Shown: positions 1 to 64,000 of the stretch, one piece after another
Numbering within the stretch: the first letter of the stretch is position 1
How the letters are laid out: each line of letters opens with the position of its first letter
From: Acetothermia bacterium 64_32
GTDB taxonomy: Bacteria; Bipolaricaulota; Bipolaricaulia; Bipolaricaulales; Bipolaricaulaceae
Reading direction: 5' to 3'
Length of the DNA stretch: 64,000 bases
Assembly: GCA_001508155.1 (NCBI GenBank)
Contig: LGFI01000008.1
Location: forward strand, 33,674 to 97,673
The notes under the pieces: model-generated
What the model was told of the DNA's origin: nothing
What the model saw: only the letters and a program-made list of their open reading frames with translations
Database searches by the model: none
Program-made: the position numbers and the translations under genes

Positions 1-269
1 CGGCGTCCCTTACTACAATCCCCAAACAGTGTGAACTGCGACACACACAGGATCTCGCCCCCGACATCCCGCAGGGAGAGGTTGAACTTCCCCTCCCGGT
101 CGGGGAACACCCTTAGTTCGGGGACCTTGCGCGCCCAGAAGGAAAGCTCCTCCTCCGAGTCCCCGGCCTTTATCCCCACCAGAAGGAGGAGTCCGGGGCC
201 GATCCTGGCCACCTCCTGGCCGGAGACGCACACCCAAGCCCGGCTCACCCGCTGGAGCACGATGCGCAT
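1..269 (-). CDS. dtd: D-aminoacyl-tRNA deacylase, cut by window edge
   Basis: The minus-strand frame starts with ATG at 269 and runs open to the window edge, giving 89 residues. It begins MRIVLQRVSRAWV and later contains LSLRDVGGEILCVSQFTLFG and KGRR. The SQFTL block carries the catalytic threonine of the DTD family, which hydrolyses D-amino acids mischarged onto tRNA in the cytoplasm. The start codon directly abuts the stop codon of the RNase HI-like gene upstream, so the two are probably co-transcribed and translationally coupled; no Shine-Dalgarno is visible. About 60 C-terminal residues of a normal 145-150 residue enzyme lie outside the window. Confidence 0.93.
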   Translation of the reverse strand, partial: MRIVLQRVSRAWVCVSGQEVARIGPGLLLLVGIKAGDSEEELSFWARKVPELRVFPDREGKFNLSLRDVGGEILCVSQFTLFGDCSKGR

Positions 270-794
270 TTAGGAGGAACTTGCCCTGAGGCGCTGGATG
301 AACCCCTGGAGCTTGTGGAGCTGCTCGAGGGACAGGGTTTGCAGGGAGGCCTCGATATCCCGGATCGCTCTGGTGCGCTCCCGTTCTGACATCACCCGCT
401 GGCGGAAGGCACGTTCTGCCAGGCGATGGGCGCTTCCGTTTGCCTCCCTGTCGACGTAGTTGACCCGCCAGCTGCCGAGTTTCCCCAGGAGCTCCAGGGC
501 CAGCTGGTTGAGGTACTGGAGGTGGGGCTCCCTGGGTTGGGAGATCCCGTTTATCTGGTTTGCCACGGCGGGGCTATCGGTGAGGAAGACGGTCTCATCG
601 GGGGAGTAGGCGGCTGCCCTGCGGACCCCCTCGATGAGGGCCTTGTATTCCGCCACGGGGGCTGTTGCCCGGCCGATGAGCTGGGCTGCCTCTTCCACCA
701 GGTGGCCCTGCTCGTCCGTGAGGACGATCCCTACGGCCGCCTCCCCCGGGTTGCCCCGGCTCACCCCGCTCACGTAGACGAAGAGCTTCCGCAC
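270..794 (-). CDS. Degenerate ribonuclease HI-like protein
   Basis: This 174-residue protein has the RNase H fold signature: YVSGVSRGNPG near the N-terminus, AEYKALIEGV around residue 49 and FLTDSPAV around residue 73. Compared with the E. coli RNase HI catalytic set (D10, E48, D70, D134), Glu49 and Asp73 are kept. The first Asp is Ser9, and the last is replaced by His123 in the segment SAHRLAE. Two of four metal ligands are therefore missing, so nuclease activity is doubtful. It resembles the short RNase HI-like paralogs of Gram-positive bacteria. The start is GTG at 794. It sits immediately before dtd and downstream of a tRNA gene on the same strand. Confidence 0.8.
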   Translation of the reverse strand: MRKLFVYVSGVSRGNPGEAAVGIVLTDEQGHLVEEAAQLIGRATAPVAEYKALIEGVRRAAAYSPDETVFLTDSPAVANQINGISQPREPHLQYLNQLALELLGKLGSWRVNYVDREANGSAHRLAERAFRQRVMSERERTRAIRDIEASLQTLSLEQLHKLQGFIQRLRASSS

Positions 795-809
795 CCTTTA
801 TCCCTTCTT

Positions 810-881
810 TGGGCCCGGCAGGGATCGAACCTGCGACCGACCGGTTATGAGCCGGCTGCTCTACCCCTGAGCTACGGGCCC
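810..881 (-). tRNA. tRNA with anticodon CAT (elongator Met or Ile2)
   Basis: A full 72-nt cloverleaf reads on the minus strand. It has a 7-bp acceptor GGGCCCG/CGGGCCC, a 4-bp D stem GCTC/GAGC, an anticodon stem GCCGG/CCGGT with loop CTCATAA, a T arm with GTTCGATC and discriminator A. The anticodon is CAT at 847-849. The G1-C72 pair argues against an initiator tRNA. It could be elongator tRNA-Met or a tRNA-Ile2 with a modified C34; the sequence alone does not settle this. CCA is not encoded. Confidence 0.93.
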
Positions 882-1082
882 TTTACCCCTCTCATGTTAG
901 CGCGCGCTCAGAAGACCGTCAACAGTTTCCTTAAGACCACAAACCGAAGGCGGGTTGCAGCCTCCCCTCAGGCCCGTTAAACTGTTTTTAAGCGTTAGCA
1001 TACATTGCGAGGGGGTGATGTAAAGGGAGCAGGCTTTTACGGGCAAGCTTTTCGTTCGAGAAACTTACAAAGGAGGTTAACC
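882..1082. other. Intergenic leader between tRNA and first transporter
   Basis: This 200-bp gap has no gene. A weak plus-strand promoter candidate is TTAAAC (977-982), 18 bp, TACATT (1001-1006). Downstream, GAGGGGGTGAT at 1010-1019 resembles an extended Shine-Dalgarno sequence and overlaps an ATG-TAA start-stop pair at 1018-1023. The real ribosome-binding site, AGGAGG at 1071-1076, lies about 55 bp further on. Confidence 0.35.
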
Positions 1083-2672
1083 GTGAGAAAAATTGGGTTG
1101 TTATTGCTAGCAGTTGGGGTATTGGGATTGCTTTCCTTGGGCCAAGAGCCCCGGTATGGCGGCACGCTTGTGATCGGTTCTTCACAGACGTTTAAGGACT
1201 TAGATCCTCGGATTTGCAACGATGTATACTCAATGTACGTTATCAACGCTGTATTTGACGAGCTGCTCAGCCTGGACCCGGACACCCTGAAGCCCGCGCC
1301 GTATGTAGCCAAGTCCTGGGAGATCTCCGAGGACGGGGCGGAGATCACCTTCTACCTCCACGAGGGGATCAAGTTCCACAACGGTGAGCCTCTCACCGCG
1401 GAGGACGTGGCGTTTACCTTCAACTGGATCGCGGACCCGGCTAATGCCTCTCCCAACCAGACCGAGTTCGAGTGGCTCCAGGAGGTTGTGGTAATCGACG
1501 ATTACACGGTGAAGTTCATCACCAAGCCCGATTGGGCACCGTATGCGCCAGCCCTTTTGGGCGAGAACTACGCCATCGTGCCCAAGGACACGGTCTTGGA
1601 AATGGGCGATGAGGAGTTCAACCTGAACCCAGTGGGGTCTGGCCCCTTCAAGTTCGTGGAGTGGAAGCGGGGCGATCACATCACCGTGGTCCGCAACGAG
1701 GACTACTGGCTAACCAAGCCCTACCTGGAGAAGATCATCTTCCGTCCCATCCCGAATCTGGCCACCATGATGCTGGAGCTTGAGACAGGCGGCATCGACA
1801 TCGCTGACAACGTGCCGGCTCAGGATGCCAAGCGGTTCATGGAGAACCCGGACCTGGGCGTGGTGGTTCAGCAGATCCCGAGCCTCTCCTATTTCTACCT
1901 GGGATTCAATATGTCCAAGCCCCCCGGCAACGACATCCGGTTCCGCAAGGCCGTTTACATGTCCTTCGACACCACGGCTGCGGTCGACGCGGTATTCCAG
2001 AACCTCACCGGCCTCCGTGCTTATGGGGCCGTGCCCCCTGCCCTTTGGGCCAACGACCGGGAGTTCCTTAAGACCATCGCCCTCTCGGAGGACGACGAGC
2101 AGGCGAAGGCCCTGTTCGACGAGCTCAAGGCCGAGGGGGTCATCCCGCCGGGCTACAAGGCGGTCATCTACTGTCCACCTGACCCTCGGCGGGTCCAGAT
2201 CTCCACGGTGGTGGCCACCAACCTAATCGAAAACGGAATCGACGCCGAGGTGCAGCCGCTTGAGTGGGGGCCTTACCTCGATCTCCTTTATCGGAGTGAG
2301 GAGAAGCCCGAGGGAGAATACGACATGTACGTGATCGGCTGGTCCGGCAGCCCCGATCCTAACGCGTTCTTGTATTACCTTTTCACCAGCGAGAATGCCA
2401 CGGTGGGCACTGCCAACAACTTCTCCTTCTACATGAACGAGCGGGTGGACACCCTGATCAAGTACGCGGGGACTACCCTCGACCCGGATATCCGGGAGCC
2501 GCTTTACGTTGCCGCCCAGCGCATCATCTTCAAGGACATCGTCCACATCCCGCTTTATCACTACATCGAGACCCGGGGGGTCAGGACGAGGGTGCACGAT
2601 TATCGGGTCAGCCCCACGGCGGCCATGGACATCGTGAGCCCGTTCAACAACGTCTGGGTTGAAGAGGGCTGA
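1083..2672 (+). CDS. ABC transporter peptide-binding protein (family 5)
   Basis: This 529-residue extracytoplasmic solute-binding protein is of the DppA/OppA type. GTG at 1083 is chosen because AGGAGG at 1071-1076 precedes it and it opens a typical signal peptide (RKIGLLLLAVGVLGLLSL, then GQEPRYGGTL). Family features are the early YGGTL block, LDPRICNDVYSMYVINAVFD, YVAKSWEISEDG with FYLHEGIKFHNGEPLTAEDV, and GSGPFKFVEWKRGD. It should capture an oligopeptide or similar solute and deliver it to the permeases at 2750 and 3713. The substrate cannot be read from sequence. No ATPase gene follows. A 12-bp hairpin separates it from the permeases, which would favour higher expression of the binding protein. 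Confidence 0.93.
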   Translation: MRKIGLLLLAVGVLGLLSLGQEPRYGGTLVIGSSQTFKDLDPRICNDVYSMYVINAVFDELLSLDPDTLKPAPYVAKSWEISEDGAEITFYLHEGIKFHNGEPLTAEDVAFTFNWIADPANASPNQTEFEWLQEVVVIDDYTVKFITKPDWAPYAPALLGENYAIVPKDTVLEMGDEEFNLNPVGSGPFKFVEWKRGDHITVVRNEDYWLTKPYLEKIIFRPIPNLATMMLELETGGIDIADNVPAQDAKRFMENPDLGVVVQQIPSLSYFYLGFNMSKPPGNDIRFRKAVYMSFDTTAAVDAVFQNLTGLRAYGAVPPALWANDREFLKTIALSEDDEQAKALFDELKAEGVIPPGYKAVIYCPPDPRRVQISTVVATNLIENGIDAEVQPLEWGPYLDLLYRSEEKPEGEYDMYVIGWSGSPDPNAFLYYLFTSENATVGTANNFSFYMNERVDTLIKYAGTTLDPDIREPLYVAAQRIIFKDIVHIPLYHYIETRGVRTRVHDYRVSPTAAMDIVSPFNNVWVEEG

Positions 2673-2686
2673 GCTTGTAGGGTAAA

Positions 2687-2716
2687 AACGGGGAGGGGTG
2701 ACTTCCCCTCCCCGTT
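2687..2716 (+). terminator. Intercistronic hairpin after binding protein
   Basis: AACGGGGAGGGG (2687-2698) pairs perfectly with CCCCTCCCCGTT (2705-2716) around a 6-nt loop. No strong T-run follows, so it is more likely an attenuator or 3'-end stabiliser than a complete terminator. The third transporter (58979-59008) has the same arrangement. Confidence 0.7.
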
Positions 2717-2749
2717 CCCTTCCTTTGATGAAGGAGAGCCGAGGGGCAA

Positions 2750-3703
2750 ATGCTCGCTTACACGATACGGCGCTTCCTGCAGATGTTCATCGTGCTGTTC
2801 GGCCTTTCCGTCCTGATCTTCGTCATGCTGAAGATGACCCCTGGCGATCCGGCGGTCATCATGGCCGGGCTTGGCGCCACCCCAGAGACCATCCAAGCCA
2901 TCCGCGAGAAATTGGGGCTGGACCGGCCACTGCCTGAGCAGTACTGGCGGCTGATCTCGGGGCTCTTCAACGGGCAAATCCGGGCAGTGACCTACCATAC
3001 CAGCGTCTGGGGGATCATCTTCGAGCGGCTTCCCGCCACGGTAGAGCTGGGGATCTTCGCTTTGATCATCGCCTTGTTGGTGTCGATCCCTGCGGGTCTT
3101 TTATCAGCCATCTACAGAAATTCGCCGCTCGATTACGGTGTAACCACCGTAGCCTTGCTTGGCATCTCCACGCCGGTCTTCTGGACCGCCCTCATGCTGA
3201 TGCTTATATTGGGCGTTGTATTCCGCGTCCTTCCCATCTCCGGCAGGGGGGAAACGATCGGGGTCTGGTCTTTCGTAACCTGGGATGGCTTCAGGCACTT
3301 GATCATCCCCTCCCTGGCCCTGTCTTCGGTGCTCATGGCGATGAACGCACGGCTTACCCGAGCCAGCATGCTAGAGGTCATGCGGCAGGAATACATCAAG
3401 ACCGCCCGGGCCAAGGGGTTACGAGAGTGGGTGGTTATCGTCAAGCACGCGTTCCGCAACGCCATGGCCCCGGTTTTGACCAACGTGGGCCTTCAGATAA
3501 GCACCATATTCGCGGGCGCGGTGCTTACCGAGACCACCACCGCCTGGCCGGGGATGGGGCGGCTCATGGTGGAGGCCATAAACCGCAGGGACGAGGCCGT
3601 GGTACTGGGCCTTGCCCTTTTTTTGGCTGCCACAGCTCAGGTTGGGTACTTGATAGTTGACCTGATGTATGCCTGGATAGATCCGAGGATCACTTATGAT
3701 TGA
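2750..3703 (+). CDS. ABC transporter permease, DppB type
   Basis: This 317-residue inner-membrane permease has the DppB/OppB layout. It opens with a TM helix after MLAYTIRRFLQMF, has a periplasmic loop with GDPAVIMAGLGATPETI, then five more helices. The EAA coupling loop reads EYIKTARAKGLREWVV at about residues 212-227, followed by HAFRNAMAPVL. The C-terminus is the family-typical DLMYAWIDPRITYD. It should pair with the permease at 3713 and the binding protein at 1083. The EAA loop is intact, so it is expected to dock on ATPases encoded elsewhere. Confidence 0.93.
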   Translation: MLAYTIRRFLQMFIVLFGLSVLIFVMLKMTPGDPAVIMAGLGATPETIQAIREKLGLDRPLPEQYWRLISGLFNGQIRAVTYHTSVWGIIFERLPATVELGIFALIIALLVSIPAGLLSAIYRNSPLDYGVTTVALLGISTPVFWTALMLMLILGVVFRVLPISGRGETIGVWSFVTWDGFRHLIIPSLALSSVLMAMNARLTRASMLEVMRQEYIKTARAKGLREWVVIVKHAFRNAMAPVLTNVGLQISTIFAGAVLTETTTAWPGMGRLMVEAINRRDEAVVLGLALFLAATAQVGYLIVDLMYAWIDPRITYD

Positions 3704-3712
3704 GGGGTGGGG

Positions 3713-4828
3713 ATGAGGTACGCGCTATCGCTGATCTTGCCGGGCCTGGGGCATATTTTTGCTGGCTTCTATGGGCGGGCGGCCATCTTCCTTGGCGCGA
3801 CCCTCCTCAACGGGGGGGTTTTGGGGCTTGCGGTGGCCAGGGGACGGCTTGTCTGGCTGGCGCAGGGGGTTTCCGCCCGGATGTACAAAAGCTATTGGTT
3901 TTCCAGCGTGATCCTGGTGGCACTCCTGGGGCTCCTCTGGCTGGGGGCGTTGTGGGACCTCTATCGATTGGGCAGGCGGCCGGAGCAGGTGGGGCAGAGC
4001 TACTGGAACCTGGTCGGCAGGAGGTTTCGGAAGGACCCCAAGGGGCTTTTGGGGGCGGGGATAATCCTAGTTATGTTATATCTTGCCTTGTTTGCCCCGT
4101 TTTTTGCCAGGGATGATCCCCTCAAGATGGACCTATACAACGTGCGCTCTCCCCCGTCCGCAGAACACCCATTCGGCACGGATCATTTCGGCCGGGACAT
4201 CCTGGACAGGGTCATCTATGGGAGCCGCACTGCATTGGGGATTGGGGCGGTGGCAACCTTGCTTAACATGGTCTTGGGGGGGGTGCTGGGCCTTCTGGGG
4301 GGGTTCTACCGTGGGGCCACTGACGCTGTTATTATGAGATTTTTGGAGATAATAAACTCCATACCGTTTTTGCTTTTCGCCCTTCTTGCGGTTAGCATCT
4401 TCGGTTCCAGTATCCCCATACTGATCATCGTGCTTGGGATCTTCGGCCTTCAGCCCGCTCGGATCATCCGCAGCGAGGTGCTGTCGGTTAGGGAGGAGGA
4501 CTACATCTTGGCTGCCAAGGCCCTGGGGGTGGGCACCTGGAGGCTGATCTTCCGCCATGTTTTTCCCAATGCGATTGCCTCCCTGCTTGTGACCACCACC
4601 ATGTCCATTGGGGTGAACATCATCGTGGTGGCGGGGTTGAGTTACCTGGGGTTTGGGGTGAAGCCGCCCACTCCGGACTGGGGGGCGATGTTGGGGGATG
4701 CGCAGGAGTTTTTCCGTACTGCGTGGTGGATGGCCGTGTTTCCAGGGCTGTTCATAATGATCACGGTGTTTGGGTTCAACATCCTGGGGGACAGCCTGCG
4801 CGACGTCATGGACCCACGGCTTAAGTAA
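3713..4828 (+). CDS. ABC transporter permease, DppC type with extra N-terminal membrane domain
   Basis: The C-terminal part, from about residue 105, is a standard DppC permease. It has RRFRKDPKGLLGAGIIL, HPFGTDHFGRDILDRVIYG, an EAA loop EEDYILAAKALGVGTWR and GVKPPTPDWGAMLGDAQ. Canonical DppC proteins start near RRFRKDP. Here about 100 residues precede it, beginning MRYALSLILPGLGHIFAGFY and containing roughly three further hydrophobic segments. That block resembles small TM2/DUF5683-like membrane modules, though only loosely. GTG at 3707 is an alternative start; ATG at 3713 has GAGGGG upstream. The gene begins 9 bp after the DppB stop, so the pair is operonic. Confidence 0.88.
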   Translation: MRYALSLILPGLGHIFAGFYGRAAIFLGATLLNGGVLGLAVARGRLVWLAQGVSARMYKSYWFSSVILVALLGLLWLGALWDLYRLGRRPEQVGQSYWNLVGRRFRKDPKGLLGAGIILVMLYLALFAPFFARDDPLKMDLYNVRSPPSAEHPFGTDHFGRDILDRVIYGSRTALGIGAVATLLNMVLGGVLGLLGGFYRGATDAVIMRFLEIINSIPFLLFALLAVSIFGSSIPILIIVLGIFGLQPARIIRSEVLSVREEDYILAAKALGVGTWRLIFRHVFPNAIASLLVTTTMSIGVNIIVVAGLSYLGFGVKPPTPDWGAMLGDAQEFFRTAWWMAVFPGLFIMITVFGFNILGDSLRDVMDPRLK

Positions 4829-4855
4829 CCAGGTCCTGGAGCACCGCGCCCTAGT

Positions 4856-4909
4856 TTGACTTGCCATCCAAGGGAAAGTAGACTTAGGTGTGTTCACCTT
4901 ACCTAAGTC
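4856..4909 (+). promoter_or_regulatory. Promoter with palindromic operator upstream of second transporter
   Basis: TTGACT (4856-4861), a 17-bp spacer and TAGACT (4879-4884) form a good sigma-70 promoter. A 29-bp inverted repeat with perfect 9-bp arms GACTTAGGT (4881-4889) and ACCTAAGTC (4901-4909) overlaps the -10 box and the predicted start point, where a repressor would block initiation. The repeat could also form a 5' hairpin in the transcript. The regulator is not identifiable here. Confidence 0.7.
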
Positions 4910-4928
4910 GCCTGATGGAGGGTAGAGG

Positions 4929-5903
4929 GTGGGCAAGTATATCATCCGGAGGTTTCTTTGGGCCATCCCGGTTCTCCTTGCAATCATTACTGCAACCTTT
5001 CTTTTAGCTCACTCGATCCCTGGAGGGCCGTTTGATTACGCCGGAGAGAAACAACTCCCCGAAAGCGTCCGCCAAAACCTGATGCGGAAGTACCGACTTG
5101 ATGAACCCATCTACGTACAGTTAGGCCTTTGGATCTGGGATGCTTTACGGTTCGATTTTGGACCATCTTATTACAGCCGTGGACAAACTGTAAATGATAT
5201 CCTGCGCCGCACTTTTCCCATCTCCGCGCAACTTGGGATCCTATCACTCCTCCTCGCTTTGCTTATAGGGATTCCTGCAGGAACGATCGCCGCTGTAAAG
5301 CAGAATACCCCCCTGGACTACACAGCGACCTTTGTAGCGATCCTGGGGGTTTCGATCCCAAACATGGTACTGGGCCCTCTTCTAATTTGGATTTTTTCTG
5401 TTCACTTAGGCTGGTTCCCAGCAGCCCGGTGGGGTGTGGACTACACCCAGCTTTACCTAGGCTTTTTCCCCCCCTTAACTCATAAATTCTGGTCACACGC
5501 TTTCTTGCCTATGATAACCTTGGGCACGGCTTATTCTGCCTCCATAGCCCGGCTTACCCGAGCCAGCCTCCTCCAGGTGATCCGGGAGGACTACATGCGC
5601 ACCGCCAAGGCCAAGGGGCTTCACGGCTTCCGGGTGATCGTGGTACACGGGCTTCGCAACAGCCTCATCCCAGTGGCTACAGTGCTGGGACCGATGTTCG
5701 CCGGGATCGTGACAGGAAGCCTTATCGTGGAACGAATTTTCGGCATCCCCGGGATGGGGCGCTATTTTGTAGACAGCATAACGAACCGAGATTATCCGGT
5801 GATCCTGGGCACAACCCTTGTATACTCCGTCCTTTTAGTGTTAGGAAACCTGTTGGTGGACCTTAGTTATGCTTGGCTTGATCCCAGGATCCGCTACGAT
5901 TGA
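4929..5903 (+). CDS. ABC transporter permease, DppB type (second set)
   Basis: This 324-residue permease begins GKYIIRRFLWAIPVLLAII and has the DppB topology. Key segments are HSIPGGPFDYAGEKQLPESV in the first periplasmic loop, the EAA loop EDYMRTAKAKGLHGFRVIVV, RNSLIPVATVLGP, and the C-terminal DLSYAWLDPRIRYD. The start is GTG at 4929, with GGAGG at 4917-4921 upstream. Codon use is visibly more AT-rich than in the neighbouring first transporter set. Its stop overlaps the start region of the DppC partner. Confidence 0.93.
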   Translation: MGKYIIRRFLWAIPVLLAIITATFLLAHSIPGGPFDYAGEKQLPESVRQNLMRKYRLDEPIYVQLGLWIWDALRFDFGPSYYSRGQTVNDILRRTFPISAQLGILSLLLALLIGIPAGTIAAVKQNTPLDYTATFVAILGVSIPNMVLGPLLIWIFSVHLGWFPAARWGVDYTQLYLGFFPPLTHKFWSHAFLPMITLGTAYSASIARLTRASLLQVIREDYMRTAKAKGLHGFRVIVVHGLRNSLIPVATVLGPMFAGIVTGSLIVERIFGIPGMGRYFVDSITNRDYPVILGTTLVYSVLLVLGNLLVDLSYAWLDPRIRYD

Positions 5904-5911
5904 AACCAAAG

Positions 5912-6898
5912 ATGGCCAGCAAAGGAAAGATTAAGCAATCCAGAGCCCGTGGGCCGATGTGGGATGCGTTTCGTCAGCTTCTGAAGAACAAGGCGGCAGT
6001 AGTAGGTGGATTGTTCGTAATCGTCATGATAATCATGGCTATTTTTGCCGACAATTCCATCATCGCTTTGCCGCTGGGATTGGAAGTGAAGCCGCTTATA
6101 GCAACTAAGCACTATGCACAAACCAGCTTCCGCAATCGTGACAAGCCCCCGGGCACCCCTGGCTTTCCGCTAGGCACCGATTATCTCGGGCGAGATCTTT
6201 GGAGTCGAACCGTGTATGGGACGCGAGTGTCCCTTTCCGTTGCCTTTGTAGCTGCCACTGTCAGCCTAGTGGTAGGCCTAACCTATGGGGTCATCGCAGG
6301 GTTCTCCAGCCCAGCGGTGGACAATATTATGATGCGATTTGTTGATTTCTTGTACGGTTTTCCACTCTTGATCTTCATCATATTACTTCAAGCATACTTC
6401 AAAGCAGTAAGCCGGGCAGGAGCTACTGGGTTCATGGGGATTTTAACCCAGATCGACCGAGCGATGGGTGGCCTGTTCTTCGTCTTCATTGCCCTGGGGC
6501 TTCTCAACTGGATCGGGATGGCGCGCCTTGCCCGAGGGCAGACCCTGTCGGTCAAGCAAAGAGAGTACATCGAAGCGGCTCGTGCGCTTGGTGCCAGCAA
6601 TCTCAGGATCGTGTTCAGACACATCCTTCCTAACATCATCGGCCCATGTGTGGTGCAAGAGACGCTCGCCATACCTGGCTACATCCTTACCGAGGCCTTT
6701 CTAAGCTTTATCGGCCTTGGGGTTACCCCCCCCACCCCAAGCTGGGGGCTCATGATCTCCGATACCTACCAGGCGCTCCGCGTGTATCCCTGGGAATGCC
6801 TCATCCCTGGGGCGGCCTTAACCTTTACCACCTTAGCTTTCAACTTCCTAGGGGATGGCCTGCGGGATGCCCTTGACCCACGCTTGCGCGGTTCCTAG
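5912..6898 (+). CDS. ABC transporter permease, DppC type (second set)
   Basis: This permease of about 328 residues contains LGTDYLGRDLWSRTVYGTRV, an EAA loop KQREYIEAARALGASNLR followed by HILPNIIGP, and GVTPPTPSWGLMISDTYQ. A longer than usual segment (FKAVSRAGATGFMGILTQID) lies between the third and fourth helices. ATG at 5912 and TTG at 5900 are both possible; neither has a clear Shine-Dalgarno, so coupling to the preceding gene is likely. Together with the genes at 4929 and 7003 it forms one importer whose ATPases are not encoded nearby. Confidence 0.92.
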   Translation: MASKGKIKQSRARGPMWDAFRQLLKNKAAVVGGLFVIVMIIMAIFADNSIIALPLGLEVKPLIATKHYAQTSFRNRDKPPGTPGFPLGTDYLGRDLWSRTVYGTRVSLSVAFVAATVSLVVGLTYGVIAGFSSPAVDNIMMRFVDFLYGFPLLIFIILLQAYFKAVSRAGATGFMGILTQIDRAMGGLFFVFIALGLLNWIGMARLARGQTLSVKQREYIEAARALGASNLRIVFRHILPNIIGPCVVQETLAIPGYILTEAFLSFIGLGVTPPTPSWGLMISDTYQALRVYPWECLIPGAALTFTTLAFNFLGDGLRDALDPRLRGS

Positions 6899-7002
6899 AA
6901 TGAATCGTTCCTTTAGGAGAGGAGAAGGGGGGTGGTGAAAAAGAAAAAGGAACACAGGCTGTCTTTAAAGTTGTGACAAATTGCGCGTAGGAGGTGTAGG
7001 GA
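6899..7002 (+). promoter_or_regulatory. Leader of second binding-protein gene with short upstream ORF
   Basis: AAGGGGGGTG (6926-6935) precedes a GTG that opens a 13-codon reading frame beginning VKKKKEHRL and ending at TGA before 6980. The true ribosome-binding site TAGGAGGTGTAGGGA immediately precedes ATG 7003. The same pattern of a strong SD-like site with a mini-ORF occurs ahead of the other two binding-protein genes. Confidence 0.35.
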
Positions 7003-8745
7003 ATGAGGAGCATGAGGGGTCTTCTATTGGCAATAGGGATTATTAGCCTGCTCTTGTGGCCTGTGTTGGCGCAGGACAAGGTGGTTTTGCGCCGGAACCT
7101 GGGGACCGAGCCCCCCACAGCGGATCCAGCCTTGGCTACAGACACCACTTCGGTTGAGATCATCGAGCAGATGTTCCTAGGCCTCACCGACTTGGCTGAA
7201 GAGGACATGAGCCCGATCCCCGAACTTGCCACCAGCTGGGAGATCTCAGATGACGCTACACAATTCACCTTCCATATGCGAAAAGACGTGTACTGGGTAC
7301 ATTGTGATCCGGAGACCGGGGAGGTAACCGAGCTCGACAAGGTGGTTAACGCCCATGATGTGGTCTATGGCGTGCTGCGAACCCTGGACCCACGCACGGC
7401 TTCCGATTACGCCTATGTGCTTTACATCCTCAAAGGGGCTTCCGACTTCAACACGGCGGATCCGGAAGCGGAGAACTTCGAGGAGCTGCGGGCCGCGGTG
7501 GGTGTGGAAGCCGTGGACGACTTCACGGTGAGGTTCACTTTGCGTACCCCGGCGGCCTACTTCCTCCAGATCGCCTCCATGTGGGTGGCCCGTCCCCAGC
7601 CTCAGTGGGTCATCGAGGAGTATGGTGAGAAGTGGACTGAGCCCGGCAACATCGTGACCAATGGTCCATACTGCATGAAGGAATGGGTACACGAGGACCA
7701 CATGGTGATGGTGAAAAACCCGTACTGGCCAGATTGGGACAAGGCAGGCGGAAACATTGATGAGATCTACTTCACTATGGTACAGGAGACCTCAACGGAG
7801 TTCGCCATGTACTTGAACAACGAGCTTGATCTCTCGGCGGTCCCCCTGCCTGAGCTGGACAACGTGAAGTCCGACCCGGTGCTGTCGCAAGAGTTGACCA
7901 TTCGGCCATTCCCCTGCACCTACTACTACGGGTTCACCACAACCAAGCCTCCGGTGGACGATCCACGGGTGCGTCGGGCCCTGTCCATGGCCATCGACCG
8001 GAAGACCTTGGTGGAAGAGGTGACTAAAGGTGGGCAGATCCCGGCCAATACGTTTGCTCCCGGCATGATCTTCGGGAATGCCGCCCTAGACCCGGATATC
8101 GCGCCTTGGGCCCTGCCCGAGGAACTGGGGGGCTGGGGCTACGAGCGGGCGGTGGAGGAGGCCAAGAGGCTGATGGCCGAGGCCGGCTACCCCGATGGTG
8201 AAGGCCTGGAGTTCGTGCTGATGCACAACGTCTCCGAGGCTCACGCCCGCATCGCCCAGGCTATACAAGCCATGTGGCTGGAGGCATTCCCCAAGGCGAA
8301 CATCCGCATTGAAACCCAGGAGTGGAAGGTTTACCTCCAGACCATCGAAAAGGACACTCCGGTTGAGAACGTGCCGGCCGTGTGGAGGCTGGGTTGGTGC
8401 CAGGACTATCCGGATGAGAACAACTGGGTGCACGAGGTGTTCAATCCGGTAGAGGGCTCCAACCGGCCGCGCATGTCCTTCGATGACCCATACGTGGGAG
8501 ACCTCGTGAAGCGCTTCTCGGACCTCACTTTGCGCGCCCAACTTGAACAGGACCCGGTAATCCGGCAACAACTGTACAAAGAGGCCGAAAAGCTTCTGTG
8601 TGACGATATAGCTGCCATCGCACCCATCTATTACTATACCCAGGTTGTGCTAACCAAGCCGTGGCTCACCCGCCATTGGCATGACACGAATCACTACGAG
8701 ACCTGGTCCATTGATGTGGCTGCTCGCGAGGCCGCTATCGGCTGA
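7003..8745 (+). CDS. ABC transporter peptide-binding protein (second set)
   Basis: This 580-residue family 5 solute-binding protein has a signal peptide (MRSMRGLLLAIGIISLLLW, cleavage near VLAQ). Diagnostic segments are LRRNLGTEPPTADPALATDT, ELATSWEISDDATQFTFHMR, NGPYCMKEWVHEDHMVMVKN and DDPRVRRALSMAIDRKTLVE. The start is ATG 7003 with GGAGGTGTAGGGA upstream. In this set the binding protein comes last, after both permeases, the reverse of sets one and three. It is followed by a rho-independent terminator at 8771. Its ligand is probably a peptide, but the family also binds other solutes. Confidence 0.93.
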   Translation: MRSMRGLLLAIGIISLLLWPVLAQDKVVLRRNLGTEPPTADPALATDTTSVEIIEQMFLGLTDLAEEDMSPIPELATSWEISDDATQFTFHMRKDVYWVHCDPETGEVTELDKVVNAHDVVYGVLRTLDPRTASDYAYVLYILKGASDFNTADPEAENFEELRAAVGVEAVDDFTVRFTLRTPAAYFLQIASMWVARPQPQWVIEEYGEKWTEPGNIVTNGPYCMKEWVHEDHMVMVKNPYWPDWDKAGGNIDEIYFTMVQETSTEFAMYLNNELDLSAVPLPELDNVKSDPVLSQELTIRPFPCTYYYGFTTTKPPVDDPRVRRALSMAIDRKTLVEEVTKGGQIPANTFAPGMIFGNAALDPDIAPWALPEELGGWGYERAVEEAKRLMAEAGYPDGEGLEFVLMHNVSEAHARIAQAIQAMWLEAFPKANIRIETQEWKVYLQTIEKDTPVENVPAVWRLGWCQDYPDENNWVHEVFNPVEGSNRPRMSFDDPYVGDLVKRFSDLTLRAQLEQDPVIRQQLYKEAEKLLCDDIAAIAPIYYYTQVVLTKPWLTRHWHDTNHYETWSIDVAAREAAIG

Positions 8746-8770
8746 AGGGCAGTGTGATAAGGGGAGTGAG

Positions 8771-8804
8771 AGGGGCCTGCCATCCGGCGGGCCCCTTTTC
8801 TTTC
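8771..8804 (+). terminator. Rho-independent terminator of second transporter
   Basis: AGGGGCCTGCC (8771-8781) pairs with GGCGGGCCCCT (8786-8796), with one G-T pair and a 4-nt loop. It is followed directly by TTTTCTTT. Confidence 0.88.
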
Positions 8805-8813
8805 AGGGCAGCG

Positions 8814-10526
8814 ATGTTAAAGTGCACAGCACTTGTCGTCGCCGTAGCGTGGACGAGCATAGGCCTGGCAGGGTATTCCCTGCGTACTCTCCCCCTTCCC
8901 GGGGAGTTCAGTCGGGGGATCTCGGTGGCGGAGACAAGCCAGCGGGAATGGCCTGCCCTTCTTGCCAGGACTGAACTGAGCCTCTTGGCTTGGTCACGAA
9001 AAGATGAAGATGGCATCCATCCCGCACTCATCCAGGTGAACCCCACTGGGGACCTATCGACCCCCAAGGAGCTGGCCTTGCCAAAGGTGGAGTACCTTGG
9101 ACACCCACAGCTTCTGCTCATCGATGATCGCCCCTGGCTTTTCTTCATAGGACGAGCTTTAGGGATGGAAGACAGGAGCCTCTACGGAATGCCCCTTACC
9201 GAGGAGGGAGGGATCGCTGGTCCACCCCGTCGGTTTGTCGGAAGCGAGCTGTGGGAGTACGAGATCGTCCTGGGAGGTACGGGGGTGTGGATGGGGTACA
9301 AGGATGCGGGAGGCTTGGTGTGGCTGGCTTCCTTCACCCTGGAACAGGGAACCGAGTTCATCTGGAAACTTGGCCAGGGGGAGGGCCCTCCAGCACTGGT
9401 TCCCACTGAACAAGGGATACATGTCATCTGGGCCAAGACAGAAGGGTCCGGCCCTTGCGTCCTTATGTACACGTGGGCAGAAAACAAAGGCTTAAACCCC
9501 CCAATGGAGTTGCACTCATTCCCGCTTCCTACCGGGACCGTCGTCTCTCAACCTGCAGGAACGGCGGCGAGTGGATGGGTGTACGCGGCCGTCGGCTTCG
9601 AATACCGAGGCGGGGAACAGCCTGGGAGGGCTGAGGTGTGGGTGATTTCCTTTCCTGTAGGCCATCCCGATGAATGCATTGCTTATTCTTTAGGCATTCC
9701 AGAGACTTTTCCTGGTGAATATCCGCTCCAGATGGAGGGCTTGGATATGGCTCGGCTTCCACCGCGGGGGCACACCCGGCCCACGGATCTATATAACCCC
9801 CGTGGGGTTTTAGAGACTACTGAGTACGCCCTGCTTACCCTGGGGGCAAGACTACATAGGGGAAGAAGCCACCAGGTGCAACCGGTAGTGGTAGCGTTCG
9901 CTGGGGGACGGCCGGTGGCTTGGCGGCCGGTAGCTGTAAGCCGCGATATGACCTATGCTGTGCAGCTCGGGCGGTCTTCCCGGGGGTGGCATGTGACCTG
10001 GTTGGACATGCTGGGTTACGGGGCCTATCGCCTTTTTTACGCCAGCACTGCTGAACTTGAGCGCCAAGCGTTCAACCGAATAGGATGGGATGACGCGATC
10101 TACTTCCTGGGGACCGTTGCCTCGGGTTGGCTGGGGGGATTGGCGTTGACCCCCCTTTTCATCATGGCTAGCGTCCCGGGGTTGGTACTGATCTTTATCC
10201 ACTACCTGCTGGGAGGGGAGGAATCCCTAGCTTATCGATGGCCGAGGGCGCTACTGGCGCTGGGGCTGCTGCCGTACGTGATCCTCAAGATCGTCCTGAC
10301 AGGGACGTTTGGGGGGATGCCGTTTGCCGAGTGGGTGTCGCGGTTCACGGCCCAGGTAGTGGGCCGGGTGCTGCCCTTTGTCCCCTCCCTTCTGGGGATC
10401 GTCGGGGTATGGATATACACACGACGGGCCGGGGAACCCACGCTCTTCCCCGCCTGGGCGGCTTTCGTGGTGACAGACATGGCCTTCACGATCATGATCC
10501 TTGGGCCGGTCTTCGCCGGCGGATGA
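8814..10526 (+). CDS. Unknown secreted protein with C-terminal membrane helices
   Basis: I do not recognise this 570-residue protein. ATG at 8814 opens a signal peptide (MLKCTALVVAVAWTSIGLAG). Residues of about 25-430 are beta-rich with repeated short hydrophobic strands and Gly/Trp turns, which could be a propeller-like extracytoplasmic domain. Four hydrophobic segments follow from about residue 435: FLGTVASGWLGGLALTPLF, ALLALGLLPYVILKIVLTG, VVGRVLPFVPSLLGIVGVW and FVVTDMAFTIMILGPVFAG. The topology suggests an outward-facing sensor or adhesin domain anchored by a four-helix bundle. It lies downstream of a terminator, so it is not part of the transporter operon. It overlaps the convergent YqeG gene by 35 bp at the 3' end. 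Confidence 0.7.
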   Translation: MLKCTALVVAVAWTSIGLAGYSLRTLPLPGEFSRGISVAETSQREWPALLARTELSLLAWSRKDEDGIHPALIQVNPTGDLSTPKELALPKVEYLGHPQLLLIDDRPWLFFIGRALGMEDRSLYGMPLTEEGGIAGPPRRFVGSELWEYEIVLGGTGVWMGYKDAGGLVWLASFTLEQGTEFIWKLGQGEGPPALVPTEQGIHVIWAKTEGSGPCVLMYTWAENKGLNPPMELHSFPLPTGTVVSQPAGTAASGWVYAAVGFEYRGGEQPGRAEVWVISFPVGHPDECIAYSLGIPETFPGEYPLQMEGLDMARLPPRGHTRPTDLYNPRGVLETTEYALLTLGARLHRGRSHQVQPVVVAFAGGRPVAWRPVAVSRDMTYAVQLGRSSRGWHVTWLDMLGYGAYRLFYASTAELERQAFNRIGWDDAIYFLGTVASGWLGGLALTPLFIMASVPGLVLIFIHYLLGGEESLAYRWPRALLALGLLPYVILKIVLTGTFGGMPFAEWVSRFTAQVVGRVLPFVPSLLGIVGVWIYTRRAGEPTLFPAWAAFVVTDMAFTIMILGPVFAGG

Positions 10527-11001
10527 ACCGCTCCAGCAAGCGGTTGAAACGAGTGAAGGGTGACTCCCGCGTCGGTTCGAGCGGCTCCACCAGGATGGTG
10601 TAAAGGCCGGCTAGGTTTCCACCCAAGACGTCGGTGAAGACTTGGTCCCCGATCATCGCCGCTTGACCCGCCCGAACCCCAAACAAGCCCAGCACCCGCC
10701 GAAACCCAAAAGGAAAGGGCTTCCGGGCACGCCAGATAACCGGAACCCCAATCCCCTCAAAGAACGAAACCACCTCCGGCCTCCGGGAAAGACGGCCATT
10801 GGAAACCACCGCCACCCGAAACCCCCGCCCAATAAGCCCCTCCAAAAGCCCCCGGACGCCCGCATCCGGCGGACCCGCCCGCCACAGGCATAGGGTGTTG
10901 TCAAGGTCAAAGATGAGCGCCCTGATCCCCCGCCCCCACAGGGCCTCATAGTCAATGTGATGGACGGAAAGGGCAAAACCGCGGGGCCGAAGGATCCTCA
11001 T
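10492..11001 (-). CDS. YqeG-type HAD IIIA phosphatase
   Basis: This 169-residue HAD-superfamily phosphatase has motif I FDLDNTL with nucleophile Asp32 and Asp34, motif II VVSNG, a motif III lysine in RARKPFPFGF, and motif IV GDQVFTDVLGGN. The size and the short cap match the YqeG/IIIA subfamily; related proteins include the plant PGP phosphatase GEP4 group. In this window the phosphatidylglycerophosphate synthase gene lies about 11 kb away, so a role in lipid head-group dephosphorylation is possible but not shown. The gene converges on and overlaps the unknown membrane protein. Confidence 0.85.
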   Translation of the reverse strand: MRILRPRGFALSVHHIDYEALWGRGIRALIFDLDNTLCLWRAGPPDAGVRGLLEGLIGRGFRVAVVSNGRLSRRPEVVSFFEGIGVPVIWRARKPFPFGFRRVLGLFGVRAGQAAMIGDQVFTDVLGGNLAGLYTILVEPLEPTRESPFTRFNRLLERFIRRRRPAQGS

Positions 11002-11034
11002 CTTTCCCCTACCACATGGCTCGCCAAATACACC

Positions 11035-11164
11035 GCGGGGATAAACCTACGTCGGGGATAAACCCCGACGCTACCGTGTCCGGGATAAACCCCGACTACT
11101 TACGTCGGGGATAAACCCCGACGCTACCAAGTTACCCAAAATTCGTTTGGGGCAAACCCCAACG
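11035..11164. repeat. Cluster of short palindromic repeats
   Basis: A 21-bp palindrome with arms CGTCGGGG and CCCCGACG around ATAAA occurs at 11050-11070 and 11103-11123, each followed by CTACC. A shorter variant lies at 11079-11096. A half copy lies at about 11035-11049. A diverged copy (CGTTTGGGG, CAAA, CCCCAACG) lies at 11144-11164, and its arm base change is compensated on the other arm. Spacing is irregular, so it is REP-like rather than CRISPR. Confidence 0.85.
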
Positions 11165-11201
11165 ATTCGGCCCTTGATGGTGCCGGACGAAATACCCGGG
11201 T

Positions 11202-11468
11202 TCATTGCCCAACGCGGATCTCCCCTATCGGCACGTATCTTGCCGCCCGAGAGAGCAACGCGAGCACCTCCTCCACCCCTTGGGGGGAGGCGTAAAGCTT
11301 GTACAGCTTGCGTCCCCCTTCCACCCGGTACTCACGCCTCACGTTGGCCAGCCCGTCAGTGGCCATGAGCACCCCGTCTATGAAGTGCAGGGCCTTGTCT
11401 GTGGCCTCCACCCAGATCACCGCCGCATCCGCCGGAGGAGCCCCCAGGCCCCGAAAACGCCCCCTCAT
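11202..11468 (-). CDS. Small protein, DUF4911-like
   Basis: An 88-residue protein starts at ATG 11468, whose ATGA overlaps the mazG stop. It contains AAVIWVEATDKALHFIDGVL, LANVRREYRV and KLYKLYASPQGVEEVLALL. This pattern of a strand, a helix and a final short alpha/beta unit resembles the small DUF4911 proteins, but I cannot confirm that without a profile search. It is the last gene of the minus-strand operon, and its function is unknown. Confidence 0.65.
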   Translation of the reverse strand: MRGRFRGLGAPPADAAVIWVEATDKALHFIDGVLMATDGLANVRREYRVEGGRKLYKLYASPQGVEEVLALLSRAARYVPIGEIRVGQ

Positions 11469-12088
11469 CCCCCGCCCTCCAACCGCTCGAGATGTCGCTT
11501 GAGGGCCAGCTCCGGCTCCACCCCCCAACAGTGGGCCAGAGAGCACACGGCAAAAAGCAGCCTTCCAAGCTCCCCTTCGGGATCGGGCGGAGGGCCCTCG
11601 GGTGGGGAAAGATAAGGATGAAGCCCTTGGCCTGCACCACGCGCCTGGATGCGCTTCCTGGCCGCAACCAGGGCCGGGAGGGCAAGTTCCAAACCCTTGC
11701 CCTCCTTGCGCTTCAGCTCCTCCCATCTCTCCCTCACCTCGGCGGGGGTGCGGGCCGCCGTCCCCTCCGCAAACACGTGGGGATGACGACGGATCAGCTT
11801 CTCCCGCAGAAAGTCGGCCACGTCCGCAAGATCGAACCGCCCGGCCTCGGACTCGATCTGGGCGTGCAAGGCCACCTGCAACAGGAGGTCGCCCAGCTCC
11901 TCCTTCAGCCGGTCCGGATCGCCCGCCTCCAGGGCAGCCGCCGCCTCGTAGGCCTCCTCAAGGAGATAAGGCGCCAAAGAGGCGTGGGTCTGTGCCCGGT
12001 CCCAGGGACAGCCCCCTGGCCCCCGGAGCCGGGCGATCACCGCGGCCAGGGCCTCCACCGCCTCCCCGATCCGCCCCATCCCGGTCAC
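11465..12088 (-). CDS. mazG: Nucleoside triphosphate pyrophosphohydrolase MazG
   Basis: This 207-residue MazG-family protein hydrolyses (d)NTPs to monophosphates and pyrophosphate, a house-cleaning role. Visible motifs are GGCPWDRAQTHASL, the metal-binding EEAYEAAAAL and EELGDLLLQVALHA in the first MazG domain, and RRHPHVFAEG. E. coli MazG has about 263 residues; here the second domain is shortened after FAVCSLAHCWGVEPELALKR. The start is GTG 12088 (GTGA overlap with the upstream stop); ATG 12079 is an alternative. Confidence 0.92.
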   Translation of the reverse strand: MTGMGRIGEAVEALAAVIARLRGPGGCPWDRAQTHASLAPYLLEEAYEAAAALEAGDPDRLKEELGDLLLQVALHAQIESEAGRFDLADVADFLREKLIRRHPHVFAEGTAARTPAEVRERWEELKRKEGKGLELALPALVAARKRIQARGAGQGLHPYLSPPEGPPPDPEGELGRLLFAVCSLAHCWGVEPELALKRHLERLEGGG

Positions 12089-14568
12089 GGGGAGGGTTCC
12101 TCGGAGGGGGAGGCAACCTCGCCCCCAAGCTCCTCAAGGAGCGGGACGAGCTCCTCCGCCCGGAAGCTGGGGTCGGTGTCATAGATGCGCTGCAGGTCCT
12201 GCTTGGCCTCCTCGTCCCTCCCCAGGTCGCGGTAGATCAGGGCCCGCTGCCAAAGCGCCTCCAAACCCTCCTGGGAAAGCCCCCCCTGAGGGCCAGCCCG
12301 GGCTTCCTCACAGGCCACGATCTTCCCCAACACCTGGAGCTTCATCTCCTGCGATCCAGCCAGGGCCAGGGCCTTCTTGTAGTAGCTCAGGGCCGTATCG
12401 TACTGGGTCTTGGGCACATAGCAGTCGCCCAGCCCCATGAGGGCGTAGATGTTATCCCCTTCCCGGGCCAGGATCTCCTGGTACTGGCGGATGGCGGAGT
12501 CGTACTTGTATTGCTCCTTTAAGTAGTCGGCCAGCTTGAACCTGGTATCGATGTCGTCTGGGGCCAGCTCCACGACCTTCTCCGCGATGACCTCCTTTTT
12601 GGCCGTCTCATAGGTGCGCCGAAGGGCCTCCCGGTACTGTTCCAGGGCCCTTTCCTCATCCCCTTGGGCACGGTACACGTCCCCCAATCCCTCGTAGGCC
12701 TCGCCCCGGTAGGGGAAGCGGCGGATGAGGTCCTGATACTCCTCTTTCGCCTCCTCCAGCCGGCCGGCCGCAAGAAGGGCCAGGGCCAGCTTCAGCTGGA
12801 CCTCCGAGGTGGGGTTCTTTTCAAACGCCTTCTTATAATGCCCTATCGCCCCCTGGGGGTCGCCCTGGGCAAGGAGAAGATCCCCCATAAGCACCCGAAC
12901 CGTGACCCCCTCCGGCTCCTCCTCTAGCAGCTCCTCCAACAAGGGCTGGGCCTGATCGTATTGCTCGTCCCGCAGATAAGCCTCGGCCAGCCTGAGCTCG
13001 ATGGTCCGGCTCCCCGTCTGAAGCCCCAGGGCTTCCCGGAAACACTCGATGGCCCGGCCGTAAAGCCCCATCGCCATGGCAGCATCCCCCTGGCCGATGT
13101 AGGCGGCCAAGAAGCCCGGCTCGGCCTCTATGGCCTGCTGGTATTCCCGATCGGCCTGCACATATAGCCCCTGCTCCCGATAGAGCTCGGCCAACCGAAA
13201 GTGGGCCTGGGGGTTCTGGGGATCCAGGGCGATAACCCGGTTGAAGAACGTCTCGTCCCCCTCCCCCGTATCGGCGAACTCGAGGTAGTGCTCGAGGGCC
13301 TTCCTTTTGTACTCCTCTTCCTTCTCACTTAGCTCCTTTAGCCTGGCCTGCTCCTCCTCGGTCAGCTCTTCCTTCCCTTTAAGCTCGGCCACCTGGGTAC
13401 CCACGTCGATGTAAAGCTGCTCGTACATTCGGCCAATGTAGTAATCAAGGTAGAGGTCGGAGATCGCCCCCCGAGCGGCAAGGAGGACATCCAAAGCCGA
13501 CTTCACGTCGGATTGATAGGTGATGAAGGCCTCGAGGAGCGGGTCCTTGACCTCCACCCGGGCAGCCTTGCGGAGCGCCTCGTACCACTCCCCCCAGCGA
13601 CGGCTGTCCTCCTCGCTTATGTAATCTTCTTCCACCTTTTCCCTTATCTCCTCAAATGGGGGGATGACCGGCGGCCGTCTGTCAAGGAGCTTTACGATGT
13701 AGTAGGCCCCTAGGGCGTCCACCAACGTGACCTGGCCCTGGGAGAGCTCGAAGGCGGCTTCCTCCACCTCCTGGGGGAGGCCCGAGCCCCCTTGGGAAAA
13801 CCAGTCGGTCTCCATCTCCTCGGACTCGGAGTACTCCGCGGCCAGGGCGGCGAAATCGGAGTCGGGGGCTTGGGCCTGGGCGAGGAGCTGGTCGGCAAGC
13901 TCGGGGTCTGAGACCTTTATATAGGCGACCCGGATCCTCTCAGGCTGCGATTGGTAGCGATCCTGGTGCTCCTGGTAGTAGGTGAGGAGCTCCTCCTCGG
14001 TGGGCTCGATGGGGCCCACCACCTGCTTGTGCACCCCTTCCTCCAAAAGCCGATATTCCTGGGAAGCGGCGAGCTGCCGGCGATAGTCGGCCAAGGTGAG
14101 CCCCTGGGCGGATAGGTAGCTTTTCAGGGCCTCCTCGTCCCCACCGAACTGCTCCAGGGTGCTCTGGTAGCGCTCCTCCACCGCCTGGTCCAGCTCCGCC
14201 TTGGACACGGAGACATGCAGGCTGCGGGCCTCCTTCTGGATCAGGGCTTGACGGATCAGCCCCTCGGCGGCCGCCGCCGCATAAACCCGGCGGTTGAACG
14301 CCCCGGCCGTCCCCTGCAACTGCTCGGTGAAATCTTGGCCGAAGATCTGGTAAAGTTGAGTATAGTATTGAACCAGGTTTTCGTAGGCATCCTGGACGTT
14401 CTGGCGGGTGAACTTCCTCCCCTCCACCACCAGCACGACCTCCTCGGCGCTCCCCTTGGGGGGAGGGGAAAAACGCTGGAAGGTAAACAGCCCGATCCCG
14501 CCGAGCAGAAAGCCGATGACCACGGTCCAGATGATGGCCTTCTGATAACGCAAGAAGAAGCGGTTCAT
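12085..14568 (-). CDS. Membrane-anchored PpiC-type peptidyl-prolyl isomerase with TPR repeats
   Basis: This 827-residue protein starts with a TM anchor (AIIWTVVIGFLLGGIGLFTF). A SurA/PrsA-like N-terminal helical domain follows at about residues 45-190, and a parvulin (PpiC) domain lies at about 205-315, with DFAALAAEYSESEE, DWFSQGGSGLPQEVEEAAF and AYYIVKLLDRRP. From about residue 440 there are at least eight TPR units, for example AHFRLAELYREQGLYVQAD and AYEGLGDVYRAQGDEERAL. Fusion of a parvulin foldase to a long TPR superhelix suggests a periplasmic or extracytoplasmic chaperone scaffold. It overlaps both neighbours by 4 bp. Confidence 0.9.
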   Translation of the reverse strand: MNRFFLRYQKAIIWTVVIGFLLGGIGLFTFQRFSPPPKGSAEEVVLVVEGRKFTRQNVQDAYENLVQYYTQLYQIFGQDFTEQLQGTAGAFNRRVYAAAAAEGLIRQALIQKEARSLHVSVSKAELDQAVEERYQSTLEQFGGDEEALKSYLSAQGLTLADYRRQLAASQEYRLLEEGVHKQVVGPIEPTEEELLTYYQEHQDRYQSQPERIRVAYIKVSDPELADQLLAQAQAPDSDFAALAAEYSESEEMETDWFSQGGSGLPQEVEEAAFELSQGQVTLVDALGAYYIVKLLDRRPPVIPPFEEIREKVEEDYISEEDSRRWGEWYEALRKAARVEVKDPLLEAFITYQSDVKSALDVLLAARGAISDLYLDYYIGRMYEQLYIDVGTQVAELKGKEELTEEEQARLKELSEKEEEYKRKALEHYLEFADTGEGDETFFNRVIALDPQNPQAHFRLAELYREQGLYVQADREYQQAIEAEPGFLAAYIGQGDAAMAMGLYGRAIECFREALGLQTGSRTIELRLAEAYLRDEQYDQAQPLLEELLEEEPEGVTVRVLMGDLLLAQGDPQGAIGHYKKAFEKNPTSEVQLKLALALLAAGRLEEAKEEYQDLIRRFPYRGEAYEGLGDVYRAQGDEERALEQYREALRRTYETAKKEVIAEKVVELAPDDIDTRFKLADYLKEQYKYDSAIRQYQEILAREGDNIYALMGLGDCYVPKTQYDTALSYYKKALALAGSQEMKLQVLGKIVACEEARAGPQGGLSQEGLEALWQRALIYRDLGRDEEAKQDLQRIYDTDPSFRAEELVPLLEELGGEVASPSEEPSP

Positions 14569-14759
14569 GTATGGGAGTCACCCCTTCCCTCAGAGGAGAT
14601 GCGCACAAGCACCCGGCCAGCCTCCCACAGCCCGCCGGCAAGCCCGAGGAATATCCCCGCAATGCGCCAAGCCTTCGTCCCGGCCAAAACGTCGATCCCG
14701 TAACCGATCCCGTATCCCACCAGCAACCCGCCGGCGACGACGAAACCCAACTGGCCCAC
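14565..14759 (-). CDS. AtpZ/AtpI-like small membrane protein
   Basis: A 64-residue protein has two hydrophobic segments (FVVAGGLLVGYGIGYGI and IAGIFLGLAGGLWEAGRVL) separated by DVLAGTKAWR. This matches the AtpZ/AtpI pattern of small F-ATPase-associated proteins (GYxxGxxxD, then GxxLGLxxG). The start is GTG 14759. The frame stays open further upstream without a standard start, with W-A-A-A-L-R-T-L preceding, so the true start may be longer or unusual. No ATP synthase genes are nearby. Confidence 0.65.
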   Translation of the reverse strand: MGQLGFVVAGGLLVGYGIGYGIDVLAGTKAWRIAGIFLGLAGGLWEAGRVLVRISSEGRGDSHT

Positions 14760-14793
14760 CAGGGCCAGGGTGCGGAGCGCCGCGGCCCAAGGG

Positions 14794-15123
14794 CTAGATG
14801 TTCTCCCAGTCTTCAGCGGGCGCCCCTCCCTTTCGCGTGCGGGGGCGGAGGCTGGTGACCGGGGTGCGCGACCGCACGGTGAAGCGGAGGGCCGTCTTGG
14901 TCTCGCCGTTTATCTCCACATCCACGAAGGAGGGCACGAAAAACAGGTCAAGCCCGCTTGGGGCCACATAGCCCCGGGCGATGGCGATGCACTTTATGGC
15001 TTGGTTCACCGCCTTGGGCCCAATGGCCTGAAGCTCGGCGATGCCCTCCTCCCGGATGGTGTTGGCCACCGCCCCGGCGGCGGCGCCGGCCTTGGAAGTG
15101 GACGCGATCTTCAAGGTGTTCAT
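14794..15123 (-). CDS. spoVS: Stage V sporulation protein S family
   Basis: This 109-residue protein begins with MNTLKIASTSKAGAAAGAVA and has GPKAVNQAIKCIAIARGYVA and LFFVPSFVDVEINGETKTAL, the hallmark of the short Alba-like SpoVS family. It carries about 20 extra residues at the C-terminus (RPRTRKGGAPAEDWENI) compared with the usual 86. The neighbourhood rny-spoVS is conserved in Gram-positive and Thermus-like bacteria. The family is not restricted to spore formers, so it is no evidence of sporulation here. It probably binds nucleic acid. Confidence 0.93.
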   Translation of the reverse strand: MNTLKIASTSKAGAAAGAVANTIREEGIAELQAIGPKAVNQAIKCIAIARGYVAPSGLDLFFVPSFVDVEINGETKTALRFTVRSRTPVTSLRPRTRKGGAPAEDWENI

Positions 15124-15133
15124 CCTTCCCTCC

Positions 15134-16663
15134 TTATCGGGCCGTCTCCACGTACTGGGTCTGCCGGATGACGGTCACCTTGATCTCCCCTGGGTACTGA
15201 ATCTGCTCCTCGATCTTCCGCGCGATATCATACGCGAGTTTGGCGGCCATGTCATCTGTGGTCTTCTCCGGGCGAACGATCACCCGCACCTCCCGCCCCG
15301 CCTGGATGGCATAGGCCTCCTTTACCTGGGGATAGGCTTGGGCCAGCCGCTCAAGCTCCGCGAGGCGCTGGATGTAGCGTTCGTAGGTCTCCTGGCGGGC
15401 CCCGGGGCGGGCAGCGGAAAGGGCGTCTGCAGCCTGCACCAGCACCGCCGTTACGGTGGCCGGCTCCACGTTCCCGTGGTGGGCGGCGATGGCGTTCACG
15501 ATGGGCCAGGGCTCCCCATACCGCCGGGCGAAATCCGCCCCGATCAGGGCATGCGGCCCCTCCACGTCGTGATCCACCGCTTTTCCGATGTCGTGAAGGA
15601 GCCCCGCCCGCTGGGCAGGACGGGGGTCGATCCCGATCTCCTCGGCCAGAAGTCGCGCCAGGAAACTCACCTCAAGGGAATGCCGCAGCTGGTTCTGCCC
15701 GTAACTGGTGCGGAAGTGGAGCTTCCCCAAAAGGAGCACCAGCTCCTCCGGGAGCTCCACCCGGGCCTCGAAGGCCGCCTTCTCCCCATGCTCCCGGATG
15801 AGCTCCTCCACCCGCTCCTTGGCCTTACGCACCTTTTCCTCTATGTGAGCCGGGTGAATGCGTCCATCCTCGATGAGGCGCTCCAGGGCCAGGCGGGCTA
15901 CCTCCCGCCGGACGGGGTGGAAGGAGGAAAGCACCACCACATCCGGGGTGTCGTCCACCAGCACCTCCACCCCGGTGAGGGCCTCGAAGGTGCGGATGTT
16001 CCTCCCCTCCCGGCCGATGATCCGGCCCTTGAAGTCGTCCGAGGGGAGGGGGACGGCCGTCACCGTTGCCTCCTCCGCATACTCCACCGCGTAGCGCTGG
16101 ACCGCGGTGGCCAGGATCCGCCGGGCCCGCCGCTCCGCCTCCTGGGAGGTACGCCTTTCCACCTCCGCGATCTTGCGGGCGAAGTACCTCTCTGACTCCG
16201 CCTCCACGAGCTTTAGCAGGTACTCCTTGGCCTCCTCCTGGCTGAAACCGGAGATCCTCTCCAGGAGGGCCCGTTCCTCGGCCAACAGCCTCTGCCCCAT
16301 CTCCAGGAGACGCTCAAGCTCGCTTTCGTCCTTGCAGAGGGAGTCCTCGATGGTCTCAAGGTAGTTGCTCTTCTTGCCAAGGCGCGCTTCCTTTTGCAGG
16401 ATGCGTTCCTCCATCTGGGCCAGATCGGCTTCCCTCCTCTTGAGGCGCCGCTCTTCCTGTTCCCTGAGCTCTTGGATCTCGGCCTGGGCGGCCAGCAGCT
16501 TCTCCTTGTAGATCCGTTCGGCCTCCTCACGGGCCTCCTGGATTATGGCCTCGGCCTTCTTCCCGATCAGCCTGGTCCTAAGCTGTGCCAGGAGCAGCCC
16601 CCCGGCGAGGCCTAGGAGGAGGGCTACCAAGGCTATGAGCGCTGCTTGCAGTATCCATGACAT
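15134..16663 (-). CDS. rny: Ribonuclease Y
   Basis: This 509-residue endoribonuclease Y has an N-terminal TM helix (LIALVALLLGLAGGLLLAQL) and a long coiled coil at about residues 30-190. A KH domain follows at about 205-265 (GRIIGREGRNIRTFEALTGV). The HD domain at about 330-430 contains RHSLEVSFLARLLAEEIG, the HD pair in GLLHDIGKA, and AHHGN. It initiates mRNA decay at the membrane in organisms lacking RNase E. The start is ATG 16663, with GAGGAAGGTGA upstream on the minus strand. Confidence 0.97.
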   Translation of the reverse strand: MSWILQAALIALVALLLGLAGGLLLAQLRTRLIGKKAEAIIQEAREEAERIYKEKLLAAQAEIQELREQEERRLKRREADLAQMEERILQKEARLGKKSNYLETIEDSLCKDESELERLLEMGQRLLAEERALLERISGFSQEEAKEYLLKLVEAESERYFARKIAEVERRTSQEAERRARRILATAVQRYAVEYAEEATVTAVPLPSDDFKGRIIGREGRNIRTFEALTGVEVLVDDTPDVVVLSSFHPVRREVARLALERLIEDGRIHPAHIEEKVRKAKERVEELIREHGEKAAFEARVELPEELVLLLGKLHFRTSYGQNQLRHSLEVSFLARLLAEEIGIDPRPAQRAGLLHDIGKAVDHDVEGPHALIGADFARRYGEPWPIVNAIAAHHGNVEPATVTAVLVQAADALSAARPGARQETYERYIQRLAELERLAQAYPQVKEAYAIQAGREVRVIVRPEKTTDDMAAKLAYDIARKIEEQIQYPGEIKVTVIRQTQYVETAR

Positions 16664-16693
16664 GGGCTGGTCACCTTCCTCGTGTTGGTCAAT

Positions 16694-19516
16694 TTAGTCC
16701 CCCCGCCGGGGTTCATCAAGCCGGGCCGCGGCGGCGGGCAGGAAAACGAGGCTGGCAAGCAAGGTGAAGCCCAAGCCAAGCAGGGCGGAGATCCCAAGGT
16801 ACCTCAGCCCCGGGGTGCGGGCAAACACCAGGGCGCCGAAGACCAGCATGGTGGTAAGGGAGGTGGACAGGACCGGGGGGAGCGTGGCCGCCATCCCCCA
16901 GGCGATGGCCATCCTCCTTCTCCCTCGCTCCTCCTTTATCCGGTGCAGGATGTGGATGGCGCTGTCCACCCCGATCCCGATCAAGAGCGGGGAGATGACG
17001 ATATTGGTGAAGTTAAAGGAGATCCCAAGGAGGCGCATCCCGGCCAGCATCCAAAGGTAGCCGATTGCCAAGGGGGAGACGGCCAAGAGGGCCTCCCGCA
17101 GGCTGCCGAAGCTCATCCACACAAGGAGGGCGATGAGGAAGCTGGCGATGGCGGTGGAAAAGGCAAAATCCCGCTTCATGTAGGCCTCGAGCCGTCCCTG
17201 CACCTCGGGGACCCCGAAGTAGTCGACCCCCAGCCCCTGCACCCAGTCCACGAATTCCTGCAGGTTATGGCCCTCGTAGAGGCTGGGCGACACCCTCGCC
17301 CTCAGGATGAACTCCTGGGAAGTGGGGGAGTAATAGACGGGCTTAAGCTGCTCCGGGAGGACCTCCACCAGGGCCCTTATGAGCTCGGGTTCGTCGGGGA
17401 GGGAGGCCAGGTTCTCAAGGAAGGCCGACACATTTTGGAGGTCGCCTTTGATCCCGGCCAGGAGCCTCAAGGAGGAATCCCGGTCCAGCTCCTCCAGCTC
17501 GTAAGCCAACCGAAGCAGGGCAGAGGACCTATGGGAAAGCGAGGTGGCCAAGGCCACGTCCCCGGCGAGCAGGCTGGAGAGCTCCCAACCAGCGAGCTGG
17601 ACCGCCAGCCGCTGGAGGGCATCTATCAACTCCTCCCAGCGGCCCAACACCCCTTCCAGGGAGTCCACCACGGCCAACAGGTCCCCCACCGGCAGGTCCT
17701 GTAGGGAGGCCTTCCCCCGCAAAAGCTCCTGGGGCAGGATGTCCCGGATGGAGTCAATGCCTGTTACGAAAGGGCTTTCGGCCAAGGCCCCTTCCAGCTT
17801 GCGCAGCTGGGCCGGATCTTTCACAAAGAAAACGAACTCGTCCGAAAACGATACCTCCCCTTGGAATTCCCGCAGGATCTCGTTCGCCACCTGGGAGGCC
17901 TGGGTCTGGGGGGCAAGCTGGCCCGACACGAAGCGGAACTCCACCTGGCTCACCTGATAGGACAGGGCCAGGGTCAAAAGCAAGGTGAGCCCCACCACCG
18001 CCCGCCGCTGGGAAAGCAGGCCCTTGTAGCCCCGGGCCAGCGCCTGGGTCGGGACGGGCATGTGCTCGCGAAACCGTCTCTTGAAGGCCACATAGCTCAA
18101 AACGATCAGGCTCGGGGTAAGGAGCATCGCCGAAAGGTATGCCAGCACGATCCCCAAGGACATGATGAGCCCCATCTCCGTCAGGGCCCGAGACCGGGAT
18201 ACAAGGAGGCACACGAAAACCGCGGCCGTGGTCAGGGCGGCGGAGAGCGATGCCTCCCCCTTTTTGTGGATGGCGGTGTAAAGCGCCCGACCCACCGACC
18301 TCCCCGCCTCCCTTTCCTCCACGTACCGGGAGAGGAGGTGGATTGAGAAATCGATCCCCAGCCCCAACACAAGGGAGGGAAGGAAGGTGGTGATCAGGTT
18401 GAAGCCCCCAGCGGAGAACTTGGCCCAGGCCATGGTGAACAGGGCCGACACCAAAAGAGGCACCAGGGCCACCAGGGTGAGGAAGGCACTTGAGAACGTG
18501 AGCGCCAAAAGCAACAGCACCCCCAGCGAGGAGACCAGGGTCACGAAGTTCATATCCTTTCGGATGATTTCGTTGCTCTCTGTCACCGCCACGTAGGCCC
18601 CGGTTAGCCGGGCCTGCACCCCGAGCTGAAGGAGGTCCGCCTGGGCGATGATCCCTTGGAGGAGCTCGGTGACCCGGCGGCAGTAATCCAGCCCGGCGTA
18701 GGAGGGCTGGGCCGGCCATACCTGGATGACCAGCTTGGTGCTGTCGCGGGAAAGAAGCGGGGTGCCCTCGTCGGGCGGGGTCCCGCCGGCCGGTTTGCCG
18801 GTGGCGGCTTGGATCACCTGGGTGGCCCGGTTAAGGGGGCCTTGCACCCGGGGGAGGCCCCGGAGGACCTCAAGGCCGCTTGCCCCAAGCTGCAGTAGCC
18901 GGTCCACCAGGGGGATGATCCGCTCGGCTGAGGGATCCCCTGTGGCCGTCAGGGCCTCCTCCAGCTCGGCCAGGCCGGAGCTTAGCTTCCCGCTTTCCGG
19001 TAGGATCTCGGCCACCGCGGCCAGGAGCTCCTCGGCCGCGGCCTTGAGCCCCTCCAGGTCCTCCGGGGACAGGGTCTGGTAAAGCAAAAGCTCCTTGGGG
19101 TACTCGATGGCCTCCCCGATGCGATAGGAGGCCCGCTTGAACTCCGGCTCCTCAAGGAGGAGCTGGATGAGCCGGTCGGCGGCGGAAAACAGCCTCTCCC
19201 TCCGTTCCTCTACGTCCTCGGGCGGGGAGACCAGGGACAGCAGGATCGCAGCGTAATCGGTGGCGGTGAGCTCCCCCTCCCTGGCCTTGTACTTCTCGAT
19301 GAGGGGATCCTCCTCCGGGAGGAGGTCAAGATAGGAACTCCTTATGGGAAGCTCGCGGATGTAAAACAGGCTGAAGCCCACGAGCACGGCCACCACCAGC
19401 ACCACCCCTACCGCCTGGCGGCGGGAGAGCCTGGCGATCCCATCTAAAAGCAGTGTACGGAGGCGTTTAGCCTTGGGCAGCTTCCTCTCCGGCTGGGGAG
19501 CGGATCTCGATGTCAT
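16694..19516 (-). CDS. RND/MMPL-family exporter
   Basis: This 940-residue protein has two homologous halves, each with one TM helix, a large extracytoplasmic domain and a five-helix bundle. The signature GxGxD motifs are LGLGIDFSIHLLSRYVEER in half one and IGIGVDSAIHILHRIKEERG in half two. This is the HpnN/MMPL-like branch of RND exporters, which move lipids or hydrophobic compounds. Its position directly after nusA, where ylxR-infB normally sit, is unusual. Its start overlaps nusA by 50 bp, which implies translational coupling; an internal start after the overlap cannot be excluded. Confidence 0.9.
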   Translation of the reverse strand: MTSRSAPQPERKLPKAKRLRTLLLDGIARLSRRQAVGVVLVVAVLVGFSLFYIRELPIRSSYLDLLPEEDPLIEKYKAREGELTATDYAAILLSLVSPPEDVEERRERLFSAADRLIQLLLEEPEFKRASYRIGEAIEYPKELLLYQTLSPEDLEGLKAAAEELLAAVAEILPESGKLSSGLAELEEALTATGDPSAERIIPLVDRLLQLGASGLEVLRGLPRVQGPLNRATQVIQAATGKPAGGTPPDEGTPLLSRDSTKLVIQVWPAQPSYAGLDYCRRVTELLQGIIAQADLLQLGVQARLTGAYVAVTESNEIIRKDMNFVTLVSSLGVLLLLALTFSSAFLTLVALVPLLVSALFTMAWAKFSAGGFNLITTFLPSLVLGLGIDFSIHLLSRYVEEREAGRSVGRALYTAIHKKGEASLSAALTTAAVFVCLLVSRSRALTEMGLIMSLGIVLAYLSAMLLTPSLIVLSYVAFKRRFREHMPVPTQALARGYKGLLSQRRAVVGLTLLLTLALSYQVSQVEFRFVSGQLAPQTQASQVANEILREFQGEVSFSDEFVFFVKDPAQLRKLEGALAESPFVTGIDSIRDILPQELLRGKASLQDLPVGDLLAVVDSLEGVLGRWEELIDALQRLAVQLAGWELSSLLAGDVALATSLSHRSSALLRLAYELEELDRDSSLRLLAGIKGDLQNVSAFLENLASLPDEPELIRALVEVLPEQLKPVYYSPTSQEFILRARVSPSLYEGHNLQEFVDWVQGLGVDYFGVPEVQGRLEAYMKRDFAFSTAIASFLIALLVWMSFGSLREALLAVSPLAIGYLWMLAGMRLLGISFNFTNIVISPLLIGIGVDSAIHILHRIKEERGRRRMAIAWGMAATLPPVLSTSLTTMLVFGALVFARTPGLRYLGISALLGLGFTLLASLVFLPAAAARLDEPRRGD

Positions 19517-20411
19517 AACCCGTGACCTTGGCCGCGAGCTCTGCGTTGTGGCCGTCGCGCCCGATGGCGAGCGACATCTCGCTTGCGGGGACGGTCACCA
19601 GCGCTTTCTTCTCCTTTGGATCGAGCTCCACGGAAAGCACGCTAGCCGGGGCGAGGCTCCCTTTGATCACCTCTTTTACGTCCTCGCTCCAGCGGATGAT
19701 GTCCACCTTTTCCCCGGCCAGCTCGCGGCTTACGGCGCGAATCCTCACCCCGCCCGCCCCGACACAGGTCCCCACCGGGTCTATCCGGGGGTCAAGGGCC
19801 CGGAGGAGCACCTTGGACCTGACCCCGGGGACCCGGGCCACCTTCACTATCTCCAGGAGCCCCTGTTCCAGCTCCGGCACCTCGAGCTCCAGGAGCTTGG
19901 CCACGAATTGGGGGTGGGCCCTGGAGACGTAGATCCGGGGATCGCCCTGGGTCTTCTCCACCCGGTAAAGATACGCCCGCAGGCGTCGTCCGGCTATGTA
20001 CCGCTCCCCTGGGATGCGTTCCTCCTCCGGGAGGAGGGCCTCCACCTCCCCCAGGTTCACCCATACGTTGCGGCCCTCAAAGCGGTGTACCGAGCCGTTT
20101 ATGATCTCCCCGATGCGGGTGGAGTACATCTCGTACAGGGCCTCCCGGCGGCGGCGAAGGATCTCCTGCCGGAACACGTTCTCCGCCCGCCGGGTGGCGA
20201 TCCGCCCCAGGCTCGCCAGATCGAAGGGTTTTCCGTTCACGAATATGTCCCCGGAGCGCCGGTCCACGTGCACCTCCGGGGGCTCCTCCCCCCCGAACTC
20301 CACCAGGTAGGCCGCTGCTATCCCTTTTTCCATGGCCTCATAGGCCGCCTCGCGGTCGATTCCCCGCTCGCGGGCCATCTCCTCCAGCGCCTCAAGGAAG
20401 TCTATGTTCAT
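19467..20411 (-). CDS. nusA: Transcription termination/antitermination factor NusA
   Basis: This 314-residue NusA has an N-terminal RNAP-binding domain (MNIDFLEALEEMARERGIDR), an S1 domain at about residues 110-175 (INGSVHRFEGRNVWVNLG) and two KH domains. KH1 has DPVGTCVGAGGVRIRAVSRE and KH2 has AIGRDGHNAELAAKVTGYDI. It lacks the C-terminal repeats of the E. coli protein. ATG 20411 is chosen over the longer open frame because it overlaps the rimP stop as ATGA and matches family N-termini. Confidence 0.96.
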   Translation of the reverse strand: MNIDFLEALEEMARERGIDREAAYEAMEKGIAAAYLVEFGGEEPPEVHVDRRSGDIFVNGKPFDLASLGRIATRRAENVFRQEILRRRREALYEMYSTRIGEIINGSVHRFEGRNVWVNLGEVEALLPEEERIPGERYIAGRRLRAYLYRVEKTQGDPRIYVSRAHPQFVAKLLELEVPELEQGLLEIVKVARVPGVRSKVLLRALDPRIDPVGTCVGAGGVRIRAVSRELAGEKVDIIRWSEDVKEVIKGSLAPASVLSVELDPKEKKALVTVPASEMSLAIGRDGHNAELAAKVTGYDIEIRSPAGEEAAQG

Positions 20412-20878
20412 CGGCCCTCCGTCCTGGCTTCGAAGACCACCTGGGCCCTGGTCACCTGGGACAAGGGGATCTCCATCCGGCCTTCTTGGCAGTCCACCGT
20501 TATCTTCCCTTCCCCCACCCCTACCAGCCTCCCCTGGCAGGCCACCTTCTTGCCCTGGGGGGAGTGGGAGGTCACCCGGATGGGCTTCCCCAGGGCGCGC
20601 CGGTAATGCCACTCCTCCCACAGGCGCCGCTCGACCCCGGGGGATGACACCTCCAGCACGTAGGGGAAGGCCAGGGGATCATGCTCGTCGAGCAAGGCCT
20701 CGATGGCCCTGCTGGCGCGCTGGCAATCCGCCAACGTGACCCCGGTGGGGCTGTCTATGTATACCAGGAGCCGCGCCCGGGGCCCGGCCCGGGAGAGCTC
20801 CCAGTGATAAAGCTCCACCCGGGCGTCCCGCGCGCCCTGCCGTAAAAGCGCGTCCAGCTTTTCCCGCAAGGTGCTCAT
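20408..20878 (-). CDS. rimP: Ribosome maturation factor RimP
   Basis: This 156-residue protein has the RimP pattern: LLVYIDSPTGVTLADCQRAS, LDEHDPLAFPYVLEVSSPGV and ERRLWEEWHYRRALGKPIRV. It assists 30S subunit maturation. It heads the nusA operon, as in most bacteria. A perfect TATAAT on the minus strand lies only about 8 bp upstream of the start codon, so the mRNA should be almost leaderless. Confidence 0.95.
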   Translation of the reverse strand: MSTLREKLDALLRQGARDARVELYHWELSRAGPRARLLVYIDSPTGVTLADCQRASRAIEALLDEHDPLAFPYVLEVSSPGVERRLWEEWHYRRALGKPIRVTSHSPQGKKVACQGRLVGVGEGKITVDCQEGRMEIPLSQVTRAQVVFEARTEGR

Positions 20879-20886
20879 CTTTTACC

Positions 20887-20915
20887 ATTATACTTGCTGC
20901 GGAACATGCCCACAA
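20887..20915 (-). promoter_or_regulatory. rimP promoter sharing its -10 core with a divergent promoter
   Basis: On the minus strand TTGTGG (20915-20910), 17 bp, TATAAT (20892-20887) puts the start point near 20880, two bases before the rimP ATG. On the plus strand the same bases read TATACT (20889-20894), about 12 bp before the ATG of the pseudouridine synthase at 20906; its -35 is poor. Confidence 0.75.
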
Positions 20916-21814
20916 AAAAGGCTCAGCCTCGGCGTTTTGTGGTGGGGGAAGGGGAAGGGGGCATGCGGCTGGACCGGGTGGTGGCCGCCCGCCTGGGGCT
21001 CCCCCGGACTGTGGTGAAGGACCTGTTCCGGGAGGGGGCGGTTAGGGTGGACGGCAGCCCGGGCAAGGCGGCCGGCCGCGCCCGGCCCGGACAGACGGTG
21101 GAGGTGAACCTCCCCGCCCCGGAGCCGGCGGACTGGCCGGAGATCCCCGTGCTCTACGTGGACGAGGCCGTCCTGGTGATAGACAAGCCCGCGGGGCTCC
21201 CGGTGCATGGGGCCGGACGGGGGCGGGTCGGGCCCAGCGTAGTGGCCATCCTGCAGGGGCGGTTCTCCCTGGCCGGGGGAAGCCCGGAGAGGCCGGGGGT
21301 GGTGCACCGGCTGGACGCCCCCACAAGTGGGGTGATGGTGCTGGCCAGGACCAAAGGGGCCTGGGAGGACCTGGTGGACCAGTTCCGCCGGCGGGAGGTA
21401 AAAAAGGAGTACCTGGCCCTGGTGGAGGGGGAGCTGGAGCCCGAGGAGGGGGAGATCCACGGAAGGCTGGCTAGGGACCCGGCCCGCCCCTGGCGCATGC
21501 GGGTTCAGGCGGGGGGGAAGGGGGCCCAGACCGAGTTCTCGGTGCTCGCAAGGGGGGACGGAAGATCCCTTTTGCTCGTCCGCCCCAAAACCGGACGCAC
21601 CCATCAGATCCGGGTGCACCTTTCGGCCATCGGACACCCGGTGGTGGGGGACGGGGTCTACGGGGGCGGAGGGGGGCGGCTCATGCTCCACGCCTGGCGC
21701 CTGGGCTTTCGGCACCCCCTCCTGGGGAGGTGGATGGAGCACGTTGCCCCCCCTCCCCCCTGGTTCTCCGATTGGCTTGAAGGATTAGGTAATACAGGGC
21801 GGAAAGGAAGTTAG
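20906..21814 (+). CDS. RluA/RluD-family 23S rRNA pseudouridine synthase
   Basis: This 302-residue enzyme isomerises uridine in rRNA. It has an N-terminal S4 domain (RLDRVVAARLGLPRTVVKDL, VRVDG) and a catalytic domain with HRLDAPTSGVMVLARTK, where the Asp is catalytic. A KKEYLALVEG block and the KTGRTHQIRVHLSAIGHPVV motif follow. ATG 20906 is preferred; TTG 20894 is upstream in frame but would lie inside the -10 box. The last 134 bp overlap the convergent pgsA gene. The exact target uridine cannot be assigned. Confidence 0.93.
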   Translation: MPTKKAQPRRFVVGEGEGGMRLDRVVAARLGLPRTVVKDLFREGAVRVDGSPGKAAGRARPGQTVEVNLPAPEPADWPEIPVLYVDEAVLVIDKPAGLPVHGAGRGRVGPSVVAILQGRFSLAGGSPERPGVVHRLDAPTSGVMVLARTKGAWEDLVDQFRRREVKKEYLALVEGELEPEEGEIHGRLARDPARPWRMRVQAGGKGAQTEFSVLARGDGRSLLLVRPKTGRTHQIRVHLSAIGHPVVGDGVYGGGGGRLMLHAWRLGFRHPLLGRWMEHVAPPPPWFSDWLEGLGNTGRKGS

Positions 21815-22256
21815 CGGCGATCGCGGCCCAGAAGGGCAGCCTCCCCCACGGGGCAACAAGGAGACACACGGCGGCCAGGGCGGTGAGGGCGGCGGCCGTC
21901 TTGCCCGGCCAGCGGGCTCCGAACTCCCGGCGGCGGCGCCAGAGGACCAGGGTGCCGATCCCCAGGCCCAGTTGGGGGATGGCGTAGAGCACCGGCCCCA
22001 GGGGGGGGAGCCCTCCCACGGCGGCCAGGGCCGAAAAGAGGGCCATGTAAAGCAGCTTATCCATGGCCGGGTCGAGCATGGCCCCGACGAAGGTGACCTC
22101 GTGGCGGGAGCGGGCCACAAGCCCGTCCACCGCGTCGGTCAGCGCGGCCAGGATGAAGAAAAAGAGGGCTATCCAGGGCCTATCCGCCAGGACGGCGACC
22201 ACCACAGGGGCGATGAGAAGGCCCCGAAGCAGGGTCAGCCCGTTGGCCAAGGTCAT
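21681..22256 (-). CDS. pgsA: CDP-alcohol phosphatidyltransferase, likely PgsA
   Basis: This 191-residue membrane enzyme has the CDP-alcohol phosphotransferase motif DAVDGLVARSRHEVTFVGAM followed by LDPAMDK, containing all the Asp and Gly residues required. Size and motif fit phosphatidylglycerophosphate synthase, although cardiolipin or other head-group enzymes share the motif. About 30 low-complexity C-terminal residues (RRTRGEGGQRAPSTSPGG) overlap the pseudouridine synthase gene and may not be functional. The start codon coincides with the predicted transcription start. Confidence 0.88.
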   Translation of the reverse strand: MTLANGLTLLRGLLIAPVVVAVLADRPWIALFFFILAALTDAVDGLVARSRHEVTFVGAMLDPAMDKLLYMALFSALAAVGGLPPLGPVLYAIPQLGLGIGTLVLWRRRREFGARWPGKTAAALTALAAVCLLVAPWGRLPFWAAIAANFLSALYYLILQANRRTRGEGGQRAPSTSPGGGAESPGARRGA

Positions 22257-22262
22257 GGCCCT

Positions 22263-22291
22263 ATCATAACCCCGGCTTCCACAGCGGCCAA
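22263..22291 (-). promoter_or_regulatory. Leaderless promoter of pgsA
   Basis: On the minus strand TTGGCC (22291-22286), 17 bp, TATGAT (22268-22263). The predicted transcription start is at 22256, the A of the pgsA ATG. Confidence 0.65.
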
Positions 22292-22329
22292 TTAGCCTGG
22301 AGCACCACCCCGGCTATAATAGGTATAAT
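22292..22329 (+). promoter_or_regulatory. Promoter with tandem TATAAT boxes
   Basis: TTAGCC (22292-22297), 17 bp, TATAAT (22315-22320), with a second perfect TATAAT at 22324-22329. It drives the GTPase gene at 22364, which has GAGGTGAT just before its ATG. Confidence 0.75.
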
Positions 22330-22363
22330 AGGAAAAGTCCACCAAGACACGCGAGGTGATCAA

Positions 22364-23674
22364 ATGCACAGGACCAAGGTCATAATCATGGGCGCTGCTG
22401 GAAGGGATTTTCATAATTTTAATGTTTTCTTCCGACACAGGGAGGACTACCAGGTGGTGGCCTTCACCGCCACCCAGATCCCGGGGATCGAGGGCCGCCG
22501 CTATCCCCCGGAGCTGGCCGGCCCCCTTTACCCCCAGGGCATCCCCATCGAGCCCGAGGAGCGCCTTCCGGCACTGGTACGGGACCACGGGGTGGAGGTG
22601 GTGGTGTTCTCCTACTCAGATGTCTCCCACCAGCACGTGATGGACCGGGCGGCGACGGCCGCCGCCGCCGGGGCGGACTTCTGGGTTTTGGGCCCCCGCT
22701 CCACCCAGCTTGTGGCAAAAAAGCCCGTGGTGGCCGTGTGTGCGGTCCGCACCGGCTGCGGCAAGTCCCAGACCACCCGGAAGGTGGCCGAGATCCTCAA
22801 GGCCCACGGCAAGAAGGTGGCGGTGGTAAGACACCCCATGCCCTACGGGGACCTGGCCGCCCAGGCCGTACAGAGGTTCGCCTCCTACCAGGACCTGGAC
22901 CGCGCAGGTTGCACCATCGAGGAACGGGAGGAGTACGAGCCCCACATCGACCGGGGGAACGTGGTGTTCGCCGGGGTGGACTACGAGGCCATCCTGAGGC
23001 TCGCGGAAAAGGAGGGGGACGTCATCCTGTGGGACGGGGGCAACAACGACATGCCGTTTTTCCGGCCCGACCTACTCATCGTGGTGGCCGACCCCTTGCG
23101 GGCCGGCCACGAACGCACCTACTGGCCAGGCTCGGTGAACATCCGCCAGGCGGACGTGGTGGTGATCAACAAGATCGATTCCGCCTCGCTTGAGGAGGTG
23201 GAGCGCCTGAGGGCCTCGCTCGCCGAGCTCAACCCCCGGGCCAAGGTGGTGGAGGCCGCTTCCCCCATCGCCGTGGAATCCCCCGAGCTCATCGCCGGAA
23301 AGCGCGTCCTGGTGGTAGAAGACGGGCCCACGGTCACCCACGGGGAGATGCCCTACGGGGCCGGGGCGGTGGCCGCCAGGAAGCTGGGGGCCCAGCTCGT
23401 CGACCCCAGGCCATATGCCGTGGGCTCCCTGCAGGAGACCTACCAGCGCTACCCCCACCTGGACCGGGTCCTCCCGGCCATGGGGTACGGGGAGGCCCAG
23501 GTGCGGGAACTGGCCGCCACCATCTCCCAGGTGCCCTGCGACGCCGTAGTCATCGCCACCCCCATCGACCTCCGCCGGCTCATCCACCTCGACCGCCCCG
23601 CCAGCCGGGTGCGCTACGAGCTCCAGGAGATCGGACTTCCCACCCTGGAGGACGTACTGACCCCCTTGCTTTAG
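22364..23674 (+). CDS. Cyclic 2,3-diphosphoglycerate synthetase-like GTPase
   Basis: This 436-residue protein belongs to the COG2403-type GTPase group, often annotated as cyclic 2,3-diphosphoglycerate synthetase. It starts with a Rossmann-like block (KVIIMGAAGRDFHNFNVFFR), then a P-loop VRTGCGKSQTTRKV around residues 128-142, DGGNNDMPFFRPDLLIVVAD and the GTPase-type NKID. The archaeal enzyme makes the thermoprotectant cDPG. In bacteria the role is unproven, and other family members may do something else. GAGGTGAT precedes the ATG. It is monocistronic, with a hairpin terminator after the stop. Confidence 0.82.
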   Translation: MHRTKVIIMGAAGRDFHNFNVFFRHREDYQVVAFTATQIPGIEGRRYPPELAGPLYPQGIPIEPEERLPALVRDHGVEVVVFSYSDVSHQHVMDRAATAAAAGADFWVLGPRSTQLVAKKPVVAVCAVRTGCGKSQTTRKVAEILKAHGKKVAVVRHPMPYGDLAAQAVQRFASYQDLDRAGCTIEEREEYEPHIDRGNVVFAGVDYEAILRLAEKEGDVILWDGGNNDMPFFRPDLLIVVADPLRAGHERTYWPGSVNIRQADVVVINKIDSASLEEVERLRASLAELNPRAKVVEAASPIAVESPELIAGKRVLVVEDGPTVTHGEMPYGAGAVAARKLGAQLVDPRPYAVGSLQETYQRYPHLDRVLPAMGYGEAQVRELAATISQVPCDAVVIATPIDLRRLIHLDRPASRVRYELQEIGLPTLEDVLTPLL

Positions 23675-23685
23675 ACAAGGGTCCC

Positions 23686-23717
23686 GGGCGGCCCGGACAA
23701 ACACGGTGGGGCCGCCC
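23686..23717 (+). terminator. Hairpin after the GTPase gene
   Basis: GGGCGGCC (23686-23693) pairs with GGCCGCCC (23710-23717) across a 16-nt loop. A pyrimidine-rich tract with only a short T-run follows. Confidence 0.5.
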
Positions 23718-23775
23718 CCATTTCCTCCCTCCGTCCCCCCCATCCCACCCCCTATCATCTCCCCCGAGGAGGGGG

Positions 23776-24690
23776 ATGATGAAGAAAGCAGCTTTCCTTT
23801 TGGTTTTTGCATGTAGCCTCGGCCTTGCGGGGCTGGCCCAGGAAACGGAGGACGGCCTCGGGGGCTCCCTGGGGGTGGAGTTCACCGTCACCCCCATCGC
23901 CCCCGCCAGCTTGGACGTGGACACCGCGATCACGGCCTCGCTTTCCTTCGCCGGGGCGAGCGTGGAAAGCCGGACCGTGATCTCCCTGGCGGGGCTCGAG
24001 TCAGAGCACCTGAGGCTGGCCCTCGACCTCGATGGGGTGACCCTGGCCACGGGGATGCAGTTCGACCCCTGCTTTTCCAGGTACTGGTTTGAGGTACGGG
24101 GGGGATGCTGCCCGGTGGAACTGGGGGCCCTGTTCCTGGTGGAGAACCTGGCCCCGGCCTGCCAGACCCCCAGCTTCACCGTGGGGATGGCCTTGGACTT
24201 CGGCCTCACCTTCGACCCGCTTTTCATCCGCAGCATCACCGGCTTCGGGGTGGAAGACCTCTACCACCTCATCGACGAATACCCCGAGACTGAACTCACC
24301 GCCGTATCCGGCTGGTGGTTCAGCGAAGAACTCATAAGCGTGGGCTTTGCCACCCAGTGCCTGCACGCCGAGTCCATCTTCGTGCTGAACGAGCTTGGCT
24401 TTTCCTGGGCCCAGCTCAACGCAAGCTACACCTGGCCCGACGCCGGCATCCAGCTCGGCACCCGGGTGTGGATCGATTCCTCCTTCGCCTTCAGCCAAGG
24501 GGACCTGATCCTGAAGGTGACAATCGATCCCGTGGAGCTCCGCTCCGTCACCAGCATGAACTTCAGCGGGTTCCTAGGGCAAAGGATCGACATCTCCATC
24601 ACCTTTTCCGGGATCAAGCTCTACTCGCGCACCAGCTTCACCTTCGCGGGGCTGATCTCCGAGGTCTTGGGGTTCGAGCTTTCCTTCTAG
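23776..24690 (+). CDS. Secreted beta-rich protein, possible outer-membrane barrel
   Basis: I do not recognise this 304-residue protein. A signal peptide (MMKKAAFLLVFACSLGLAGL) is followed by almost continuous amphipathic strands. The C-terminal quarter alternates hydrophobic and polar residues (LILKVTIDPVELRSVTSM, IDISITFSGIKLYSRTSF), and the last residue is Phe (GFELSF). That is the classic C-terminal beta-signal of outer-membrane barrels. Four cysteines lie in the middle (FDPCFSRYW, GGCCPVEL, PACQT). The stop is 6 bp before the sigma-like gene, so the two are co-transcribed. This places it at the head of the c-di-GMP locus. Confidence 0.7.
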   Translation: MMKKAAFLLVFACSLGLAGLAQETEDGLGGSLGVEFTVTPIAPASLDVDTAITASLSFAGASVESRTVISLAGLESEHLRLALDLDGVTLATGMQFDPCFSRYWFEVRGGCCPVELGALFLVENLAPACQTPSFTVGMALDFGLTFDPLFIRSITGFGVEDLYHLIDEYPETELTAVSGWWFSEELISVGFATQCLHAESIFVLNELGFSWAQLNASYTWPDAGIQLGTRVWIDSSFAFSQGDLILKVTIDPVELRSVTSMNFSGFLGQRIDISITFSGIKLYSRTSFTFAGLISEVLGFELSF

Positions 24691-24696
24691 CCCCTC

Positions 24697-25353
24697 ATGG
24701 GCCGGTTGGGGGAGCTGGCGGCCAGGCTCAGGGAGCGGGATGACCCCGCCCTGCGGGCCGAGCTCATCCGGCTCGGGGAGGAGCTGGTAAGGGAGGTGGC
24801 AGAGGAGTTCGCCGGCTGTGGGCTTCCACAAAAGGAGCTGGAGCGGGCCGGGCACCTGGGGCTTTTGAGCGCGGCGTACAACCTGGAGCTCGACCGGGCG
24901 GGGGACTTCGAGACGTTCGCCCGCAACCTAATCCGGGGGGAGATCAGGGGGCACATCCGGGAGAGGTTCCCACCCCCCCAACCCCCACGGTGGCTGCGGC
25001 TCTTGGCAGAGCAGATCGATCGGGCCCACCACGAGCTTTTCCGGGAGCTGGGCCGTCCCCCCACCCTCTCCGAACTGGCTCAGAAGTTGAACCTAACCGA
25101 TGAGGGGCTGAAGGAGGCGTTCAAGGCCCGCGACGCCTTCCTGTACACCTCCCTCTCCCAGGAACACAGGGCCGAGGACCTGCGGCCGGACTTTCACCCC
25201 GAGCGCATCCGGGACAGACACCCCAGCCCGTTCCCCTGGCAGGCCCGCATCCGGCTGGCCCAGGCCCTGGAAAGGCTGTCCGGGCTCTGGTCAAGGCTGG
25301 CAGAGAACATGCTCGGCCTGGAGGAGGACGACCCATGGCCAACCGTTATGTAA
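24697..25353 (+). CDS. Sigma-B/F-like protein lacking region 4
   Basis: This 218-residue protein aligns to SigB/SigF-group sigma factors in region 2 (LERAGHLGLLSAAYNLELDR, FETFARNLIRGEIRGHIRER). It also aligns in region 3 (AHHELFRELGRPPTLSELAQ, KLNLTDEGLKEAFKARDAFL). After region 3 it reads ALERLSGLWSRLAENMLG and stops at 218, so the region 4.2 helix-turn-helix that contacts the -35 box is missing. No alternative frame restores it before the next promoter at 25377. It may act as a core-binding modulator, or with a separate -35-binding partner. The RHH-MshEN regulator gene follows, behind its own promoter and riboswitch. Confidence 0.75.
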   Translation: MGRLGELAARLRERDDPALRAELIRLGEELVREVAEEFAGCGLPQKELERAGHLGLLSAAYNLELDRAGDFETFARNLIRGEIRGHIRERFPPPQPPRWLRLLAEQIDRAHHELFRELGRPPTLSELAQKLNLTDEGLKEAFKARDAFLYTSLSQEHRAEDLRPDFHPERIRDRHPSPFPWQARIRLAQALERLSGLWSRLAENMLGLEEDDPWPTVM

Positions 25354-25376
25354 TGGATATACGGAGGAATGTCCAC

Positions 25377-25405
25377 TTGACAATCCTCTTCGTATGCTTT
25401 AAGGT
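25377..25405 (+). promoter_or_regulatory. Promoter of first c-di-GMP riboswitch
   Basis: A perfect -35 TTGACA (25377-25382), 17 bp and a weak -10 TAAGGT (25400-25405) place the start near 25412, about 11 nt before the aptamer P1 stem. Confidence 0.65.
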
Positions 25406-25422
25406 AGCTTCGCTTAGCAGAC

Positions 25423-25503
25423 ACCCTGAAAAAGGGCAAACCCATCGCAAGGTGGGGGCGCAAAGCTGCGGGCCCTAGGAATGGGTAGCCGGGCTGCCAG
25501 GGT
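25423..25503 (+). ncRNA. Cyclic-di-GMP-I riboswitch (GEMM), copy 1
   Basis: All GEMM-I signatures are present. P1 is ACCCTG (25423-25428) with CAGGGT (25498-25503). The conserved AAAGGGCAAACC is followed by a GNRA hairpin CCCATC-GCAA-GGTGGG. Then come GCGCAAAGC, a variable stem containing GGGCCCTAGG, and the tetraloop-receptor strand GGGTAGCCGGGCTGCC. It binds the second messenger c-di-GMP in the nascent mRNA. Its 3' strand is also the 5' half of a terminator (separate entry), so ligand binding should permit transcription of the RHH-MshEN gene. Confidence 0.95.
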
Positions 25504-25524
25504 AACTCCGGCGGCCCGGTTTTT
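25489..25524 (+). terminator. Riboswitch-controlled intrinsic terminator
   Basis: CCGGGCTGCC (25489-25498) pairs over 10 bp, with one G-T pair, with GGCGGCCCGG (25510-25519). TTTTT follows at 25520-25524. The 5' arm is part of the aptamer core and of P1, so the terminator and the ligand-bound aptamer exclude each other: a transcriptional ON switch. Confidence 0.9.
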
Positions 25525-25551
25525 GGTTGCCGAAAAGGGGAGGTGGAGAGG

Positions 25552-25890
25552 GTGCAGGTGACCATGTACTTCGGGGAGGAGGATCGGTACCTGATAGAGC
25601 TGGTAGACCGGAAGGCGCGGCAGGAGCGCAAGTCGCGGTCGGCGGTGGTGCTTTCCATCCTGGAGGAGCACTTCGAGCGGGAGAAGAGGATCGGGGAGGT
25701 GCTGGTGGACCTGGGGGCGGTGACCCCTCGGCAGGTGGAGGAGGCCCTGGAGCTGCAGAACAGGGCCAAGGGGGCACGGCTTTTGGGGGAGATCCTGCTT
25801 GAGCGGGGGTTCGTGGACGAGAGAGCCCTTACCCGGGCGCTCACCATCCAAGCCCGGTTCAAGGCCCCCGCGGGGCAAAAGAGGGGATGA
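25552..25890 (+). CDS. Ribbon-helix-helix / MshEN fusion: predicted c-di-GMP-responsive DNA-binding regulator
   Basis: This is a 112-residue protein with start GTG 25552, preceded by GGGGAGGTGG; other GTG/ATG codons at 25543, 25558 and 25564 are in frame. Residues 1-45 form a ribbon-helix-helix unit: strand VQVTMYF, helix EEDRYLIELVDRKARQ, helix RSAVVLSILEEHFERE. Residues 46-100 form a two-part MshEN-type module. Part one is RIGEVLVDLGAVTPRQ plus VEEALELQ, matching the 24-residue R-x-G...L...G...L..Q pattern exactly. Part two is LLGEILLERGFVDERA plus LTRALTIQ, with Leu at the first Arg position and Arg one residue earlier. MshEN binds c-di-GMP in MshE-type ATPases. It therefore looks like a transcription factor whose DNA binding responds to the same ligand as its riboswitch. 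Confidence 0.85.
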   Translation: MQVTMYFGEEDRYLIELVDRKARQERKSRSAVVLSILEEHFEREKRIGEVLVDLGAVTPRQVEEALELQNRAKGARLLGEILLERGFVDERALTRALTIQARFKAPAGQKRG

Positions 25891-25931
25891 AAACCGCGTT
25901 AAGGGGGTGAAAGAAGGCGGAAAAGCTGATT

Positions 25932-26027
25932 GGCGGACGAAAGGGCAAACCCGGGGCGACCCGGGGGCGCAAAGCCAACGGGCCTCAAAAACCGAAATAC
26001 CTGAGGTGGCCGGGCTGCCGAAACGCC
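25932..26027 (+). ncRNA. Cyclic-di-GMP-I riboswitch (GEMM), copy 2
   Basis: The second aptamer starts 42 nt after the RHH-MshEN stop. It has P1 GGCG (25932-25935) with CGCC (26024-26027), AAAGGGCAAACC, a GNRA hairpin CCCGGG-GCGA-CCCGGG, GCGCAAAGCC, a stem with GGGCCTCA and TGAGGTGGCC, then GCCGGGCTGCC. No T-run terminator follows. Instead its 3' end runs into an anti-Shine-Dalgarno sequence, so the output is translation of the gene at 26082. It is probably on the same mRNA as copy 1. Confidence 0.94.
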
Positions 26028-26079
26028 TCCTAAACGGGTTTTAAACCTAGAAAACCGCGAAACATTTAGGAGGTGTTTC
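26020..26079 (+). promoter_or_regulatory. Shine-Dalgarno-sequestering hairpin controlled by riboswitch 2
   Basis: GAAACGCCTCCTAAA (26020-26034) is complementary over 15 bp, with one G-T pair, to TTTAGGAGGTGTTTC (26065-26079), which contains the ribosome-binding site of ATG 26082. The 5' arm includes the P1 3' strand CGCC (26024-26027). Ligand-stabilised P1 would free the ribosome site: a translational ON switch. Confidence 0.88.
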
Positions 26080-26081
26080 AC

Positions 26082-26648
26082 ATGCGGAAACTTTGGGTAC
26101 TGGGAGTATTTGGAGCGCTGGCCATGCTGCCGTTTGCGGCCCTGGCCGACACCGGGGATGCCACCTCGGCCACCTTGACACTCTCAGGTGTGATCTACAT
26201 CACGGTCACCGACGAATGGGAGGACATGGAGATCGATCAGGACGCAATTGCGGGAATGGCGGGCAGCTACTTCACCTGGGGTAGCATCACCGTCAAAGTC
26301 AAGGCCATGACCGATTACAAAGTTTGGAGCGGCTACTTCACCGATCTTACAGATGAGGCGACGGAGTTTGAGAACGAGGACCACGTGGTGGCCCTGGACG
26401 ATGGGATCGAGTACTGGCTCCCCTACAACAGCAGCTTCGAGTCCATCACCAACCCGACCCAGGGCTTTGACTGGACGGGCGGGTTCGGCACGGACATGGT
26501 GACCCTGTTCACCGGGGAGAACAACATGCCCGGCGGTGATGAGAAGACCTACACGGGCAAGCTCGACCCATCCAACCTGGGGGATAGAACAGCCAACGAG
26601 ACAATCCAGTTCACCATCGTGTTCGTGGTGGAGGATACCTCCATTTAA
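26082..26648 (+). CDS. Secreted beta-sandwich protein, candidate fibre subunit
   Basis: This 188-residue protein starts at ATG 26082, with AGGAGGTG 6 bp upstream. The signal peptide is MRKLWVLGVFGALAMLPFA with cleavage near LA-DTGDA. The mature N-terminus ADTGDATSATLTLSG is shared with the next protein (ADTGDAVTATLIILGS). The C-terminal 28 residues, with LGDRTANETIQFTIVFVVED, match the end of the protein at 28283 (LGDRDAGDVIRFTVHVTVSD), as do upstream strands. These shared blocks suggest subunits of one surface structure, possibly assembled through the N-terminal strand. No named family is recognised. It is directly under translational control of c-di-GMP riboswitch 2. Confidence 0.8.
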   Translation: MRKLWVLGVFGALAMLPFAALADTGDATSATLTLSGVIYITVTDEWEDMEIDQDAIAGMAGSYFTWGSITVKVKAMTDYKVWSGYFTDLTDEATEFENEDHVVALDDGIEYWLPYNSSFESITNPTQGFDWTGGFGTDMVTLFTGENNMPGGDEKTYTGKLDPSNLGDRTANETIQFTIVFVVEDTSI

Positions 26649-26654
26649 GCCCCG

Positions 26655-28286
26655 ATGGTAAAGGAAGGGAAGGCGCGACCACTGCTGGGCTGGCTACTCG
26701 GGGTGGCCTTGGCGTGCCTTCCCATTCAGGCGGTGGCCGACACCGGGGATGCGGTCACCGCCACCCTGATCATCCTGGGAAGCCCTGAGGAAGCGGGAGG
26801 GGGCGCAGGGGAGACGGAGTGCGAGCCGTTCTGCGCCCCGCCCATCCCCGCCCTGTATTCCACCCAGCGGGCCGACCTGTTGGTGGATCTGAACGATGAC
26901 GGAAATGTGGATCCCGGCGACATCCTGCGCTACACAGTCCTGGTGGAAAACTTCGCCCCCATCCCCATGGAGGGGGTGAGCTATTTCACCCTGATCGATC
27001 CCCACCTGGAGCTCCTCCCCGACTCCCCGCGCACCACCCTGGGCGCGGTCGAATCCTATCCCCTGGGGGAAGCTATGACCGCGGTGGCCGCCAGGATCGG
27101 GACCCTGCTCCCCAAGGAGTGGGCCGTCCTTTCCTTCGACGCCCGGGTGCGGGAGGACACGCCCCCTGGGGTGTCCGCCCTGGTCGGCCAGGGGCTCGTT
27201 TACTCGGATACCACCTCCCCCGTCCTCACCGACGACCCCGATACCCCGCTTTTACAGGACGCCGTCCATATCGAGCTTGGAAAGCCCCCCTCCGGCACCC
27301 TGGCCGAGCTCCCCGCCGGCGGACCGGCCCCGGAGCCGGCCCTCGTCAAGCTCGCCCAGCTCACCCCCGAGCCGGAGGTGCTGCGGGTGGCAGAGCCCGA
27401 TACCGACGTGGAGTATGCGGTGGCCTACGCCAACCGGGGGGATTCACCGGCGCATGACCTATGGCTTGTGGATGTAGTGGGTCCCTACGTTCACGTGCAG
27501 ACGGAATCCCTGGTTCCCCAGGACGCCCGGGTGTGGCAGGTTGGGGGGCTACAGCTCGTGGCGGCCCGCTTTGCCGAGGTTCCCCCCGGGGGGGTGGCCA
27601 CCCTGTCCTATCGCGTGCCGGTGGGGTACACGGTGCCCCCGGAGGTCGCCTACCTCTCCACCCGGGCCATGGCCTTCGCCCTGAACGCCCCTTTCCAGCT
27701 CTCCGACGACCCCCTCACCGAGCTCTTGTATGATCCCACCACGGTGCTTCTCCCCTACCGCTGTGCCGGGGAGGGGGGCTGGACCTGGGAGGAGTGGCGG
27801 GAGGTGGTGTCCACCGCCCCCACCGGGCTCCTGCCCTTGGTGCTCCAGGAGAAGGACGGGACCCAGCATCTCAGGTGGATCCTGTACGGCGGCGACTTCT
27901 TCGGGGACCTTTCCCCACACCCCTCCCTCAGGCCCCCATACTGGCCGCGCTGGGCCCTGGTGGGCCTCGTGGAGGTGCCGTTCGAGGAGCTCTCCGGTGA
28001 GCAGCTGGGCTTTCGCCTGGCGGAACGAAAGGAGCCCTATGTCAAGGACTTCCTGGCAGAAGAACCCCTGTTCATGTGGGCGGACTACGACCGGCCGCTC
28101 TACGGGCGGGTGCCGGCCACCGATGCCGGTGAGCTCCTGTGGATCGAGCGCTTCAATCGCCCCTTCTGCGAGCGGGGGTACCTGCCCCTTTTGGCGGAGC
28201 TGGATTGGGCTCACGATTGGGACATGCCCTGGCTCGAGGACGCCCTGATCGTGGCCACCTTGGGCCAGGAACCGGAGAAGCCATGA
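26655..28286 (+). CDS. Secreted DUF11-like repeat protein with Ca-binding loop
   Basis: This 543-residue exported protein has a signal peptide LLGVALACLPIQAVA, then the shared ADTGDAVTATLIILGS motif. Residues 78-90 form an EF-hand/dockerin-like loop, DLNDDGNVDPGDI. Residues of about 90-210 and 235-350 look like two DUF11-type conserved-repeat Ig modules (LRYTVLVENFAPIPMEGVSY; YAVAYANRGDSPAHDLWLVD). The last 180 residues are rich in Trp and Tyr and unassigned. It starts 6 bp after the previous stop and ends in a 4-bp overlap with the next gene, so it is part of the riboswitch-2 operon. It is a likely surface or fibre-tip component. Confidence 0.75.
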   Translation: MVKEGKARPLLGWLLGVALACLPIQAVADTGDAVTATLIILGSPEEAGGGAGETECEPFCAPPIPALYSTQRADLLVDLNDDGNVDPGDILRYTVLVENFAPIPMEGVSYFTLIDPHLELLPDSPRTTLGAVESYPLGEAMTAVAARIGTLLPKEWAVLSFDARVREDTPPGVSALVGQGLVYSDTTSPVLTDDPDTPLLQDAVHIELGKPPSGTLAELPAGGPAPEPALVKLAQLTPEPEVLRVAEPDTDVEYAVAYANRGDSPAHDLWLVDVVGPYVHVQTESLVPQDARVWQVGGLQLVAARFAEVPPGGVATLSYRVPVGYTVPPEVAYLSTRAMAFALNAPFQLSDDPLTELLYDPTTVLLPYRCAGEGGWTWEEWREVVSTAPTGLLPLVLQEKDGTQHLRWILYGGDFFGDLSPHPSLRPPYWPRWALVGLVEVPFEELSGEQLGFRLAERKEPYVKDFLAEEPLFMWADYDRPLYGRVPATDAGELLWIERFNRPFCERGYLPLLAELDWAHDWDMPWLEDALIVATLGQEPEKP

Positions 28287-29071
28287 ACAAAAGGCTACTA
28301 GGGCTGACCTTGATGCTCGTCCTGGCGGGCGGGGTCTCTTTCGCCTGCGGAAATCCTATCGTTATCCCCGGAAACCCCGATTGCGACGACCTTTGCTACC
28401 GATGCTATGAGGAGTTCAAACTCGACCCCCCCGAAAAGGGCACGTTCAGCGACCCGGATGGCCCCCTGACCGTGACCATCTACAACGCGGTCTACAAGCC
28501 AAAGGGTGAGATGCTGAGCTTTTCGTGGTCCTCGAACATCCCGGTCTCGGCCGTGATCGTAAAGGGGGGACCCTGGGCCAACGTCTATTACTACTGCCCT
28601 CCCGCGACGGGCGACTCTTGGCTACACGCACCAGGGTGGAAAGGGATCAACCACATAACGTTCTGTTACATCCCCCCCCAGCTGGAGGTGGAGGTGTCCG
28701 GGCTCTCGGATTTCACCGTCACCCAGGAGTTCATCGGCCAGGGGAACCGCTATGCCCCCTTGGGCACCCTTTCTGTCACCATCACCGCCTCCACCGGCTA
28801 CACCGCCTCGGTTTACTACACCTACGAGGTCCTTTGGGGCTCTACCTCCCCCTTCACCGGGGACCCCCTCTCACTCCAGGCCGATTCCGGCACCTGGTAC
28901 ATTATCCCCCAATACCCTTCTTACATTACCCTGCCCGATTTCTCCGGGGGCCCCGGCACCGAGACCCACACCTACCCGGTTAGGGTGGACCTGTCCCTTT
29001 TGGGGGACCGGGACGCCGGGGACGTGATCCGGTTCACGGTCCACGTCACCGTGAGCGACCCCTGGCCGTGA
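28283..29071 (+). CDS. Secreted Cys-containing protein, paralogous to the 26082 product
   Basis: This 262-residue protein starts at ATG 28283, overlapping the previous stop as ATGA. The signal peptide is MNKRLLGLTLMLVLAGGVSF. A Cys-rich N-terminus (CDDLCYRCYEEF) is followed by a domain with VSAVIVKGGPWANVYYYC, LHAP and INHITFCY, a pattern seen in many secreted Gram-positive proteins. The C-terminal half (from about residue 130) aligns with the protein at 26082: SGLSDFTVTQEF against SGVIYITVTDEW, and the shared LGDRxAxxxIxFTVxxxV ending. It is probably another subunit of the same surface structure. Confidence 0.75.
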   Translation: MNKRLLGLTLMLVLAGGVSFACGNPIVIPGNPDCDDLCYRCYEEFKLDPPEKGTFSDPDGPLTVTIYNAVYKPKGEMLSFSWSSNIPVSAVIVKGGPWANVYYYCPPATGDSWLHAPGWKGINHITFCYIPPQLEVEVSGLSDFTVTQEFIGQGNRYAPLGTLSVTITASTGYTASVYYTYEVLWGSTSPFTGDPLSLQADSGTWYIIPQYPSYITLPDFSGGPGTETHTYPVRVDLSLLGDRDAGDVIRFTVHVTVSDPWP

Positions 29072-29077
29072 CGGGGG

Positions 29078-29109
29078 TTACAGACGATGGCCCTTTTCTG
29101 CCGTAAAAT
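29078..29109 (+). promoter_or_regulatory. Promoter with motif shared with riboswitch 3
   Basis: TTACAGACGAT (29078-29088), 15 bp, TAAAAT (29104-29109). The same 11-mer at the same 15-bp distance from a -10 box occurs at 31180-31211. The start point would fall at or next to ATG 29117. Confidence 0.7.
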
Positions 29110-29116
29110 GCCCTCG

Positions 29117-29926
29117 ATGTTAAAAGATCGGTGGTGGCTCGGGCTGGCCCTAGCAACCCTAGTCCTGCTCCCGACGGCCGGGCTGGGGAGCATGGCGGTG
29201 GCCCCGCTTTCGTTGCGCATCCCGGCCGCCCCGGGACAGCAGGGCAGCGCCTCCTTCACGATCCGGAATACCGGGACTGAACCCATCACCGTCAACATCA
29301 CCCTGCACGACTGGTGGCGTACCCCGGACGGGAGGTTCCAGATCCTCCCCGCCGGGTCCCTGGAAAGGTCCTGCGCCGAGTGGGTCCTTTATTCCGCCTC
29401 CTCACTGGAGCTGGCCCCTGGGGAGGAACGGGAGGTGACGGTCAAGGTCACCGTCCCGGAGGACGTGGAGGGGGATCATTGGGCACTGCTTTTGGTGGCG
29501 GAGGAGCCCCGGCCTGAAGGGGAGGAAGAGGGGCTTACCAGCACCACCCGGGTGGTGGTCACCTACGCAGTGAAGATCCTACAGCAAGATCCGGTCAACA
29601 AGCACCTGGAAGCGGAGATAAAGGGGATCGAGCTTGTCCAGCCAAGCCCGCTTGAGCTTAGGGTCCGGTTTGTGAACACCGGGAACGCGCACCTCACCAC
29701 CCAGGGCACGGTGGAGATCCGGGACATCTTCGGGGAGACGGTGAGGAGCTTTTCCGTTGCCCCCTTCCCCAGCCTGCCGGGGGAGGAGCGCGTGATCCTC
29801 CTTGAGGATACCTCTTCCGCCCCCCTGCCGGAGGGCTTTTACTACGTGATCGCCCTGCTTGATTTCGGCGGGGATTACCTGATCCAGGGGGGTGCGCCCC
29901 TCCAGATCCCCGCCCCCCAGGGGTAA
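29117..29926 (+). CDS. PapD-like periplasmic chaperone-type Ig protein
   Basis: This 269-residue protein has a signal peptide (LGLALATLVLLPTAGLGS) followed by an N-terminal domain with the PapD-like layout: MAVAPLSLRIPAAPGQQG, FTIRNTGTEPITVNITLHDW, ERSCAEWVLYSASSLELAPG and EEREVTVKVTVPEDVEGDHW. A second Ig-like domain follows (LRVRFVNTGNAHLTTQGTVE). Proteins of this type help fold or deliver pilus and other surface subunits. ATG 29117 is chosen because a -10 box ends 8 bp before it (leaderless); ATG 29087 is an alternative in frame. It follows the candidate subunit genes, which fits a chaperone role, but no classical usher is nearby. Confidence 0.75.
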   Translation: MLKDRWWLGLALATLVLLPTAGLGSMAVAPLSLRIPAAPGQQGSASFTIRNTGTEPITVNITLHDWWRTPDGRFQILPAGSLERSCAEWVLYSASSLELAPGEEREVTVKVTVPEDVEGDHWALLLVAEEPRPEGEEEGLTSTTRVVVTYAVKILQQDPVNKHLEAEIKGIELVQPSPLELRVRFVNTGNAHLTTQGTVEIRDIFGETVRSFSVAPFPSLPGEERVILLEDTSSAPLPEGFYYVIALLDFGGDYLIQGGAPLQIPAPQG

Positions 29927-29940
29927 GGGGTCGACATCGC

Positions 29941-31092
29941 TCAAGCCCCAGGGCTTCCCAGAAGGACGCGCACGATGCGCTCGGCTGCGTGGCCGTCCCC
30001 GAACAGACTTCCTGCCTTGGCCATCCCCCGGTAGGCGTCCTCATCGCAAAGCAGCCGCTCGACCTCGCTTACTATCCTTTCCCTCGAGGTCCCGATGAGC
30101 CGGGCCACCCCGGCTTCCACCGCCTCCGGTCGCTCCGTCTTTGTCCGCAACACCAAAACGGGCTTCCCCAACACCGGCGCCTCCTCCTGCAGCCCCCCGG
30201 AGTCGGTAAGCACGAGGAACGAGGCCTGCATCAGGCGAACGAAGGGTTCATATGGGAGGGGGTCTAGCAGGACGATCCGCTCGTGGCCTGAAAGGAAGCG
30301 CTTCACCGGCCCGCGGACGTTGGGGTTGGGGTGCACGGGGTAGGCGACCAGCACCTCGGGATTGCGCTCCACCACGGCCCGCAGCCCGTGGCAGATCTCC
30401 ACGAACGGTGCCCCGAAGCTCTCCCGCCGGTGGGCGGTGACCAGGATCAGCTTCTTCCCCGGCGGAAGCCGGCGGAGGAGCCCTTGCGCCTCCGGGGAGG
30501 GGGGCCGCTTCAAGATCCACTGCAGGGCATCGACCACGGTGTTCCCGGTGACGAAGATCGAGCCGGGGTCCACCCCTTCGGAGAGGAGCGCCAACCGCGC
30601 CCTTTCCGTAGGCGCGAAATGATAGGTGGCCAGCGCCCCCACCAGCCGACGGTTTATCTCCTCCGGGAAGGGGAAGTAGCGGTCGGAGGTGCGTAGGCCA
30701 GCCTCCACATGCCCCACCGGGATCTTAAGGTAAAAGGCGGCAAGGGCAGTGGCAAACACGGTGGTGGTGTCCCCCTGAACGAGTACCCAATCGGGCCGGT
30801 TTCCCTCAAACACGCGGATCATCCCCGTAAGCACCCTAGCCGTGAGGGCAGGGAGCGTCTGACCAGGCCTCATGAGATCCAGGTCGATGTCCGGCCTGAT
30901 GCCGAAAAGCCCCAGCACCTGGTCGAGGAGCTCCCGGTGCTGGGCGGTCACACACACCGTGAGGGCCACGGAATCCGGATGGCGGGCCAGCTCCCGCACC
31001 ACCGGGGCCATCTTGATCGCCTCCGGCCTGGTCCCGAAGACTACGAGCACCCGCAGCCTCCCCTTACCCTGCCCGGTCCTCTCCAAAGGCAT
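29941..31092 (-). CDS. wecB: UDP-N-acetylglucosamine 2-epimerase (non-hydrolysing)
   Basis: This 383-residue enzyme interconverts UDP-GlcNAc and UDP-ManNAc for surface polysaccharide synthesis. Family blocks are VLVVFGTRPEAIKMAPVVRE, VCVTAQHRELLDQVL, VQGDTTTVFATALAAFY, GHVEAGLRTSDRYFPFPEE, TGNTVVDAL, LVTAHRRESFG, YPVHPNPNVR and TDSGGLQEEAPVLGKPVLVL. ATG 31092 (MPLERTGQGKG) is preferred to the longer frame from 31143. It is transcribed away from riboswitch 3, so it may be outside c-di-GMP control, although its product fits the neighbouring polysaccharide genes. Confidence 0.95.
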   Translation of the reverse strand: MPLERTGQGKGRLRVLVVFGTRPEAIKMAPVVRELARHPDSVALTVCVTAQHRELLDQVLGLFGIRPDIDLDLMRPGQTLPALTARVLTGMIRVFEGNRPDWVLVQGDTTTVFATALAAFYLKIPVGHVEAGLRTSDRYFPFPEEINRRLVGALATYHFAPTERARLALLSEGVDPGSIFVTGNTVVDALQWILKRPPSPEAQGLLRRLPPGKKLILVTAHRRESFGAPFVEICHGLRAVVERNPEVLVAYPVHPNPNVRGPVKRFLSGHERIVLLDPLPYEPFVRLMQASFLVLTDSGGLQEEAPVLGKPVLVLRTKTERPEAVEAGVARLIGTSRERIVSEVERLLCDEDAYRGMAKAGSLFGDGHAAERIVRVLLGSPGA

Positions 31093-31179
31093 CCCCACCG
31101 ATCTTACCCTGCCCGCCCCTCCCCTGCAGAGGATAAGGCTCAAAAAAGGCTAAAAATTGCCGCACGAAGGTGATACACA

Positions 31180-31211
31180 TTACAGACGATCGTGGCTAAA
31201 AGATGTATACT
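31180..31211 (+). promoter_or_regulatory. Promoter of riboswitch 3
   Basis: TTACAGACGAT (31180-31190), 15 bp, TATACT (31206-31211). The start point is predicted near 31218, just before the aptamer P1 stem. There is no consensus -35; the conserved 11-mer occupies that position, as at 29078. Confidence 0.72.
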
Positions 31212-31223
31212 TTGTTACTCGTA

Positions 31224-31304
31224 CCTCTGAAAAAGGGCAAAGCCGTCGTGAGGCGGTGACGCAAAGCCGCGGGCCTCTTGCTGAGGCCGCCGGGTTGCCA
31301 GAGG
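31224..31304 (+). ncRNA. Cyclic-di-GMP-I riboswitch (GEMM), copy 3
   Basis: P1 CCTCTG (31224-31229) pairs with CAGAGG (31299-31304). Inside are AAAGGGCAAAGCC, a hairpin capped by GTGA, GACGCAAAGCC, a short stem GGGCCTC/GAGGCC and GCCGGGTTGCC. It precedes the DUF2334 gene by about 300 nt. The expression platform is not obvious, so ON or OFF behaviour cannot be stated. Confidence 0.92.
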
Positions 31305-31607
31305 CGAAAGAAAGGGAGGATCTTAAGGTACGGGGAAGGTTCGCCTGGGCAGCTCGGAAGGGGTCCCTTTCTTACCCTCTATTCCAAGTCCGCTCAGCCG
31401 GCCCTCCCCATAGGCGTTTTAAGGAGGCCGAAATGTCTTCCATATAAAACTTGAGAGGCGCCCGACCGGCCTTTACCCCCATGCTCCCCAGCTGGTGGCT
31501 CAAGGTCCCTTTGCGAGCGCCTCGTTTCCATTATAGCACCCCGGAAAGGGCCTGTGAAGTTGTGGAGATCACAAACCAGAAAGAGGACTCTAAATAGGAG
31601 GAGTAAG
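31305..31607 (+). other. Long leader between riboswitch 3 and the DUF2334 gene
   Basis: This 303-nt stretch has no real gene. AAGAAAGGGA (31309-31318) is the exact complement of TCCCTTTCTT (31364-31373), a possible hairpin without a T-run. At 31421 AAGGAGG precedes a four-codon ORF, ATG TCT TCC ATA TAA (31433-31447). The SD of that mini-ORF can pair with CGGCCCTCC (31399-31407). GAGGCGC and GCGCCTC form a longer-range inverted repeat near 31454 and 31527. Any of these could relay the riboswitch signal. Confidence 0.45.
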
Positions 31608-33443
31608 GTGAAAGTAGTAAAGAATAGAAAATGGGGATTTTGGCCGGGCTGCGTCCTGGCCCTGATGGCGCTCCTTGCCGCCAGTGGTTTCGCCCAGGCG
31701 GACCCGGCCGGCAGGGAGCCGCTTTGCGTGATGGAGATCTGGACTGACCGCCAGGCATACCACCCCGGGGATCGGGTACAGGTGAACTTCTGGATCAGCG
31801 TGAACGATAGCCCCGAACTGCCCGAGATCACCGATGCCCAGCTTGAGCTGGAGCTCCAACAGCCCTTCGGCCCCTACATCATGCTCAGCTCCAAAAAGAA
31901 CGTCTCCCTCCGCAAGGGAATCGAATGGGAGGAAACCCTCCTCACCCTGCCCGTCCTGGGGGACCTGCTCAGGGACCTGGGCGACTACAGCCTCCATGCC
32001 ATGTTACGTTCTCAAGATGGAGGGCTCCTGTGCGAGGCCTATGCGTCTTTCACCATTCGAAGCATGTTCGGCCAGCGACCCACCACGCGGACGCTTCTTG
32101 TCACCTCCCGCCGGACCCAGCTCACCGAACCGTTCGCCTCGATGCTGGCTGCCTGGCTCGAGGCGTGCTTCAAGACCCAGGTCCAGGTGATCTACCAGGA
32201 GGGGTTCTATGAGGCCTACCAGGCAGGGGCGTTTCAAGGGTTCGACGTCATCATCTACTACGCCACCGATTTCACCCAGGGGCCGCCTCCCGATCTTGTG
32301 GTGGACATATTCGAGGGCGAGGGGATCACGAAGAAAAAAGTCGTCTGGATCGGCTACCATCTCGATAAGGTCCAAGGCTACCTCCACCTTTACGGCCTAA
32401 AGTACGGGGAGCTCAGGAGCGCCAGCGACTTAACCCCCCTGCACTACGTGGATGGCGAGACCGACTATATGCTCCTCAACGCCGATCGGATCTCCGTCGA
32501 GCCGGTCAACCCGGATCTGGCCCGGGTCCGTGCCACCGCGGACGGCCTTCCCATCATCGTCAGCGCCAGGCATACCTACTACCCCGAGGACGGGGAGTGC
32601 TTCTACTTTGTGGGCTTTCACCCCACCGCCTACCTGGCCCCGTTCGGGGCCCACCTGGTCTTCCTGGACGTGTTGAGCGAGGCCTACGGGATCGAGCACC
32701 CCAGGGCGGCGCTGGTGCGCCTTGAGGACGTCCATGCCAGGACGAACGGGGGGAGCCTGCTTGCGGCGGCCGAGTACCTGGACGGGGAGGGCGTCCCCTT
32801 CTCCCTGGCCCTGATCCCCATCTACTCCAACGGCCAAGGGGAGGAGATCCGCCTTAGCCAGGATCGGCAGTTCCGGATCACGGTGAAACGGGCCCTCTTA
32901 AGCGGGGGCGAGCTGGTGCTCCATGGGGCGTCCCACCAATACGACGGGGAGACGGCCATCGATTACGAGTTCTGGGATGAGGCCCGCATGGCCCCGGTGG
33001 GCGGAAGGGAATACGCCGAAGATAGGCTGACCCTGGCCATGGAGGAGCTCGAGGCCTCCGGGCTCAAACCATACCTGGTGGCCTGGGAAACCCCTCACTA
33101 CAGAGCTTCAACCGAGGCTTATGCAATTTTCGAATCGCACTTCCCGTTGATCTACGAGGACCCCCACTGGGGGTTCAACCTCCGGCTCCTCCCCTACCCG
33201 GTTGAAACCGAATCCGCCCTCTATGTGCCCACCAACCTCGGGTACGTAGCCCGGAGCTCCCTGAGAGCCGATGTGGACAGGATCCTGGAGCAGGCGAGGC
33301 TCCTGGCAGGACTCCAGCACGGGGCGCTGGCCTCGTTCTTCTACCACCCCGAGCTCGGGCTTGCGGCCCTCAAGGAGATCGTCGCCGGCCTTAAAGAACA
33401 GGGCTGGACGTTCCAGCCGGTCTCCTTCCTTTTGGGGAACTGA
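31608..33443 (+). CDS. DUF2334 polysaccharide-deacetylase-like exported protein
   Basis: This 611-residue protein starts at GTG 31608, preceded by TAGGAGGAGTAAG. It has a signal peptide (FWPGCVLALMALLAASGFAQ) and an N-terminal beta domain (about 35-155). A middle alpha/beta domain with TRTLLVTSRRTQLTEPFASM follows, then a C-terminal DUF2334 domain at about 365-611. That domain has the metal-site features of the carbohydrate esterase fold: VRLEDVHARTN, LVLHGASHQYDGE, WETPHYRAS and FFYHPELG. It probably deacetylates a secreted amino-sugar polymer. It opens the riboswitch-3 operon with the RHH gene, GT2 synthase and glycoside hydrolase. Confidence 0.87.
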   Translation: MKVVKNRKWGFWPGCVLALMALLAASGFAQADPAGREPLCVMEIWTDRQAYHPGDRVQVNFWISVNDSPELPEITDAQLELELQQPFGPYIMLSSKKNVSLRKGIEWEETLLTLPVLGDLLRDLGDYSLHAMLRSQDGGLLCEAYASFTIRSMFGQRPTTRTLLVTSRRTQLTEPFASMLAAWLEACFKTQVQVIYQEGFYEAYQAGAFQGFDVIIYYATDFTQGPPPDLVVDIFEGEGITKKKVVWIGYHLDKVQGYLHLYGLKYGELRSASDLTPLHYVDGETDYMLLNADRISVEPVNPDLARVRATADGLPIIVSARHTYYPEDGECFYFVGFHPTAYLAPFGAHLVFLDVLSEAYGIEHPRAALVRLEDVHARTNGGSLLAAAEYLDGEGVPFSLALIPIYSNGQGEEIRLSQDRQFRITVKRALLSGGELVLHGASHQYDGETAIDYEFWDEARMAPVGGREYAEDRLTLAMEELEASGLKPYLVAWETPHYRASTEAYAIFESHFPLIYEDPHWGFNLRLLPYPVETESALYVPTNLGYVARSSLRADVDRILEQARLLAGLQHGALASFFYHPELGLAALKEIVAGLKEQGWTFQPVSFLLGN

Positions 33444-33455
33444 GAAGGTGGGGCC

Positions 33456-33698
33456 GTGGGCCAGAAGAAGACAAGGGTACAGTTCATGCTGCCGGAGCTG
33501 GTGGTGGCCCGGCTTGACTGCCTTAAGGGCCAAATGGGCGCCTCCTCCCGGACCGAGGTGGTGAAGATCGCCCTGGAGCTACTCCACTGGGCGATGCTCC
33601 ACCGGGCCCAGGGCGAGGACATCGCCGCCGTGCGGGGGGGGAAGGTGGCCGAGAAGATCGCCATCCCCGGGATCGCCCCCGACAGGGACACGCCATAG
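33456..33698 (+). CDS. Small ribbon-helix-helix protein
   Basis: This 80-residue protein starts at GTG 33456. KTRVQFMLPELVVARLDCLK and SSRTEVVKIALELLHWAML give the strand-helix-helix pattern of CopG/Arc-type dimeric DNA-binding proteins. The C-terminal 25 residues (GKVAEKIAIPGIAPDRDTP) are not assigned and contain no MshEN-like repeat. It lies 12 bp after the deacetylase stop and 8 bp before the GT2 gene, suggesting local regulation of the polysaccharide operon. Confidence 0.8.
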   Translation: MGQKKTRVQFMLPELVVARLDCLKGQMGASSRTEVVKIALELLHWAMLHRAQGEDIAAVRGGKVAEKIAIPGIAPDRDTP

Positions 33699-33706
33699 GG
33701 GGACCG

Positions 33707-34999
33707 GTGACCGTCTCCACGGACTTCCTAACGTTCTTCTTCTTGGGGTTCTGCGTGCTTTATAACGCGTTTTTGTCCCTCTTCTTCCTGGCGCTGAAGC
33801 TCTTCTTTAAGGAAGAGGAAACCGACTCAGGGGCCGGAGGGTGGCCCACGATCACCGTGATGGTGCCGGCACTGAACGAGGAACAGGTGATAAGAAGGAC
33901 CGTGGAGCGGCTCGTCTCCCTCCCCTACCCAGGGCCCCTGGAGGTCCTGATCATCGACGACCACAGCGATGATCGGACCTGTGAGATCGCCGAGGAGCTG
34001 GAGCGGGTTTATCCGAACGTGGCCGTGCTCAGGCGGGGGGCGATGCGATCTCGTCTGGGCAAAGGCGATTGCCTCAACCACGGGTTTTCCTACCTTTCTT
34101 CCCGCCACCCCGAGCGTGACCCGGAGCGGTGGGTGATCGGGGTGTTCGATGCCGACGGCCGGCCGGTGGAGGACGATATGTGGCTACAGGTGGGGAGGGT
34201 GTTCGCCGATCCGGAGGTGGGGGCCGCCCAATGCGGGGTGAGGATCCGCAACGGGCATCACCTCCTGGCCGCGCTCCAAGACGTGGAGTTCGCCACCTTC
34301 TCCTTCGTCACCCAAACCGTACGCGATCACACATCCGGCGCGGTGGCCCTGGGCGGGAACGGCCAGTTCATCCGGGCATCCGCCCTGAAGCAGCTGAGCG
34401 ACCGGGGGGCTTGGTGGGACGAAACCGCCCTCACCGAGGACCTGGACATCGGGATCCGCGTCCACCTTGCCGGCTGGAAGGTGAGGTTTCTGAATAGATG
34501 GGTGGAACAGGAGGGGGTAGAGTCCATCAGGGTCCTTTTTCGCCAGCGCCATCGCTGGGCCTGGGGTACGCTCCAGGTCTTCCTCCGCTACGTGATGGGG
34601 TGCCGCCTGTGGCGGGGGAGGATGCCGCTCGTAAAGAGGCTTGACCTCCACTATTACCTGAGCTTCTGGATAGTGCCGTTCGTGGTCCTGGGGTCGTTCC
34701 TCCTATCCCTCCTTGACCTTGTGGGGGCCATCACCATAACCAACCGGTTCGGCCTTGCCTTTTTGCTCGCCAACTCCTTCAGCTTCATCCCCATGATCGT
34801 GCTGGGCCTTTCCTGGGCCAAGGTCCCCTTTCTCCGCATGGCCTATCTCGTCCCCCTCACGGTGATCTATGCCTACCACTGGATCCCGGCCTTGATCCTG
34901 GCCTGGGCCAGTATCATCGGGCACAGGAAACCCAGGTGGGCGAAGACACGGCGGTACGCCCTGGAGGAGCCGACGGTCGTAAAGGAGCCTGTGGGATGA
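33707..34999 (+). CDS. Membrane GT2 processive glycosyltransferase
   Basis: This 430-residue polysaccharide synthase has one N-terminal TM helix (FLTFFFLGFCVLYNAFLSLF), a cytoplasmic GT-A domain and three to four C-terminal TM segments from about residue 310. Catalytic motifs are all present: DDHSDD (84-89), DAD (148-150), TED (243-245) and QRHRW (280-284). This set is typical of cellulose, PNAG and hyaluronan-like synthases. No PilZ domain is attached, so c-di-GMP control here is genetic (riboswitch 3) rather than allosteric. The start is GTG 33707, and its stop overlaps the hydrolase start. The polymer cannot be assigned; a hexosamine polymer is plausible given the deacetylase and WecB. Confidence 0.9.
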   Translation: MTVSTDFLTFFFLGFCVLYNAFLSLFFLALKLFFKEEETDSGAGGWPTITVMVPALNEEQVIRRTVERLVSLPYPGPLEVLIIDDHSDDRTCEIAEELERVYPNVAVLRRGAMRSRLGKGDCLNHGFSYLSSRHPERDPERWVIGVFDADGRPVEDDMWLQVGRVFADPEVGAAQCGVRIRNGHHLLAALQDVEFATFSFVTQTVRDHTSGAVALGGNGQFIRASALKQLSDRGAWWDETALTEDLDIGIRVHLAGWKVRFLNRWVEQEGVESIRVLFRQRHRWAWGTLQVFLRYVMGCRLWRGRMPLVKRLDLHYYLSFWIVPFVVLGSFLLSLLDLVGAITITNRFGLAFLLANSFSFIPMIVLGLSWAKVPFLRMAYLVPLTVIYAYHWIPALILAWASIIGHRKPRWAKTRRYALEEPTVVKEPVG

Positions 35000-37053
35000 G
35001 ACGGTGGAGCCTTTTAATAGCCCTTTTGGTTTCGGCTGGCCTTGTGGCCACGGCCCGGGTGCCCTCCCAAGCCCTCGCCCTCTCCTTTGTCCTGGAGGAG
35101 GCGAAAAACCAGGAAGGAGGGATCTACGCGAGCTTCGGCGACCCGGGAAGCGAGGTCCTCCTCCAAAACAGCAGCCTGCTCCTCCTCTATGGCGCCCTGG
35201 TGGGGGATCGCCCCCTGGTGGAGGAACAGGCCGTGGCCATGGAGCGGTACTTCCTGGACGGAAGGCTTGGCCTCCTCCACTGGCACCTGGATGGGGGGAT
35301 GAGGCCTGTAGCGGGGAGCTACGCCAACTCCCCCGGGGACAGCCTGCGGGCCGTGCGGGCCCTGATCCTGGCCTACCAGAGGTGGCATGAAGAGGAGCAC
35401 CTTAGGCTGGCCCTCCGCATCGCCGAAGGCCTGATGAGGTACAACGTGGCCGAGGACCGCACCCTGCGGGCCTATGCCACCTGGAGCGATGCGTCGCCTG
35501 AGCCGGCCCGGGCGGATTCCGTGCTCCTTCCCCATGGGGACCTGGTGGCCATGGCGCTCCTTTCCCCCTACGACGCAAGATGGGAGGAGGTGCTGGCCAG
35601 AACCTTGTCCATCCTGCTCTCCGGGGCCACCGAGGTGGGGCTGTTCCAGCTGAGCTACCGGGCAGGGGCCTACTCCCCGGGCGAGGGGAGCATGATCGCT
35701 GCGGCCCAAACGGCGCTCCAGTTGGCTTCCTACGGGAGCCGCTACGGTGACCCGGCCTCATTGGAGGCGGCAAGGCGCTTCCTCAACTTTGCGAAAGGCC
35801 AACACGAGCGTTCGGGCAAGGTGTTCGCCCGCTACGATCCTGAAAGCGGTACCCCCCTGGTGGACTGGGAGAACCTGGCCGTCTATGCCCTGGTCGCCCA
35901 GGTGGCCCTCGAGCTCGGCGACAGCGCCTTCGCCGAAACCCTGATCTCCCAGCATCTCCTCCCAAAGCAAAACCTGGACAAGGGATCCCCTGCTTATGGG
36001 GCCTTTACGGCCCACCCGAACTACGCCTACGTCTACGACACCCTGGAGGCCTTGGTGGCCCTGTACCTGCTGGAGGGCCGGCCGGGGCCGAGGGAAGATG
36101 AGCCCATCCGGGCGGTTTGGTACCTGGGCTGGGAAAGGGAAAGCTACCTCAAGCCACAGGTGAAAGAGGAGCTAAAGGAGATCCAGGCCCGCCTTTGTCC
36201 GAACTACATCGGCCTTTTCGCCATCGTGTACCAAGAAGGGAAGACTTCCTCGGATCCCCACCGGGACCCGGCAAGGACGGCCACCGATGCCGCCCTGCGC
36301 CAGGTGATCACCCAGATCCACCGGCTGGGGATGGGGGTCATCCTGCTCACCCCCCTGTTTCCCGACGACGGGACCTGGGAGGGGGCCATCCAACCCCAGG
36401 ACGTGGAGGCCTGGTTCGATCACTGGCGGGGGATCCTCCTCCACTACGCCCAGCTGGCCGAGGAGACCGGGGTGGAGGTCCTGCTCCTGGGCTCGGAACT
36501 GGCCACATTGCGCACCAGAACCGATGACTGGAACAGGTTGATCCTCGCCGTGCGTAGTAAGTTCCATGGAAAGGTCAGCTACTCAGTTAATTTCTGGGCC
36601 AACCGTCAGGAATACGCGGAGGTCATGGCCATGACCTATTGGCGACACCTGGACTACATCGGGGTCACCGGCTATTTCGAGCTCACGGAAAAGAAGGACC
36701 CTACGGTGGAGGAACTCGAGGCCGGCTGGTATAGGGACCGGGTGGGCCAGAACGTGGTGGCGGACCTGGAGGGGCTGAGCGGCAAGTACGGAAAGCCCAT
36801 CGTGTTCTGGGAGATCGGCTATCAGAGCAAGGACGGAACCAGCATGTATCCCTGGAACTTCCCCCGTCCCGGGGCGGAGGACGAGGGGGAACAGGCAGAC
36901 GCCTGGCAGGCTTTCCTAAACGTCTTCCGGGACAAGGACTGGTTCTTCGGCTATGGGGTGTATGCCGAACACGTGGGGTTGCCCAAGGTGGCCAAGATGT
37001 ACACCGTGCTGGGGAAGCGGGCCGAATCCGTCCTGGCCTCCGAGTGCCGGTGA
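34996..37053 (+). CDS. Exported two-domain glycoside hydrolase (GH8-like helical domain plus GH113-like barrel)
   Basis: This 685-residue protein starts at ATG 34996, overlapping the GT2 stop (ATGA). The signal peptide is MRRWSLLIALLVSAGLVATA. Residues of about 30-370 form an all-helical repeat domain resembling an (alpha/alpha)6 barrel (NSPGDSLRAVRALILAYQRW; GSMIAAAQTALQLASYG). From about 385 a TIM-barrel domain resembles GH113: GVILLTPLFPDDGTW, LLLGSELATLRTRTDDW (likely acid/base Glu), KVSYSVNFWANRQE, LDYIGVTGYFELTEKKDPT and GKPIVFWEIGYQSKDG (likely nucleophile Glu). Hydrolases next to synthases trim or release the polymer, as BcsZ, PgaB or PelA do. Confidence 0.82.
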   Translation: MRRWSLLIALLVSAGLVATARVPSQALALSFVLEEAKNQEGGIYASFGDPGSEVLLQNSSLLLLYGALVGDRPLVEEQAVAMERYFLDGRLGLLHWHLDGGMRPVAGSYANSPGDSLRAVRALILAYQRWHEEEHLRLALRIAEGLMRYNVAEDRTLRAYATWSDASPEPARADSVLLPHGDLVAMALLSPYDARWEEVLARTLSILLSGATEVGLFQLSYRAGAYSPGEGSMIAAAQTALQLASYGSRYGDPASLEAARRFLNFAKGQHERSGKVFARYDPESGTPLVDWENLAVYALVAQVALELGDSAFAETLISQHLLPKQNLDKGSPAYGAFTAHPNYAYVYDTLEALVALYLLEGRPGPREDEPIRAVWYLGWERESYLKPQVKEELKEIQARLCPNYIGLFAIVYQEGKTSSDPHRDPARTATDAALRQVITQIHRLGMGVILLTPLFPDDGTWEGAIQPQDVEAWFDHWRGILLHYAQLAEETGVEVLLLGSELATLRTRTDDWNRLILAVRSKFHGKVSYSVNFWANRQEYAEVMAMTYWRHLDYIGVTGYFELTEKKDPTVEELEAGWYRDRVGQNVVADLEGLSGKYGKPIVFWEIGYQSKDGTSMYPWNFPRPGAEDEGEQADAWQAFLNVFRDKDWFFGYGVYAEHVGLPKVAKMYTVLGKRAESVLASECR

Positions 37054-37151
37054 TCCCCGACGGAAAGCACCCGCCCTGTGAACTGACTTCCGCCCCCCAG
37101 GGCCCGCCTTTCATTGCCCGGGGGAACTTGGGGGAGGGAAAGTAGCCCGTG

Positions 37152-38309
37152 ATGCTAAGGCGCGTTTTCGTCCTGGCCGTGGGGGCCGCCGCCCTGGGGG
37201 TGGCCGGGCTGGCTGGCCCGGAGAACAGGTTCCTGGTCACCGGGGGCCAAGCCGTGGTGGGGGGGGAGAGCCTGGTCTCGCTGGTCCTCGTCCAGGCCCC
37301 CGCGGGCCTGCGGGCCATGGAGGGGGTGCTGACCTTGACGGGGACGGCTGGCCGCCTGGGGGGGCTCAATTCCCCACTGGAGGCCCAAGTGTTGGAACAG
37401 GCGGAGCGCCGAGTGCGGTTCCGCCTGCTGGATCCGGAAGATCGCGTGGGCCCAGGGGCTACGGATACCGTGCTGGTTGAGATCGTGGTGATCCCCGAGG
37501 AACCAGGCGAGCTTAAACTTGAGCTTGCCGTCCCCTTCTTCGTGGCCGACCAGGCCGACGCCTTCCCAGTGGCAAGCGAGAGCCAGCCCCTGGTTGTCAC
37601 GCAGGGGGACTCACCTCCACAGGTCGGAGACGACCAGGGGGAGGCATCCGATTCGTCCCGGGTCGGGATCGACGTCGAGACCCCACAAGGGACATCGCTT
37701 TCCCTGCTTGCCATGGGGGGGCAGTGGGCCTATGGCCAGGTGGGCTGGCTGACCCTGGCCTTCGACCCGGGAGGGCGGGGGCTTAAGCGGCTGGAGCTGG
37801 ACCTCAGGGTGGCGGAGCCCGGGTTCCTCGCCCTGGGTGACGCGGAGTGGGGGGCGCTCCAGGTGGGGGCCCTAATGGCCACTGGGGCCGGGGGGTGGAA
37901 GGTGTGGGTGGCGGACCTGTTCGATCAAGTCCGGCCGGGAGACGGGATCGTCCAGGCCCGGATCGGGCTTTCCTTCCTCACGGTGGGGACCACCCGCATC
38001 GACCTTACCGGGATCCGGGGGATCGATGAAAAGGGGGAGGCGTTCTTTTTGCCGGACACCTCGGTGAGGGTGTCCTGCTTCCTCCCACCCCTCATCCCCG
38101 GGGGAGGCAGCCCCCAGGACCTGGACGGGGACGGGAAGCTGGAGGACCTGGACGGGGACGGTGCGCTCACGGTCCATGATGCGCTGGTGCTGGCGTTTTC
38201 CTTCGACCGCCCCCCGCTAGAGGAGCTCCCGAAGGCGGTGGACTTCGACGGGGATGGCACCCTCACCTTCGAGGACGCCCGGGCCCTGGCCGAGCTCGCC
38301 ACCCCCTGA
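37152..38309 (+). CDS. Secreted cohesin/dockerin-like protein
   Basis: This 385-residue exported protein has a signal peptide (LRRVFVLAVGAAALGVAGLA) and two beta-sandwich modules (about 25-140 and 175-310) with cohesin-like hydrophobic patterns. The C-terminus (about 321-385) carries three Ca-binding loops: DLDGDGKLEDLDGDGALTV and DFDGDGTLTFEDARALAEL. This resembles a dockerin type I pair with one loop duplicated. ATG 37152 is used, with GTG 37149 adjacent. It could attach proteins or polymer to the cell surface. The 98-bp gap upstream shows nothing certain. Confidence 0.75.
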   Translation: MLRRVFVLAVGAAALGVAGLAGPENRFLVTGGQAVVGGESLVSLVLVQAPAGLRAMEGVLTLTGTAGRLGGLNSPLEAQVLEQAERRVRFRLLDPEDRVGPGATDTVLVEIVVIPEEPGELKLELAVPFFVADQADAFPVASESQPLVVTQGDSPPQVGDDQGEASDSSRVGIDVETPQGTSLSLLAMGGQWAYGQVGWLTLAFDPGGRGLKRLELDLRVAEPGFLALGDAEWGALQVGALMATGAGGWKVWVADLFDQVRPGDGIVQARIGLSFLTVGTTRIDLTGIRGIDEKGEAFFLPDTSVRVSCFLPPLIPGGGSPQDLDGDGKLEDLDGDGALTVHDALVLAFSFDRPPLEELPKAVDFDGDGTLTFEDARALAELATP

Positions 38310-38442
38310 GGGTCCGACCGGCAAGAACAGGCGACTGTAACCTGGATCACCGTCGCTTGTCCCGGCGACTACGGCACCCCTTTCACCCGTTCTATTCCCC
38401 TTTGAGGGCGCTTTGGAAAACTTCCCGGGCCATCATGGTGCC

Positions 38443-41259
38443 ATGGCGAGCCGATCCGGACAGGCGATCCTGCTCTGTGGCTTTCTCCTTTTCTTTTTGA
38501 TTTCGGGTGCGGCATCCCCGGTATCGGTGGAGGTCACGCCGGAGAAGGTGGTGGAGCCAGGGGCCCTGGTTACCCACGTGTTCCGGGTGATAAACCAAGG
38601 GCCGGATGACGACGTCTATAAACTCAGCCTTGACCTCCCGGAGGACTGGGTGAGCATCCCCGTCCCCGAGGCCGTGGCCGTGGAGGCCGGGAAGACGGGC
38701 TATGTGTTCGTCAACGTCCAGGTCCCCCGCACCGCGGAGGCTGGCCTGTACGAGCTAACCCTTACGGTACAATCCACCGCCGATCCTGCGGTCGGCGCTT
38801 CGGCCAGCGCCCTGGTCCGGGTGCAGCCTTGGTGGTCGTTCGAGCTCGCCTGGGAGCGCAAGCCCCCCAGGGTCCAGCCCGGAAAGCGGGTTACCGCCTT
38901 CCTCAAGGTCAAGAACACCGGGAACGTGCCCGATAGCTACCGGGTTCAGGTCATGATGTCCCCCCCGTGGGAGGCGGGGGTGAGCAGGGAGGAATTCAGC
39001 CTGCTTCCGGACGAAGAACACTTGGTGGAGCTCTATTTCGCGCCCCCGGCCACCGCCGCCCCCGGCACCCAATACGCCCTTACCGTCACGGTGAGTTCCG
39101 TGGCCAAACCCACCCTCACCCATTCCCTGAGCCTGACCGGCAAGCTCGCCCCCCCTCCCCCGGAGCTGGTGGGCGGGACCCTGTTCCCGGAGTGGACCAT
39201 GTCCACCGCCTTCTCCATGGACGAGGAGGCAGACCCCACGCTGCGACTGCGGGGCTGGGGGAGCATCCCCTCCCTAGGATACATCTCCACCGGCCTCACC
39301 GTCTCCATGGCCGGGTTCGACGAGGCGATGGCTGAGCTCGTCACGAACGGCTGGAGCGTCTACCTGGATGGGGGGACCATAAGCGGGGCTTACCTGGGCA
39401 TCTCCGGGAGCCCCCTGTTCGGCGGCCGCATCGACCGGTGGGGCTCCTGGCGGCTGCTTTTCACCGAAAAGAAGAAAGGGGCATCGGCCTTGCTGATGAA
39501 CGGCACCACCTCCCTACGGCTGGTCACGGCAAGCGACACCGAACAGGGGCTTGGGTTCAGTGAGCTCGTCCTACGCCACGATTTCCCCGGGCCGTTCCTC
39601 GGCTGGGGGCTCGTCTCCCAGGCCGCCCAGGAGGCCTCCGGCGTGATCTTCGGGCTGGGGGGGGAGCTGGTGCTGGAGGAGCTCGAGGCAAGTGGCTCCT
39701 GGTTCTCCGTGGGGGAGGGGTACCCCAATCAGGCCGCCCGGGTGGAGGGCTCGGTGGACGCCTCCTACCACGGCTGCGGGCTGCCTTTCGATGTCTCCTG
39801 GTCCTTCGTGCGCAGCCAGGCCACCCCCCCTGGGGGGTTCCACGTGACCGACCACACGCTCCGGGTGTCCACCTGGCTCCCTCAGGTGCCCCTCCTGCCC
39901 AGGCTCGCCCTCCGGTTCGGGCTCTCCCAAAGCGACGACATCCCGGCGAGCACGAACCAGCGCACTTATGGGCTCTCGGCCGCCCTAAGGGGCGACAGCC
40001 CCTTCCAGTGGGCCCTGCGGGGGGAGCTCCAGCTGGTGGAGGACCTCGCCTCGGGCACCTATACCTCCTCCCAGACCGTCTCCGTTGAAACGAGCCTTCC
40101 CCTCGGGGATTTCATCCTCAGCCAGGGTTTTTCCGTGAGCCTTCTTTCCGGGGCGGCCGGGGTCACCACCGGCTCCGAGTTCTCCCTAGTGCTGGATGCC
40201 CCGGCCCTCTTCGGCTCCCCCGAGCTCACCCTTTCCGGGGGGGATGGAAAGGCCACCCTAAAGGTGGAGCTCGAAGGCACCCTGTATCCGGACACCACCC
40301 TGCGCTGGGTGTGGGAACATTCCGTGGGCGAGGAGTACGCGTGGTCGACACAGCTTTTCGCTGAGTTCCCCTCCATCTTCCCCTTCTGTGGGCCGGTGAA
40401 GGGGAGGATCCGGGGATGGGTGTTCATGGATGCCAACGCCAACCTGGCCTTCGATCCCGGGGAGGAGGGGGTGGAGGGGATCACGGTGCGGGCGGACGGG
40501 GCGGAGGCCATCACCGGCACCGGAGGCAGGTTCGCCTTCTTCCCCATGGAGCCCGGGGGCTATCGGCTCACCCTGTCCGGACTTCCCCCGGGGCTGACCC
40601 CAGCCCTCCCCGAACCAATCCAGGTGGAACTCGTGGCCGGAGAGGAGCAGGAGGTGCTCGTCCCCCTGCGCCCCCAGTCCTGGCTGAAGTGCATCGTGTT
40701 CAACGACGAGGACCAGGATGGCGTAAAAGGGGAGGACGAGCGGGGGATCCCCAAGGTCTTGGTGGTGGTGCGGGGCCCCGAGGTGGAAGAGGAGCTGAGC
40801 ACCGACGCGAACGGCCAGGTGGTGTTGGAGGTGGTACCGGGCACCTACCAGGTGGCGGTGGACCCACAGACCCTTCCCGAAGGCTTCCAGCTCACCACCC
40901 CTGCGGAGCTTGAGGTGAGTGCCCCGGAGTACGGGGCCACCGAGGTCGGGTTCGGCGCCTACCGCAAGCCTCGCCCCGTGGTCGTGACCTTCGGCCCGCC
41001 CATGGCGGCCTTCGAGTACACCCCTGAGCAGCCGCGCGCCGGGGAGCCGGTCCACTTCACCGGGGCCCCGAGCCAGGCCTTTGGGGCCGAGATCGTCTCC
41101 TACGAGTGGAAGTTCACCCTGAATGAGATCTCCATCGTGGCGAGTGGGAAGGAGGTAACCCTGGCCTTCCCGCAGCCGGGCGACTGGGAGGTGATGCTCT
41201 TGGTGAAGGATTCCAACGGGCTTCCCGCCGCCACCAGGCGGACCATCCGGGTACAATAG
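38443..41259 (+). CDS. Large multidomain surface or outer-membrane protein
   Basis: This 938-residue protein has a signal peptide (SGQAILLCGFLLFFLISGAA). Two NEW3/CARDB-like Ig domains follow (about 25-125, VFRVINQGPDDDVYKLSLD; 125-235, FLKVKNTGNVPDSYRVQVMM). A strand-rich middle of about 400 residues resembles an outer-membrane barrel or usher-like region. Two SdrD-B-like domains then carry Ca-loop motifs (654-743, WVFMDANANLAFDPGEEG; 744-840, FNDEDQDGVKGEDERG). A C-terminal PKD domain (about 853-938) contains AAFEYTPEQPRAGEPVHFTG and VSYEWKF. It may be the export or anchor platform for the subunits at 26082-29071; that is inference. ATG 38443 is chosen over TTG 38413. Confidence 0.78.
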   Translation: MASRSGQAILLCGFLLFFLISGAASPVSVEVTPEKVVEPGALVTHVFRVINQGPDDDVYKLSLDLPEDWVSIPVPEAVAVEAGKTGYVFVNVQVPRTAEAGLYELTLTVQSTADPAVGASASALVRVQPWWSFELAWERKPPRVQPGKRVTAFLKVKNTGNVPDSYRVQVMMSPPWEAGVSREEFSLLPDEEHLVELYFAPPATAAPGTQYALTVTVSSVAKPTLTHSLSLTGKLAPPPPELVGGTLFPEWTMSTAFSMDEEADPTLRLRGWGSIPSLGYISTGLTVSMAGFDEAMAELVTNGWSVYLDGGTISGAYLGISGSPLFGGRIDRWGSWRLLFTEKKKGASALLMNGTTSLRLVTASDTEQGLGFSELVLRHDFPGPFLGWGLVSQAAQEASGVIFGLGGELVLEELEASGSWFSVGEGYPNQAARVEGSVDASYHGCGLPFDVSWSFVRSQATPPGGFHVTDHTLRVSTWLPQVPLLPRLALRFGLSQSDDIPASTNQRTYGLSAALRGDSPFQWALRGELQLVEDLASGTYTSSQTVSVETSLPLGDFILSQGFSVSLLSGAAGVTTGSEFSLVLDAPALFGSPELTLSGGDGKATLKVELEGTLYPDTTLRWVWEHSVGEEYAWSTQLFAEFPSIFPFCGPVKGRIRGWVFMDANANLAFDPGEEGVEGITVRADGAEAITGTGGRFAFFPMEPGGYRLTLSGLPPGLTPALPEPIQVELVAGEEQEVLVPLRPQSWLKCIVFNDEDQDGVKGEDERGIPKVLVVVRGPEVEEELSTDANGQVVLEVVPGTYQVAVDPQTLPEGFQLTTPAELEVSAPEYGATEVGFGAYRKPRPVVVTFGPPMAAFEYTPEQPRAGEPVHFTGAPSQAFGAEIVSYEWKFTLNEISIVASGKEVTLAFPQPGDWEVMLLVKDSNGLPAATRRTIRVQ

Positions 41260-41281
41260 CCTTCATTGGGGAGGCGACGAA

Positions 41282-42649
41282 TTGTCCCTCGAGCGGCTGG
41301 CCGAGTTCGCTTTTGCGAAGATGACCGAGACAGGGCTCCCCGGGCTGAGCATCGCCGCCGTCCGGGGAGGGGAAGTCGTCTGGCAGGGTGCCCTCGGGTT
41401 CCGGGACCTTAAGCGGGGGCTTCCCGCCACCCCAGCCACCCTCTACGGGATCGGCTCGGTGACCAAATCCTTCACCGCCCTGGCGGTCATGCAGCTTGCC
41501 GAAGCGGGGACGCTTTGCCTCGACGATCCCGTGGAAAGATACGTGCCCTTTGGGGTGAAGCCCTGCGGGGAGGAGGTGCTAGTCCGCCACCTCCTTTCTC
41601 ACACCTCCGGGATCCCGGCCCTGGGCTATGCCGAGGCGGTGATCAGGAATGCCATTAGGGCCGGGGGGAAGGGCCTTCCCCTCGCAAGCGTAAACGACCT
41701 TTTGACCTTCATGTCAGGCGCCGAGGGCTGGGCCCTGACCCCTCCCGGACAGCGCTGGTTTTACCTCAACGAAGGATACGTGCTCCTCGGGGCCATCATC
41801 GAGCGGTGTTCAGGCCTTTCTTACCAGGATTACATAAAAAAGAACGTGCTTGTGCCCCTGGGGATGTCGCGGAGCTACTTCAAAAAGGAAGAGGTGGAAA
41901 AGGACCCGGATGCGGCTATCCCGTACGTGATCACCCGGGATGGGGACCGGGTGGCCTCCACCTACCCTTACGGGTCCATCTCCTCCGACGGGGGCCTGAT
42001 CTCAAACGCATTCGACCTGGCCCGCTACATCTCCATGTACCTCGGCTGGGGGGAACTCTCCGGGGTGCGTTTGATTTCGAAAGAATCGATACGCGAGATG
42101 GAGGCCCCACAGGTGACCGTGCCCTGGCAGGGGCCGTTCGGGGAGGAAGGGTACGGCTATGGCCTTCAGGTGATCCCCGATTTCCTGGGGCGCAAGCTGA
42201 TAGGCCACGGGGGCTCGGTCCTGGTCTCCACCGCTTACATGGGGTTCATCCCCGAGGAGGGGGTGGGGATAGCCATCCTGGCCAACGGAAGCGGCTATCC
42301 CCTTTCCCAGCTTGGAATGTACGGCCTGGCCCTCATGTTGGGGGAGGACCCTGAAAGGCTCCCATTCGTAGAGAGGGAAAGAACACTGGATGAGCTCACG
42401 GGGACCTACGAGACCTTCCGGGGCACCCTTCAGGCGGTGGTGCGACGGAAATGGGACCTCCTTTCCCTTGAGATCAGCGACAAGTACACTGACCTTGTCA
42501 TCCCCCTTATCCCGGAAAGGGACGATATGCTAAGGTTTTACGCCCTTTCCACAGGGCGGCGGCTCCCGGTGGAGTTCCGGCTGGAGGGGGACAGGGTGGA
42601 GCTGGTCTACGAACGGTATCTTTTGAGGAAGACGGGGAAGGTCCCCTAG
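41282..42649 (+). CDS. Serine beta-lactamase-like hydrolase (class C/DD-peptidase fold)
   Basis: This 455-residue protein starts at TTG 41282, with GGGGAGG 8 bp upstream. Catalytic motifs are SVTK (in YGIGSVTKSFTALAVMQL), YLN (FYLNEGYVLLGAIIE) and HGG (LIGHGGSVLVSTAYMGF). The C-terminal 100 residues form a lipocalin-like or DUF3471-like strand domain. It has no signal peptide, so it may act in the cytoplasm as an esterase or peptidase, unlike true beta-lactamases. It converges on the Pus10 gene with a 4-bp overlap. Confidence 0.9.
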   Translation: MSLERLAEFAFAKMTETGLPGLSIAAVRGGEVVWQGALGFRDLKRGLPATPATLYGIGSVTKSFTALAVMQLAEAGTLCLDDPVERYVPFGVKPCGEEVLVRHLLSHTSGIPALGYAEAVIRNAIRAGGKGLPLASVNDLLTFMSGAEGWALTPPGQRWFYLNEGYVLLGAIIERCSGLSYQDYIKKNVLVPLGMSRSYFKKEEVEKDPDAAIPYVITRDGDRVASTYPYGSISSDGGLISNAFDLARYISMYLGWGELSGVRLISKESIREMEAPQVTVPWQGPFGEEGYGYGLQVIPDFLGRKLIGHGGSVLVSTAYMGFIPEEGVGIAILANGSGYPLSQLGMYGLALMLGEDPERLPFVERERTLDELTGTYETFRGTLQAVVRRKWDLLSLEISDKYTDLVIPLIPERDDMLRFYALSTGRRLPVEFRLEGDRVELVYERYLLRKTGKVP

Positions 42650-43890
42650 GGGAGGTCGTCCAAGACCTCGAGGACGTCCAGCTCCACCACCTGAGCGGGC
42701 AGCCCCAGGCAGCCTGCCAGGCTGGGCTGGGTTCGGCCCTCGTCCCCTGACACCAGTTCCTTTACGTACAGGCCCCCGTCGCACAGGAACTCTATCTCCG
42801 CTTCGGTGGGGGAGGTGAGCCTCCCTTTGGCCTGGTAGAGCCGTCTTTGCCTTACCAGGTCCGCCCGCCTATGGCTCACCCGCTGGGGGGTGCGTTGTCG
42901 GACCGTGCCCACCAGCCGGTCCAAGGCCTCGGCCAAGGCCCCCTCGTCCACCGGGCGTTCGAACCTCACCCGGGCCCGGTACCGCTTCCTGGCCTTGAGG
43001 CCCTTCACCCGCTCCACCAGGTCCGGGGGGGCGGGGCGAAGATCGAGCACCTCCACCTTCCCCTGGGCAGCCTGGTTCACCCGGGCTGCGATCCCCGCCA
43101 GGTCCACCGTGCGGCGTTTGGGGCGTTCCACCTCGAGCACAATCGGCCGGCCGCGGCCCAGCATCCGCGCGTCTATGTCCTCCCTGCCCGCCCCGTGGAG
43201 ATGGCCACCCTCCCCCCCGCAAGCGGCCAGGAAATGCGGTAGGATGAGCTCCTCCACCGAGGTGGGGTATTGCTTGCCCGTGAAGTGGCACTCCTCACAC
43301 CCCCGTCCCCGACAAGCTCGGCAGGGCCAATGCGTTTGGGGGATCCCCCGTACGAGCTTCCGGTAGCGGCCGAAGAAGAAGACCGGAGCCACCTGCAGGG
43401 AGACCCTGCCGGTCTCCAGGTCCACGGTGAACTGCACCTCCGGCCGGCGGAAGTCCACCGCCAGCTCGCCTGCGGGGAAGAGCTGTTCGTACTGGCGGCC
43501 CAGCTCCCGATTCAGCTCCCGGCGGACAGGCTCCGCCCAAGGGGAGGGGAAACGCTCGTCCAGGAACTCCTGCACCGCCTCCAAGCGCGGGCTTGGGTGC
43601 ACGCCGAACAGGAAGGTGGTGTGCTGATAGGGGCGGGCGAGCTCCGCTGCCCGGCGTGCCCACTGGGGGACGAGGGAGAAAAGCCCGCCACAAACCCAGC
43701 AGTCCCTGTCTTCCGGGGTGGCTCCCCCCACCGCGGCCCGCAGGAGCCGCCCCCGCTCGGCCGCCGAAAGGCCATGCCCCAGCTTGGCAAACCTGGTGCC
43801 CAGACACCGGTCACAGATTGGCCCGGCCGAAAGGAGGCAACGCGCAAGCTCGAGCGGCTCCACAAGGGCAATTTTACGTCGGCCTCCCAC
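42646..43890 (-). CDS. pus10: Archaeal/eukaryal-type tRNA pseudouridine synthase Pus10
   Basis: This 414-residue protein starts at GTG 43890. The N-terminal region has the zinc-binding pattern CDRCLGTRFAKLGHG with CWVCGGLF, as in the Pus10 accessory (THUMP-containing) domain. A second zinc-like set, CRACRGRGCEECHFTG, lies in the middle. The catalytic block AGREDIDARMLGRGRPIVLE holds the active-site Asp and the Pus10 signature RMLGxGRP. Archaeal Pus10 makes pseudouridine 54/55 in the tRNA T loop, normally TruB's job in bacteria. Presence in this GC-rich bacterial context is unusual. The longer open frame to 43956 lies beyond the predicted promoter. Confidence 0.93.
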   Translation of the reverse strand: MGGRRKIALVEPLELARCLLSAGPICDRCLGTRFAKLGHGLSAAERGRLLRAAVGGATPEDRDCWVCGGLFSLVPQWARRAAELARPYQHTTFLFGVHPSPRLEAVQEFLDERFPSPWAEPVRRELNRELGRQYEQLFPAGELAVDFRRPEVQFTVDLETGRVSLQVAPVFFFGRYRKLVRGIPQTHWPCRACRGRGCEECHFTGKQYPTSVEELILPHFLAACGGEGGHLHGAGREDIDARMLGRGRPIVLEVERPKRRTVDLAGIAARVNQAAQGKVEVLDLRPAPPDLVERVKGLKARKRYRARVRFERPVDEGALAEALDRLVGTVRQRTPQRVSHRRADLVRQRRLYQAKGRLTSPTEAEIEFLCDGGLYVKELVSGDEGRTQPSLAGCLGLPAQVVELDVLEVLDDLP

Positions 43891-43908
43891 AAGCGCAATC
43901 CCCGGGCT

Positions 43909-43915
43909 GTATAAT
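43909..43915. promoter_or_regulatory. Shared divergent -10 element between pus10 and PIG-L genes
   Basis: On the plus strand TATAAT (43910-43915) lies 11 bp before ATG 43926. The same bases read TATACA on the minus strand (43914-43909), about 19 bp before GTG 43890. Neither direction has a convincing -35. Confidence 0.5.
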
Positions 43916-43925
43916 GATCGCCACC

Positions 43926-44918
43926 ATGGGCCGGCTGGTAATACGTTGGAGGGCAAGGGGCAGACGCGCCTTCCTCGCCCTCCTCCTGCCCCTTATGCTG
44001 TGGCTCGCCCCAGGGTTCAACCACCTCGCCATCCACGCCTTTGTGTGGTTTCTGCCGCTTCCCACAGGTGAAGCGGTGCTTGCACCTGAGGAGGGGGTGG
44101 AACGGATCCTCATAGTGGCACCTCATCCGGACGATGAAACGCTGGCGCTGGGGGGTACCATTGCCCAATACGTTCGGGAAGGGCATTCTGTGGTAGTGGT
44201 GTTCTTGACCAACGGGGATGCGAACGTGGCCGCCAAGCGGCTCCTCACCCTCAACCCCTTCCACCGGGCCAGCGACTACCGGTTGTTGGGAGAGCGGCGA
44301 CAGAAAGAAGCCGTGGCCGCCCTCTCCGTATTGGGGGTGCCGCAGCTGAGGACCGTGTTCCTGGGGTACCCCGATCGGGGGCTCATGGCACTGTGGTCCG
44401 GCCACTGGACTCAGCAAACCCCATACCGCAGCCCCTATACCAAGGCCAGCGGAACCTCCTTCTACCCCAACAGCTACAACCCGGGCGCGGTTTACTGCGG
44501 GGAGGATTTACTGGCAGACCTGACTGAGATAATCTCCCATTTCCGTCCCACCATGGTATTCCTCCCTCACCCCGCGGACACCCACCCCGATCACCAAGCC
44601 GGCTTCAGGTTCGGCTCTGCAGCCCTGGCGGAGGGCGAACTCCTCGAGCCGCCCGAAGTCCGCCTGTACCCGGTGCACGCCCAGGACTGGCCCGCCCCGC
44701 GGCGTCTGGCCCCGGAGCTGCCTTTGGATCCCCCAGACGGGGACGAGGGCTGGCAGCGGGTGCTCCTCCCCGAGGAGGTGGTGGAGAGGAAGCTCCGAGC
44801 GATTAAGTGTTATTCATCCCAATGGTGGACTTGTGCTCGCTTCTTATTATCTTTCGTGAGACAAAATGAGCTTTTCTTCCCCCAAGGCTTTTGGCCTTGC
44901 GCTCCTGGGTCAAGTTGA
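43926..44918 (+). CDS. PIG-L family deacetylase, membrane-anchored
   Basis: This 330-residue protein has an N-terminal TM helix ([20 protein letters not shown]) and a PIG-L/LmbE domain. Its metal and catalytic motifs are [16 protein letters not shown] and [16 protein letters not shown], with [17 protein letters not shown] between. The family removes acetyl groups from GlcNAc-containing lipids or small molecules such as mycothiol or bacillithiol precursors; this one is probably exposed at the membrane. The last 40 codons are clearly more AT-rich than the rest. ATG 43914 overlaps the -10 box and is unlikely. Confidence 0.9.
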
Positions 44919-44943
44919 CAGGGGAGTCCTTTCGGAATAGGAT
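44915..44943 (+). promoter_or_regulatory. Promoter of rpsI-rpmE operon
   Basis: TTGACA (44915-44920), 17 bp, TAGGAT (44938-44943). The leader of about 35 nt contains GGAGGTGA just before the TTG start. Confidence 0.82.
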
Positions 44944-44983
44944 TGGGGGGTCTATGCGGCTAAAGCCTGGAGGTGAACGGCAC

Positions 44984-45430
44984 TTGGAAGGAACTACAGT
45001 CATACAAAGGCGCCTCCCGAAGGCCGAGGGGGGGGTTGTACATGCGATCGGGCGCCGGAAGGAGTCGGTAGCCCGGGTGTACCTGAGGGAAGGGCAGGGG
45101 AGGGTGTGGGTGAACGGAAGGCCGGCCGATGAGTACTTCTCCGCCTTCTCCTTTACCGAGGACTACCTGAACCGGCACCTTTTCACCCCCTTCTACGTCA
45201 CCGGGACCATGGGGAGGTTCGACGTCCGGGCCCGGGTGGAGGGGGGTGGGGTCACCGGACAGCTGGAGGCCCTGAGGCTGGGGATCGCCCGCGCCCTGGT
45301 GGGGGTGGCCCCGGAGTTCAAGAAGCCCCTGAAGGACGCCGGGCTCCTCACCCGCGATGCCCGGGCGGTGGAACGAAAGAAATACGGCCATCGCAAGGCC
45401 CGCAAGAGGGAACAGTACTCCAAGCGGTGA
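44984..45430 (+). CDS. rpsI: 30S ribosomal protein S9
   Basis: This 148-residue S9 has [38 protein letters not shown] and [18 protein letters not shown]. It ends [17 protein letters not shown], the basic tail that reaches the P-site tRNA. TTG 44984 is chosen because GGAGGTGA lies at 44969-44976; the frame remains open upstream but crosses the promoter. The usual partner rplM (L13) is absent immediately upstream. Confidence 0.96.
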
Positions 45431-45434
45431 GACC

Positions 45435-45656
45435 ATGAAAAAGGACATCCATCCCAAACTCGTGCGGGCGATCATCCGCTGTAGCTGCGGGGCGGAGCTG
45501 GAGACCCTGTCCACCAAGCCCGAGCTTCACGTGGACGTGTGTTCCCGTTGTCATCCCTTTTTCACCGGCGAATCCCGCCTGGTGGACGCCGAAGGCCGTG
45601 TGGAGCGCTTCCAGCGCAAATACGGGAAGGACTGGCGAAAGAAACAGGGGAAGTAG
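45435..45656 (+). CDS. rpmE: 50S ribosomal protein L31
   Basis: This 73-residue L31 is of the zinc-binding type: [38 protein letters not shown] and a basic tail [16 protein letters not shown]. The cysteines (two in CSC, two in CSRC) form the zinc site. ATG 45435 lies 4 bp after the rpsI stop and DUF1385 follows 3 bp after its own stop, so the three genes are one operon. Confidence 0.96.
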
Positions 45657-45659
45657 CCG

Positions 45660-46520
45660 ATGCCCGTAGGGGGGCAGGCGGTGATCGAAGGGGTGATGCT
45701 GCAGAACGGCCACCGCATCGCGGTGGCCGTTCGCACCCCCGATGGCTCCATAGCGGTGGAGCCCCTGAACGGACCCCAGGGCCTGAACCGGCTGAAGGGG
45801 CTACCGTTCCTGCGGGGGCCGATTCGCCTTTACGAGATGCTCTCCTTGGGGATGCGGGCCCTCAACCTCTCGGCACGCCTGGCCTACGGGGAAGAGGCCG
45901 GCGGTTCCCGGTGGGACTTCCTGCTCACGGTGCTATTGGCCTTGGCGCTGGTGGCTGGGGGGTTCGTGGCCCTGCCCGTTTACCTCACCGCGCTCATGCA
46001 GATAAAACACCCGGTCCTGTTCAACCTGGTCGAGGGTGGGGTGCGCGTCCTGTTCTTCCTGCTTTACCTTTACGGGATCTCCTTCATGCGGGACATCCGG
46101 CGGGTCTTCCAGTACCATGGGGCCGAACACAAGGTGGTACACGCCTACGAGGCAGGCAACCCCACCTTGGAGGTGGCCCGAGGAAAAAGCCCCTTGCACC
46201 CCCGTTGCGGCACCGCCTTCCTTTTGCTTTTCGTGGTCATCTCCATCCTGGTCTTCTCGGTGATCGTCACCGGGAGCATCTGGGTGAGGATCCTGGGGAG
46301 GTTGGCCCTGCTTCCGGTGGTGGCGGCCATCGCCTATGAGGTGCTGCAGGCGGGGGGGAAGCACCCCAATTCCTGGTGGATGCGGCCGCTTGTCCTTCCG
46401 GGGCTGTGGCTGCAGCGACTCACCACCCGTGAGCCCACGGAGGACCAGATAGAGGTAGCCCTCACCGCCCTGCGCTATGTCACCGAGGACAGGGCGGAGA
46501 GCCTCTCCACCACCTCGTAG
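45660..46520 (+). CDS. DUF1385 (YqhQ-like) membrane protein
   Basis: This 286-residue protein opens with the family signature VGGQAVIEGVMLQNGHRIAV. It has three to four TM helices (FLLTVLLALALVAGGFVALP, ILVFSVIVTGSIWVRILGRL) and the conserved cytoplasmic block RVFQYHGAEHKVVHAYEAGN followed by HPRCGTAFL. Its function is unknown. The position next to rpmE is a conserved bacterial arrangement. The 3' end overlaps the convergent PHP gene by 46 bp. Confidence 0.94.
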   Translation: MPVGGQAVIEGVMLQNGHRIAVAVRTPDGSIAVEPLNGPQGLNRLKGLPFLRGPIRLYEMLSLGMRALNLSARLAYGEEAGGSRWDFLLTVLLALALVAGGFVALPVYLTALMQIKHPVLFNLVEGGVRVLFFLLYLYGISFMRDIRRVFQYHGAEHKVVHAYEAGNPTLEVARGKSPLHPRCGTAFLLLFVVISILVFSVIVTGSIWVRILGRLALLPVVAAIAYEVLQAGGKHPNSWWMRPLVLPGLWLQRLTTREPTEDQIEVALTALRYVTEDRAESLSTTS

Positions 46521-47323
46521 GGGAGCTTGACCAGCCCCAAGGACTCCCGGACCGATCCCGGCCCATGGTCGTCCGAACCCCCGGTGGGGACCAGGTCGAG
46601 CTTCCCGGCCAGGGCCCGCAGCTCCTCCACCGTTATGGAAAGCTGGTTCCGGGTAGGGTCGTAGGGGTAGTCCACCTCCACGGCGGCCATCCCCTCCTCC
46701 TTAAGCTGGAGGAGGGCGGCCTCGAAGTCCGGTAGTTTAAGGAGGGCGGGGTGGGCCAACGCCGCCACCCCCCCGGCGGCCCGGATGGCCTCTATCACCC
46801 GGGCGCTTTTCGCCCGGGGCAGGGGGACGTAACACCTCCCCCCCTCCCCCAAGAAGCGGTCGAAGGCGTCTTGTAGGTCCCCTGCCACCCCGTGGCGCAC
46901 CAGTTCGGCCGCAAGGTGAGGCCGGCCCACCGAGCCCCCGGCCCGGGCCGCCACCTCCTCGTAGGCAAGGGACACCCCCAAAACCTCCCGGCAACGGGCC
47001 ACCATCCGGCGCATCCTCTCCACCCGGGCCTGGGCCATCCAATCGAACAGCCCCTTCAAGGCCGGATGCCGGGGGTCTACGAAATACCCCAGGATCTCCC
47101 CTCGCTCCCCCAGGACCTCGGCCTTGATCTCCACCCCACAGATCACCTCCACCCCTTCCATGGCCTGGCAAGGGGAGGAGAGCTCCGGGCCCACGGTGTC
47201 GTGGTCGGTGATGGCGATGGCACGAAAACCCGCGGCCCGGGCCCGTCGGGCGGTCTCCACCACCGTCAGGGTCCCGTCGGACCACCTGGTGTGAAGGTGC
47301 AGATCACAAAAGCCCCGGGGCAT
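46475..47323 (-). CDS. PHP-domain phosphoesterase (TrpH/RNase AM-like)
   Basis: This 282-residue metal-dependent phosphoesterase has CDLHLHTRWSDGTLT, AIAITDHDTVGP, VICGVEIKAE, GRPHLAAELV, VAALAHPALL and GGSDDHGP, the full ligand set of the PHP family. E. coli homologs act as 5'-3' exonuclease or 3',5'-bisphosphate nucleotidases. ATG 47323 overlaps the epimerase stop by one base in an ATGA arrangement. Confidence 0.93.
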   Translation of the reverse strand: MPRGFCDLHLHTRWSDGTLTVVETARRARAAGFRAIAITDHDTVGPELSSPCQAMEGVEVICGVEIKAEVLGERGEILGYFVDPRHPALKGLFDWMAQARVERMRRMVARCREVLGVSLAYEEVAARAGGSVGRPHLAAELVRHGVAGDLQDAFDRFLGEGGRCYVPLPRAKSARVIEAIRAAGGVAALAHPALLKLPDFEAALLQLKEEGMAAVEVDYPYDPTRNQLSITVEELRALAGKLDLVPTGGSDDHGPGSVRESLGLVKLPYEVVERLSALSSVT

Positions 47324-48273
47324 CAGGAGGGCTTCCTCAGCCAATCCACGGTGCGGGAGAGCCCCTCCTGGAAGGAAACCCGGGGGCGGAAGCCCAAGAC
47401 GCGGGCGGCCCTGGTGCCATCCAGGGCGGATCGCCGCACCTCCCCGGGGCGGGCCTTCCCGAAACGGGGCTCCCCGGGGAAACCGGTCAGCCCAACCAGG
47501 GCCTGGAAGATCTCGAGCACGGAGGTCTCCTTCCCGCTCCCCACGTTGAAGGCGGCCTCGTCCAGGCTCCCCCCGCGGAAGCCGGAGAGGAGTGCCTGGG
47601 CGGCCAGGAGGTTTGCCCTGGCCACATCGCCCACATAGACGAAGTCCCGGGTCTGCCGGCCGTCCCCGTAGACGGTGGGGGCCTGCCCGGCCAGCATGGC
47701 CCGGCCGAAGATGGCCACCACCCCCGCCTCCCCAAACGGGTCCTGCCGGGGCCCATACACGTTCCCATACCGCAGGGCGATGTAGGGGAGGCCATAGGCC
47801 CGCTGAAAGGCGAAAAGATAATGCTCGGAGGCGAGCTTGGCCACCCCATAGGGAGAAAGGGGGTTCTTCGCCGCCGCCTCCGGGGTGGGGATCACCTCAG
47901 CATCCCCATATAACACCCCCCCCGAGGAGGCGAACACAAGCCCCTTCACCCCCGAACCAAGACAGGCGGAAAGGAGGCTGAGGAGCCCGACCAGGTTCAC
48001 CTGGGCATCCCGGATCGGGTCCTCCCAGGAGCGCACCACCGAGGCCTGGGCCGCCTGATGGAACACGATGTCTGGGCCGAACCCCCTTACGGCATCCTTG
48101 ACCCTTTCGGTTTCCACCAAGTCCACTTGGAAAAACGTGGCCCCATGTGGCACGTTCTCCCTTCTCCCGGTGGAAAGGTCGTCCAACACCGCCACCCGCC
48201 AGCCCTCGGCCAAGAGGAGCTCGGCCAGATGGGAGCCGATGAACCCGGCGCCTCCGGTTACGAGCGCGCGCAC
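47323..48273 (-). CDS. NAD-dependent sugar-nucleotide epimerase (GalE-like)
   Basis: This 316-residue extended SDR enzyme has the NAD site VTGGAGFIGSHLAELLL, LDDLSTGRRENVPHG and a catalytic YGVAK (Tyr and Lys in LSPYGVAKLASEHYLF). Further features are SSGGVLYGD, ALRYGNVYGPRQDP and YGDGRQTRDFVYVGDVA. It most likely interconverts UDP-glucose/galactose or the N-acetyl forms for surface sugars. The start is GTG 48273, just after GGAGGGAAG; GTG 48288 is also in frame. It overlaps nusB. Confidence 0.92.
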   Translation of the reverse strand: MRALVTGGAGFIGSHLAELLLAEGWRVAVLDDLSTGRRENVPHGATFFQVDLVETERVKDAVRGFGPDIVFHQAAQASVVRSWEDPIRDAQVNLVGLLSLLSACLGSGVKGLVFASSGGVLYGDAEVIPTPEAAAKNPLSPYGVAKLASEHYLFAFQRAYGLPYIALRYGNVYGPRQDPFGEAGVVAIFGRAMLAGQAPTVYGDGRQTRDFVYVGDVARANLLAAQALLSGFRGGSLDEAAFNVGSGKETSVLEIFQALVGLTGFPGEPRFGKARPGEVRRSALDGTRAARVLGFRPRVSFQEGLSRTVDWLRKPS

Positions 48274-48650
48274 CTTCCCTCCTTCCACACCCGATCCAGT
48301 ATCCCGTTTATGAACCTAGGGGCCTGTTCGGTGCCGTAGGCCTTCGCCAGTTCCACCGCCTCGTCGATGGCCACCTCAGGGGGGGTATCACCGTAAAGAA
48401 GCTCGTAAAGTCCTATCCGCAGGATGTTACGGTCCACCAGGGACAGGCGGTCCAGTCCCCAGCCCCGGGCCCGCCTGTCGATGAGGGAGTCGATCTCGGC
48501 TTGGTGTTCGATCACCCCGCGCAGGAGGGCCGCGGCAAAGGCCGGCTCCTTCAGCTCGGTTTCCTCCACCAGCAGCTCCTCCGGGGAAAGGTCGAAAAAC
48601 TCCCGCCGATAGAGGCACCGGAGGACTGCCTCCCGCGCCTGGTGCCGCAT
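48258..48650 (-). CDS. nusB: Transcription antitermination factor NusB
   Basis: This 130-residue all-helical NusB opens MRHQAREAVLRCLYRREF and has FAAALLRGVIEHQAEIDSLI, LVDRNILRIGLYELLYGD, PPEVAIDEAVELAKAYGTEQ and FINGILDRV. It binds boxA RNA with S10 in rRNA antitermination. The order efp, asp23, amaP-like, nusB matches the Gram-positive yqhY-nusB neighbourhood. Confidence 0.96.
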   Translation of the reverse strand: MRHQAREAVLRCLYRREFFDLSPEELLVEETELKEPAFAAALLRGVIEHQAEIDSLIDRRARGWGLDRLSLVDRNILRIGLYELLYGDTPPEVAIDEAVELAKAYGTEQAPRFINGILDRVWKEGRCARS

Positions 48651-48657
48651 CGGGGCG

Positions 48658-49173
48658 TCAGCCCTCTTCCGCGCTGGGACGGGCCATACCCCGGATCACC
48701 AGATCCACCTCCTCCACTGGGAGGCCGGTCTTGGCCTCCAGCTCCTGCGTCAGGAGCTCTTGGAGGCGCTCGGCCAGCCTCGGGGCCTCCTCCTCCGGCG
48801 GGAGCCCCAAGGTCACCTTTATGTACACGCCTTCGGTCTTGGGGACCACAGAGATGCGGTAGCCGGAAAGCCCAAGCCTACGGCTCAAAAGGCCGGCGGC
48901 CAGCTCCCGAACCGCCCTGGGGGCGATGGCGATCTCCCCCCTTGGGCCAGGGCGCCGGATGGACCTGTCGGCGGCCAGGCGCTCCATAAGTTGGGCGAAC
49001 AGGGAAAGCGCCGCCCCGAGGGCGGCCACCCCAAGGACCGCGATCACCGCCCGCCCCCCCGCAGTGGTCGCCCCCGCCGTCCAGGAGCTCGGGATCCCCG
49101 CAAGCCCGAGGAACACGGCCAACCCCACCCCGCCCAGGAGGATCAGGCACCCAAGCCCGTAAAGGAAGGTCAC
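48658..49173 (-). CDS. AmaP-like membrane anchor with Asp23-type domain
   Basis: This 171-residue protein has two N-terminal TM helices (LYGLGCLILLGGVGLAVFLG and VIAVLGVAALGAALSLFAQL). A cytoplasmic domain with GEIAIAPRAVRELAAGLLSR, VYIKVTLGLPPEEEAPRLAE and LQELLTQELEAKTGLPVEEV resembles Asp23 folds. This is the layout of AmaP, which tethers Asp23 to the membrane in Staphylococcus. GTG 49173 directly follows the stop of the upstream asp23 gene. Confidence 0.85.
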   Translation of the reverse strand: MTFLYGLGCLILLGGVGLAVFLGLAGIPSSWTAGATTAGGRAVIAVLGVAALGAALSLFAQLMERLAADRSIRRPGPRGEIAIAPRAVRELAAGLLSRRLGLSGYRISVVPKTEGVYIKVTLGLPPEEEAPRLAERLQELLTQELEAKTGLPVEEVDLVIRGMARPSAEEG

Positions 49174-49548
49174 CTAAACCTCCTCGGGGTGTTCCTCCTC
49201 CGGGAACACCACCCGGGTGACCTCCACGTCCACCGCCTCCACCGGCAGGGCGGTCATCTTCTCCACCTCCTCTTTTATCCGCTCCTGTAGCTTCTGGGCC
49301 ACCTCGTGTACTGGGTGTCCGTAGATCACCGACACCTTGATCCCGATCCTCACCCTGCCTTCCGCCAGCTGGGTCTCCACCAATTTCCTGGCCGCTCCGC
49401 CCCGCGGGAAGTTCTCCCCCTTCGGGGGGGCGATCCCCTCCACCTCGGTGGCGGCGATCCCAGCTATGGTGGCGATCACATCACGGGAGATGCTGACCTT
49501 GCCCTCCTCCGGGCCGGTCTCGGACACGAATTCCTCCTCCTTAGCCAT
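49174..49548 (-). CDS. Asp23/Gls24 family envelope protein (copy 2)
   Basis: This 124-residue Asp23 protein has KVSISRDVIATIAGIAATEV, EGIAPPKGEN, IGIKVSVIYGHPVHEVAQKL and VDVEVTRVVFPEE. It is an envelope-stress or housekeeping cytoplasmic protein recruited by AmaP. It overlaps the previous asp23 gene by 8 bp. Adjacent tandem copies probably form hetero-oligomers. Confidence 0.93.
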   Translation of the reverse strand: MAKEEEFVSETGPEEGKVSISRDVIATIAGIAATEVEGIAPPKGENFPRGGAARKLVETQLAEGRVRIGIKVSVIYGHPVHEVAQKLQERIKEEVEKMTALPVEAVDVEVTRVVFPEEEHPEEV

Positions 49549-49942
49549 TGTTCTCCCCTCCTTCCTCGGACTCCTCCTCCAGCACCAGCGCCTCCTGAGG
49601 TGGGATCACCTGCTTGACGAACACGTCCACCCTTCCCACCCTGACCCCGGCCAGGCCCTCCAGGTCCTCCCGAACCGCCTGCTGAACCCCTTGGGCCACC
49701 TCGTGCACGGGGTACCCCAGGACCACGGCGATCCTCAGTTCCACGTCCACCCGCTCCTCGCCCAGGGTGATCAGGAGGCCCTCCTCCGGGCCGGCGAAGA
49801 TGTTCATCAGCCCCCCACCTCCCCTTAGGGGGCGGACCCCTTCCACCTTCTCCACCGCCCGAGCCGCAATGGCCTCAAGGGTGGAAAGATGCACCGTCAC
49901 CCGGCCCAGCGGCCGCTCCAACACCAGCCTCTGCTCCGCCAT
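49541..49942 (-). CDS. Asp23/Gls24 family envelope protein (copy 1)
   Basis: This 133-residue Asp23 protein has RVTVHLSTLEAIAARAVEKV, VELRIAVVLGYPVHEVAQGV and VGRVDVFVKQVIPPQE, with an acidic tail EEESEEGGEN. It is first of two tandem copies, between efp and the second copy. Only short gaps separate these genes, so they are co-transcribed with efp and nusB. Confidence 0.93.
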   Translation of the reverse strand: MAEQRLVLERPLGRVTVHLSTLEAIAARAVEKVEGVRPLRGGGGLMNIFAGPEEGLLITLGEERVDVELRIAVVLGYPVHEVAQGVQQAVREDLEGLAGVRVGRVDVFVKQVIPPQEALVLEEESEEGGENNG

Positions 49943-49957
49943 CCCTTCCCCTCCTTC

Positions 49958-50521
49958 CTAGCCCACCCGCTCCACATACGCCCCGGTACGGGTGTCCACC
50001 CGGATCACGTCCCCCGGCTTCACAAAAAGGGGCGCCTTCACCGTAAGGCCGGTCTCGAGCACCACCGGCTTCTCCCCCCCCGTGGCGGTGTCCCCCTTCA
50101 CCCCGGGCGGCGCCTCCACCACCTTCAGGTCCACAAAGTTGGGGGGACGCACCTTGACCATCTCCCCCTGATAGAAAAGTCCCATGAGGTCCATGCCCTC
50201 AAGCAGATACCCCGCGATGTCCGAAACCACCTCCCCGGGGAGCTCGTACTGCTCGAAGGACTCCTTGTCCATGAACACGAACACGTTCCCGGAGCGGTAA
50301 AGGTACTGCAGCTCCCTCGTCTCCATGAAGGCGGCCTCGATGTCGTCCGAATCCCGCAGCGTCTCCGTGATCACCCGCCCCGTCCGGAGGCCCCTCAGCC
50401 TCGCCCGGACGAAGGCGCTTCCCCGGGCGCGCTTGACGTGCTCGAACTCCAGGACCTCGTACAGCTCACCATCCTTGAGGATGGTCATCCCTCGTGTGAT
50501 CTCGCCGATGGAAATCCCCAT
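49958..50521 (-). CDS. efp: Translation elongation factor P
   Basis: This 187-residue EF-P has three beta-barrel domains. Domain 1 has LYEVLEFEHVKRARGSAFVR. The tip residue that is Lys34 in E. coli appears as Arg33, so the EpmA lysylation route is excluded. Arg-rhamnosylation or no modification is possible. Domains 2 and 3 contain MDLMGLFYQGEMVKVRPPNF and PLFVKPGDVIRVDTRTGAYV. It relieves ribosome stalling at polyproline. Confidence 0.96.
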   Translation of the reverse strand: MGISIGEITRGMTILKDGELYEVLEFEHVKRARGSAFVRARLRGLRTGRVITETLRDSDDIEAAFMETRELQYLYRSGNVFVFMDKESFEQYELPGEVVSDIAGYLLEGMDLMGLFYQGEMVKVRPPNFVDLKVVEAPPGVKGDTATGGEKPVVLETGLTVKAPLFVKPGDVIRVDTRTGAYVERVG

Positions 50522-50565
50522 ATCCCTCCTCCTCGGCCATTTTATACCGCCGGCTATGGTATCGG

Positions 50566-50934
50566 CTACGGGCGCCTGAGCACCACCAAGCCCACCCTGG
50601 CGGTCCCCTGGGCCACGATGCCCAAGGCCTCGGCCGCGGCGTAGGAGAGGTCGATGATCCTACCGGCCACAAACGGCCCTCGATCGTTGATCCTGACCAC
50701 CACGCTGCGGCCGGTTGCAAGGTCCACCACCCGGACCACCGTACCGAAGGGAAGGGTCTTGTGGGCGGCGGTGAAGGCGTACATATCGTAGGGTTCGCCG
50801 CTGGCCGTGGCCTTCCCGTGGAAGCCCGGGCCGTACCAGGAGGCGATGCCCACCTCCAGATAGTGCGGCTGTTGGAGGGCAAGCGCTCCCGCAAGCACCG
50901 TCAGGCAAGCCAGCAAAACCCACCACAGCTTCAC
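50566..50934 (-). CDS. rlpA: RlpA-type double-psi beta-barrel protein
   Basis: This 122-residue secreted protein has a signal peptide ([20 protein letters not shown]) and a DPBB domain: [35 protein letters not shown] sequence ([17 protein letters not shown]) and [19 protein letters not shown]. The Asp in NDRGP and His in FHG match the catalytic residues of RlpA lytic transglycosylases. There is no SPOR domain. ATG 50934 overlaps the DUF2227 stop. Confidence 0.94.
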
Positions 50935-51389
50935 GGCCGATTATATCGCTTTCTCCCGGCCACCAGGCGATCCAGCCCCACGTGTAAGAGGTGGGGGAGG
51001 TAAACCCCGGCCAGCATAGGGGGGATGATCTCCAAGGGGAAGCGGCTGGGCAATGGGACCCCGGCCAGAAGGTGCAGGGGCAAGAATACCAGGGCGGAAA
51101 GTGCGATAAGATAAAGAACCCGGGTCAGGGGGCCGAGGAGGGAGTGGGAGATGCCCCGGTGGCGGAACAGGGCGGCATAAGGGGCCCAGAGGAAACGCAA
51201 GGCCCCCCAACGGCGGCTGGGGTCCGACCGGGCTAGGTCAAGGTCGGGGGAAAGGAGCAAGCTGGCCCCCACATAACTAAGCGAAAATACGGTGAGGTCC
51301 CCTTCTTCCACCCCGGCCAGCCCCCCGGCCAACACCCAGCCGGGCAGGGTAACAAGCTCGAAAACAAGATGCACCTTGCCCGCAGGCAC
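50931..51389 (-). CDS. DUF2227-like metal-binding membrane protein
   Basis: This 152-residue membrane protein has conserved polar clusters: [43 protein letters not shown] and [13 protein letters not shown]. These His/Asp motifs fit the DUF2227/YdjM-type putative metal-dependent hydrolase group. A minus-strand promoter (TTGTGG, 17 bp, TAGAGT at 51424-51396) ends 7 bp before GTG 51389, so the transcript appears leaderless. It heads the long minus-strand operon down to the PHP gene. Confidence 0.82.
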
Positions 51390-51395
51390 AGGCCC

Positions 51396-51424
51396 ACTCT
51401 ACCACAGCCCCCCCTCCCCCACAA
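51396..51424 (-). promoter_or_regulatory. Leaderless promoter of the rlpA-efp-nusB operon
   Basis: TTGTGG (51424-51419), 17 bp, TAGAGT (51401-51396) on the minus strand. The start point is predicted at 51389, the first base of the GTG start. Confidence 0.65.
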
Positions 51425-51427
51425 CCC

Positions 51428-51456
51428 TTGACCCCTAACCCACCCTCAGCTAAAAT
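51428..51456 (+). promoter_or_regulatory. groESL promoter
   Basis: TTGACC (51428-51433), 17 bp, TAAAAT (51451-51456). The predicted start lies at about 51463, just upstream of the CIRCE element. Confidence 0.88.
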
Positions 51457-51465
51457 ACCAAGCGA

Positions 51466-51492
51466 TTAGCAGCCAAAAAGGCAGAGTGCTAA
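51466..51492 (+). promoter_or_regulatory. CIRCE operator (HrcA site)
   Basis: TTAGCAGCC, a 9-bp spacer and GAGTGCTAA. The right arm is the perfect CIRCE consensus and the left arm matches 7 of 9 positions. Position at the start of the groES leader indicates HrcA repression released by heat or unfolded protein. Confidence 0.9.
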
Positions 51493-51513
51493 ACCATGGG
51501 AGGAGGTGGCTCG

Positions 51514-53416
<1,903 letters not shown>

Positions 53417-53430
53417 GGCTTGAAAGCCCA

Positions 53431-53464
53431 AAAGGGCCCCGGCCGAACGCCGGGGCCCTTTTTT
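53431..53464 (+). terminator. groESL terminator
   Basis: GGGCCCCGGC pairs with GCCGGGGCCC around CGAAC and is followed by TTTTTT. Flanking A residues on the 5' side extend the stem against the T-run, so it could work in both directions. Confidence 0.95.
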
Positions 53465-53475
53465 CATTGGGCCGT

Positions 53476-53505
53476 TTGAGCAAGCCCGCCCCCTGCCCCT
53501 ATAAT
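53476..53505 (+). promoter_or_regulatory. porCDAB promoter
   Basis: TTGAGC (53476-53481), 18 bp, TATAAT (53500-53505). AAAAGGAGGGTGAT then precedes ATG 53533. Confidence 0.78.
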
Positions 53506-53532
53506 GCCCGGCTTCTTTAAAAGGAGGGTGAT

Positions 53533-54102
53533 ATGAAGGAAATCCGCTGGCACGGCCGTGGGGGCCAGGGGGCCAAGACCGTCTCCCAGATCCTGGCCCA
53601 GATAAACCTCCGCGAGGGAAAGCACGTCCAGTCCTTCCCCGAGTACGGGCCGGAACGGTCCGGGGCCCCGGTCCGGGCCTACAACCGCATCTCCGACGAG
53701 GAAATCCTAATCCACTCCGGAGTCTACCACCCGGATATCTCCGTGGTCATCGACGAGACCCTGCTGGACTCCGAAAACCCCACCGAGGGCCTAAGCCCGA
53801 AGGGGGCGCTCCTCGTTAACACCAAGCGCTCTCCGGAGGAGGTCAGAAAGCTCACCGGCTACTCCGGGGAGATCATCTGTCTTGATGCCGACAAGATCGC
53901 CCAGGAGGCCGGCACGGGCTTCCCCAACGTGCCCATGTTGGGGGCGACGGTGGCCGTACTGGGAACGGACCCCAAGCTGGCTGAGGAGGAGCTCAAGGAG
54001 ACCCTATCGCACCGGCTTCCCCCGGAGGTGGTGGAAAAGAACCTTCAGGCCTTCCGGGCCGGGTATGAGGCGGCGAAAGGAGCGAGGGATGTCCCAGCTT
54101 AA
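53533..54102 (+). CDS. porC: 2-oxoacid:ferredoxin oxidoreductase, gamma subunit
   Basis: This 189-residue gamma subunit opens MKEIRWHGRGGQGAKTVSQI and has VQSFPEYGPERSGAPVRAYN and NVPMLGATVAVLGTDPKL, standard for PorC/KorC. It forms the gamma part of the alpha-beta-gamma-delta enzyme that oxidises pyruvate or another 2-oxoacid to an acyl-CoA, reducing ferredoxin. The order gamma-delta-alpha-beta follows the archaeal/Thermotoga pattern. The 3' end overlaps porD by 14 bp. Confidence 0.95.
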   Translation: MKEIRWHGRGGQGAKTVSQILAQINLREGKHVQSFPEYGPERSGAPVRAYNRISDEEILIHSGVYHPDISVVIDETLLDSENPTEGLSPKGALLVNTKRSPEEVRKLTGYSGEIICLDADKIAQEAGTGFPNVPMLGATVAVLGTDPKLAEEELKETLSHRLPPEVVEKNLQAFRAGYEAAKGARDVPA

Positions 54103-54376
54103 GACGTGGAGGGAGCTTCCCGTTGGGGGGGTGATCCCCGGGGGGGCCACCCCGGAGGCGAACAAGACCGGCTCCTGGCGGTCCGAGCGCCCCATCTGGA
54201 GCGAGGAAAAGTGCATCCAGTGCCTGCAGTGCTGGCTCCACTGCCCGGACGATTCCATCCTCATAAAGGAGGAAAAGGTGACCGGGATCGACTACGAGCA
54301 CTGTAAAGGCTGCGGGGTGTGTGCCGGGGTATGTCCCAAAGACGCCATCGAGATGGTCCCGGAAAGGGGGGAGTGA
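54089..54376 (+). CDS. porD: 2-oxoacid:ferredoxin oxidoreductase, delta (ferredoxin) subunit
   Basis: This 95-residue protein has two 4Fe-4S motifs: CIQCLQCWLHCPDDSI and CKGCGVCAGVCPKDAI. An N-terminal extension (LPVGGVIPGGATPEANKTGS) is typical of PorD. It carries electrons from the thiamine site to external ferredoxin. ATG 54089 lies within the end of porC and has AAGGAG upstream. Confidence 0.95.
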   Translation: MSQLKTWRELPVGGVIPGGATPEANKTGSWRSERPIWSEEKCIQCLQCWLHCPDDSILIKEEKVTGIDYEHCKGCGVCAGVCPKDAIEMVPERGE

Positions 54377-55536
54377 TGAAGAAGACCATGACCGGCCACA
54401 AGGCGGTGGCCGAAGCCATGCGGCAGATAGAGCCGGACGTGGTGGCGGTTTACCCCATCACGCCCCAGTCCGAGATCGCCGAGTACTATGCCCAGTACGT
54501 GCATGATGGGCTGGTGCATACGGAGCTTGTGCCGGTGGAGAGTGAGCACTCGGCCATGTCTGCCTGTGTGGGGGCGGCGGCCGCCGGGGCGCGGGTGATG
54601 ACCGCCACCGCCTCCCAGGGGCTGGCCCTGATGATCGAGGTGGTGTACATCGCCGCCTCGATGAGGCTCCCCATCGTGATGGCCCTGGCCAACCGGGCCC
54701 TCTCGGGCCCCATCAACATCCACTGCGATCACTCGGACGCGTATCTAGCGCGCGACGCCGGGGCAGTGCACATCTTCGCCGAGTCCGCCCAGGAAGCCTA
54801 CGACTGGATGATCATGGCCCAGAGGATCGCAGAGCACGAAAAGGTGCGTCTTCCGGTGGTGGTGAACCTGGACGGTTTCACCCTCACCCACTCGGTGCAG
54901 GTGGTGGAGCCGCTTCCGGACGAGGAGGTGAAGCGGTTCGTGGGCGAATTCAAACCCCTGTACCCGCTCCTCGATGTGGACAACCCCTCAACGTGGGGGC
55001 CGTTTGCCATGCCCGACTACTACTTCGAGCTGAAAAGGGCCCAGCAGGCCGGGATGGAAGAGGTGCCGGCCGTCTTCCTCGAGGTACAGGAGGAGTACAG
55101 AAAACTCTCCGGTCGGCCCTACCGGGGGTTTTTCGAGGCCTACAAGCTTGATGACGCGGAGAGGGCGATCGTGATCATGGGGTCGACGGCCGGGACGGCC
55201 AAGGTGGTGGTGGACGAACTGCGCAAGCAGGGCGAGAAGGTGGGCCTCCTCAAGGTGTGGCTGTGGCGCCCCTTCCCCAGGGAGGAGGTTGTAAAGGCCC
55301 TGTCCCACGTCGACCGGGTGGCGGTCCTGGACCGGGCGCTTTCCTTTGGGAACATGGGGGCCCTGTACCTGGACATCACCTCCGCCTTCGTCCACCAGGA
55401 CAGGCGGCCGGGCTTCGTGAACTACATCTATGGCCTGGGGGGTAGGGACACCACCGTGGACCACATCCACCAGGTCTTCGAGGAGCTTGAGTCCGCCCGG
55501 CCCGGGGAGCTCCGCTACCTGGGCCTGAGGGAGTGA
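54376..55536 (+). CDS. porA: 2-oxoacid:ferredoxin oxidoreductase, alpha subunit
   Basis: This 386-residue alpha subunit has VVAVYPITPQSEIAEYYAQY, VPVESEHSAMSACVGAAAAG and ATASQGLALMIEVVYIAASM, the pyrimidine-binding half. It also has a C-terminal transketolase-like domain (GLLKVWLWRPFPREEVVKAL). ATG 54376 overlaps the porD stop. The pyruvate type is favoured by the TPQSEI pattern, but substrate range must be measured. Confidence 0.95.
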   Translation: MKKTMTGHKAVAEAMRQIEPDVVAVYPITPQSEIAEYYAQYVHDGLVHTELVPVESEHSAMSACVGAAAAGARVMTATASQGLALMIEVVYIAASMRLPIVMALANRALSGPINIHCDHSDAYLARDAGAVHIFAESAQEAYDWMIMAQRIAEHEKVRLPVVVNLDGFTLTHSVQVVEPLPDEEVKRFVGEFKPLYPLLDVDNPSTWGPFAMPDYYFELKRAQQAGMEEVPAVFLEVQEEYRKLSGRPYRGFFEAYKLDDAERAIVIMGSTAGTAKVVVDELRKQGEKVGLLKVWLWRPFPREEVVKALSHVDRVAVLDRALSFGNMGALYLDITSAFVHQDRRPGFVNYIYGLGGRDTTVDHIHQVFEELESARPGELRYLGLRE

Positions 55537-55546
55537 GGAGGTCTGA

Positions 55547-56491
55547 ATGCCGAACGTAAAGGTCCTTGCCAAACGCGAGGAGGCCCAGGTGCGGTTCACG
55601 GGAGGGCATTCCCTGTGCGCCGGCTGCGCCGAGCCCATGGTCGTCCGTACGGTGCTGAACGCCATCGAGGAACCGGTGGTGGTGGCCAACGCCACCGGGT
55701 GCCTGGAGGTGGCCACCTCCCGCTACCCCACCACTGCCTGGAACGTCCCCTGGATCCACTCGGCCTTCGAGAATGCCGCCGCCACCATCGCCGGGGTGGA
55801 GGCCGCCTACAAGGCCCTGCGCCGGGCCGGGAAGATCCAGAAGCGGATCCGGTTCGTGGCCTTCGGCGGGGACGGCGGCACCTACGATATCGGCCTCCAA
55901 GCCCTTTCCGGGGCCCTGGAGCGGGGCCACGATTTCCTCTACATCTGTCTCAACAACGAGGCCTATATGAACACCGGGGTGCAGCGCTCCAGCGCCACCC
56001 CCAAGTGCGCCTCGGCCACCACCTCCCCGGCCGGGAAGGCCGTCCCGGGGAAGCCCCAGGACAGGAAGGACCTCACCGAGATCGTGGCCGCCCACAACGT
56101 CCCCTATGTGGCCCAAGCCTCGGTGTCGCACCTGATAGACCTTGCGGGCAAGGTGGAGCGGGCGATGAAATACGAGGGGCCAAAGCTCATAAACGTCCTC
56201 TCCACCTGCCCCCTTGGCTGGCGCACCCGCCGGGACTCGGCCATCCCCATGGCGAAACTCGCGGTGGACACCTGCTACTGGCCCCTTTATGAGGTGGCCG
56301 AGGGGGTATACAAGATCAACTACAAGCCGAAGGAGAAGCTCCCCATCGAGGAATGGCTCAAGCCCCAGGGACGGTTCCGGCACCTCTTCAAGTCCGAGGA
56401 GGGCAAGAAGCTCATCGCCGAGCTCCAGGAGGCCGTGGACCGGAACTGGCAGAGGCTTCTCAGGAAGGAGCAGTGCAGCCAGGAAGGATGA
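55547..56491 (+). CDS. porB: 2-oxoacid:ferredoxin oxidoreductase, beta subunit
   Basis: This 314-residue beta subunit has the cluster-binding HSLCAGCAEPMVVRTVLNA, the cysteine in ANATGCLEVATSRYPTTAW, the ThDP-Mg motif GGDGGTYDIGLQALSGAL with NNEAYMNTGVQRS, and the late cysteine in NVLSTCPLGW. The four cysteines match the PFOR 4Fe-4S ligand set. GAGGAGGTCTGA precedes ATG 55547. Confidence 0.95.
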   Translation: MPNVKVLAKREEAQVRFTGGHSLCAGCAEPMVVRTVLNAIEEPVVVANATGCLEVATSRYPTTAWNVPWIHSAFENAAATIAGVEAAYKALRRAGKIQKRIRFVAFGGDGGTYDIGLQALSGALERGHDFLYICLNNEAYMNTGVQRSSATPKCASATTSPAGKAVPGKPQDRKDLTEIVAAHNVPYVAQASVSHLIDLAGKVERAMKYEGPKLINVLSTCPLGWRTRRDSAIPMAKLAVDTCYWPLYEVAEGVYKINYKPKEKLPIEEWLKPQGRFRHLFKSEEGKKLIAELQEAVDRNWQRLLRKEQCSQEG

Positions 56492-56661
56492 TGGAAAGCC
56501 GGCCCAGGCCCTGGTGGTGGGGCCTGGGCCGCGACCTCTTTCTGGGGGCCGCGGTGGGGGCAGCGGTGGGCGCCGGCTTCTCCGACCTCGCCTTCGGCAC
56601 CGGAGTCGGAGCGGCAGTGGGGGGCCTCCTCCATCTCTACTTCCGCTTGCGGATACGCTAG
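56488..56661 (+). CDS. Small glycine-zipper membrane protein
   Basis: This 57-residue protein overlaps the porB stop (ATGA at 56488). After a basic/aromatic start (MMESRPRPWWWGLGRD) it has LFLGAAVGAAVGAGFSD and GTGVGAAVGGLLHLYF, alanine-glycine zippers that would form one helical hairpin in the membrane. I recognise no family. Overlap with porB and sensible composition support it as real. Confidence 0.6.
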   Translation: MMESRPRPWWWGLGRDLFLGAAVGAAVGAGFSDLAFGTGVGAAVGGLLHLYFRLRIR

Positions 56662-56782
56662 TTCGACTGGGGTACACGCCTTGGCCGAACGCGACACGGC
56701 AATCCCCTTGCTCTGGGAGATGTTCGGCGAAGCGACCCACGGAAGGAGAAGGTGGCCTATAATCTACGGGGCGCTCTAGGCG

Positions 56783-57265
56783 ATGCTGATCGGGGTGGTG
56801 GCCGACACACATGACAACCTGCTCAAACTGGAGCAGGCCCTGGCCCGGTTCAAGGCCGCCGGGGTGGAGCTGGTGCTGCACGCTGGGGACTTCGTGTCCC
56901 CGTTCGTGGCCGTCCCGTTCAAGGAGGCCGGGCTCCCGGTGATCGGGGTCTTCGGGAACAACGACGGGGACAAGCTCTTCCTCAGGGAGCGTTTCTCCGG
57001 GCTGGGCGAGCTCCACCACGGGCCCCATGAGCTTGAGCTCGCAGGAAGAAAGATCGTCCTCATGCACGAACCCCGGGCCCTCCCCGCCCTGGCCGCCTCA
57101 GGAAAGTACGACCTCCTCATCTACGGACACACCCACAAGCAGGACCTCCGCCCGGGACCACCTCTGATTCTAAACCCGGGGGAGTGCGGGGGATGGCTCT
57201 CCGGCCAGGCCAGCTGCGCCATCGTCGACCTCACCACCCTCAAGACGGAATTGGTGCTGATCTAA
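56783..57265 (+). CDS. YfcE/MJ0936-type metallophosphoesterase
   Basis: This 160-residue calcineurin-like phosphoesterase contains all metal motifs: GVVADTHDNLLKL, LHAGDFVSPFV, VFGNNDGDKLF, LMHEPRAL and IYGHTHKQDLR. Family members hydrolyse phosphodiesters, and no natural substrate is certain. TATAAT at 56758-56763 lies 19 bp before the ATG and no clear Shine-Dalgarno is seen, so the leader is about 13 nt. Confidence 0.93.
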   Translation: MLIGVVADTHDNLLKLEQALARFKAAGVELVLHAGDFVSPFVAVPFKEAGLPVIGVFGNNDGDKLFLRERFSGLGELHHGPHELELAGRKIVLMHEPRALPALAASGKYDLLIYGHTHKQDLRPGPPLILNPGECGGWLSGQASCAIVDLTTLKTELVLI

Positions 57266-57289
57266 CCCCCCGGGACCACCCCGGCCCGT

Positions 57290-57318
57290 TTGTCAGCCGG
57301 AGTCCTCCTTGCTATACT
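57290..57318 (+). promoter_or_regulatory. Strong promoter of third transporter
   Basis: TTGTCA (57290-57295), 17 bp, TATACT (57313-57318). The leader of about 85 nt contains a perfect extended Shine-Dalgarno AAGGAGGTGAT (57337-57347). It overlaps a short frame ATG TTG CCA AGC GGG TAA (57345-57362), upstream of the true start. Confidence 0.85.
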
Positions 57319-57409
57319 GAAATTTATCCTTCAAAAAGGAGGTGATGTTGCCAAGCGGGTAAGGTCAAACGCCAAGGGATTTTCTTTTGGGAAGAGGGAG
57401 GTGAGCCAG

Positions 57410-58978
57410 GTGAAACGCTTTTTGGGATTGGTAGTTCCTTTGACCGCTGTTTTGGGTTGGGGGCTTTGGGGGGCGGATACGCTCAAGATAGCGTTCCCGG
57501 CCTCGGACCTTAACACCTTGGACCCGCACTACGCGGCGGCCACCAACGATCGAGCCATCGTGGACATGATATTCAATGGGCTGGTCCGCTACAGCCCCGG
57601 GGATATAACCGAATTCGAGCCGGATCTGGCTGAGAGCTGGGAGACCTCGGAGGATGGGCGGGTTTGGACCTTCCACCTGCGGCCGGGGGTGTGGGTGCAT
57701 CCCTATCCCGGGAACCCAGAGGGCTACGAACTGACCAGTGAGGACGTGGTGTTCTCGCTGGCCAAGGCGGCCGACCCCACAAGCTCCGCCTATGCTGGGG
57801 AGTACACCGGGATGGCCTTCGAGGCAGTGGACAGGTACACGGTGCGTATTGTGCTCGACCGGCCGCTTTCGCCGGTGCTCTTTTTGCCCAAGGTGGCCGA
57901 CTATGCCGGCGGTTTCATCGTTCCCAAGGCCGCCTATGAGGCGCTGGGGGACGGATTCCGTACCCACCCGGTGGGAACGGGCCCCTTCGTGTTCAAGGAA
58001 TACCTGCCCACCCAGAAGGTGGTGCTGGTGAGGAACGACCGCTACTTCCGGGGTCCGCCCAAGCTGGCGGGGGTTGAGGTGTGGTACGTACCCGACGTGA
58101 ACGCCTGCCTGAACGGGCTCATCACCGGGGAGCTCCACGTGATCGAAGGGGTGCGGGAGCAGGCATGGGTGAAACAGGTAAAAGGGCTCCCGGGGCTGGT
58201 AGTGGACGTGTTCGGCCCGGGGGAAACCGAGGTGCTCCACTTCAACATGTCCAAGGCCCCCCTCGACGACCTGCGGGTCCGGCAGGCCATCGCCTATGCC
58301 ATCAGCCGGGATGAGCTGATCGCCTTCATCGGCCCGGACATCGCCGAAAGGCAATGTGCGGTGGTGCCGCCTTACCTCGCCGGGGGACTCTCCTGTGAGG
58401 AGGTGGCCCAGGCCGGGCTGCTCTACGAGGTGAACCTGGAAAGGGCACGCCAGCTTTTGGCCGAGGCCGGCTGCCCCGAGGGCTTCTCCCTGGACTGCTA
58501 CATCACCGAACGGGCCTCCTACCGCAAGCCGTTCGAGAACGTACAGGCCCAGCTGGCCAGGGTGGGCATCAAGCTGAACATCACCGTGGTGGACCACTCC
58601 TCCTACCACTCCCTCATCCGCCAGGACGCCAACCCCATCGTACACTACGAGTGTTGGAGGCCAAACGCGGACGTTTTCCTCACCCGCTTCTACCACTCGG
58701 ACTCCATAGTGGTAACCGGTGCCAAGCCCGACACCAACTTCTCCCACACCACCTTCATAGACGACCTGATCGAGGCGGCCCGGTATACCCTGGATCCGGA
58801 GCTCCAAGCGTGCATCTGGAAGACAGCCCAGCTTCGCCTATTGCAGGAGATGTCCTCCTACCCCTTGTACATCTCCAAGTTCGTGTATGCCCGCTCTGAG
58901 AAGGTGGATTACGGGTACGAGCTGAAGTCTTCCCTTGCTCTGTACCCGCAGGTGAACGAGCTCACCGAGCTCAGGTAG
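57410..58978 (+). CDS. ABC transporter peptide-binding protein (third set)
   Basis: This 522-residue family 5 solute-binding protein starts at GTG 57410 with GGGAGGTGA upstream; the frame is open to 57290 but that part is the promoter and leader. The signal peptide is KRFLGLVVPLTAVLGWGLWG. Family blocks are LNTLDPHYAAATNDRAIVDM, DLAESWETSEDGRVWTFHLR, THPVGTGPFVFKEYLPTQKV and LDDLRVRQAIAYAISRDELI. Its substrate is probably peptide, but this is unproven. It is followed by a hairpin, then the two permeases, as in set one. No ATPases are present. Confidence 0.94.
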   Translation: MKRFLGLVVPLTAVLGWGLWGADTLKIAFPASDLNTLDPHYAAATNDRAIVDMIFNGLVRYSPGDITEFEPDLAESWETSEDGRVWTFHLRPGVWVHPYPGNPEGYELTSEDVVFSLAKAADPTSSAYAGEYTGMAFEAVDRYTVRIVLDRPLSPVLFLPKVADYAGGFIVPKAAYEALGDGFRTHPVGTGPFVFKEYLPTQKVVLVRNDRYFRGPPKLAGVEVWYVPDVNACLNGLITGELHVIEGVREQAWVKQVKGLPGLVVDVFGPGETEVLHFNMSKAPLDDLRVRQAIAYAISRDELIAFIGPDIAERQCAVVPPYLAGGLSCEEVAQAGLLYEVNLERARQLLAEAGCPEGFSLDCYITERASYRKPFENVQAQLARVGIKLNITVVDHSSYHSLIRQDANPIVHYECWRPNADVFLTRFYHSDSIVVTGAKPDTNFSHTTFIDDLIEAARYTLDPELQACIWKTAQLRLLQEMSSYPLYISKFVYARSEKVDYGYELKSSLALYPQVNELTELR

Positions 58979-59008
58979 GCGGGGGAGGGCGGGGGGAGCC
59001 CTCCCCGC
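58979..59008 (+). terminator. Intercistronic hairpin after third binding protein
   Basis: GCGGGGGAGGGC (58979-58990) pairs with GCCCTCCCCGC (58998-59008) with one bulged G. It mirrors the hairpin at 2687-2716 in position and G/C-tract character. Only a weak TTT follows. Confidence 0.7.
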
Positions 59009-59026
59009 CCTCTTTCATTCAAGGCC

Positions 59027-59968
59027 ATGTGGGCCTACATCGCGCGCAGGGTTTTGGTTGCGATCCCGACCTTGCTTGCGGTCTACACGCTGGTGTTCCT
59101 TTTCGTCAGGGTGGCCCCTGGGGACCCGGCGGTGGCCGCCCTGGGGGACTATGCCTCCAAAGAAGCGGTGGAGGCGCTACGCCAGGAGATGGGGCTCACC
59201 GACCCCCTGTGGGTCCAGTACCTCCGTTCCCTTTTAGGGTATTTAAAGGGGGACCTGGGCCGATCGCTCATCAATCGGCTCCCGGTAAGCCGGCAGGTGG
59301 CCGCCGCCCTCCCCTACACCCTGGAGCTCACGTTCGCCGGGATCCTGCTGGGGGCGCTGATCGGCATCCCCACCGGGGTCCTGACCGCCCTCAGGCGGAA
59401 CCGCCTCCCCGATTACCTCGGCCGCACCCTCTCCCTGGTCGGGCTCTCCATCCCCGCCTTCTACCTGGGGATCCTCCTGATGATCGCCTTCTCCATAAAG
59501 CTCCGTTGGTTCCCCGTGATGGGAGGTGGAAACCTCTCCAGCCCGGCCGACAACCTGAGGCACCTGGCCCTGCCCGCCCTGTCTCTTGGGATCATCATGA
59601 CCTCTTACGTGACGCGCATGACCCGCTCCTCGGTGCTGAACGTGCTGCAGGAGGATTACGTACGGACCGCCAGGGCCAAGGGGCTGCGGGAGCGGGCGGT
59701 GACCTATTCCCATGTCCTGCGAAATGCCCTGATCCCCATAGCCTCGGTGGTCGGCGTCTACTCCGTGGTGCTCATCGGGGACTCTGTGATGACCGAGGTG
59801 GTGTTCTCCCGGCCGGGGTTGGGGAAGCTGATGGTGGGGGCCATGCTGCAGCGGGACTACATCGCCCTCCAGTCCCTCATCCTCATCTATGCCGGGTTCG
59901 TGATCCTTATAAACCTGCTGACCGACCTCTCCTATGGGTTGATCGATCCCCGGGTGAGGTATGACTAA
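59027..59968 (+). CDS. ABC transporter permease, DppB type (third set)
   Basis: This 313-residue permease opens MWAYIARRVLVAIPTLLAVY and has VAPGDPAVAALGDYASKEAV, the EAA loop QEDYVRTARAKGLRERAVTY followed by HVLRNALIPIA, and the C-terminal [14 protein letters not shown]. It has six predicted helices. The stop overlaps the start of the DppC partner by 8 bp. It works with the genes at 57410 and 59961. Confidence 0.94.
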   Translation: MWAYIARRVLVAIPTLLAVYTLVFLFVRVAPGDPAVAALGDYASKEAVEALRQEMGLTDPLWVQYLRSLLGYLKGDLGRSLINRLPVSRQVAAALPYTLELTFAGILLGALIGIPTGVLTALRRNRLPDYLGRTLSLVGLSIPAFYLGILLMIAFSIKLRWFPVMGGGNLSSPADNLRHLALPALSLGIIMTSYVTRMTRSSVLNVLQEDYVRTARAKGLRERAVTYSHVLRNALIPIASVVGVYSVVLIGDSVMTEVVFSRPGLGKLMVGAMLQRDYIALQSLILIYAGFVILINLLTDLSYGLIDPRVRYD

Positions 59969-60812
59969 GGGGCACAGGATAAGGAGCCGGAGGGTGCGGG
60001 CCTTCTTGCGGAACCGCACCGCGGTGGTCGGGGCCGTGGTCGCCATTCTTGTGGCGGCGATCGCGGTATTGGCCCCGGTGGTCTCCCCGCACGACCCCCT
60101 GGAGCAGGACGTGTATCACAGGCTGGCGCCCCCGGGCGGGGAGCATCCCCTGGGCACCGACGATTTCGGCCGGGACGTGCTGACCCGGATCATCCACGGG
60201 GCAAGGGTTTCCCTAACCGTGGGGGTCTTCTCCGTGCTCCTGGCCATGGGCCTGGGGACTTTCCTCGGCCTTGCGGCCGGGTACTTCCGCGGCGGGGTGG
60301 AGCTGGTGGTGATGCGGGTGGTGGACGTGCTCATGGCCTTTCCCGTGCTCGTCATGGGGCTTTTGGTGATGGCCATCCTGGGCACGGGGCTGGGGAAGCT
60401 GATCGTGGCCATCGGGGTGGTGCTGGCTCCCAGGTTCGCCCGCTTGGCCTACGGCGCTGCCGTCTCGGTGCGGGAGACGGAGTTCGTGGACGCAGCCCGC
60501 GCCCTGGGTGCCGGCCCGTGGCGGATCCTCCTTCGCCATATACTCCCCAACGTGTTCGGCGAGATCCTCGTCATGGGGACCCTATGGACAGCCACCGCCA
60601 TCCGGATCGAAGCCAACCTTTCGTTCATCGGGCTCGGGGTGTCCCCACCCACCCCTACCTGGGGGAACATGATCCGGGAGGGGGTGAACTGGATCGTCGT
60701 GGCCCCTTGGCTTCCCGTTTTCCCTGGCCTTGCAATTCTGATCACGGTGCTCGCGTTCAACATGGTGGGGGACGGCCTCAGGGACGCGGTGGACCCCAGG
60801 CTGCAAACATAA
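59961..60812 (+). CDS. ABC transporter permease, DppC type (third set)
   Basis: This 283-residue permease has [40 protein letters not shown], the EAA loop [31 protein letters not shown] and [18 protein letters not shown]. It is of normal length, without the N-terminal extension of the set-one DppC. The operon ends here, 37 bp before the exonuclease gene, with no ATPase genes. Confidence 0.94.
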
Positions 60813-60849
60813 CCCTCTCCCGGTTAGAATTGCCCTGAAGGAGGCGGAG

Positions 60850-61635
60850 GTGGGCGTCTTCAAGGTGGCGACGTTCAACGCCAACTCGATCCGCAGCCGG
60901 TTGCCCTTGGTGCTGGAGTGGCTCTCCCGAAAGCGGCCGGATGTGCTGTGCCTCCAGGAGACCAAGGTCCCGGATCCAGAGTTCCCGGTGGAGGCGTTCC
61001 GGGAAGCGGGGTACCAGGTGGTCTTCCGGGGGGAGAAGCGCGGGGCCGGGGTGGCCATCGCAAGCCTCGCGGAGCCTGAGGAGGTCTCCTTCGGCCTAGA
61101 CGACGGGGGGCCGCCGGACGAAGCCCGCCTCATCCGGGCAACGATCGCGGGGATCCCCATCGTCAATACCTACGTGCCCCAAGGCAGGTCCCCGGACCAC
61201 GAGATGTTCCGCTACAAGCTCAAGTGGCTGGCGCGCCTACGGGACTTCTTCGACCGGCATTTCTCCCCGGAAGAGCCCCTCATATGGTGCGGGGACTTCA
61301 ACGTGGCCCCCGAGGAGATCGACGTTCACAACCCGGTGCGGCTAAGGAACCACGTGGACTTCCACCCCGAGGCCCGGGCGGCCCTGGAGAGGCTCCGGAA
61401 GTGGGGGTTCGTGGACGTCTTCAGAAAACACCACCCCGGGGAGCCGGGCCAGTACACCTTCTGGGACTACCGGGTGAAAGGGGCTCTTGAGCGGAACCTG
61501 GGCTGGCGGGTGGACCACATCTGGGCAACCCGGCCTCTTGCGGAACGCTCGGTGGCTGCCTGGATCGACCGGGATGCAAGACGCACCGAAAGGCCCTCCG
61601 ACCACACCTTCCTGGTGGCCGAGTTCGCCCTCTAG
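60850..61635 (+). CDS. xth: Exodeoxyribonuclease III
   Basis: This 261-residue AP endonuclease/3'-exonuclease has the EEP catalytic series: [12 protein letters not shown] (Asn), [10 protein letters not shown] (Glu), YVPQGR (Tyr), [17 protein letters not shown] (Asp and Asn), [17 protein letters not shown] (Asp) and [12 protein letters not shown] (Asp-His). It repairs abasic sites. GTG 60850 follows GGAGGCGGAG. A possible -10 TAGAAT (60825-60830) gives it its own promoter. It overlaps the convergent hutU gene by 4 bp. Confidence 0.96.
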
Positions 61636-63308
61636 CCTCCGAGGCAGGGGATCTTGACCCCGCGTGCTTTGGCCACCCGGATTGCCTTCTCGTAGCCGGC
61701 GTCGGCGTGGCGGGCCACCCCCAGCCCCGGGTCCACCGTGAGCACCCGCTCGAGCCTGCGGTCCGCTTCCTTGCTCCCATCGGCCACGATCACCATGCCC
61801 GCGTGGATGCTCTTTCCGATCCCCACCCCGCCGCCGTGGTGCACGGACACCCAAGTGGCCCCACACACCGCGTTGAGAAGCGCATTAAGGATCGGCCAGT
61901 CGGCGATGGCGTCCGAGCCATCCAGCATCCCCTCCGTCTCCCGGTAGGGGGAGGCGACGGACCCTGAATCGAGGTGGTCCCTCCCGATCACGATCGGCGC
62001 CTTGACCTCGCCTTTCCTCACGAGCTCGTTGAAAAGGAGCCCCGCCTCGGCCCGCTCCCCATACCCCAGCCAACAGATCCTCGCCGGAAGCCCCTGGAAG
62101 CGCACCTTCTCCTCTGCCTTCCGGATCCAGCGGGCTAGGGCTTCGTCCTTAGGGAAAAGCTCCAGGATCGCCCGGTCGGTCCTCAAGATGTCCTCGGGAT
62201 CCCCGGACAGGGCGGCCCACCTGAACGGGCCCTTGCCCTCACAGAACATGGGCCGGATGTAGGCCTGGACAAAGCCCGGGAAGGAGAACGCCTCCTCATG
62301 CGAGAGCCCTCCCTTTTCGGCTTGAGCCCGCAGGGCGTTGCCGTAGTCGAAGGCCACCGCCCCGGCCTCCTTCATGTCCCGCATCGCCCGCACGTGCCGC
62401 ACCATGGACTTGTAGGAGAGCTCGATGTATCTCTTCGGGTCCTCCTTCCTGAGCTTTAAGGCCTCCTCGTAGGACATCCCTCCCGGCACATAACCGGAGA
62501 GCTCGTCGTGGGCCGCGGTCTGGTCGGTGACCACGTCCGGGATCACCCCCCGCCGCACAAGTTCAGGGTACACGTCGGCCGCGTTCCCAAGGAGCCCAAT
62601 AGAGATGGGCTCCCCTTTTTCCCTGTGTTCCTGGGCGACCCTCAGGGCCTCATCCAGGGACTCGGTCCAGGTATCCAGCTGCCCCAGGGAAAGGCGCCTC
62701 TTTATCTTCTCGGGGTTGATCTCCACGATGATCCCCACGCCCTCGTTCATGGTGATGGCCAAGGGCTGCGCCCCCCCCATCTCCCCCAGGCCGGCAGTGA
62801 GGACGAGCTTCCCCCGCAGGGTCCCACCGAAGTGCTGGCGGGCCACCTCAGCCAGGGTCTCGTAGGTCCCCTGGAGGATCCCTTGTGTTCCGATGTAGAT
62901 CCAGGAACCGGCGGTCATCTGGCCGTACATGGTGAGCCCCAACCTCTCCAGCTCCCGGAACTTCTCCCAAGTTGCCCACTCCGGCACGAGCATGGCGTTG
63001 GCGATGAGGACCCGAGGGGCGTCCTCGTGGGTCTTGAACACCGCCACCGCCCGGCCGGATTGGACCACCAACGTCTCGTCGCCCTCCAGCTCCTTGAGAC
63101 ACTTGACGATGAGGTCGAAGTCCTCCCAGGAGCGGGCGGCCTTTCCCGTGCCGCCGTACACGATGAGGTTGGCCGGGTCCCCGGCTACCTCCGGATCCAG
63201 GTTGTTCATGAGCATCCTCAGGGCAGCCTCCTGCAACCACCCTTTGCAGGAAAGCTGTGTCCCCCTGGGGGCCCTGACCTCCCGCGGTGCGCTTTTCACC
63301 CCGTCCAC
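61632..63308 (-). CDS. hutU: Urocanate hydratase
   Basis: This 558-residue urocanase converts urocanate to imidazolone propionate in histidine degradation. It has [60 protein letters not shown], the NAD-binding [18 protein letters not shown] and the catalytic region [20 protein letters not shown] with its cysteine. GTG 63308 follows AAGGAGGGG. No other hut genes are in the window. With the peptide importers and the ferredoxin oxidoreductase it supports amino-acid catabolism. Confidence 0.97.
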
Positions 63309-63431
63309 TTTCCCCCTCCTTGCCCGATCTTAGACCACGACGTAAGGCCGGTAAAGGGCGTGAGGTGGATCACTTACCCCTGCCCCCGGCCGCGCTCTTA
63401 AACGTCAGCCCCACAGCGCCTACCTCCTCCA

Positions 63432-63461
63432 TTGGCAACCAGGGACAAGACCCCCTACAAT
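63432..63461 (+). promoter_or_regulatory. Promoter of the last gene
   Basis: TTGGCA (63432-63437), 18 bp, TACAAT (63456-63461). AGGAGGTGG at 63477-63485 precedes GTG 63491. Confidence 0.7.
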
Positions 63462-63490
63462 AGCCCAACCTTGCCAGGAGGTGGAACCAA

Positions 63491-63946
63491 GTGAGGAAGA
63501 CATTGGCAGTACTGGCGGCTGTCTTGACCTTAACCACCCCAGCTTGGACCCAAGGGAAACTCGGCGTCGGCGGAAGCTTTTGGGGTGGGAGCCCGGTGTT
63601 CGATGCGTTCGCCGAGGTGGCTTTCGGCGAGGCCACAGCCATGCGGTTCGGGGCCGGCACGGTGTTTTCTGGGGGTGGGCTGGCGGCCTTCACCCTGGAC
63701 GCTACTTTTCTCATCACACTGGGCCTTGAGGCAATCCAACCCTACTTTGGAGCGGGGGCCGGGGCGTTTGTGATGACTGGTGGTGGTATGGCGGCCGGGA
63801 TTTTCACCGTGAACGGGATCGCTGGGGTGTACCTCCCCCTTGCCGAAGCCTTTGGGGTCTACGGTCAGATGAAGTTCCTTGGCCAGGTGGGAGGAGGGGG
63901 CTTCGTAGGAGAGTACTTGTTTAGCGTGAGTAGCCCTCGGGGCTGA
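63491..63946 (+). CDS. Small secreted beta-rich protein
   Basis: This 151-residue protein starts at GTG 63491. The signal peptide is RKTLAVLAAVLTLTTPAW, with cleavage after TQ. The rest alternates Gly-rich turns and short amphipathic strands (AMRFGAGTVFSGGGLAAFTL, GVYLPLAEAFGVYGQMKFLG), the pattern of an eight-strand outer-membrane-like barrel. The C-terminus (SVSSPRG) lacks an aromatic beta-signal. No family is recognised. The 54 bp after it to the window end show nothing. Confidence 0.6.
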   Translation: MRKTLAVLAAVLTLTTPAWTQGKLGVGGSFWGGSPVFDAFAEVAFGEATAMRFGAGTVFSGGGLAAFTLDATFLITLGLEAIQPYFGAGAGAFVMTGGGMAAGIFTVNGIAGVYLPLAEAFGVYGQMKFLGQVGGGGFVGEYLFSVSSPRG

Positions 63947-64000
63947 AGTTTTCCTGCCTAGCGGCAAAGTTCCCTTGGAAAGGTGCTTTATGTAATACAG

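Follow-up and report, generated by a model that had tools for sequence, protein, structure and literature searches.

Three predicted sensors of one second messenger, c-di-GMP, lie next to each other in a stretch of DNA from an uncultured Bipolaricaulota-like bacterium, which raises the question of whether they form a circuit or are mere neighbours. The window, i.e. the whole stretch of 64,000 nucleotides that was analyzed, is part of contig C31 of a genome (G000) of 1.81 Mb in 33 contigs that is 92% complete. As the original prediction had it, an aptamer, a gene for a predicted ribbon-helix-helix (RHH)-MshEN protein and another aptamer follow each other in this order (Table 1), which is conserved in relatives. 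We read the locus as a relay for c-di-GMP. A single transcript would provide three likely sensors, the regulator being gated by an antitermination riboswitch and a predicted secreted fibre subunit by a translational one, and we put the probability of this reading at about two in three. Its computed basis comprises the aptamers and their contact residues, the mutually exclusive helices, the homology to MshEN, the conserved order, the split of terminators between the two aptamers, and a promoter element.

Table 1. Features of the locus and of the third aptamer, in window coordinates
Feature	Position	Strand	Basis or remark
Candidate operator, GGAGGAATGTCC	25363..25374	+	Inferred; version in relatives, GGACNNATGTCC; two bases separate it from the -35
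Candidate promoter, TTGACA, 17 nt, TAAGGT	25377..25405	+	Read from the sequence
Aptamer 1 (upstream), c-di-GMP-I type, G20/A47/C92	25426..25502	+	Rfam cmscan and alignment
Terminator hairpin and TTTTT	25489..25524	+	Overlaps P3/P1 3' strand of aptamer 1
Predicted RHH-MshEN_N regulator gene, GTG start, 112 aa	25552..25890	+	RHH, about residues 1-45; MshEN_N, 46-100
Aptamer 2 (downstream), c-di-GMP-I type, G20/A47/C92	25935..26023	+	Rfam cmscan and alignment
Anti-SD strand, AAACGCCTCCTAAA	26021..26034	+	Overlaps P1 3' strand of aptamer 2
SD strand, TTTAGGAGGTGTTT	26065..26078	+	Pairs with the anti-SD strand
Predicted secreted protein gene, 188 aa	26082..26648	+	Fibre-like beta sandwich, weak match
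Third c-di-GMP-I type aptamer	31227..31303	+	About 300 bases 5' of a DUF2334 gene

Aptamers, likely ligand and expression platforms

In a cmscan search of the window against Rfam, the three aptamers of Table 1 scored 64.8, 59.3 and 59.9 bits, respectively, with RF03167 (c-di-GMP-I-GGC; gathering cut-off, 59 bits), which is the best match of its clan for each of them. The original prediction had named RF01051, the plain c-di-GMP-I model, as a check; with this model the scores were 62.9, 57.9 and 63.0 bits, all above the gathering cut-off of 35 bits. The whole genome contains eight aptamer matches with an E-value of 0.001 or better, five of which reach the cut-off of RF03167 and seven that of RF01051. 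We take GGC in the name of RF03167 to denote G20-G47-C92, a meaning that fits the consensus of the model (GCGAA). Among 43 aligned aptamers, position 47 is A throughout, so that the G47 of RF03167 is absent and a specificity of the GGC-variant type is rejected. J2/3 reads AAA and positions 92 and 93 are C in all 43, and position 20 is G in 41. Helices are conserved as well, with 13 of 20 pairs changed on both sides and 96.7% of the cells paired, as compared to 83.8% after shuffling. Since all three aptamers of the window have kept G20, A47 and C92, they share these residues with ordinary c-di-GMP-I riboswitches despite Rfam's GGC label (ligand-contact roles as given in the available text of PMC3764141 and PMC4744006).

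Three GGDEF domains are encoded in the genome, each with an Asp, the canonical residue, 26 residues before the GGDEF Asp; according to the available text of PMC6456294, this position is Ser in the cGAMP-making Hypr enzymes. Taken together, the contact residues, the RF01051 scores and the canonical Asp in all three GGDEF domains point to c-di-GMP as the likely ligand of the window aptamers. Signalling by cGAMP is disfavoured by G20 in these aptamers and by the canonical Asp. No EAL phosphodiesterase was found in this 92% complete genome. The two aligned aptamers with A rather than G at position 20 are the upstream one of L033 (G030, 1863-1970) and the downstream one of L038 (G029, 2797-2881); A at this position is a mark of cGAMP riboswitches.

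The P1 helix of aptamer 1 is formed by ACCCTG (25423-25428) and CAGGGT (25498-25503). A hairpin of -24.0 kcal/mol (CCGGGCUGCC...GGCGGCCCGG, 25489-25519), followed by TTTTT (25520-25524), has the 3' strand of P3 as its 5' arm and takes up the 3' strand of P1 on its loop side. When folded alone, a 95-nt RNA forms P1; a longer RNA forms the terminator. Because both structures need the same 3' strand, they are mutually exclusive, and bound ligand should permit read-through. The original prediction of an aptamer with a terminator is thus borne out by Rfam scores above cut-off and by a hairpin that excludes the aptamer fold. A simple consensus scan of the window missed this terminator as well as the promoter argued for here; its single promoter-like and five terminator-like matches were no more than those in shuffles.

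The anti-SD strand at the 3' end of aptamer 2 pairs with the Shine-Dalgarno (SD) strand across all 14 bases, including one G-U pair, and the 3' strand of P1 (CGCC) falls inside it, so that ligand should again switch expression on, in this case of the secreted-protein gene. The unpaired probability of the SD is 0.00 in the free fold, as compared to 0.87 when aptamer 2 retains its strand. This 14-bp stem, mutually exclusive with the aptamer fold, agrees with the SD sequestration that had been proposed. The 188-aa product of the gene has no Pfam match at E 1; its fold weakly matches the beta sandwich of TasA-type and chaperone-usher fibre subunits, and it is predicted to be a secreted fibre or adhesin protein.

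The RHH-MshEN_N protein and its candidate operator

The gene between the aptamers is predicted to code for a protein in which an RHH domain is fused to a c-di-GMP-binding module of the MshEN_N type. No Pfam family scored above its cut-off for the protein (RHH_1, E 0.033), and Pfam MshEN (PF05157) had no match in the whole genome. Sequence matches in the PDB comprised PilF, PilB and MshE, the best at 4.9e-15 with phmmer and at 2.1e-21 with the family profile; fold matches likewise supported the MshEN part, including the four-helix fold of MshEN_N. The MshEN domain originally placed in the middle protein is supported by these sequence and fold matches, though without a Pfam match. For the RHH part only weak matches were obtained, with RHH antitoxins among the weak fold matches. 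A toxin-antitoxin reading of the gene is disfavoured, as the next gene lacks a Pfam match (E 1) and its product has a fibre-like fold.

Two 24-residue MshEN motifs are present, and all 45 sequences compared keep the conserved Gly and Gln in each of them. The first residues, Arg in motif I (R...Q) and Leu in motif II (L...Q), both lie within the R/K/L of the extended consensus; the relaxed motif of 2016 matches motif I and misses motif II at its first residue only. A start at position 25543, nine bases further upstream, had been proposed and was not borne out, since the codon aligned with GTG 25552 is ATG or GTG in all 46 copies compared. The closest named relative belongs to a Candidatus Bipolaricaulota MAG (66% identity); the other two matches of the same search, from Planctomycetota, cover only residues 42-105, i.e. 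the MshEN part. Among the 120 of 147 homologues listed, all four with organism-bearing source names are from Bipolaricaulota. The genome contains a second RHH-MshEN gene (L090, contig C3, 2947-3435) with a downstream aptamer only; a stretch upstream of it, AAAGGCAAACCGATGG, looks like a decayed aptamer. In L086 (G015, 1674-1916, minus strand), an 81-aa version has only one of the 24-residue motifs of MshEN behind its RHH part, a form that recombination between the two motifs might produce and in which dimerization could restore the site.

At the position of the window promoter, relatives have TTGACA together with a -10 of the TATA type. In family f1, the promoters upstream of aptamer 1 share the near-palindrome GGACNNATGTCC beside TTGACA, the left half of which is imperfect in the window copy (GGAGG). 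A post hoc search of 40 f1 genomes with GACNNATGTCCNCTTGACA, allowing up to two mismatches, returned 41 matches, as compared to nine for the reversed control. An RHH-MshEN gene follows within 250 nt downstream for 20 of the 41, and for 16 of the 18 with at most one mismatch. The core regular expression was found in 20 of 78 scanned promoters, all of them f1 and some near-copies, and the core alone was not enriched within the window. In four of the 20 (L013, L018, L023 and L097) it lies further from the -35, and such variable spacing speaks for a site distinct from the core promoter. Two strong matches occur elsewhere, in G024 and G040, the latter without a clear target. The G024 match (L154, 1501-1519), a perfect operator and -35, precedes by about 50 bases a gene for a 137-aa predicted secreted protein, possibly another target of the regulator.

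In relatives, the candidate operator lies at the promoter of the regulator gene itself; this site, which did not form part of the original prediction, points to autoregulation as well. Since the site ends two bases before the -35, it could suit an activator or a repressor; we lean towards activation. In the absence of c-di-GMP, the 3' strand of aptamer 1 would go into the terminator (25489-25524) and RNA polymerase would stop, and the SD of the secreted-protein gene would be masked by the 14-bp stem in any RNA that results from read-through. In its presence, aptamer 1 would fold, the polymerase would continue, and the small RHH-MshEN_N protein would be made. The regulator, likely as a dimer with c-di-GMP on MshEN_N, would bind to the promoter of its own gene, immediately 5' of the -35, at a site that in family f1 is probably the shared near-palindrome, and bound aptamer 2 would retake its P1 strand from the anti-SD, allowing the fibre or adhesin gene to be translated. 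We infer the ligand of this relay, its ON direction, the match between operator and protein, the choice between activation and repression, and the single transcript. The locus may represent the multi-level "feed-forward" circuit that was originally proposed. A more specific reading, which we hold tentatively and give slightly less than an even chance, is that of a phylum-specific cassette, in which the riboswitch-gated RHH-MshEN_N protein, as a member of a new class of c-di-GMP-dependent transcription factors, would activate its own promoter when c-di-GMP is bound. The second riboswitch would make the production of the fibre or adhesin depend on the messenger once more, giving an AND gate in which RNA and protein sensors read one ligand three times.

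Conservation and competing explanations

Across the phylum, 93 regulator copies from 68 genomes were compared, with flanks taken from the stronger, full matches. These include L087, which is cut by a contig end, the second copy of L083, which has in-frame stops, and the single-motif version of L086; L068 was left out of the tally as it is the same contig as L099, with identical length and coordinates. Aptamers were counted from 25 bits upwards, leaving out a 16.9-bit match at L081. The aptamer-regulator-aptamer sandwich is present in 39 of the 93 copies, corresponding to 36 of 100 phylum genomes and 15 genera. In the first 40 genomes, an aptamer of 25 bits or more was recounted within 400 nt upstream of 27 of 48 copies, as compared to about 0.03 expected by a rough estimate; the gene is associated with an upstream aptamer more often than by chance. 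The regulator tree (89 rows) has many poorly resolved forks. Platforms were analyzed in 35 of the 39 sandwiches, i.e. all except both L083 copies, L116 and L130. Sixteen of the 35 downstream aptamers and none of the 35 upstream ones have CCTCC in their 3' half, and by a simple test, which was computable for 29 downstream cases, SD release was >0.3 in 13. We regard the predicted translational role of the downstream aptamer as firm for the window and, because of the latter proportion, as only moderate for the relatives.

If each c-di-GMP-controlled gene had its own aptamer, the cluster would be a set of independent riboswitch genes without any circuit. Contig C1 of the same genome, which has the order aptamer, secreted gene, aptamer, secreted gene, is in line with this, as are the S8 protease gene with its own aptamer just upstream in relatives and the 33 of 93 regulator copies that lack any aptamer. 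However, the sandwiches hold two kinds of aptamers in a fixed order that is conserved across 15 genera: in 34 of 35 the upstream aptamer shares sequence with a terminator-like hairpin, as the downstream one does in a single case, the window's own, where the hairpin is a multi-helix structure of -14.0 kcal/mol closed by 4 bp. Moreover, aptamer 2 of the window starts 44 bases past the regulator's stop codon, leaving little space for a separate promoter before it. We therefore consider independence of the genes unlikely.

The protein could also have lost c-di-GMP sensing and be an autoregulatory or nucleoid DNA-binding protein, with only the RNAs acting as sensors. The missing Pfam match would fit such a loss, and so would the presence of Ile for Leu, Ala and Val at three places of motif I in the window; XpsE, an MshEN homologue, lost binding through changed residues, as described in the available text of PMC5013675. 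Against this stand the invariant Gly and Gln of both motifs, and the deviations from the motifs are conservative or allowed in PilF-GSPIIB, so that we deem a loss of sensing distinctly improbable. That the aptamers bind another dinucleotide or have changed specificity, a thought prompted by the c-di-GMP-I-GGC label, would agree with RF03167 being the best clan match and with A at position 20 in two of the 43 relatives' aptamers, but it hardly accords with the kept contact residues in all three window aptamers, with RF01051 scores that are nearly equal and far over the cut-off, or with three canonical GGDEF enzymes; we give it very little credence.

Relation to known systems

If the proposed relay is true, one second messenger is read at transcription by an RNA, at the promoter by a protein and at translation by an RNA, all on one short transcript. 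The locus would then allow testing whether a response is sharpened or delayed when RNA and protein sensors of one ligand are stacked, provide a candidate for a compact fusion that acts as a c-di-GMP transcription factor, and offer a first handle on the role of c-di-GMP in Bipolaricaulota, an uncultured phylum. Its parts, c-di-GMP-I riboswitches, MshEN_N and RHH proteins, are already known; the combination is new relative to the literature searched. With c-di-GMP-I (GEMM-I) riboswitches (RF01051/RF03167) the aptamers share fold, contact residues and scores over cut-off, whereas here a pair, one transcriptional and one translational, surrounds a gene whose product is itself predicted to sense the ligand. 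In Vibrio cholerae, the Vc2 c-di-GMP-I riboswitch is located upstream of tfoY, a regulator gene, and in this respect resembles the cassette; TfoY is not known to bind c-di-GMP, however, and no second aptamer is known to follow tfoY.

The protein of the window shares the two 24-residue motifs, the four-helix module and the key Gly and Gln with the MshEN_N domains of MshE and PilF-GSPIIB, but its motifs are separated by a linker of seven rather than five residues, MshEN_C is missing, and a predicted RHH domain takes the place of the ATPase; the available text of PMC5013675 does not name RHH as a partner domain of MshEN. CdbA of Myxococcus xanthus, an RHH protein, binds c-di-GMP through the RHH domain itself (available text of PMC7156744), whereas here a separate MshEN_N module would do so. 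Tandem c-di-GMP-I riboswitches, as presented in the available text of PMC12452182, likewise put more than one aptamer on a predicted transcript; these are contiguous in one leader, whereas the aptamers of the window have a gene between them and differ in platform. Neither an RHH-MshEN_N fusion nor a riboswitch that gates a protein sensor of its own ligand and is followed by a second aptamer was found in the literature searched, judged mostly by title and abstract; within that scope, the original statement that no precedent was known still stands. The same literature yielded no paper on riboswitches in Bipolaricaulota.

The cassette is directly preceded by an S8 subtilase gene with a c-di-GMP-type aptamer of its own in several f1 genomes (L010, L026, L027 and relatives). 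Contig C1 of the window's genome (L092) has two aptamers on the minus strand (2671-2755 and 3429-3513), each 5' of a gene for a small predicted secreted protein; a partial third aptamer immediately precedes one of them. In the window, a gene for a small sigma-70-like protein (24697-25353), whose region 3 scores above the Pfam cut-off, ends 24 bases 5' of the cassette promoter. The third aptamer of the window is preceded by a TATACT-like promoter, and DUF2334 is deacetylase-like.
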